Source: a bacterium | Lineage (GTDB): Bacteria > Armatimonadota > HRBIN16 | Assembly: GCA_025054895.1 (NCBI GenBank) | Contig: JANWYZ010000005.1 | Coordinates: 1-32,249 of the forward strand | Direction: 5' to 3' | DNA length: 32,249 bases | Shown here: piece after piece, positions 1 through 32,249 of the stretch | How the letters are laid out: each line of letters starts with the position of its first letter | How positions within the stretch are numbered: the stretch's first letter is position 1 | Translations under genes and position numbers: made by a program | The notes under the pieces: model-generated | Database searches by the model: none | Seen by the model: only the letters and a program-made list of their open reading frames with translations | What the model was told of the DNA's origin: nothing

Positions 1-42
1 AGCACTAGCTGCACAGACAACCTCTGTGTCTGCGCCTGTTAC

Positions 43-864
43 TTACTCCTTCCAGATGAGCGCATTACGGTAACCGCCTCGGCACTCGGTCGGCGCGTTC
101 TCAAACTGCCCGGCTGGCAGCCAGAAGTTGCGGTCCGGCTTGGCGTGCCCGTCGGCGTACACAAAGTTGATGGAGCCGATGGGTTTCTCTCGAGGACCCG
201 TCACGTGGTGAACAGGACGCCCCCAAAGCCAACCCTGCGGGGCAGTAAAGTCCGCCACACACCACACGCGCTCGCCTCCACCAACATCCAGTCCCCACCA
301 GGAACCCCACATCTGGGCGATGGAGTCGGCAAACACGGCGGTTCGGGCGGGCTCGTTGAGCGACGCCAGGCTGCTTGCGGAGCACTGCCGACCAATGACG
401 TACTCGTTGAAGCCGTAGGTGATGCAGTAATCGGGGGCCCTGCCGTCAGCCTCCGCATAGTTAGCGCGATAGTAGCTACACTCTCCCGCCACCTGACCGT
501 ACTGCTGGCACCAGCCACACGCGCTTACAGTCGTGCTAGCACCGATGCTTGGGCATTTGAAAATCTGCTTGTTCTTGATGTAGGGCATCAGCGCAGCCGT
601 CCAGATGAGAGTAGGTTGATTGGGGTTACTGCACCAGGGCGCGCCGCCCGGACCGCCGGGCCACGGGCTCCAGATAAAGGTCTCATCGTAGTCCTGCACG
701 TACATGTTGAGCGCAGTGCCCATTTGCTTCGTATTAGATAGGCAGGCGGTCATACGCGCCTTCTCTCGCGCCTGCGCGAACACCGGGAACAGAATGGCTG
801 CCAGTATCGCGATAATCGCGATAACCACCAGCAGCTCAATGAGAGTGAATGCACGCTTCAGCAT
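43..864 (-). CDS. Type II secretion/pilin-like protein with N-terminal prepilin methylation motif, DUF1559 (H-X9-DG) family
   Basis: Translation [44 protein letters not shown] is a classic prepilin leader; C-terminal [10 protein letters not shown] is H-X9-DG-like. The ORF track starts at 873; the Met at 864 fits the leader better. Confidence 0.93.
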
Positions 865-1070
865 ACAGAACACCTCCTCAAGATGAACTCAGGATCCCTT
901 ACCTCTGACCGTGTCACATACACCCTACATTACTATCTCTATTCTACTACCAGAGTCAGATACTGTCAATCGCCTGCACCAACTTCTGCAAAACGCTCTC
1001 ATCTTACGCCAGCATGCGTGCAGGACACCTCACCCCTACTGCGAAGATAGAATAGAGGAGGAGGTGAATC

Positions 1071-4000
1071 ATGCGCTACCTTACCTTGCTTACCCTGCTC
1101 ATTGTGTGCGCTCGTTCACTCTACGCCCAGCAGACCGTGCAGGGCCCGGTAACCATCTACGGTACCGTCTACGAGCGCGTGGACCCCGGCGCGCCCTTCA
1201 CGGAAGCGCCGAGACAGCAAGAGAACTGGCAACCGCCTGTCCCTTCGCCTGCGGAACGAAAGGCGGGCTTCATCCCCTTTACCCGCCCTGAGCCGTTCGA
1301 TATCAAGCCCTGGAGCAAGCCCAAGGGCGAAGAGCGCACGCAAAGCCTGCGTCTGTACGTTGCCCAGGGGGAGATCGCCAGCGCATGGTTCGCACTGTAC
1401 GCCCTCGAACCGCTACGAAGGGTTCAGATTCGGGTGGAGGCGAGCTCCTCTGCGAAAATCATCCCTCTCTACGCGCACTACTGGGCGCAACGTACCGACT
1501 GGCGCGGGCGAACCTACTACATTACGCCTGAATTGCTGCTGGAGATGCGTGAAGGGCGAGCGCAATTTCCTGCAAAGGGCGGCACGTTAGAGTGGCGCGA
1601 CCTTGATATCCCACAAGGTGAAACCCGCCTCTTCTGGCTGCAAGTTTGGGTATCTCCGCAGGCGAAAGCAGGCGAGCACACCGTAAACGTGCGCTTGCAG
1701 GCGCAGGACAAACAGCCACTGTTGCTGCCTGTTCGGGTATACGTTTACCCCTTCCGCTTGCAGAAGCCGATGCACAAGCGATGGCTACTATACAGCGATA
1801 GCTGGCGCCTGAGCCACCTGCCTGACGAGAAACTGCTTGCCCTGATGAAAGAGATTGCCACCTACGGCATCGATGGCTTTACCGAGCTGCCCTTCGGCGA
1901 GCTGGACTTATCGGAGCTCAAAGCAGGCAGAGTCGGCTACAACCCTGCCCCTCTATTGCGCTGGCATCGGCTGATGAAGCAGGCTGGGCTGCGCGGTCCG
2001 CACACGATAGGCACTTTCATCGAGGACCAGGTACCTGGCAGGCTTGGTATCGAGGCGGATGTGAACCGCGAGTGGACGCCTCCGGTGCGCGACGCGATGC
2101 TCCGTATCGCCCGAACGGTCATTGACACCCTGCGACCACACGGCATCGACTGGATGTTCTACGGCTGGGACGAACCCGGACCCGAAACCATACGCGCCCT
2201 GGAACAATACCGCACCTGGCGCGAAGCGGGCGCAAGCACCTACGTTACCTTCTACCAGCAGGCAACCTACGATGCCGCTGCACAGTGGATGACCCACCCC
2301 TGCTTCTCGGTTGGGCTGGTTGCCTCTTCGCAACTGGCGCAATGGGCGCGAGAGCAGTGCCAGAAACGAGGGCAGCGGTTCTACTGGTACGGCAGCGGTT
2401 GCTACCTGGGCCAAGAGGGGCGCATGTTCCCTAACCGCTTTCTGGCGGGTTGGCTGTTCTGGAAGACCAAAGCCGATGGTCAGGTATCGTGGACGTTCGT
2501 GCGTCCCTTTGAAGACCCCTTTAACGATTTCGACGGCTCCAACCACAACCCCATCGAACCGAAAGACCAGTGTACCGTCTACCCACGCTACGCAAAGCCC
2601 AACGACCTGAACAGCCTCGAAGGCGTCATCCCCGCTATCCAGTGGGAAGCCTTGCGTGAGGGGATTACCGACTATCACTACCTGCACACCCTGCAAAACA
2701 CTATCGCCTACGCCAAAAAAGTCGCCTCTGAGCGATCGGGCGGTTGGGCAGTGCAGCTGCGGCAGCTCGCTCAGCAGTGTGAACAGACCCTGCGCGCTCT
2801 GGAGGAGAGCGTGCCCTGGTTGAGCGAAGCAGGACGCGCTGGCTACCACAACGGCGACCTGCAGCAGAACAGAGCAGTCATTGGACAATGCATGGAAACA
2901 CTGGTGCGATACTTGCGCGGTGAACGCCCCTCCTCAGCAAAAGGAACGCGGCTGCTTAATCTGGAAGTGCAGCTGGTGCCGCCGGTGTCCAGTCCTATCT
3001 CCACCAGATTCCTACCCGCGCTGACGCTGCCTCGTTGGAATCAGCCTCCTGTGATAGACGGCAGGCTGGATGAAAACCAGTGGCGAAAGGCAGCGATAGC
3101 ATCCCCTTTCTACGAGAGCAACTCCAACACACCCATTCCCGACGCCTTGCGCACTGAAGCGCTGCTGGCGCTGGATGAGAAGGCACTGTACATCGCCTTC
3201 CGCTGCCGCTCCCCTCGCCCCGACTCGCTGGTTGCCGAGCAGAGCCGCCGCGACGCCTTCGCTATCTGGCTGGACGAAGGGGTGGAGATTTTCCTCGCTT
3301 CCCCCCAACAGCCCAGTAAATATGCACACTTCATCATCAACCTGAAAGGCGCTGTTTACGACGAGCTGGGGTTCGACGTATCGTGGAACACGGAGATACA
3401 CTGCGCTACCCACGTCGACAAAGACGGCTGGACGCTGGAGGCCGCTATCCCGTGGCGGTCGTTGCCCTTCGCCATCAACCCGATGCAAGCAGAAGGTCCG
3501 TTGCTCCGGCTCAATTTGGGGCGCAACCACAAACAGCGCGGCCAAACAGGCACCACGCATTGGGCGTGGTCGCCCACTTTCGGATGGTTCCACAACACCG
3601 AGCGTTTCGGGATTGCCCTCGTGCAACAGGGCAACGTTCTGGTAAAAGCGGTGACACCGCCAGACTACGTGGACGACCAGGCACTGCAGATTACCCTGCT
3701 CAATACAGGCAGTCTGCAGAAGGTGCATGTGAACGGACGTGAGATCACTCTGCGCTCAGGCGAAGAAACCGTTGTGCAGGTACCCTCCAGCCGAGAGCCC
3801 GGCGAGCACCTCACTGAGGTTCATCTGCAGTGGCGCGATGGACAGGTAAGATTGCAGATACCTTATGCTATCGTCAGACCGGTGCAACTGCTGAGGCGGG
3901 TGGTCGTGGCGACAGGAGAGGGGGCAGTTAAAGTACCTGTCGCCTGCGCGTTCCGCAAGCCTGCGGGCAAAAGCCTCGTGGTTACTGCAGAGGATGGACG

Positions 4001-4148
4001 CACCCTGTTGCGCACCCCGCTAACCACCAGCAAGTCTCGCATACGCCTCAATGCGCCTCGTTCCCCGCTGCAACTACATTTTGGCGTGCAAGGTCAGCAA
4101 CGGTGGAGAGAGACGCTGAGGCTATACATACCGTCGGTCAGCCATTAA
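1071..4148 (+). CDS. Secreted DUF4091-type glycoside hydrolase-like protein with C-terminal CBM9/DOMON-like domain
   Basis: 1025 aa; N-terminal signal peptide (MRYLTLLTLLIVCARSLYAQ); IQWEALREGITDYHYL typical of DUF4091; later segment (PPVIDGRLDENQWRKAAIAS...ALLALDEKALYIAFRC) typical of CBM9-like domains; RBS gaggaggaggtga upstream. Confidence 0.85.
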   Translation: MRYLTLLTLLIVCARSLYAQQTVQGPVTIYGTVYERVDPGAPFTEAPRQQENWQPPVPSPAERKAGFIPFTRPEPFDIKPWSKPKGEERTQSLRLYVAQGEIASAWFALYALEPLRRVQIRVEASSSAKIIPLYAHYWAQRTDWRGRTYYITPELLLEMREGRAQFPAKGGTLEWRDLDIPQGETRLFWLQVWVSPQAKAGEHTVNVRLQAQDKQPLLLPVRVYVYPFRLQKPMHKRWLLYSDSWRLSHLPDEKLLALMKEIATYGIDGFTELPFGELDLSELKAGRVGYNPAPLLRWHRLMKQAGLRGPHTIGTFIEDQVPGRLGIEADVNREWTPPVRDAMLRIARTVIDTLRPHGIDWMFYGWDEPGPETIRALEQYRTWREAGASTYVTFYQQATYDAAAQWMTHPCFSVGLVASSQLAQWAREQCQKRGQRFYWYGSGCYLGQEGRMFPNRFLAGWLFWKTKADGQVSWTFVRPFEDPFNDFDGSNHNPIEPKDQCTVYPRYAKPNDLNSLEGVIPAIQWEALREGITDYHYLHTLQNTIAYAKKVASERSGGWAVQLRQLAQQCEQTLRALEESVPWLSEAGRAGYHNGDLQQNRAVIGQCMETLVRYLRGERPSSAKGTRLLNLEVQLVPPVSSPISTRFLPALTLPRWNQPPVIDGRLDENQWRKAAIASPFYESNSNTPIPDALRTEALLALDEKALYIAFRCRSPRPDSLVAEQSRRDAFAIWLDEGVEIFLASPQQPSKYAHFIINLKGAVYDELGFDVSWNTEIHCATHVDKDGWTLEAAIPWRSLPFAINPMQAEGPLLRLNLGRNHKQRGQTGTTHWAWSPTFGWFHNTERFGIALVQQGNVLVKAVTPPDYVDDQALQITLLNTGSLQKVHVNGREITLRSGEETVVQVPSSREPGEHLTEVHLQWRDGQVRLQIPYAIVRPVQLLRRVVVATGEGAVKVPVACAFRKPAGKSLVVTAEDGRTLLRTPLTTSKSRIRLNAPRSPLQLHFGVQGQQRWRETLRLYIPSVSH

Positions 4149-4176
4149 GCGCGTGCGCATAAAGTTTTCCACGTAG

Positions 4177-4195
4177 CACGGGCATCCTGCCCGTG
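4177..4195. terminator. Perfect 8-bp hairpin CACGGGCA-TCC-TGCCCGTG between convergent genes
   Basis: Inverted repeat in the gap between the 1071-4148 (+) and 4257-4988 (-) genes; no clear T-run, so terminator function is tentative. Confidence 0.45.
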
Positions 4196-4256
4196 ATGGA
4201 CACGCGTACTTTGCCTCACTCGCAGGGATATTGCGCACGCCACCGGCTCGAGGAAG

Positions 4257-4988
4257 TCAATACAGCACAATGAGCCATACAGCGAACCACACAGAACATA
4301 CAATCTCGATCACACCAAGCGCTATCGCCCTCAGCGAGTGACTTTGTGGGATGGCAAGCGTTCGAGCGATGGCGGGCAGGTATGCCACTGCAAGCAAAGG
4401 CTGTAACAGCCAGGCCAGCGCTACGGGTACCGCTAGCATATATACCACAGCCCACACCTTCATCCAGCGATTGCGCCTTTCGCGAATGAGAGATTTTACA
4501 TGTAGCGCGGAACCGAAGAAATAAGACATACACACCCCCCATAGTATCCATGCCCGATCACTCCAGACTCCTGCGCCCGCTATGTATGCCGCTACCACCG
4601 TCAGGTTCAGCCCAGCCATCGCCACCAGGTCGTTGAACAGGTTCCGCTCGTTGCGCAGCCGCGCGAACCAGGCGTTCACTGCAAAGCCCATCAGGGCTGC
4701 GAACCCCACCACCAGCAACGACGGTCGCATCAGCACGAGAGGTATACCCAAAGCAGCAGCAACCACTCCATAGCCAGCCGCCCACCTCAGCCAGTAGGTT
4801 CTCTGACCTGGATAGCGTAAAGCCTGCAGCAAGGGATACGAGGCAAGGTAAGCAAACAACACCGCCCCCACCAGCAGCGGCTTGGACAGGTGCCACGGCG
4901 TGATAGCCAGCCCTACCGCCAGCGGTACAAGCCACATCATCCAAGCACCGTGTTCGTGCGGCAAAACTATCCGTTGTGGCGCCCTCAT
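4257..4988 (-). CDS. YwiC-like family integral membrane protein
   Basis: Starts MRAPQRIVLPHEHGAWMMWLVPLAVGLAI; the PHEHGAW motif plus multiple TM segments is typical of the YwiC-like family. Confidence 0.8.
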   Translation of the reverse strand: MRAPQRIVLPHEHGAWMMWLVPLAVGLAITPWHLSKPLLVGAVLFAYLASYPLLQALRYPGQRTYWLRWAAGYGVVAAALGIPLVLMRPSLLVVGFAALMGFAVNAWFARLRNERNLFNDLVAMAGLNLTVVAAYIAGAGVWSDRAWILWGVCMSYFFGSALHVKSLIRERRNRWMKVWAVVYMLAVPVALAWLLQPLLAVAYLPAIARTLAIPQSHSLRAIALGVIEIVCSVWFAVWLIVLY

Positions 4989-5093
4989 AGCTCTAAAAAT
5001 TATACCTCAATATCCTGAATATGACATCCAGTGAACTTCCCGTACCGTTGCGGGTCAGGGAAGCAAGCCGCCTCTCCGATAGAGTGTATTGGA

Positions 5094-7172
5094 ATGAACG
5101 CGCAGACCGCCAGTGAACTGAGCGTAGCACTACCCATCTCTTTGGGACGCTACAGGCTTTATCACCACAAGTACGGCACTTTCTGGATCGCCTTCACACT
5201 GGGTAAAAGCGAAGTGCCGTTGCTGGGCGTTCACGCATCCCTGCCGCCCATCGAGCTCAGAACAGCGCATGAACGTCACTCTCTGTTCGTGCGAAATTGC
5301 AGTGTGCAGGAGGGTGAAGTCACGCTCTGGGACGAGCGTCTGATAGACGCTACCCCCATACGCTGGGAAATCCTGATGCACGAAGAGGACGAAGGTAACC
5401 TGACCGTGCAGGCACACTTCTTGAGCTACGGCTTCCTGCAAGCTGAAGTGCAGTTTCTATACAGCTTTTTTGCCGATAACATGTATATAAAGCGGTTTTC
5501 AAGCCCCCACCCTTCCGTGCTGCTTGCCATGCCGCGCTTCACGGTGTCAATCTTTACCCTACAACCGACGCATCCAGACTGTCTGCAGATATCTGAAGCA
5601 GGTTACCTGACCTGGACTCTCCCCCCTGCCAACTTGCCCCAGCAGGCTCTGCATCTACAGATTCGTCTGCAGAAGACAGTGGACGAAGAACACGCTGTTA
5701 TAGAACACATAGAGCACAGAAGCAGGCTGTTTCCGCCAGGGACGCCTACCCTTCCATCGCTGAAGCTCAGAGCCTCAGCGCAGAGCGCGGCTGCACTGCT
5801 GCAAAACGCGCAATGGCAATCGCACCTTGCAGAAGACCAGATAGTACTTCGCATTGCGCCAAACAGCCACCAGTTTAGCGTGTTTACCCTCGCCGCCGCA
5901 AAGGCGTTGCTGGAATGGAGCCGTTTCTCCGGCGATGAGCCGGCTAAGTGGACGGCACGCCTTGCCATGAACAGCGCGATGGAGTTTCAGGTGGTCAATG
6001 CCCAGAACAGTAACAGTGGCGCGTGCTGGGATACTGTAGACACCAGCAAGCAAGGCTCGGACATCACCGGGCAACGACGGTTCAGCCTCCACCGCAACGC
6101 CCGTGTGCTACAACATACGCTCTTACTGCACCGTGACACCGGCTCCGAGTTGTGCGTGCGCGTAGCGCTGAACGGCATCTCCTGGTTGCTCTTAAAACGC
6201 GGCGCAACAGGTATCTACGACGGCGCGTTTGTATTGCCAGACGGCACAGTGCAGGGCGGCGACGGCAAAGGCATTATGGGTGCGATTATCTCGGTCATGT
6301 GCGCTGCATACGGTCTTACCGAGACCGAGGCATACATGCACGCGGCGAACCGGTTGGCAGAACATCTTCTACAGGACAGCTGCACGCCCCTGTCACCCGG
6401 CTCGGTGTTGCCTGCCGAGCTCTTTCCCACTCTGCGTGACGACGTGTTCGCCGCCTCCAGTGCAATTGAAGCGCTGGTGCGCCTCTACCGTGCCTACCCA
6501 CACGAACCACTCAGGGAGGGTGCGTTACGCATGATGCAATGGCTCCGGTCGTGGCAGCTGGGCACAGCGCTGCAAGCGTACGGAGAGGTAGGCGAGGTGC
6601 TGGCAGGCGATGGCGCTCCAGCAGGTTATGTGGACGCCAGCATCGAGGCAGCCCGGGGCGCGCTCTGGGCATTCTCATTACACCGAGACGCTCTCTGGTT
6701 TGCGTACGCTTCGCAAGCCTTACACGCAGCAGCACGTCACCTGGACCCGCTCGCCGGTTTCCCAGACGCCAAACTGGCTTACCCAGACCACACTTACGCG
6801 CTGGCAACCTTTACACGCGCCTACCTGCACTGGTTGCTGTCTATTCCCACGCTGGCGCCCGGGGTGGAATGCGACCCGGACCTGCTGCTATGTCGCGCTG
6901 GCAACCGTATCTTCACGCCCGAACCCAGCCTCTGGCGCACCATCCACGTGGAGACGCGCGGTCTGGTAGACTGGGTGGCGCTCGTCTGTCCAGCCACACA
7001 CGACATCCTGCTGGCTGTGCTGACCGACGGAAGTAGCGCTACAGCAAGCGTGCAGGCGGGAGAGCATCGGCGGATGGCGACCGACTTGATAGGCGGGGAC
7101 ACAAGCGGCATATATCCTCTACACGCTGTGCCCGGCGTTGGAAGCGTCGGCGTATACATCCTGCAAGCATAA
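5094..7172 (+). CDS. Protein of unknown function, possible alpha/alpha-barrel (six-hairpin glycosidase-like) C-terminal half
   Basis: Long ORF (track start 5031; Met at 5094 is an alternative start). No family recognised by eye; helical Ala-rich C-terminal half with repeated aromatic segments. Confidence 0.75.
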   Translation: MNAQTASELSVALPISLGRYRLYHHKYGTFWIAFTLGKSEVPLLGVHASLPPIELRTAHERHSLFVRNCSVQEGEVTLWDERLIDATPIRWEILMHEEDEGNLTVQAHFLSYGFLQAEVQFLYSFFADNMYIKRFSSPHPSVLLAMPRFTVSIFTLQPTHPDCLQISEAGYLTWTLPPANLPQQALHLQIRLQKTVDEEHAVIEHIEHRSRLFPPGTPTLPSLKLRASAQSAAALLQNAQWQSHLAEDQIVLRIAPNSHQFSVFTLAAAKALLEWSRFSGDEPAKWTARLAMNSAMEFQVVNAQNSNSGACWDTVDTSKQGSDITGQRRFSLHRNARVLQHTLLLHRDTGSELCVRVALNGISWLLLKRGATGIYDGAFVLPDGTVQGGDGKGIMGAIISVMCAAYGLTETEAYMHAANRLAEHLLQDSCTPLSPGSVLPAELFPTLRDDVFAASSAIEALVRLYRAYPHEPLREGALRMMQWLRSWQLGTALQAYGEVGEVLAGDGAPAGYVDASIEAARGALWAFSLHRDALWFAYASQALHAAARHLDPLAGFPDAKLAYPDHTYALATFTRAYLHWLLSIPTLAPGVECDPDLLLCRAGNRIFTPEPSLWRTIHVETRGLVDWVALVCPATHDILLAVLTDGSSATASVQAGEHRRMATDLIGGDTSGIYPLHAVPGVGSVGVYILQA

Positions 7173-7184
7173 ACAAATTTCGCG

Positions 7185-7213
7185 TTGTCACCGCACGCCG
7201 ATTCTGTTATAAT
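7185..7213 (+). promoter_or_regulatory. Sigma70-type promoter for dnaA: TTGTCA-17 nt-TATAAT
   Basis: TTGTCA at 7185-7190, exact 17-nt spacer, TATAAT at 7208-7213, then RBS aaggaggg at 7231-7238 and GTG start at 7249. Confidence 0.8.
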
Positions 7214-7248
7214 TCGGCTTTGGACGAGGAAAGGAGGGCGGCTTCGAG

Positions 7249-8661
7249 GTGGACGACCAGCTGCATCTGGGCGAGGACGAGAACATGCTGGCGCTACGCC
7301 GTGCATGGGACCGCTCCATGCATACGCTGGCGAACCGCGTGAACAAGCCCTCGTTCGAGTCATGGTTCAAGAGTATGAAGCCAGTCTCTTTCGACGGCGA
7401 ACGTGTCACTCTCGGCGCCCCCAGTCCGTTCGCATGCGAGTGGGTGAGCAAGCGCTACGGCAACCTGGTGCGCGAAGTACTCTCCCAGCATCTGGGTAAA
7501 ACAGTGGATGTCGCCATTGTCTACCTGCCCCCCGAAAAACGCCCTGTGCTCGGGGAGCCCCCTGCAGAGGAGCCTTCGCCTGCGCAGCGGGAACCTGCTA
7601 CCATGCCACTGGAGCCGGAGCCTCCGCCTTTTGAAAAACCCGCGCTGAACCCTAAATACACCTTCGAAAACTTCGTGGTAGGCAACTCTAACCGGCTGGC
7701 GCAGGCAGGGGCAGTGTCAGTAGCGCGCGCCCCCGGTCAGAGCTACAATCCTCTGTTCATCTATGGAGGCGCGGGGCTTGGCAAGACACACCTGATGCAC
7801 GCTATCGGACACTACATCCTGCAGACGCATCCCCGTCTGCGCGTAGCCTACCTCTCCGGAGAGACCTTCGCCCAACAGTACATCGCCGCCCTGCGCGAGC
7901 AGCGCATCGATGCCTTCCGCCAGAAATACCGCAACGTCGACGTATGGCTGGTAGACGATATCCAGTTCATTGCAGGCAAGGAACACACCAAAGAGGAGTT
8001 CTTCCACACCTTCAACAGCCTGTACCAGCTGGGCAGGCAAGTGGTGTTCGCCAGCGACCGCCCTCCGCGCGAGCTGCACGCGATGGACGACCGTCTGCGC
8101 TCTCGCTTCGAAGCGGGTCTGATTGCCGACATTGCACCGCCGGAGTTCGAAACCCGTGTAGCTATTTTGCAAAAACGTGCACAGATTGAGGGTATTCAGG
8201 TACCAGACCAGGTCATCTACCACATCGCCTATGCAGTAGAGGGCAACGTGCGCACCCTCGAAGGCGTGCTGATTTCTGTCGCAGCAAGGGCTTCAGTACA
8301 TGGCAAGCCAATTACCCTTCAGCTCGCCAGCGAGGTGCTGGCGCGCCACTATGTGGACAATAGGCAGGTACACACCGTACCTACCGAACAGGCGGTGCTG
8401 CAGGCGGTCTGTCAGCGGTTTGGGCTGACTACACAAGACATTTTGGGCGACCAGCGCAGCCGAGAAGTGCTCATGGCTCGCCAGATAGCGATGTACCTGC
8501 TTCGCGAAAAGGCACAGCTGTCACTGCAGCAAATCGGGCAGATGTTCGGAAAGAACCACTCCACCGTACTGCACGCCTACAACCGCGTTAAAACCAGCCT
8601 GAGCAGGGACAAGGAGCTTACCAGCATCATCTACGATTTGAACTCCGTACTGGGCAACTGA
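7249..8661 (+). CDS. dnaA: Chromosomal replication initiator protein DnaA
   Basis: Walker A GGAGLGKTHLMHAIGHYI, Walker B DVWLVDDIQFIAGK, ASDRPPRELHAMDDRLRSRFEAGL, C-terminal recognition helix FGKNHSTVLHAYNRVK. Confidence 0.98.
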   Translation: MDDQLHLGEDENMLALRRAWDRSMHTLANRVNKPSFESWFKSMKPVSFDGERVTLGAPSPFACEWVSKRYGNLVREVLSQHLGKTVDVAIVYLPPEKRPVLGEPPAEEPSPAQREPATMPLEPEPPPFEKPALNPKYTFENFVVGNSNRLAQAGAVSVARAPGQSYNPLFIYGGAGLGKTHLMHAIGHYILQTHPRLRVAYLSGETFAQQYIAALREQRIDAFRQKYRNVDVWLVDDIQFIAGKEHTKEEFFHTFNSLYQLGRQVVFASDRPPRELHAMDDRLRSRFEAGLIADIAPPEFETRVAILQKRAQIEGIQVPDQVIYHIAYAVEGNVRTLEGVLISVAARASVHGKPITLQLASEVLARHYVDNRQVHTVPTEQAVLQAVCQRFGLTTQDILGDQRSREVLMARQIAMYLLREKAQLSLQQIGQMFGKNHSTVLHAYNRVKTSLSRDKELTSIIYDLNSVLGN

Positions 8662-9000
8662 AGTCTGGTCATTGTTGAAATCTTTGCTGGAAATGTTCAA
8701 AACTTTGTTGAAAACCCCTCGAAATTGTTGAAAACTCCGCCTCGATTGTTCAAAACTTTGTGGAAAACTTCCTCACTTGAGTGCTGTCTTGCAATGGTAT
8801 CAACAATGTGTACAGGTTTTCAACATAGTTTTGAACATTTCATTGTTGAAATCTTTGCTATTTAAGTTGAAACCGATCGTATTAAAAAATGTATTATCAA
8901 GACTATTATTAGCTAAAAAAAGACAATATATGGATTAAAATCAACAAAATGTGATAGCAATGCAAGATAAACATACCAAGTTTTGAACAATTTCAACAAG
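8662..9000. other. Candidate oriC / DnaA-binding cluster: multiple TGTTSAAAW-type 9-mers plus AT-rich stretch
   Basis: TGTTGAAAT 8673-8681; TGTTCAAAA 8694-8702; TGTTGAAAA 8706-8714; TGTTGAAAA 8726-8734; TGTTCAAAA 8747-8755; TGTGGAAAA 8759-8767; TTTTCAACA 8817-8825; TTTTGAACA 8829-8837; TGTTGAAAT 8844-8852; TTTTGAACA 8981-8989; ATTTCAACA 8990-8998. AT-rich segment about 8876-8950. Lies directly after dnaA. Confidence 0.75.
8669..8688 (+). repeat. 20-bp direct repeat TCATTGTTGAAATCTTTGCT (copy 1; copy 2 at 8840-8859)
   Basis: Exact 20-bp identity between 8669-8688 and 8840-8859, both containing a DnaA-box-like core. Confidence 0.9.
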
Positions 9001-9202
9001 TACATTATAAATATAAAGGGGAGTGTTCATTCACATCTTTTTCAGTGATGAATCAGGTGTAGCCATGCGTGAGAGGCAAACACGTTAGTTGCAACTGACG
9101 TAGCAGAGGCAAACACACGTTGCCGTCCTGCAGAAGAGGCTCAGCGCCCCCAGTTCAGGCTCGGCATAAAGGAGCACCCCAAGAGGAGGCGTCTTTAACA
9201 GT

Positions 9203-11542
9203 TTACCGGTAGCTTCGTCCTCTTTCGGGAGACTGTGCCAGCAGCGCTGTTACCCCAACAATCTTGACGCCAGCCTCCAGCCCAGAAAGCGTAGGACGAA
9301 AGGTCAGACTACTTAACGGCGCATCCGACCGCTTCAGTCGCCATTCGCTCACAACCAGAGGCTTTTGCTCCTGGTTACGCTGCAGCAACCAGCTTTCGCC
9401 TGTCAGCAGCTGTAACATCCCATCGTGCGCCTCGGCAAGCAGCTGGTGTGCATACCGAATGGGAAGCGTTTCAGTGGAACCATCCCGGTACTCGACGACG
9501 AACTCACCCAGCAGATCGCCCTGCAACGCGCTGAGCGCAGAGGAGAGCGCCAGCAACAATCGTTCGCACCGCTCACCAATTTCCACCATCCAGCTACGCT
9601 CGCGGATGAGGCGCGCTGTCTCTACTTCACCAAGGGTAGAGGCTCCTGCACCAAAGATGCGTTGCCCCTGCTCGTCGACGACGGCGATACGCTCTCCCAC
9701 TTTGAGGTTGAGCAGACCGTGATAGCCTCGTTCATCGCCTCCCGCATGGGCAGACAACACCGCGCCGCCCGGTGGGATGGACATACCTCCCGTGCCCACG
9801 CCAGTTACTTGCATCACGACCCCCTGTGAGTTCACCGCTGCCTCTGCACCCCAGATGTTCGTGCCGGTACTGGAAAGGGGGGCGATATACACGATGAGCT
9901 CCCCTTCGCCGCGAGAGCGGTTCACTCCATGCACCGGTAGCCTCGCGCCGTTGGGCAGAATCACCTCTTTCGCCTCTTGCAGTCGCGTAGATGCTTCCTG
10001 CGCATGGGCAGGTGGCGGCAACGCTACAGGTTTGCTCAGGTCGAAGGGGATGCCATACGCTTGCTCTGGAGCGTGTCCTATCTCCTCAGGTATCTTGAGT
10101 CTTTGTCGCCTACCTGTGCCCGGCTGCAGCAGCAACGCTTCACTTCTGCCTGTATGCCATTCCGGGCGGCGAAAAAGTGCCTGGCGGGTTGCCATCTTGA
10201 CGTGGGGTAGCGCATCGCTTTCACGGCGGAACTGCTCCGGGTTCCACGCCACCTGGGCGTAGAGAGCGGGCACGAAAGCGAACGATTCCGCCGTCAGGCA
10301 GCCGGGCGGATCTGCCCATAGGGTTCCCATTGTGGGCGCGCGCCGCTCCTGTGCGTAACGCACGAGGCTGAACGGAGAGAGCCATGGGCTTGCCCACACC
10401 TCGAACCCCTTGCGCTGCAGCCAGTCCAGCGCGGGATAGGTCTCCTGTGGATCATAGAACCAGTAATTCAGGATGACTTCGCGTGGAATCTGGTCTATCG
10501 CGCGCGAGGTGAAGTGGGGTGCTCCACCGTGCGCGGGCCCGATAGGGGCTTTCAGCTGTTCTTGCAGGCTCTGGTCCAGCAACATGTCATGCCAGATCAC
10601 CATACGCACGCCGCGCGACCGCAGGAAGCGGTGGATGAGCGATATGTGTCGCGCGAGCAGACGGGAGCAATCGTAGCCCTGCGCATGGAGCCAGGGAAAC
10701 AGTTCCCATGCCTCGTCCATGCCACAGTGGAACCAGCGTATCTTGCCATACACCTCCAGCATTTCGGAAAGAACAGGGAACACAAAACGCGGGTACACCT
10801 GTTCGTCTTGTATCATGATTCCGCCGTGCGCGGTATAAGGGGATTTCTGGTAGGCGCGGTCGAGATGCGCCAGCAGGTTCAGATAGCCAATTGGTTCCAT
10901 GCCCAGCAGGCGAGCGTAGTCGATAATCCCCTTCGCTTGCGCTTTACTCAGTCGGATGCCAGTAGCAATGGAGGGGTCGTAGTCCAGCACCACCTGGCTA
11001 CCAAACTCTACCGCCACATAACGCACCTTCAGCCGAGCCAGCAGGCGCAGATGGTGACGATAGGCTTCTTCGCTGCCAGCCCATGCACCCTGTATCATGA
11101 AAGCGCGGTGTGGAGAGTGCGGATGGTCCTTGATGGCAACGCCGGGCGCCAACCACGTGTCGGAGGCGAGACGACGGGCGGCGCCGGTTTCCAGCAGGGC
11201 TATCAACGTATGCACCGCCCAGAACGCACCTTGCTGGTCGCGCGCTGACAGTTCTACGTGCCGGTCACTCGTATGCAAGGCGTACTCCTCTTCGCGACGC
11301 AAGCGCGAGCGGTCCAGTTGCAGGCGCACTACCGTCTTACCCCGATCCTGTACAGCTCCCTTGCCCAGCATCCGCTCCAGCTCCTGTCGGAGCAGCTGAG
11401 CAGGGGTTTTGAGAGCGGATGGAGCATCTACCTGTACGGGCAACCGCAGCCGCCAGTCGGGAAGTGCGCGACGGAAACGATTTAAGGTAGCATTCCCCAG
11501 TCTTTCAAAACCGCTATCTCCTTCGGCGGATCCCATAGCCAC
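9203..11542 (-). CDS. Glycoside hydrolase family 20-like (beta-N-acetylhexosaminidase-like) protein
   Basis: N-terminal GH20b-like segment (LHTSDRHVELSARDQQGAFWAVHTLIALLE) and catalytic region with FHCGMDEAWELFPW acidic pair. The 5' end overlaps the Uma2 stop, so the exact start is uncertain. Confidence 0.8.
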   Translation of the reverse strand: MAMGSAEGDSGFERLGNATLNRFRRALPDWRLRLPVQVDAPSALKTPAQLLRQELERMLGKGAVQDRGKTVVRLQLDRSRLRREEEYALHTSDRHVELSARDQQGAFWAVHTLIALLETGAARRLASDTWLAPGVAIKDHPHSPHRAFMIQGAWAGSEEAYRHHLRLLARLKVRYVAVEFGSQVVLDYDPSIATGIRLSKAQAKGIIDYARLLGMEPIGYLNLLAHLDRAYQKSPYTAHGGIMIQDEQVYPRFVFPVLSEMLEVYGKIRWFHCGMDEAWELFPWLHAQGYDCSRLLARHISLIHRFLRSRGVRMVIWHDMLLDQSLQEQLKAPIGPAHGGAPHFTSRAIDQIPREVILNYWFYDPQETYPALDWLQRKGFEVWASPWLSPFSLVRYAQERRAPTMGTLWADPPGCLTAESFAFVPALYAQVAWNPEQFRRESDALPHVKMATRQALFRRPEWHTGRSEALLLQPGTGRRQRLKIPEEIGHAPEQAYGIPFDLSKPVALPPPAHAQEASTRLQEAKEVILPNGARLPVHGVNRSRGEGELIVYIAPLSSTGTNIWGAEAAVNSQGVVMQVTGVGTGGMSIPPGGAVLSAHAGGDERGYHGLLNLKVGERIAVVDEQGQRIFGAGASTLGEVETARLIRERSWMVEIGERCERLLLALSSALSALQGDLLGEFVVEYRDGSTETLPIRYAHQLLAEAHDGMLQLLTGESWLLQRNQEQKPLVVSEWRLKRSDAPLSSLTFRPTLSGLEAGVKIVGVTALLAQSPERGRSYR

Positions 11543-12108
11543 TCTATCCGCAGCCAGAAGCCCTCCAGCACCACACTGCGAAACTCACCCGAACCGCCTT
11601 TTGCCAGGGACAGATACTTTCCCTCCTCCCCCAGCGCGTAAAACTCCGCCTCCTGCTTCTGGGGGTCCACCAGCCAGTATTCGCGCACGCCGCCCCGCTC
11701 GTATTCGGCGAACTTGGTCACGCGGTCGCGCTCCTCGCTGTCGGGGCTGACGATTTCCACCACGAGGTCGGCGGGTCCGTCCAGATAGGTGGTTTGGAGG
11801 CGGTGCTGGTTCTGCTTGCTGACGAAGAGGATATCTGGCGAGCGTCCGGGCAGGTCGCGCCCCGTCTTCATCTGGAAGGGTTCCGAATGCACCGTACCCA
11901 ACCCGTATGTTGAGACGAATATACGCAAAATAGCAAACAAGAAACCGTATACTCTGTCGTGCTCTAAGGAGACAGGACTCATCAGTTCAACCTCTCCATC
12001 TACCCACTCCGCCCAGGTGTCTTCGTCAAGCCACTCTAAGAACTGTTCATAGCTGATTTTACCTTTGGGCAATGGGCGCATAGGCGGAACGAGCGTCTGT
12101 TGTGCCAT
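11482..12108 (-). CDS. Uma2 family endonuclease (DUF820, PD-(D/E)XK-like)
   Basis: Contains SPDILFVSKQN, DLVVEIVSPDSEERDRVTKFAEYERGGVREYWLVDP motifs; RBS gaggtgat upstream of ATG. Confidence 0.93.
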   Translation of the reverse strand: MAQQTLVPPMRPLPKGKISYEQFLEWLDEDTWAEWVDGEVELMSPVSLEHDRVYGFLFAILRIFVSTYGLGTVHSEPFQMKTGRDLPGRSPDILFVSKQNQHRLQTTYLDGPADLVVEIVSPDSEERDRVTKFAEYERGGVREYWLVDPQKQEAEFYALGEEGKYLSLAKGGSGEFRSVVLEGFWLRIEWLWDPPKEIAVLKDWGMLP

Positions 12109-12245
12109 CGCGTATCACCTCGCTCTCATTATAGCACAGAGCATTTTGTCATGAAGATAGACTCCCTCGCCTTCCGATAGGAATGAAAACCTGTAGTGAA
12201 ACAACAGGAACCCCCTATCAGCACTTTGCCAGCCGTGACACTTCT

Positions 12246-12544
12246 GGAGGGTCGCGCTCCGTCGCGACCACCCAAACAGGACGGCTCGGCGGGAGCCTCG
12301 CCCTCCACTCCTTCTGCCACCCTGAGCGTTAGCGAAGGGTCTCAGATGCTTCGCCTTCGGCTCAGCATGACAACATGGGAGGGTCACACTCCGTCGCAAC
12401 CATGATGGCGGACGCAACAGAGTGCGTCCCTCCAAACGTGGCAGACAATCTTCTGGAGGTTCACGCTCCGTCGTGATCCCAATGGTGAATGCGACAGAGC
12501 GCATCCCTCCAATGTGGGCTAAATGGACGCGACAGAGCGCATCA
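12246..12544. repeat. Mosaic intergenic hairpin repeat, copy 1 (core A-D-B-C module set at 12246-12372, then five further A/E-type hairpins)
   Basis: GGAGGGTCGCGCTCCGTCGCGACC; GGCTC-GGCGG-GAGCC; ACCCTGAGCGTTAGCGAAGGGT; ATGCTTCGCCTTCGGCTCAGCAT; GGACGCA-ACAGAG-TGCGTCC and related hairpins. The same core occurs near 22747-22875 and 30208-30335. Confidence 0.92.
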
Positions 12545-12608
12545 CTGGAAGACATTCGGATGAGCTACCGCCGTACCACCTCGAAATCACCCCTGCATGG
12601 ATGTGTGC

Positions 12609-13643
12609 TCATCCTGCTTTCTCCAGCGCTTGCGCAAGCAGCTCCGCAGGGCGCACCCGACAGCCCGTCTCTTCCGATACGTTGGCGGCGATGGCCACCG
12701 CCTGGGAACGCAAGGAGTCCTCGCCATTGGTCAACGGTTCTTTGCCCTCGCGCACGCATTGCACAAAATGGCGTATCTCCGCAGCGAAGGGGTCGACGGG
12801 CTCCAGTTCCAGCTTCACAAAGCCTTCTGCCCACTCGGGTTTCTTGCGCGAGAAGACATGGAAGCCGTTCCAGTTATGCACCGCTCCCTCGGTACCCTCC
12901 AGCCATAGCTTGCGGTAGAAGGCGCGATAGGGCGATAGCCAGCTGATGCTCATGGTGGCGATGGCTCCGCTCGCGAACTGCAAGTTGACCACGCCCGCCG
13001 CCTCGCCCTCCATGCGCTCGGGCTGGTAGTAGGTTTCGGCGGAAACCCACTCCACCTCGCCGATGAACCAGCGCAGCAGGTCCAGGCGGTGACAACCCGC
13101 GCTGGCGATGGCTCCTCCGCCCAGCCGTTTACGCTCGCGCGCCCAGTGCCCGGGCGGAAAGGTGACATGTTGCAGGTGGTCTAGCTGAGCCAGAACAGGC
13201 GCGCCCAGCCAGCCTTCATCGATCAGCTGTTTCGTGCGCCAGTTTTCCGCCTCGAACCGCTCTACAAAAGCGGTCATCAGCACCACGCCCGCCTCGCGCG
13301 CCGCATGTACCATCGCCCAGCCGTCCTCCAGTGTGGTAGCAAGGGGCTTCTCCACGAGGATGTGCTTGCCAGCCTGTGCGGCGGCGATAGCCACCTCTGC
13401 GTGCAGGTCGTGTGGCAGGCAGAGGTCCACCGCATCGATGTCTTCACGTTTCAACACCTCGCGCCAGTCGGTGAAGGCAGATTCCGCGCCCGATTCACGC
13501 GCTCGCTCCTGCGCGAGTGCCTCGTCCACATCGCAGGTAGCAATCACGCGCACCATTTGCTGTCCCAGCGTTTGCATGGCGTGCGCATGCGCCCGCGAGA
13601 TGCCTCCACAACCGATCAATCCGATGCGAAGGGGCTGGCTCAT
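12609..13643 (-). CDS. Gfo/Idh/MocA family oxidoreductase
   Basis: MSQPLRIGLIGCGGISRAHAHAMQTL (Rossmann), HDLHAEVAIAAAQAGKHILVEKPLATT (EKP motif). Track start 13670; the Met at 13643 fits the family better. Confidence 0.95.
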   Translation of the reverse strand: MSQPLRIGLIGCGGISRAHAHAMQTLGQQMVRVIATCDVDEALAQERARESGAESAFTDWREVLKREDIDAVDLCLPHDLHAEVAIAAAQAGKHILVEKPLATTLEDGWAMVHAAREAGVVLMTAFVERFEAENWRTKQLIDEGWLGAPVLAQLDHLQHVTFPPGHWARERKRLGGGAIASAGCHRLDLLRWFIGEVEWVSAETYYQPERMEGEAAGVVNLQFASGAIATMSISWLSPYRAFYRKLWLEGTEGAVHNWNGFHVFSRKKPEWAEGFVKLELEPVDPFAAEIRHFVQCVREGKEPLTNGEDSLRSQAVAIAANVSEETGCRVRPAELLAQALEKAG

Positions 13644-13987
13644 GGCTGTTCTCCTCCTGTCGGCGTCCACCAGAGGGCGAACGTGCTGAAGTCGCTGTCG
13701 GTGTGGTTGCGCACGGTGTGCCAGGCGTTCGCGGGGATGAAGACCACATCGCCCTCGCGAATCACTCGTTCTTCTTCCTCAATGCGTAGAGTGGCTTCAC
13801 CCTGCCGAACGTAGTAGAGCTTCGCCACAGGCACGCGCTCTGGTTTTTGCGCCATGCCGGGCTTGAGTACACCAAAGGCGCAGCTGAACGGCGCGCCTAT
13901 CTCTTCACCGGAGAACACGCCCTGCGCCAGAATAGTGCCCTCGTGTGCAGGAAAAAGCGTGTTAGGGTCAAAGGGGCGAACGAGCAT
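13640..13987 (-). CDS. Cupin domain protein
   Basis: LYYVRQGEATLRIEEEERVIREGDVVFIPANAWHTVRNHTDSDFSTFALWW typical small cupin. Confidence 0.9.
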   Translation of the reverse strand: MLVRPFDPNTLFPAHEGTILAQGVFSGEEIGAPFSCAFGVLKPGMAQKPERVPVAKLYYVRQGEATLRIEEEERVIREGDVVFIPANAWHTVRNHTDSDFSTFALWWTPTGGEQP

Positions 13988-13990
13988 GGT

Positions 13991-14569
13991 TTATCCTCCT
14001 TCGAAAATCGCCTTTGCAGTCAGGCTGACTTCGGGTAAGACCGTCGATGGTATCTTTTGCTCACTCACGAAGGGTCCTTGCCAGTGCCAACCGCGCTCTT
14101 CACGGGACAGGACGAACACCTGACTCTGCTCCACGTCCAGCAGCCGCGCTTCTTGCACGCCTAGCCGATGATAGTCTCCCAATTTCCGCGCCAGGTGAGC
14201 AAAGGTGTCGCTGGGCGAAAGAATCTCCACCACCATGTCGGGAGCGGCTTCTAACCGCTGTGCGTTAACCAGCTCGCCGGCAGGAACACGCTGGTGACTA
14301 ACGAAAAGCAGGTCAGGTTGGCGGACGCGCAGGGGACGACGCGCAATCACCACATCGAATGGAGCTATCAACACGGTACCACGCGCTCGAACCGCCGGAT
14401 GACCTGCAAGAAGCAGATGCAGATTGCCCAGCACCATTTGATGTCTTCCCGTGGGTGAAGCCATCGGCTTGACCTGGCCATCCTCTATCTCGACGCGCTC
14501 CATGCTTTCGGGCGTTCGAAGATACTGCTCCCAGGTGAGGCGCGAGCGGAGTGCTTCTGGCAGAGCCAT
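13991..14569 (-). CDS. Uma2 family endonuclease (DUF820)
   Basis: RQPDLLFVSHQR...PDMVVEILSPSDTFAHLARKLGDYHRLGVQEARLLDVEQSQVFVL. Confidence 0.92.
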   Translation of the reverse strand: MALPEALRSRLTWEQYLRTPESMERVEIEDGQVKPMASPTGRHQMVLGNLHLLLAGHPAVRARGTVLIAPFDVVIARRPLRVRQPDLLFVSHQRVPAGELVNAQRLEAAPDMVVEILSPSDTFAHLARKLGDYHRLGVQEARLLDVEQSQVFVLSREERGWHWQGPFVSEQKIPSTVLPEVSLTAKAIFEGG

Positions 14570-14589
14570 TGTTGCTCACCTCCGTGTTC

Positions 14590-15948
14590 TTACGCTTCGT
14601 ATTCGTGGTCAAAAGGCAGCTTTTCCTGCGCACTCTCGCCGAAGAACCGCTGCGCCGCTTGCAGGAACCGTTTGCGTCCCTCTTCGGGAGTGACGATGGG
14701 CGGCGGATATTCGGGGAAGGCGTGGTGCAGATTCTGCAGGTCGTTCAGCTGTTCGCCCGTAGCCCTTCGCAGCTCAGGCACGTATCGCCGGATGTACTCG
14801 GCGTTGGGGTCAAACTTTTGCGCCTGCAGCATGGGGTTGAAGATGCGAAAGTATGGCAGGGCGTCCGCTCCGCATCCAGTTGCCCACTGCCAGTTGCCCA
14901 CGTTCTGGGCGAGGTCGGCGTCCACCAGATGCAGGTAGAACCATCGTTCGCCCCACCGCCAGTCGATGAGCAGGTGTTTGGTAAGGTAGCTGGCGACCAC
15001 CATGCGCGTGCGGTTGTGCATCCAGCCCTCGCGCAGCAGCTGACGCATACCCGCGTCTACCAGCGGTATGCCCGTTTGCCCTTTTGCCCACCGTTCGAAC
15101 CGCTCCTCGTCGTGCCGCCAGGGGAAGCCCCGCCACTCCGGACGCAGCTCCATGTTCACCGTCTCCGGATAGTGGTGCAGCAAGTGCGAGTAGAAGTCCC
15201 GCCAGGCGAGCTCTTTCACGAACTGTTCGCTCACCCCCCACGCCTCGCGCAGCATCTGGCGCAGGGAAATCATCCCACAGCGGATGTACGGGCTCATGCG
15301 CGATACGCCCTCCACCGCCGGCAGGTTGCGCAGGCTCTGGTAGCGCGGCAACGTGGTGGCGACGAAACGTTGCCACTTCGCCTGCACCTCTTCCTCGGTA
15401 GCGTACCACTGACCTGCTGGTTCGGTATCCACCGCAGGTATGGCGGCAGTGGGCACGTCCAGTTCTGGAGTTCTGAGATAGGAAGGCGCAGGAATAGGCG
15501 GCTCAGGCTCTACGTGCAGGGTGAAATGCTTTTTGTAAAACTGCGTGAAGCTGGGGTAGGTGCTCTCTGGTATGGGGCTAAGCAGGCTGTCCTGCAACAC
15601 ACGGTAGCGGATGCCTCTACGTTGCAGAAGACTTCTCAAAACGCTGTCTCGCTCGCGCGAGTGGGGCTCCACATCCTCGCAGAAAAGCACTTCATCGGGA
15701 CACGCGATGTCGAAGAACTGCTCTTGCTGCTCCAGAGGCACCACGTATAGCTTTCCACCTGAAGATTCAATTCGTCTTTGCAGGTGACGCAAGGCGTAGA
15801 AGAAAAGGGCGCGCAGGTTATCGCCATGCTCCTGCTGATTATACTCGTCCAGAAAAAAGACAGGTATCCACTCGCCCTGTTCGGCGTCTTCGAGTAACGG
15901 ATTATCCGTCAGGCGCAGTTCACGTCGGAAGATGGCTACTCTTCGCAT
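14590..15948 (-). CDS. phr: Deoxyribodipyrimidine photo-lyase / cryptochrome-family protein
   Basis: MRRVAIFRRELRLTDNPLL; ELAWRDFYSHLLHHYPE; GIPLVDAGMRQLLREGWMHNRTRMVVASYLTKHLLIDWRWGERWF; NVGNWQWATGCGADALPYFRIFNP. RBS gaggag just upstream of the Met at 15948. Confidence 0.96.
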   Translation of the reverse strand: MRRVAIFRRELRLTDNPLLEDAEQGEWIPVFFLDEYNQQEHGDNLRALFFYALRHLQRRIESSGGKLYVVPLEQQEQFFDIACPDEVLFCEDVEPHSRERDSVLRSLLQRRGIRYRVLQDSLLSPIPESTYPSFTQFYKKHFTLHVEPEPPIPAPSYLRTPELDVPTAAIPAVDTEPAGQWYATEEEVQAKWQRFVATTLPRYQSLRNLPAVEGVSRMSPYIRCGMISLRQMLREAWGVSEQFVKELAWRDFYSHLLHHYPETVNMELRPEWRGFPWRHDEERFERWAKGQTGIPLVDAGMRQLLREGWMHNRTRMVVASYLTKHLLIDWRWGERWFYLHLVDADLAQNVGNWQWATGCGADALPYFRIFNPMLQAQKFDPNAEYIRRYVPELRRATGEQLNDLQNLHHAFPEYPPPIVTPEEGRKRFLQAAQRFFGESAQEKLPFDHEYEA

Positions 15949-16007
15949 AATCTCCTCTTCCTGTAACCAGATTTGTGACATATTATGTACTTACGCTGAG
16001 CGAGCGA

Positions 16008-16043
16008 TAAAAATCCCCCTGCCGGAGGGCCAGGCAGGGGGAT
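16008..16043 (-). terminator. Rho-independent terminator of the PEP-CTERM gene
   Basis: Perfect 11-bp stem ATCCCCCTGCC (16013-16023) / GGCAGGGGGAT (16033-16043), followed on the minus strand by TTTTT. Confidence 0.88.
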
Positions 16044-16065
16044 AGGGGCATCTCCAACAGAGCGA

Positions 16066-16776
16066 TTAGCGAAGATTGCGGCGCCTCAGGGCGAACAGGC
16101 CAGCCAAGCCCGCCGCCACACTTGCCAGGCTGGCTGGTTCCGGTACAGGCACCGCCTGTACCTCCACAAGGTCGAAGCGATAAGTGCCGGTGCTGGCGTA
16201 GGAGCTGGTGGCGCGCGCCGCCTGATACTGGTTGGTGCCGGGGGCGAACTCGCTCACTACGCGGAAAGCAAACAGCGGATTATTGGACACCGCCGAATTG
16301 CCCGTGAAGTCCACGACCAGCAACCCGCCGTAGCCCTGGCTGTACCAGGTGTCGCCGCCTGTAGCTACCAGTTGGGGACCATCGATCCAGTTTGCGCCGT
16401 CAACAGTGTACTGGAAGCGAGCGTACTTGGAAGCGGTATTGCTCCAGCGGAAGTCCAGCTTCACTACCACATTCATATATCCCGTTGTCGGCGTGTTGAA
16501 CCGCACGCCAGCAGTGCGGTTGCCCGTACCCTGGGCAGGATAGTTGCGGGTGTTCATCCCCCTGTTGGGCGAGGCAGTGTCCAGCGGGGAACCCGTCACC
16601 CATTCATGGGTCACGCCGCCGAGCAGGGTAAGCGAGCCGCCCAGCACACCGCCGTCTACATTGAAATTCTCGTCGTTAAAGTTCCACAGCGAGAGCTGTA
16701 CCTGAGCGTGTGCTGCCAGAGCGGTCGCCACGAGCAGTGTTGTCAACATCGCCAGCAAAATGTGTTTGAAGCGCAT
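16066..16776 (-). CDS. PEP-CTERM sorting domain protein
   Basis: Signal peptide MRFKHILLAMLTTLLVATALAAHAQ and C-terminal VPVPEPASLASVAAGLAGLFALRRRNLR. Track start 16962 includes an unlikely 62-aa extension. Confidence 0.92.
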   Translation of the reverse strand: MRFKHILLAMLTTLLVATALAAHAQVQLSLWNFNDENFNVDGGVLGGSLTLLGGVTHEWVTGSPLDTASPNRGMNTRNYPAQGTGNRTAGVRFNTPTTGYMNVVVKLDFRWSNTASKYARFQYTVDGANWIDGPQLVATGGDTWYSQGYGGLLVVDFTGNSAVSNNPLFAFRVVSEFAPGTNQYQAARATSSYASTGTYRFDLVEVQAVPVPEPASLASVAAGLAGLFALRRRNLR

Positions 16777-16840
16777 TCTCCCTTTCCTCCATACAGAGAT
16801 TGACCGCCTGCTATCATACAATGGGTGTGTTAAGACAGCT

Positions 16841-17428
16841 TTAAGGCTCCAGAACAAACTCCACTTCGTTCGCCCAGTGGGTTGCCCAGTCGTTATGGAA
16901 AGCCCAGAAGTTGGTTTTGGACACGCTGCGCCCTGCCGCCAGCTCCATCGGCTCACCGACATTGTGATTGACGCGCACAGAGATTTTCACAGGGCGCCCT
17001 CCGAACAGCGCATCGCGCACCTCGGGCATCTGGCTCCAGGTAAGGGCGGCTTCCACGTAGCGTGTGTTCTCGTCTCGGCGGATGACCAGCTGCCCCTCCT
17101 TGACCGCTCCGCCGTCGTTTGGCGCTTTGGGCTGGCGTGGATAGAAGTGTTTGCGCACCATGCCCGGTCGCTGCAAGCACCAGATTTCCGTACCGCCCCC
17201 GTAGCGCGGCGCGACGGGGTTGAGGGCGAACTCGTAGTCGGTATCGGCGTACACCATGAAGCGCGGCATCGTGCCGGGCGGATGGGAGAGCAGCGGTTTG
17301 CGCTCCGGAGGCAGCACGTTTGCTCCCTCAATATCGCCCGCGTGTACCCTCGCCTGTTTGGCCGACACTACCCGGCTCGCCCAGCGACCCAGTATCCTCG
17401 GTGTGCTTTGGTGGTGGTCTCCACCCAC
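16841..17428 (-). CDS. CBM9/DOMON-like sugar-binding segment; probable frameshifted C-terminus of the upstream GH38-like protein
   Basis: FMVYADTDYEFALNP...TRYVEAALTWSQMPEVRDALFGGRPVKISVRVNHN; overlaps the GH38 ORF end by 61 nt in a different frame; no obvious independent start. Confidence 0.6.
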   Translation of the reverse strand: MGGDHHQSTPRILGRWASRVVSAKQARVHAGDIEGANVLPPERKPLLSHPPGTMPRFMVYADTDYEFALNPVAPRYGGGTEIWCLQRPGMVRKHFYPRQPKAPNDGGAVKEGQLVIRRDENTRYVEAALTWSQMPEVRDALFGGRPVKISVRVNHNVGEPMELAAGRSVSKTNFWAFHNDWATHWANEVEFVLEP

Positions 17429-19917
17429 ACACTGCGGTAATCGTCCAGCGGACGATACTGCTTACGCGCTTTCTCCAGCAACAGGCGCACCGTGACTATC
17501 TCGTGTGGCTTGAAGGAGACGTTCACCGTACTACCTTCTATCGGCAAAGGCGTCGGCTCGCGCAGCAGCATGTTCACCCGCTCCGCCTTTTCTACCGCGC
17601 CATAGAAGGTAAAACGCGCCTCGGTGGATTTGCCGTTCACCTCGAACGCCCTCAACACACACCACTCGCCCTCGCGGTAGAAGGCGGAGAGCACCACATC
17701 GCCTTCCACCTGCAGGAAGCTCATGGAAGCGGGCAACTGCGCTTCGCCTTGCGTATCGCGATATACCGCCATCGGCGGTCGATTGAAGGCGATCGCCTCG
17801 CGCAACAGCGCGTCTCGGCTGGGCGCATAATCCCACGCGCGGTATCCATACCGCAGCTCTACCTCGCGTACCCAGTTATCCTCATCCCAGGCGTCGTACA
17901 TGAACAGGATGTTGCGCACAATGTCGCCGTCGCGCAGGAAGCCCTGATTGCCTCCGTGTATGTATTGCAGCCCGCGTTCGCCGTTGGTGAGGAAGATGAA
18001 GTTCAAACCGGTGAACGGATTGGTCACCTCCTCAAAGAACTGTGGCGAGGTCATCCAGTCACCAGTGGGGTATTTCTTGCGGTACACTCCTTCAGCGCGG
18101 ATAGGTGTGACTGCAAAGGGGTGGTCATGCCAGATTTCGGTGCGCTCCAGCTGTGCGGCGATCTCTGTTTGCAGCGAGCGCATCATAGACGGCTCAGGGC
18201 GCTGGAGAAATCGCAGATGAGTTCGTACCTCGACGGTATCGCTCAGGGCGTTCAGGCGAACACGTGAGCAAAACCGTGCGACCCCACCCAGCTCGCCTTC
18301 TACCTGCACGCTCGCCAGCACAGCACCGTGATGTTCCACGCACACAGAGCGTACCCCATCCTGAGAACGGTACACGCGCTCTCCAAAGGGGATGTGCAAG
18401 GTGTTCAGCGGTGCATCTTCTCTCACGAACTCTGCGCCGCTTACAGAAGACCTCAGGCTGCTGATAACACCTGTCCGTCGGTTCACGTGCACTATCACGT
18501 GCGCATTAGACAGCTGCACAGCATCCTCGCTTTCGACAACGTTCACTCGTGCAGCAGCGCTGTGACTATCTTGCGTAAAGCGATATGCCCTGTAACCGAT
18601 GGAAGGTATATCCTGTGCAGGGAAGCAGATAGTCGCCGCTTCGTCGCCGGCAGCAACCACCTGCACGGGCACAGCACGTCCAGTGTCGTCCACTATGGAG
18701 GGCTTCACGCTGTCGGCAGGTACTGTCGCAATGGCAACCCCGCTCTGCGCCCACCCAAGAGGGTTGAACACCACTACGTCCGGCTCGTTGCTCACACGCC
18801 CGGCGATGTGCTTCAGGTTGCGCTCCAGCACCATGCTTGAGAGCTCGAGGCTATCATGGTAGTACAGCTTGCCGGTATCGCCGCACAATCCTTCACACTC
18901 ATCTACGTCGTGATGCTGGGCAAGCAGCAGGTTGCGCCACGCCTGCCGCAGCTCCCATTCAGGGTATACATCCCACTGCGCATACGGTCTACCCAACATC
19001 CCCGATGCCAGCGCGAAGCTCTCTGCGCTCAGCAACTGGTTCTCCGCCTGCTTGCTGAGGTAGCGTACCAGGTCGCCGTTCTTGCCGATGGACATGCCGT
19101 GAAACACGTCGTCCAGCGTATATTCCAGCACCGGCTCATCGCCCTTCGCCTGAGAGAGAAACTCGCTCAGCGTCACCCAGCGGATATCGAACTCGGGTTG
19201 AGCGGCGATTTCTTTCATGCGAGGGGCGATTAGCTCCGCTCGACACATCCAGTCGGGCGTCGGCAGCAACTCCAGCCACTGGATGATCAGCGGGTCTTCC
19301 ATCTGCTCCACCGCTTCGTGCCGCAGACCCTGCTCGAAGTCCTCGGGCCACTGGTGCAGGCAGAGGTCGGTTTTGGGCGCGACCAGAATCTCCGAGCCGT
19401 CCAGTCCGCGCCATCGCGCTCGCGAGACCCTCTCGATGGGCACGTGCGGCGTGTGCCATGTCCACTGGAAAAAGAGACAGCCGTATTCAAAACCGCATCG
19501 TCGCAGAATCTGCGGCAGCTGCGGGAAGAAGTCGAACTCCTCTTCCCACCAGGCAACCGGGCGTACACCGAATAGCTTCTCGCACACCAATACACCCATC
19601 GCCAGCTGGCGCACGTTCGCCTCGCCGCCGCAAAACAGTCCGTATGGTTGTCCATACGAAGCTCCCACAATTTCGGCGCGTCCGTCCCGAATCATGTTCT
19701 TCAACAGTGCAAACGCCTCGGGGTCGGTAAGGGCGAGCTGCTCGTAGCCCACCACGTCGAAGTTCACGTTGCCCTTCGCGCCCGTCTCGTCCATCAGCAG
19801 CAACATATCCCTGACACTGGCTGGCAGCACAAACTCTCCCCAGTTCCACACCATGTCCACCCAGTGTTTATGGTTACCGAAAGTATAGTACACAGTTCGT
19901 TTTGATGAGGGACTCAT
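17368..19917 (-). CDS. Glycoside hydrolase family 38-like alpha-mannosidase-type protein
   Basis: N-terminal TFGNHKHWVDMVWNWGEF and GH38-like catalytic region with C-terminal beta domain (VVFNPLGWAQSGVAIATVP..., VVRTHLRF-like segments). Confidence 0.82.
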   Translation of the reverse strand: MSPSSKRTVYYTFGNHKHWVDMVWNWGEFVLPASVRDMLLLMDETGAKGNVNFDVVGYEQLALTDPEAFALLKNMIRDGRAEIVGASYGQPYGLFCGGEANVRQLAMGVLVCEKLFGVRPVAWWEEEFDFFPQLPQILRRCGFEYGCLFFQWTWHTPHVPIERVSRARWRGLDGSEILVAPKTDLCLHQWPEDFEQGLRHEAVEQMEDPLIIQWLELLPTPDWMCRAELIAPRMKEIAAQPEFDIRWVTLSEFLSQAKGDEPVLEYTLDDVFHGMSIGKNGDLVRYLSKQAENQLLSAESFALASGMLGRPYAQWDVYPEWELRQAWRNLLLAQHHDVDECEGLCGDTGKLYYHDSLELSSMVLERNLKHIAGRVSNEPDVVVFNPLGWAQSGVAIATVPADSVKPSIVDDTGRAVPVQVVAAGDEAATICFPAQDIPSIGYRAYRFTQDSHSAAARVNVVESEDAVQLSNAHVIVHVNRRTGVISSLRSSVSGAEFVREDAPLNTLHIPFGERVYRSQDGVRSVCVEHHGAVLASVQVEGELGGVARFCSRVRLNALSDTVEVRTHLRFLQRPEPSMMRSLQTEIAAQLERTEIWHDHPFAVTPIRAEGVYRKKYPTGDWMTSPQFFEEVTNPFTGLNFIFLTNGERGLQYIHGGNQGFLRDGDIVRNILFMYDAWDEDNWVREVELRYGYRAWDYAPSRDALLREAIAFNRPPMAVYRDTQGEAQLPASMSFLQVEGDVVLSAFYREGEWCVLRAFEVNGKSTEARFTFYGAVEKAERVNMLLREPTPLPIEGSTVNVSFKPHEIVTVRLLLEKARKQYRPLDDYRSVWVETTTKAHRGYWVAGRAG

Positions 19918-19991
19918 GGTCGCCCTCCTGCCGATGAGTGGTAAACCTGTATCCTCCGCCCCGCTTCCTCAGGATGAAGGAAAGAGCAACC

Positions 19992-20014
19992 CCCCTCTCC
20001 TCGCAGGAGAGGGG
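19992..20014 (-). terminator. Hairpin downstream of rplL (10-bp perfect stem, 3-nt loop)
   Basis: CCCCTCTCCT-CGC-AGGAGAGGGG just downstream of the rplL stop; weak T-tract on the minus strand (ggttgctctttcc). Confidence 0.6.
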
Positions 20015-20051
20015 TTCGGTGTCGGGTTTGATTCACACGAGCGGGCAAAAG

Positions 20052-20453
20052 CTACTTGATTTCGACAGTGGCGCCTTCGGCTTCGAACTTCGCCTTGATT
20101 TGCTCCGCTTCTTCTTTGGTCACGCCCTGCTTGATGGGCTGCGGCGCGCTTTCCACCAGGTCTTTCGCCTCTTTCAGGCCCAGGTTGGTGATTTCGCGCA
20201 CCACCTTGATGACCTGGATCTTCTTCTCGCCCGCCGACTTGAGGATGACGTCGAAGGATGTCTTTTCCTCCTCGGCGGGGGCTGCTTCGGCTGCTGCGCC
20301 TGCGCCAGCAACTGCGCCTGGCATCGCAGCAATCGCCACCGGAGCAGCTGCCGTCACGCCAAACTCCTCCTGTAGAGCCTTTACCAGCTCATTGAGTTCC
20401 AGCACGCTCATGCTCTTGATGGCGTCGATAATCTCTTCTTTGGTCAATGCCAT
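20052..20453 (-). CDS. rplL: 50S ribosomal protein L7/L12
   Basis: [36 protein letters not shown]...[42 protein letters not shown]. Confidence 0.99.
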
Positions 20454-20466
20454 GTCCCTAACCTCC

Positions 20467-21003
20467 TTAAGCGCCTTGCGCGGATTTCTTGTCGGCTATC
20501 GCCTGAACGGTGTATACGAAGTCACGCAGGATACCCTGCAGAGTGCCCACCAGTGCGGTAATAGGCGCTTGCATCCCGCCCACCACCTGAGCAATCAACA
20601 CCTCGCGCGGCGGCAGCTTTGCCAGCTGCTGAACGGCTTCGGCATCGTAACGTCTGCCGCCCAGAACGGCTCCCTTAATCGTCAGCACGCGCAGTTCTCG
20701 CACGGCGTCTGAAAGCGCTTTAGCGGTTGCTGCTTCGTCGCCGTGGAGGAAGGCAACGGCTGTGGGACCCTCCAGGATGTCGTCCACGTTGTCGCTGATT
20801 ATCCCTTGCGCCGCGAGGCGGAATAGGGTATTTTTTACCACACGGTATTCCGCCTGACTCTGGCGCATCTGCTTACGCAGCTGCGTTATCTGCGACACGT
20901 TTAGCCCGCGGTAATCGGTGAAGATGACGCCTTTGGAAGCGCTCAGCCACTGGCGAATCTGCTCCACCTGCGCCGCCTTTTGCGGATTGGGCTTTGCTCG
21001 CAC
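20467..21003 (-). CDS. rplJ: 50S ribosomal protein L10
   Basis: [67 protein letters not shown] start at 21003 preceded by GGAGGTGG; the track's 21342 start runs through the leader and is unlikely. Confidence 0.96.
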
Positions 21004-21119
21004 GCAGCATCCACCTCCTTTCTTGTCTGCGCGCCCTACCAAAGCAGTAAGGGGAACCCTGCCAGAGGCGAGGATCCCCCCATACACCTGACACCTGTCG
21101 CATTCACTCTGCGACGGCG

Positions 21120-21205
21120 CGCGTGTTCCATATCCCTTTCTTCGCCTCGGCAGGTGGAACCCCATTAAGCCCTTGCGGGCGCCTGCTTTCTTCGGACAAG
21201 CGGTA
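21120..21205 (-). ncRNA. Ribosomal protein L10 leader (autoregulatory 5' UTR element)
   Basis: Minus strand reads GTCCGAAGAAAGCAGGCGCCCGCAAGGGCTTAATGGGGTTCCACCTGCCGAGG, resembling the known L10-leader core (CCGAAGA..AGCAGG ... CTTAAT ... CCTGCCGAGG), upstream of rplJ. Confidence 0.82.
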
Positions 21206-21207
21206 TG

Positions 21208-21236
21208 ATTATACTTCAAGAAACGAGCGATTGCAA
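21208..21236 (-). promoter_or_regulatory. Sigma70-type promoter for rplJL: TTGCAA-17 nt-TATAAT
   Basis: Minus strand TTGCAATCGCTCGTTTCTTGAAGTATAAT, exact 17-nt spacer, immediately upstream of the L10 leader. Confidence 0.85.
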
Positions 21237-21239
21237 GCC

Positions 21240-22604
21240 TCAGGCGATGATGTTGGGAATGCCGTCCAGCGCAGGCGCGAGGCTCACCGGCGAGGTGTTG
21301 GTGCCACAGCCCATGAAGCGCTGTCCAAGGTCTTCTACCCACTTCTCGCCTTTCTGCTTGCGCAGCTCGTTGATCCTCTCACGGAACTCCCAGTCGGCGT
21401 CTTGCACGACAGTTTTCACGTCGCGCTGTTCCCCAGTGATTTGCATCAGGTGTTTAATCCACCGACTGCCGAAGGTGACGTGCGTGCGCTCGTCCACGAT
21501 GTCGTACTCGTGCTCCAGCGCGGAGAGCGGATCGTTGCGTTTCCAGGCGGCGGCAACCCATGCCCGCTTGGGCTCGAAGCTGCACGCCTCGCCGACCTGC
21601 GTGAGGCTCGCCAGCCGATGCAGCAAGCTGAGGCTCGTCCAGACGGCGTAGTGACCGACCGGTATTGGCACGCTGTAGGGGTCTACGCCGAATGCCTTGA
21701 GGCGCTCGAAGCCCATCATGGTGTGTCGCGCCTCATCCCACATCTGGCGGATGAACTCCATGTAGTACTCGAAGGGCATATCGTACTTGCGCCCATCGTA
21801 CACAATGCTGCCCACGATGTCGATAACCGGCAGTTCGGTAAAATGCGTATAGGCGGTGGGTATCGCCTCGTACTCGGGCCAATCGGGCAGGGTATAGCGG
21901 TCCGCACTGCGGATAGTGAAAGTCTCTTCCAGCGCCATCTCGGCAGGGTATTGCCATTCGGGGTACTCTGGAATGGGCGGCGCATCGGCAGGCGGGCGGA
22001 CGCCAAAGATACCCCCCAGAGCCACCAGGTGTTCCCGAATCTGCTGCTCGAAGGCAGGGTCGCCGGCTCTACCCTGTTCTTGCTTGCGTTTCAGATAATC
22101 TGTGCCCCAGTCGATGTCTCGCTTGAGCGCAGGCAGATGCAACTCCAGCAGCTCTTTGGTGGGTGCGTCGTTCACAGGAAGGGTATATCGGGCATGGAGA
22201 CTGTACGCCTTGTATTGCGCAGGGCGAATCACATGATACAATGCACCGAGAAGCGTCACGTCATCTTTTGCGGTCATCAGGTGTCGCACGAAGTTTTTCC
22301 ACTGCGGAAGCACTTTGCGCTCAGCGTCGCTGACCAGAAAGTCGCGCAGTCGTGCTCGCATGTCTCGAGCACGCAGCATCGCGCTGTGCAGGTGGTGGCT
22401 CAGCTCACATTTTGCCTCCAAATCGGGCAACATAGCGATAGCACCTGCCAGCGTGGTAGCCAATTCAAACTCCAGAGAGAAGTAGTGGTGGAAGATGACC
22501 TGACTCTCTTCCACGCGGAAGTAGGTCTGCCTCTTGCGTCTTCGTACACCAGACACTTTCTGAGCCGCACGGTCGGCTGTGCGATGCACGATAGCCATAA
22601 TCAC
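21240..22604 (-). CDS. Ferritin-like (diiron-type) domain protein of unknown function
   Basis: ExxH motifs CELSHHLH, WDEARHTMMGFERL and VDERTHVTFGSRW in helical context, consistent with the ferritin-like superfamily. Start may be GTG 22604 or ATG 22598. Confidence 0.75.
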   Translation of the reverse strand: MIMAIVHRTADRAAQKVSGVRRRKRQTYFRVEESQVIFHHYFSLEFELATTLAGAIAMLPDLEAKCELSHHLHSAMLRARDMRARLRDFLVSDAERKVLPQWKNFVRHLMTAKDDVTLLGALYHVIRPAQYKAYSLHARYTLPVNDAPTKELLELHLPALKRDIDWGTDYLKRKQEQGRAGDPAFEQQIREHLVALGGIFGVRPPADAPPIPEYPEWQYPAEMALEETFTIRSADRYTLPDWPEYEAIPTAYTHFTELPVIDIVGSIVYDGRKYDMPFEYYMEFIRQMWDEARHTMMGFERLKAFGVDPYSVPIPVGHYAVWTSLSLLHRLASLTQVGEACSFEPKRAWVAAAWKRNDPLSALEHEYDIVDERTHVTFGSRWIKHLMQITGEQRDVKTVVQDADWEFRERINELRKQKGEKWVEDLGQRFMGCGTNTSPVSLAPALDGIPNIIA

Positions 22605-22717
22605 TCTCCCTTTCGCCGGTTTTGTTTAGTTTAGCAAAATGTACACAGGAAAAGCAAGAGAATTGCACACAAAATGCCTTGCGGGGCAAGGCTCCTTTCA
22701 AGCGGCTGGTTTTCAGT

Positions 22718-22944
22718 GGTCGCGACGGAGCGCGACCCTCCAATAATGTCATGCTGAGCGCAAGCGAAGCATCTCTGAGACCCTTCGCTAACGCTCAGGG
22801 TGACAAACGGAGTGGAGGGCGAGGCTCCTGCCGAGCCGTTCGGCTCACAGGGTCGCGACGGAGCGCGACCCTCCAGTGCTGTCATGCTGAGCGCCAGCGA
22901 AGCATCTCGTTTTTTCCTGTCATGCTGAGCCGAAGGCGAAGCAT
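22718..22944. repeat. Mosaic intergenic hairpin repeat, copy 2 (core in opposite orientation at 22747-22875, plus extra A and C modules)
   Basis: GGTCGCG-ACGGAG-CGCGACC at 22718-22737 and 22851-22870; ATGCTGAGCGCAAGCGAAGCAT 22751-22772; ACCCTTCGCTAACGCTCAGGGT 22780-22801; ATGCTGAGCGCCAGCGAAGCAT 22884-22905; ATGCTGAGCCGAAGGCGAAGCAT 22922-22944. Confidence 0.92.
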
Positions 22945-22945
22945 C

Positions 22946-23779
22946 TCACGTAGCGCTCGCTGCGTTGCGCTTTTTCTTCAGGTAAGCCACCTCTGCCTGC
23001 ACCATCTCCACAAAGGATGCACCGACAGGCACGGCAAACTCTGCGTGTACGGAGCAGGGTCCGGTAAATCCCTCCCGTGCCAGCAGGCGAAATACTTCGC
23101 TCCACGCTACGCCTCCCTGTCCTGCAGGCACACACTCCCACTGCAGCTTCTGTTCATCGCCCGATGGCTGCAGGGTTGGCTTGAAATCTTTTAAGCCTAT
23201 CATAGCAAGATATGGCTTCACCATCGCCAGGGCAAACGCGAACGGCTCCCCGTTCACCACCAGATGCCCAACGTCCAGGTACGCTCCCAGCGCGGCGGGG
23301 TCCGAATCGCGCAGCAAGTGCACCAGCGCAGAGGCGTTCAACCCCATGTAACCCATACCGCTGTGAGTATGGTAGACCACCTTCACGCGATAGCGGCGAG
23401 CGAGCCTCTGCCAGCCGTCCAGCGCGCGGCGCACGTTATCCACCTCCTGCCAGTACTGCCCCTTCCCGGGGTCAAACAGGAAGTAGCCCAGTTTGAGCAG
23501 GCGTACGTCAGCGGCGTCCATCGCTCGCAGCAACGGCTCAGCGTATGGCGTATCGGGATACAGCAGGTCGGTTTCGCCTGTCGCGGCAAGTATCGGTTGC
23601 CCCGCCTCAGCGAGGCGTTTGGCGGCGACAGGAAGCGCACGTTCCACGTTTTCCGGGTTCACCGGGTGCCCTTTGCGCACCGCCAGGTCCCATCCCTCTG
23701 TGCCCAGCTCTTGCCCCAAAGCAACCAGCCCATCTATGTCGTACTGCCGGAACATTTTGCTGAAAACCGCAAGGCGCAT
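22946..23779 (-). CDS. Sugar phosphate isomerase/epimerase-like TIM-barrel protein (AP endonuclease 2 family)
   Basis: MRLAVFSKMFRQYDIDGLVALGQELGTEGWDLAVRKGHPV; VVYHTHSGMGYMGLNASALVHLLRDSDPAALGAYLDVGHLVVNGEPF. Track start 23794; Met at 23779 likely. Confidence 0.88.
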   Translation of the reverse strand: MRLAVFSKMFRQYDIDGLVALGQELGTEGWDLAVRKGHPVNPENVERALPVAAKRLAEAGQPILAATGETDLLYPDTPYAEPLLRAMDAADVRLLKLGYFLFDPGKGQYWQEVDNVRRALDGWQRLARRYRVKVVYHTHSGMGYMGLNASALVHLLRDSDPAALGAYLDVGHLVVNGEPFAFALAMVKPYLAMIGLKDFKPTLQPSGDEQKLQWECVPAGQGGVAWSEVFRLLAREGFTGPCSVHAEFAVPVGASFVEMVQAEVAYLKKKRNAASAT

Positions 23780-23797
23780 TTCCCGTTCCTCCACCCG

Positions 23798-25339
23798 TTA
23801 TTCCAGAGGCAACATTGCCCGCCTGCCGAAGATGCGAGCTATCTGTCCTGCTCGACGCGCATCTGGCGGCGAGGCGATGTCATAGTTTTGGCGGTCCATA
23901 TTGCGCGCCCTTTCGATGGTGCGAAAGGCTTCCTCTATCTGCCCCGCGCGCGATTGGGTATAGCTCAGCGCCACCAGCGTCCAGGGGTCAGCGGGCGACT
24001 GTCTGACGGCTTTCTGGGCAAGTTCCACGCCGCGCCGCTTGTCCCGCTCGCAAAGCGCTTGTCCACACAGGATCCAGGCGTCGTCGGGTCGGATGCGTGC
24101 TGCCAGTGCAAAATAGCGCGAGGCGGTTGCAACCGAACCCACCGCCAGCGTCTCATAGCCCTTTTGCGCCAGCGCCTGCCAGTTCAGCGGATTTCGCAGC
24201 AGAGCCTCGCGGAAATGGTCTTCAGCACGTGGGAAGTCGCGCGCCTCTGCAAACGCCGCCGAGAGCAGCGCCTCCAGCGTGTCTGAAGACGCCTCTTGCT
24301 CGCGAAGCGCCAGCAGAGCGCGTAACGCCTCCGGCGCCCTCATCTCGCGAAGAGCCACGTTCGCCCTCGTCAGCGCCAGCAGGGTTTCAGTTGCCCCCGT
24401 CCCTTTCATCTGCTCCAGGGCGTTACGCGCCTCCATCGTCCTGCCTCGCAGAGACAGCGCAAGCACCCTGAACACCCCTATAACCACTTTATCCGCCGCG
24501 CGTCGTTCCGCCAGGTTGCATGTCCTTTCCGCATCCTGCCAGCGTCCCGCCAGCAGGTAACAACGCGCCGCAGACAGTAGGCTCTGCGCGGTGCTGTCCG
24601 ATTGCAGGTAGGCGGTTGCTGCGTCTTCCAGCCTGCCCATCTGCGCCAGTGCGCGTGCTTTGTCACTGGGCGTCTTCGCCTGAGAGAGGCGCAACGCGCC
24701 GCCGCGCAAAGCTGCTTCCACCGCTGACTGCAGAGATGCAAACCGTTTCTCCTCATCGGTCGTCTGGGCGAAGGCAACGCGCAAATGAGCCTGCGCCAGC
24801 GTGTCATACGTCTCTGGCGACGGTAGCAGATTGACCGCTTGTTGCGCGCTCTCCTGAGCTTTCGCCCACTGGGACACACCCAGCCACGCCTGCGCCAGCA
24901 GGTGATGCGCTTGCCCGTCGTTCGGTAGCAGACGTGTAGCCCGCCGCGCCGCCTTCAGAGCATCATCCCACTGTTTCGAAGAAAGGTGTTGCCGAGCCTG
25001 GTCAAGATAGTATGCCCCGCCGCGCGATAAGCCGTTATCCACCCTGTAGCGCACGTCCGTCGACGCCATGCGGTCGTTCCAATCGATGGCTCGCAGGGTC
25101 AGCACATGCTCTCCTTCAGCAACGGATAGGGTATCCCATGTCCACGTGTACGGTGTCGTGGTGTCGCTGCCCACCAGCGTACCGTCCAGCAGGAACTCTA
25201 CGCGCTTCAGCGGCTGGTTAGAAGTCACGCGGACCTCCACCACATCCGATACCGTGCTTCCCGGTTCGGGAGTTATTGTTAAACGCGGCGGATACCACCA
25301 TGCGACACTCACCAGCGTCATCCATACCAGCAGTTTCAT
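23798..25339 (-). CDS. Secreted protein with Ig-like domain and TPR repeats
   Basis: N-terminal signal-like segment, Ig-like block (PEPGSTVSDVVEVRVTSNQPLKRVEFLLDGTLVGSDTTTPYTWTWDT), then TPR-like helical repeats (DALKAARRATRLLPNDGQAHHLLAQAWLGVSQWAKA). Confidence 0.85.
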   Translation of the reverse strand: MKLLVWMTLVSVAWWYPPRLTITPEPGSTVSDVVEVRVTSNQPLKRVEFLLDGTLVGSDTTTPYTWTWDTLSVAEGEHVLTLRAIDWNDRMASTDVRYRVDNGLSRGGAYYLDQARQHLSSKQWDDALKAARRATRLLPNDGQAHHLLAQAWLGVSQWAKAQESAQQAVNLLPSPETYDTLAQAHLRVAFAQTTDEEKRFASLQSAVEAALRGGALRLSQAKTPSDKARALAQMGRLEDAATAYLQSDSTAQSLLSAARCYLLAGRWQDAERTCNLAERRAADKVVIGVFRVLALSLRGRTMEARNALEQMKGTGATETLLALTRANVALREMRAPEALRALLALREQEASSDTLEALLSAAFAEARDFPRAEDHFREALLRNPLNWQALAQKGYETLAVGSVATASRYFALAARIRPDDAWILCGQALCERDKRRGVELAQKAVRQSPADPWTLVALSYTQSRAGQIEEAFRTIERARNMDRQNYDIASPPDARRAGQIARIFGRRAMLPLE

Positions 25340-26409
25340 GGCTCTGCCTCCTTTTTGTCGGCGCCAGCGCTACCGCAAGGTACTCTCAATCGGGCGTATC
25401 CCCCGTTGAACAGCACGCTCGCGACGATAACAGGTGCGAACCCCTCTGATAGCCTGAAAGAGGCTTCTGCTCGCTCCATCGGTTTCAGGTTCGCCAACAC
25501 CACCGCATCATTATCTGCCGACGATTCCGGGGTCAAACGCAATGCCTTCCAGACCTGTGCTCCAGCATTCACCACCTGCACGTGCAGTGATTGCCCTTCA
25601 CACCGCACGCTGATGACGATATTCAGCAGGGCAGACGAAAGTTCCGACAGCGCGTCGATCAGGGCATCCGTCTGTCCGGTTACCCCTTCTGCGCCAGCGT
25701 ATTTCGAAGAAGCCACCCGCATTCCGCTGACCAGAAACAGCATCCGGTGCACCCCGCGTGCCGCCATCGACACGTTGCCCTTTCGCAGGTTTGCTTGCGC
25801 CTGATACCAGTGGCTATCTACCTCGCGCATCAGCGCAGCAAGACGAGATAGGACACCACGCGACACCTCGCTCTGCCACACCGACCGCCGCAGTGCGTTT
25901 AGCGTTCCGTTCACTGCCTGTAGCCTCTCCACAAAACGCAACACCAGTCCAGAGCGAGCGTCCAGCCATTCGACGCGCTGCGTTTTGCCTGCGCCACCCT
26001 GGCGCAATCCGTTGCGTCGTTCCGCAGCCATAATCTCCCCATTGCCTGTTAGCGTCAGCCGTTCCACAGTGTATACACCGGCAGGCAGTTCGCCTTCTAT
26101 CACCACCTTTACCTTCTGTTCCGCCTCATTCCAGAGCAACAATGTCCAGGTTCGAGGCAAGTGCAGGGCGGCGGCGCGTAGCGAACCGTTGCTGCTCTCG
26201 CAACGCAGCCGCTCCCCCTCCTCCCAGAGAACCCACCGCGCCAGCGTATCAGTCGCAGCAGAAGGCTCGGATTTTCCCAAAAAGCGATACAAAGCAACGG
26301 AAGAATCTTCTGCCTTCTGGAGAGACCAGAAAACCCTTTCCTCTGCCTGCGCAAACGTCCCACGTGCGCACAGCAAACACAGAATGACGCTAGCCGCCAG
26401 ATGTTTCAT
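25336..26409 (-). CDS. Secreted protein of unknown function
   Basis: Signal peptide MKHLAASVILCLLCARGTFAQA; overlaps the next gene by a few nt. Track start 26445; Met at 26409 preferred. Confidence 0.75.
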   Translation of the reverse strand: MKHLAASVILCLLCARGTFAQAEERVFWSLQKAEDSSVALYRFLGKSEPSAATDTLARWVLWEEGERLRCESSNGSLRAAALHLPRTWTLLLWNEAEQKVKVVIEGELPAGVYTVERLTLTGNGEIMAAERRNGLRQGGAGKTQRVEWLDARSGLVLRFVERLQAVNGTLNALRRSVWQSEVSRGVLSRLAALMREVDSHWYQAQANLRKGNVSMAARGVHRMLFLVSGMRVASSKYAGAEGVTGQTDALIDALSELSSALLNIVISVRCEGQSLHVQVVNAGAQVWKALRLTPESSADNDAVVLANLKPMERAEASFRLSEGFAPVIVASVLFNGGYARLRVPCGSAGADKKEAEP

Positions 26410-26608
26410 CCTGCCCTGCCTCCCCGGGCAACCGCCGGCGTACACGCCGGTCGAACTCGTCGCGCGGCAACAGTACCCTCCGGCCGCAGTGGGTACAAAC
26501 CAACCCTACGTCCGCTCCCAGCCGCACCACCTGCCAGTGATTCGCGCCGCAAGCATGGGGCTTGCGCAACGCCACGTAATCTCCCACTTTTACAGGCAGG
26601 ATTCCCAC
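26390..26608 (-). CDS. DUF951 family small protein
   Basis: VKVGDYVALRKPHACGANHWQVVRLGADVGLVCTHCGRRVLLPRDEFDRRVRRRL matches the DUF951 pattern (KPHxCG ... C..C...). Confidence 0.9.
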   Translation of the reverse strand: MGILPVKVGDYVALRKPHACGANHWQVVRLGADVGLVCTHCGRRVLLPRDEFDRRVRRRLPGEAGQDETSGG

Positions 26609-26667
26609 CTGAACCGTCCAACTCTCCTTTGTATCCGGTGCACTATGTTGCTGATGAGGGCTTGTCT

Positions 26668-27849
26668 ATGGAGATACGCGCTCCCTATCCCAACGAACTG
26701 GATGAAATGCTGGAGCTGATGTGTCGCGCGTTTAATCTCGACATCGAACCGGCACGAGATATATTTTACTCCGACCCCTTTTTTGACCTGCTGGAGCGCA
26801 GGGTGCTTGTAGATGCGGGCAGGATTATCTCTTGCCTGACGATAGTGCCTGGCGTTGTTGTGCTGGGCGCGGCGCATATACCTGTTGCAGGCATTGCGGG
26901 AGTAGCCACCGATGAGGCGTTCCGTCGCCGTGGGTATGCAGGCGCCCTTTTGCGCGATACCATCAGACTGCTTTATGAGAAGAAAGTACCCCTGTCCATG
27001 CTCTACCCCTTCTCGCCGCGCTACTACCGCAAGTTCGGCTGGGAGACCGCCTCCGTAGAGTGGTGGTGCGAAATACCATCCCGTCTGCTGCCGCCTTATT
27101 CGGAGAGCCGCTTCGTGCGCCCGTACCGGACGGGCGATATGGAGCATCTACGCCGTTTACACGATGTACACCTGCAGAACACGGCAGGCAGTTTCGTACG
27201 GGAGCCTTCACGATGGCAATGGGTTCTGCGACAGAAGTACCAGACGGTAGTTGCTGATTTTCACGGCGCTATCGAGGGCTACATGATTTATGAGGTGCAG
27301 GCGGGACGCAATCGTGTAGAAGTTCGGGAGGTTATCTTTACCACATCGCGAGCGCACAGGGCGCTGCTGGGGTTCCTCTCCAGCGCGAATCTGGCGGGGA
27401 CGGTAGGGGTGTGCTCACCCGTTTACCGCGTTCAGCAGTGGAGCACATGGCTGACCGATAACGAGGATGACCTGCTATCGCAGGTACAGGGTGGACTGCG
27501 CCCAACTTATATGCTGCGCATCACCCACCTGCCTGCGCTGATAGAATGCCTGCGCCCGCGCTGGAGGAACTGGCAGGGTGCGATACGTCTTGTGGTGGAC
27601 GACAGCTTTGTGCCGGGCGGCAAGCATCAGGCGTTGCTTGTAGCCGATGGTGTTGACAAGCCTGCACAGGCTACCGATTGGGCGCGTGGCAATATCCATG
27701 TCTGGAGCCAGATTGTGGGAGGCTACCTCTCGCCCGCCGAAGCCTTCTCCACCGGGCTGATTACCCTTTCACAACCGGAAATCGTCGAGGTGCTGGAAGA
27801 TCTGTTCCCCAAATATTACCCTTTTACGACGCTAGCGGAGAGGTTTTGA
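26668..27849 (+). CDS. GNAT family acetyltransferase, Eis-like with SCP2-like C-terminal domain
   Basis: MEIRAPYPNELDEMLELMCRAF...GIAGVATDEAFRRRGYAGALLRDTIRLLYEKKVPLSMLYPFSPRYYRKFGWE. The track's 26401 start would overlap DUF951; ATG 26668 preferred. Confidence 0.88.
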   Translation: MEIRAPYPNELDEMLELMCRAFNLDIEPARDIFYSDPFFDLLERRVLVDAGRIISCLTIVPGVVVLGAAHIPVAGIAGVATDEAFRRRGYAGALLRDTIRLLYEKKVPLSMLYPFSPRYYRKFGWETASVEWWCEIPSRLLPPYSESRFVRPYRTGDMEHLRRLHDVHLQNTAGSFVREPSRWQWVLRQKYQTVVADFHGAIEGYMIYEVQAGRNRVEVREVIFTTSRAHRALLGFLSSANLAGTVGVCSPVYRVQQWSTWLTDNEDDLLSQVQGGLRPTYMLRITHLPALIECLRPRWRNWQGAIRLVVDDSFVPGGKHQALLVADGVDKPAQATDWARGNIHVWSQIVGGYLSPAEAFSTGLITLSQPEIVEVLEDLFPKYYPFTTLAERF

Positions 27850-27850
27850 A

Positions 27851-28066
27851 TCATTCCTCCAGAGCGTTCCTTTCTGCGCCAGGCAACTCGCGCGCTCCGC
27901 CTTTAAGCTGCACGTAAAAGCCGTAGAGCAAGAAGGGCACGCTGATTACGCCCGCGATGCGTGTAATCCAGTAAGCGAACTGCGCCAGCAGCAATACCAG
28001 CCATCCTACCACGGCGGCGGTAAGCAGCACCAAACCGATGGTCAGGTAGATGTTTAAGCCTTTCAT
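27851..28066 (-). CDS. Small membrane protein, 71 aa, two predicted TM segments
   Basis: MKGLNIYLTIGLVLLTAAVVGWLVLLLAQFAYWITRIAGVISVPFLLYGFYVQLK; ends 1 bp from the convergent acetyltransferase gene. Confidence 0.65.
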   Translation of the reverse strand: MKGLNIYLTIGLVLLTAAVVGWLVLLLAQFAYWITRIAGVISVPFLLYGFYVQLKGGARELPGAERNALEE

Positions 28067-28132
28067 AATCGCCTCCCTACTCAGGTGCTGTACCTTCCGA
28101 CACGCGGATGTTCAAAAAGTTTCGGTTCCATC

Positions 28133-30043
28133 TTAGTCGACAAGCGCTACAGGCGTCCTGCGCGCCACGCCGCATACAGTGTACGCCGCCTCCACAATGT
28201 GCTGCATAGACAGTCCAGCCAGCCTGCGCAGGATGTCCACCGAGCCATGCTCGATGAACTCGTCGGGCACCGCCAGATGCTTTACCTGCACGCCAGTGAC
28301 GCCCTCGTGCGCCAGCAGCTCCAGTACTGCCGAACCGAATCCCCCACATATCGCGTTTTCCTCTACCAGCACAAAGCGGGGGATACGATGCGCAAAGTGC
28401 AGGATGGTTTCTCTATCCAGTGGTTTGGCGAAACGAGCGTTGATTAACGAGGCGCGCACCCCCTCCTTTTGCAGCTGCTTCACTGCTGCAAACGCTGTAG
28501 CCACCATCGAGCCGATGGCGAAAATGGCTACGTCCTCTCCTTCGCGCAACACTTCTGCCTTGCCCAGCTCTATCGGGCTTTCGGGCACGCCCCACTCGAT
28601 AGCAGGCGCCGAACCGCGCGGATAGCGCAAGGCAATCGGACCATTATAGTCCACCGCGAAGCGAAGCATCGCGCGAAGCTCGCCTCCGTCCTTTGGCGCC
28701 ATGATGACCATGTTCGGGATAAGGCGCAGGTAGGAGAGGTCAAACACGCCGTGATGGGTAGCTCCGTCGTCGCCTACCAGCCCCCCGCGGTCCATCGCCA
28801 GTACCACGTGCAGATTCTGTATAGCCACGTCGTGTAAAACCTGGTCAAAAGCGCGCTGCAAGAAGGTAGAGTAGATAGCCGCTACCGGTATCATACCCTC
28901 CGCGGCTAAGCCTGCTGCGAAGGTTACAGCGTGTTGTTCAGCGATGCCCACGTCAAAATAGCGATCGGGGAACCTTTCTTGCAGTTTGGCTAAGCCTGTT
29001 CCGTCGGGCATGGCTGCGGTGATACCCACCACTTTGGGATTCCGCTCGACAATCCGCACCAGCTCATCAGCGAAAACCTGTGTATAGGTTTCGCCGTCTG
29101 CTTTCTTCTCCATTTTGCCATCATGCACGCAGAAGGGGGTTACTCCGTGATATTTACGTGCGTCCGCTTCGGAGAACTCGTACCCCTTACCTTTCACGGT
29201 GATGACATGAATGAGCACCGGTCCCCTGAGCTCGCGGGCATGAGAGAAAACGTCGATCAGCAGGTCGATATCGTGCCCGTCCAGCGGACCAATGTACTCA
29301 AACCCCATCTCTTCGAAGATGGCTCCGGTATTCTCGGGGGCGATGATATGAGTAATACCGTGCTTCAATCCTCTGGCATGCTTGGCAAGCACTCGCGCCC
29401 TGCCCGGCAGTCCCTCCAGCACCTCTTTTGCGCGATGTTCTGCCCGCTGGTACCACGGCTGCGCTCGCAGGCGGGAGAGAAAAGTAGCCAGCGCCCCCAC
29501 GTTCTCGGCGATGGACATCTCGTTATCGTTGAGCACGACGGTCAGGTCGGTTTTCACCTCCGCCGCGTTGTTCAACGCCTCCAGCGCCATGCCAGCAGTC
29601 AAAGCAGCATCGCCTACCACTGCCACCACACGTTCGTCGCTGCCGCGCAGGTCACGCGCTTTGGCGAAACCCAACGCCGCCGAGATGGCTGTACCCGCAT
29701 GTCCGGCTCCCCACACGTCGTACTCACTCTCATCACGACGCAGAAAGCCGCTGATGCCGCCATACTGCCTCAGTGTATTGAACCTCTCCAGTCTACCGGT
29801 GAGCAGTTTGTGCGCATACGCCTGGTGTCCCGTGTCCCAGATAATCTTATCTTTCGGCATGTGCCACACGCTGTGCAGCGCGATGGTCAGCTCGACGGTT
29901 CCCAGGTTAGACGCCAGGTGTCCACCGGTACGCGAGAGGGTATCGATGATGGTCTTTCGTATTTCCGCCGCGAGCTGCCGAAGCTGCTCCCGGCTCAGCG
30001 AGTTCAAGTCGGCGGGCGAACGCACGGTCTCCAGCAGGTGCAC
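28133..30043 (-). CDS. dxs: 1-deoxy-D-xylulose-5-phosphate synthase
   Basis: GGHLASNLGTVELTIALHSVW, VVAVVGDAALTAGMALEALNNA, DVGIAEQHAVTFAAGLAAEGMIPVAAIYSTFLQRAFDQVLHDVAIQ, MDRGGLVGDDGATHHGVFDLSYLR. Confidence 0.98.
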   Translation of the reverse strand: MHLLETVRSPADLNSLSREQLRQLAAEIRKTIIDTLSRTGGHLASNLGTVELTIALHSVWHMPKDKIIWDTGHQAYAHKLLTGRLERFNTLRQYGGISGFLRRDESEYDVWGAGHAGTAISAALGFAKARDLRGSDERVVAVVGDAALTAGMALEALNNAAEVKTDLTVVLNDNEMSIAENVGALATFLSRLRAQPWYQRAEHRAKEVLEGLPGRARVLAKHARGLKHGITHIIAPENTGAIFEEMGFEYIGPLDGHDIDLLIDVFSHARELRGPVLIHVITVKGKGYEFSEADARKYHGVTPFCVHDGKMEKKADGETYTQVFADELVRIVERNPKVVGITAAMPDGTGLAKLQERFPDRYFDVGIAEQHAVTFAAGLAAEGMIPVAAIYSTFLQRAFDQVLHDVAIQNLHVVLAMDRGGLVGDDGATHHGVFDLSYLRLIPNMVIMAPKDGGELRAMLRFAVDYNGPIALRYPRGSAPAIEWGVPESPIELGKAEVLREGEDVAIFAIGSMVATAFAAVKQLQKEGVRASLINARFAKPLDRETILHFAHRIPRFVLVEENAICGGFGSAVLELLAHEGVTGVQVKHLAVPDEFIEHGSVDILRRLAGLSMQHIVEAAYTVCGVARRTPVALVD

Positions 30044-30176
30044 GGGCTATCTCCTTTTTGTGAGAGATTCCTTACGCTAATCAGTTTACCCTACCCGACA
30101 GGAGGTGTCAACGTTCGCCAGCGGTGTCCTGAAAATCGGTAGAGTAGTCCGAACCTGTAGCAAAGGGGATCAAGAG

Positions 30177-30370
30177 ATGCTCCACTACGTTCAGCATGAC
30201 AAGCATTGGAGGGTCGCGCTCCGTCGCGACCATTAGAAACCCGACGGCTCGGCGGGAGCCTCGCCCTCCAGCCCCTGTTGTCACCCTGAGCGTTAGCGAA
30301 GGGTCTCAGATGCTTCGCCTTCGGCTCAGTGTGACGACAGCAGGTTGAGATGCTTCGCTGCGCTCAGCAT
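30177..30370. repeat. Mosaic intergenic hairpin repeat, copy 3 (core at 30208-30335, flanked by extra C modules)
   Basis: ATGCTCCACTACGTTCAGCAT 30177-30197; GGTCGCG-CTCCGT-CGCGACC 30212-30231; GGCTC-GGCGG-GAGCC 30246-30260; ACCCTGAGCGTTAGCGAAGGGT 30283-30304; ATGCTTCGCCTTCGGCTCAGTGT 30310-30332; ATGCTTCGCTGCGCTCAGCAT 30350-30370. Confidence 0.92.
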
Positions 30371-30573
30371 GACAGGGAGACCACTCGGCAGGAGCCTTGC
30401 CCTCCAGTCCGCCTATCATTCTTCGCTCGAGTTCAACATGAGAATTGGGACGGATGCTTGCTAACACTCACTACCAGAACAGGGTACAAGCAACCGCTAT
30501 GCCTGCGCAGAGGGAAACTCCCCTGTCACATTATCGGCGTCAGAAGCAGGTTATCACAGGTAGGATAGTTAGA

Positions 30574-31170
30574 CTACAGTTCCCGTCTCCATTCGAGGGC
30601 AGAGATGAGAGTCGCCTGGTCGGCGTAGTCGAGGTCGCCTCCGATGGGCACGCCGTGCGCCAGCTGCGTGACGCGGATGCCGAGAGGTTTTATCAGTCTA
30701 GAGAGGTACATCGCGGTGGCGTCCCCTTCGATAGTCGGGTTCATCGCAATGATGACCTCCTCAATCGGTTCCGATTGTAACCGCTGGAGCAACTCACGCG
30801 TGCGCAAATCCTCCGCCTTGACGCCGTCCATCGGCGAGATAACCCCTTGTAGCACGTGGTATACACCATGAAACTCCTGCGTGCGTTCAATCGCCATCAA
30901 GTCGCGCACATCCGCTACCACACACAGCAACGAAGCGTCGCGCGAGGGGTTGCGACATATAGGGCAAAGTTCTTCGTCCGTGAAGTTGAAACAACGTTTG
31001 CAGGTGGTGATATGCTGCTTGACATCCACTATCGCTTCTGCCAGCGTACGCGCCTCCTCCTCAGGCAGGCGCAGGATATGAAATGCTATTCGCTGGGCGG
31101 ACTTGGGCCCTACACCGGGCATCTTTTCCAGTTCACGAATCAGCTTTGCCAGAGGCTTAGCGTATTCCAT
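30574..31170 (-). CDS. recR: Recombination mediator protein RecR
   Basis: MEYAKPLAKLIRELEKMPGVGPKSAQRIAFHIL; zinc finger CKRCFNFTDEELCPIC; Toprim VVADVRDLMAIERTQEFHGVYHVLQGVISPMDGV. Confidence 0.98.
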   Translation of the reverse strand: MEYAKPLAKLIRELEKMPGVGPKSAQRIAFHILRLPEEEARTLAEAIVDVKQHITTCKRCFNFTDEELCPICRNPSRDASLLCVVADVRDLMAIERTQEFHGVYHVLQGVISPMDGVKAEDLRTRELLQRLQSEPIEEVIIAMNPTIEGDATAMYLSRLIKPLGIRVTQLAHGVPIGGDLDYADQATLISALEWRREL

Positions 31171-31172
31171 GC

Positions 31173-31505
31173 TCAGAACAGGTTCCCCAAATCGAGATCA
31201 GGCATACCGGTAAGCGCGCCCATCCGGCGAGTGGCTTCGGCAACCGCCTGCTCTCGCGCTTCGTTGACGGCGGAAACTATCAGGTCCTGTAGCATCTCCA
31301 CGTCGTTTGGGTCTACTACTACCGGGTTGATTTCGATAGCAATCAGCTCACCGGTACCGTCCACTACTGCCTTCACGACTCCACCCCCTACTGATGACTC
31401 GATACGCAGATTTTTCAGTTCCTGCTGTGTCTTTTGCATCTGTTGCATTGTCTGCTCGATCATCTTCTGCAGGTCGCGCGGGTTCGCACCAAAAGGACCT
31501 CTCAT
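31173..31505 (-). CDS. YbaB/EbfC family nucleoid-associated protein
   Basis: MRGPFGANPRDLQKMIEQTMQQMQKTQQELKNLRIESSVGGGVVKAVVDGTGELIAIEINPVVVDPNDVEMLQDLIVSAVNEA; between recR and dnaX. Confidence 0.95.
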   Translation of the reverse strand: MRGPFGANPRDLQKMIEQTMQQMQKTQQELKNLRIESSVGGGVVKAVVDGTGELIAIEINPVVVDPNDVEMLQDLIVSAVNEAREQAVAEATRRMGALTGMPDLDLGNLF

Positions 31506-31506
31506 C

Positions 31507-32249
31507 TTAACCTCCTTCGAGTTCGATGTAGCCGTCGAAAGCCTGTGCAACCTCTCGAGCATATTGTTCACCGTCCAGCTCTTCGTCATCCTGCTGCATG
31601 ACGTGGGGTTGCTGACTGGAAGCTAATATGTTCGTTCGCGATAGCTCGCACTGTAGAGCGACCTGCTTGCCTCCCAACACTCGCGAGATGGTTTGCTCCA
31701 CGAACTGCCGCCTTTTTTCAGACTGCATCTGGGTATATGCAAACTCACCGCGAAACTGCAGCACCAGCGTGTTCTCTCCTTCCACGCGCACCGGTCGGGC
31801 ATCGCGAAGCACCTCTGCGCCACCGCGGCTGCGCTCTGCCACTCTGGCGATAATCTGTTCCCAGCGCGCCTGCACCAGCTTCAGCAACTCGGGCGCATCG
31901 GGCGAGGGCGGCAAAGCTGATGCTGGCTGGGGCGCGGCTTGAGCTGCGCTGGCAGTCGGAACGGAGGGTGTAGACGGTAGCTTTGCCTCTTCGACAGTAA
32001 CAGGGGCTGCAGAGGCAGATGCCTCCTGCCTCGCCGCGCTTTCAACAGCAGCAGACATTGTCTCTACAACTGGACCAGCTGGTTTCTGCCCTGCGTCGGC
32101 TCGCGTTGCACCTGTTTCCCCCTGCCGTCTGATGCTGGTAATTTGTACCATTGCCATATCCAGTAGTACACGCTGTTGGGATACCTGGCGCAGTTGCGCC
32201 TGAGCGCGCACCAGAATATCCAGCATCTTGCTCAATGAGTCAGGAGTGA
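31507..32249 (-). CDS. dnaX: DNA polymerase III subunit gamma/tau, C-terminal part (truncated by window edge)
   Basis: LSKMLDILVRAQAQLRQVSQQRVLLDMAMVQI resembles the DnaX domain III end; frame stays open to the window edge (TPDSLSKML...); followed by ybaB-recR in the classic dnaX-ybaB-recR order. Confidence 0.85.
   Translation of the reverse strand, partial: TPDSLSKMLDILVRAQAQLRQVSQQRVLLDMAMVQITSIRRQGETGATRADAGQKPAGPVVETMSAAVESAARQEASASAAPVTVEEAKLPSTPSVPTASAAQAAPQPASALPPSPDAPELLKLVQARWEQIIARVAERSRGGAEVLRDARPVRVEGENTLVLQFRGEFAYTQMQSEKRRQFVEQTISRVLGGKQVALQCELSRTNILASSQQPHVMQQDDEELDGEQYAREVAQAFDGYIELEGG

Follow-up and report, generated by a model that had tools for sequence, protein, structure and literature searches.

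The tandem-GA hairpins described here are probably REP-like elements of single-stranded DNA that are recognised by a single-domain GIY-YIG nuclease, the gene for which is linked to such hairpins across phyla. The window (the whole stretch of 32,249 nucleotides analysed) carries ten copies in three intergenic gaps, and the genome from which it comes has hundreds more.

A tagged hairpin with opposed GA mismatches

The ten copies listed in a preliminary description of the window were all found with the coordinates, strands and sequences given there (Table 1), as were its two exceptions, GG in place of the second GA at 30177-30197 and a decayed outer stem at 30310-30332. An unbiased scan of the window for the architecture (5-bp outer stem, GA, 2-4 bp inner stem, 3-5 nt loop, GA) recovered eight of the ten as perfect matches and nothing else, whereas 30 first-order Markov sequences of the same composition gave a mean of 0.17. 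Reading the flanks revealed a 5' tag and a 3' tail that had not been part of the description: GTC precedes nine of the ten copies, mostly as TGTC and once as CGTC, with TGCC in front of the copy at 12319, and CT directly follows all ten. Hence the hairpin is a tagged unit, the full form of which is TGTC-[ATNCT-GA-inner stem-GNA/GNNA loop-inner stem-GA-AGNAT]-CT. Three close inverted pairs are present in the window (12319+/12346-, 22751+/22780- and 30283+/30310-). Another, decayed copy (TCATGTTGAACTCGAGCGAAGAATGA) lies on the minus strand at 30410-30440. A 190-residue open frame (22622-23194, plus strand; MLSASEASL..., HAERQRSIS...) passes through the hairpins, and peptides encoded in this way probably fill databases as hypothetical proteins.

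Table 1. Hairpin copies, associated repeats and the host nuclease gene. Positions refer to the window unless a locus is named.
Feature	Position	Strand	Tag	Description
Hairpin copy 1	12319-12340	+	TGCC	ACCCT-GA-GC-GTTA-GC-GA-AGGGT; inverted pair with copy 2, 5 bp apart
Hairpin copy 2	12346-12368	-	TGTC	ATGCT-GA-GCC-GAA-GGC-GA-AGCAT; tail CTG
Hairpin copy 3	22751-22772	+	TGTC	ATGCT-GA-GC-GCAA-GC-GA-AGCAT; tail CTC
Hairpin copy 4	22780-22801	-		ACCCT-GA-GC-GTTA-GC-GA-AGGGT; inverted partner of copy 3
Hairpin copy 5	22884-22905	+	TGTC	ATGCT-GA-GC-GCCA-GC-GA-AGCAT
Hairpin copy 6	22922-22944	+	TGTC	ATGCT-GA-GCC-GAA-GGC-GA-AGCAT
Hairpin copy 7	30177-30197	-	TGTC	ATGCT-GA-AC-GTA-GT-GG-AGCAT; GG replaces second GA
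Hairpin copy 8	30283-30304	+	TGTC	ACCCT-GA-GC-GTTA-GC-GA-AGGGT
Hairpin copy 9	30310-30332	-	CGTC	ACACT-GA-GCC-GAA-GGC-GA-AGCAT; one-sided outer-stem decay
Hairpin copy 10	30350-30370	-	TGTC	ATGCT-GA-GC-GCA-GC-GA-AGCAT
Composite module	30204-30335	+		Two CCTCCA-tailed hairpins and a GA-hairpin pair; matches many places in the host as a block
Related composite module	~12245-12375
Related composite module	~22717-22908
GGTCGCGACGGAGCGCGACCCTCCA family	12245-12269, 22718-22742, 22851-22875, 30207-30231	-, +, +, -		Palindrome ending CCTCCA
CGGCTCGGCRGGAGCCTCGCCCTCCA family	12282-12307, 22813-22838, 30245-30270	+, -, +		Palindrome ending CCTCCA
Variant palindrome of these further families	12410-12434	+
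Host nuclease gene	L050 18742-19035	-		GIY-YIG nuclease of ~98 residues

Distribution in the host genome

Genome-wide counts were obtained by pattern search. The host assembly (3.13 Mb in 468 contigs, 89% complete) contains 347 tagged copies, against none for a reversed control pattern, and congeners have from 2 to more than 200; the untagged hairpin core matches 221 times in the host, against a single control match. TGTC precedes 57 of the 65 architecture matches found in the host by a scan that did not require the tag. Within 268 kb of host sequence the outer stems are ATGCT/AGCAT, ATTCT/AGAAT and ACCCT/AGGGT, with several loops common to ATGCT and ATTCT copies, and only 17 of 94 hairpins fall inside long reading frames, though such frames cover around 86% of this sequence. 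Close neighbours tend to be inverted with respect to one another and separated by short spacers, both in the host itself (42 of 51) and in other genomes (112 of 123).

Part of this abundance reflects the copying of larger units, as a composite module of 130-200 bp is found block-copied at more than 30 places in the host genome. The preliminary description had allowed that its ATGCT and ACCCT forms might be unrelated fixed sequences duplicated as blocks. Within the host this is true in part; it cannot explain the covariation seen across phyla. Covariation confined to the host is partly confounded because the composite modules are copied as blocks, and that among the ten window copies, where these modules are block-copied, was therefore excluded as proof.

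Conservation of the fold across phyla

The tandem-GA hairpin pattern matched at least 116 stretches in records of more than a dozen phyla. Among the matches listed, the record titles include Chloroflexi, Clostridia, Bacteroidales, Acidobacteria, Cyanobacteria and Planctomycetes groups, as well as Nitrospinota, Nitrospirae, Omnitrophota, Poribacteria, Fibrobacter, candidate phyla and others. This pattern fixes 24 bases but constrains neither the loop nor one pair of the outer stem. At that pair, 135 of the 143 matches listed are Watson-Crick, compared to a mean of 54 and a maximum of 74 on permutation. For a second set, 45 distinct 21-nt copies were gathered by their tag, end bases and GA/GA frame, with no other pairing imposed. 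Here 94% of pairs are standard and five pairs have changed on both sides, with 48 doubly changed cells against 12.1 when shuffled (0/500), and the signal was lost when the partner was slid by one column. Since stem covariation is present in both sets, the hairpin fold is under selection across phyla, which bears out the earlier claim that fold rather than sequence is selected. The tag is shared as well: of 65 cross-phylum copies from a scan that required GTC, 55 have TGTC and eight CGTC.

Turnover between related genomes

The gap at 22604-22946, which holds four hairpins, lies between a gene pair that is also found in congeners G006 and G002, where it is free of hairpins and encloses only 40 bp and 72 bp of unmatched sequence respectively. 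Since the window has the cluster and the syntenic site of two congeners does not, it has been gained or lost since these species diverged, whatever the mechanism; when the hairpin-free site was checked for the target-site duplication expected of a MITE, the flanks were too diverged to be read. No hairpin is found at the homologous place beside dxs in the eight congeners having that locus, and beside recR a hairpin is found only in congeners G008 (a pair) and G001 (a decayed copy). In the window dxs and recR are adjacent, with a hairpin cluster between them (30043-30574). The two genes are on separate contigs in the eight congeners that have both, one of which is a genome of seven contigs, so that the junction represents either a rearrangement at the repeats or a misassembly.

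A GIY-YIG nuclease linked to the hairpins

An all-against-all BLAST comparison of the open reading frames near hairpins, at 116 cross-phylum loci, identified a recurring family of GIY-YIG nucleases located at or beside the hairpins in four loci of different phyla; the other recurring groups were ABC transporters and other common enzyme families. The only PF01541 match in the host (C155:18817-19026) lies between hairpins, an arrangement repeated in congener G003 (C34:18559). The G003 locus matches, in contig number and location, that of Bacterium HR16 (G075, C34:18550), which probably places the host in the HRbin16 genus of Armatimonadota. Among ten congeners, the two with the nuclease gene have 221 and 199 hairpins, whilst the eight without it have 2-45, except for G008, an 80% complete genome with 152. 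Across 50 hairpin-bearing genomes reached through the pattern, hairpin counts range from 2 to 442 (controls 0-1), and the nuclease was found in 36; it was not detected at an E value of 1e-10 in the other 14, some of which have more than 150 copies. The failure to detect it there may be explained by incomplete assemblies, as contigs break at the repeats and both nuclease genes and hairpin copies are thereby hidden.

The association was quantified with a fixed rule for a flanking hairpin: GTCA, at least five Watson-Crick pairs, a span of up to 60, then C. Of 29 nuclease genes, 27 have such a hairpin within about 200 bp, including one (L181) flanked according to the rule by a doubtful hairpin, and 19 have them on both sides. 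The same rule gave 1.2 with shuffled flanks, 3 of 29 in distant segments of those loci and 0 of 28 at UvrC or Y1 control loci. In a set from the host's own phylum chosen without regard to hairpins, eight of nine genes are flanked, one of them doubtfully. Strict tandem-GA copies lie beside the gene in 10 of 27 cases, where each genome's own hairpin density predicts 0.37 (P = 2e-13), and in a held-out draw of 99 Planctomycetota genomes seven of the eight intact nuclease genes have flanking hairpins. Hence the nuclease gene is linked to the hairpins across phyla, and their near-constant presence around it suggests that hairpin recognition by the enzyme promotes the persistence or spread of the repeat.

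The catalytic residues Y7, Y17, R27, E64 and N83 of the nuclease are invariant across 22 proteins, as are G19 and H31, and the structure model has a confident GIY-YIG fold (pLDDT 94). Its best solved matches are UPF0213 proteins, followed by the GIY-YIG domains of Slx1 and UvrC. The UPF0213/YhbQ-like proteins (PDB 1zg2, 1ywl), which are the best match in both sequence and fold, share around 23-30% identity with the nuclease and have entries without any association with repeats; an NCBIfam search gave only weak, sub-threshold matches. No paper linking GIY-YIG proteins to REPs was found in the literature searched, and of 110 papers containing one of the hairpin strings, the 40 listed appear from their titles to be primer or oligonucleotide coincidences. 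Nuclease copies within one genome are divergent and so do not point to recent transposition of the gene itself. One copy lying between two hairpins (L122 1806-2083) is apparently frameshifted in a run of A, and several others have in-frame stops; the L122 sequence was read by hand across the frameshift as one of the eight rows of alignment A1 that went into the search of the 50 genomes, and was omitted from alignment A2, the tree and the structure model.

A nuclease motif tracks the hairpin class

The hairpins flanking the nuclease genes fall into three main classes: tandem-GA hairpins with a CT tail; perfect stems of at least eight pairs, mostly with a CCA tail, as in classical CGTC REPs; and ATTGCGA forms. 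The class tracks a motif just after the catalytic glutamate (KGWxRxKK, KxWxRxWK or KxGSRxKK), with agreement in 37 of 39 loci against a permuted mean of 15.4 and maximum of 27, a figure inflated to the extent that related nucleases share a hairpin type by descent. In the nuclease tree, the perfect-stem enzymes cluster and the tandem-GA enzymes are on several branches. The mapping was fixed before the held-out Planctomycetota were searched, and it predicted the hairpin class in seven of seven cases there. The exceptions are two KSWNR[E/A]RK proteins, with ATTGCGA hairpins, and four with tandem-GA hairpins, which have none of the three motifs. Tails follow the same division: 61 of 67 hairpins beside GA-class nucleases have CT, and 22 of 30 in the perfect-stem class have CC. 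At L220, L224, L226, L229, L187, L257, L259 and L261, where the nuclease has a K-x-G-S-R motif, the flanking hairpins belong to a sister class, GTCATTGCGAG...GAAGCAATCT, and CGTC-type perfect stems, mostly CCA-tailed, flank sister nucleases at L178, L180, L260, L262 and L263.

Relationship to known repeat systems

The closest described repeats are the CGTC/TGTC-tagged REPs of Di Nocera et al. (2013; PMC3733652), families 1-4 of which have an uninterrupted stem of 8-9 bp, a loop of 4-5 nt, a CCA-like tail and a tag that can also be CCTC, and for which no dedicated transposase or other enzyme was reported. Both types have an unpaired CGTC/TGTC tag and a stem beginning with A(T), are intergenic and of high copy number, and lack a linked Y1 transposase; inverted dimers predominate over rare head-to-tail pairs in those REPs and in window-type hairpins alike. 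However, in the window hairpins the stem is of 5 bp, the GA/GA mismatches separate it from an inner stem of 2-3 bp, the loop is 3-4 nt long, and the tail is CT rather than CCA. As stem and tail both differ, the window repeats are relatives of the CGTC-tagged REPs rather than members. A further difference is the linked GIY-YIG nuclease, as the description of those REPs includes no enzyme, and the linkage therefore offers them a candidate over many phyla.

Short tagged hairpins in inverted pairs, with a gene bounded by its own hairpins, are also characteristic of GTAG REPs and REPINs with their RAYT, which differ in having a GTAG tag and a Y1 HUH transposase where the present repeats have GTC and a GIY-YIG nuclease. 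Ssn (site-specific single-stranded nuclease), the subject of a 2025 report, is a family of GIY-YIG enzymes reported to cleave single-stranded DNA in Neisseria at repeats termed NTS. By analogy with what is reported for Ssn, the present system probably works in a similar manner: each has a small single-domain GIY-YIG protein with the catalytic residues, hundreds of cognate short repeats (linked here to the gene) and many homologues of different specificity. The tandem-GA class, the spread across phyla, the controls on linkage and the class-predicting motif appear to be additions to Ssn as reported.

We envisage that the repeat would act as a single-stranded hairpin with an unpaired GTC tag and a CT tail, often in inverted pairs; two sheared G-A pairs would make it more rigid, and a GNA or GNNA loop forms its tip. 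Such hairpins would be the recognition sites of the nuclease encoded between copies of the same hairpin, the gene-bearing copy being a putative source element and the hundreds of gene-less copies and pairs non-autonomous sites. The enzyme is predicted to bind and cut the hairpin when its DNA is single-stranded, whether during uptake or at a replication fork, and subsequent repair may then spread or maintain the copies; mobility, like binding and cleavage, is inferred. More tentatively, tandem-GA hairpins and GIY-YIG nucleases could together make up a class of minimal mobile elements, shared across phyla, that would spread by recognition of single-stranded hairpins without a transposase, the motif after the glutamate setting which hairpin architecture is read and the classical CGTC REPs forming one branch.

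Alternative explanations

The loops bear on whether the hairpin functions in DNA or RNA. Their closing G and A are conserved in 33 of 45 and 62 of 76 distinct copies, giving GNA or GNNA loops, but position 3 of the GNNA loop is a purine in only 36 of 143 matches listed; hence the loops are not under selection as GNRA, and the repeat does not fit a GNRA-capped RNA hairpin. The commonest cross-phylum form outside the fixed pattern contains GCGAAGC, and a passage in PMC6582339, citing Hirao et al., credits the DNA hairpin d(GCGAAGC) with extraordinary stability and a sheared G-A pair in its loop. The loops thus match known DNA mini-hairpins and not RNA GNRA loops. Nearest-neighbour DNA rules give the hairpin only modest stability; the standard parameters probably do not credit sheared GA pairs. 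Tandem GA motifs are also known in RNA, and the preliminary description implied that these hairpins act there; once transcribed, they could serve as terminators, stability elements or protein-binding sites. REPs are indeed often transcribed (PMC3733652). Such a role is nonetheless improbable and the RNA reading is unsupported, because, in addition to the loops, a single gap holds copies in both orientations and the enzyme linked to them is a DNA nuclease; there is also no general U-tract 3' of the hairpin, and an Rfam search gave no family at the gathering threshold.

Amongst explanations in DNA, classical REPs mobilised by a Y1/RAYT transposase resemble the present repeats in size, copy number, inverted pairing and intergenic placement, yet are very improbable here given a tag of GTC (TGTC/CGTC) instead of GTAG, the lack of a PF01797 match in the host at E 0.001, and the lack of tagged hairpins in ten Y1 loci of related genomes; a home-made Y1 profile likewise matched none in the 116 cross-phylum loci. 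As a candidate partner, the RAYT/Y1 transposase showed no link in the host, 40 relatives or those loci. It is just as hard to credit that the nuclease gene is a chance neighbour, one of many cargoes or insertion targets of hairpins copied only within larger repeats: large composite modules are block-copied in the host, but 27 of 29 genes are flanked against 1.2 with shuffled flanks and 0 of 28 at control loci, strict copies number 10 of 27 against 0.37, nuclease motif and hairpin type co-vary, and the held-out Planctomycetota already disfavoured it. A possible, if rather unlikely, alternative is that the sites serve the host, with a domesticated nuclease cutting incoming or lagging-strand single-stranded DNA so as to steer transformation or recombination, as is reported for Ssn/NTS in Neisseria, and copies spreading passively by recombination. 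The same data on linkage and specificity would fit, as would the few gene copies relative to hundreds of sites and the position of the dxs-recR junction, absent from congeners, exactly at a hairpin cluster, where repeat-driven rearrangement would put it; the lack of clusters between the same two genes in congeners, in-frame stops in some copies of the gene and a range from 2 to over 200 copies within one genus are more like the turnover of mobile elements. We therefore favour the REP-like element with its linked nuclease as the likely explanation. If this is correct, a very common and usually unannotated repeat becomes a nuclease-target system, and the unusually stable sheared-GA DNA mini-hairpin acquires a natural use. 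As hairpin type is tied to a short protein motif, recognition is testable with small proteins and oligonucleotides. The repeat also has practical consequences, littering annotations with spurious proteins and breaking assemblies.

Other palindromic repeats in the same gaps

Two further palindromic families, GGTCGCGACGGAGCGCGACCCTCCA and CGGCTCGGCRGGAGCCTCGCCCTCCA, occur in the same three gaps of the window, and both end in CCTCCA. Read on the opposite strand, CGGCTCGGCRGGAGCCTCGCCCTCCA is GGC-GA-GGC-TCCT-GCC-GA-GCC, in which GA is again opposed to GA.
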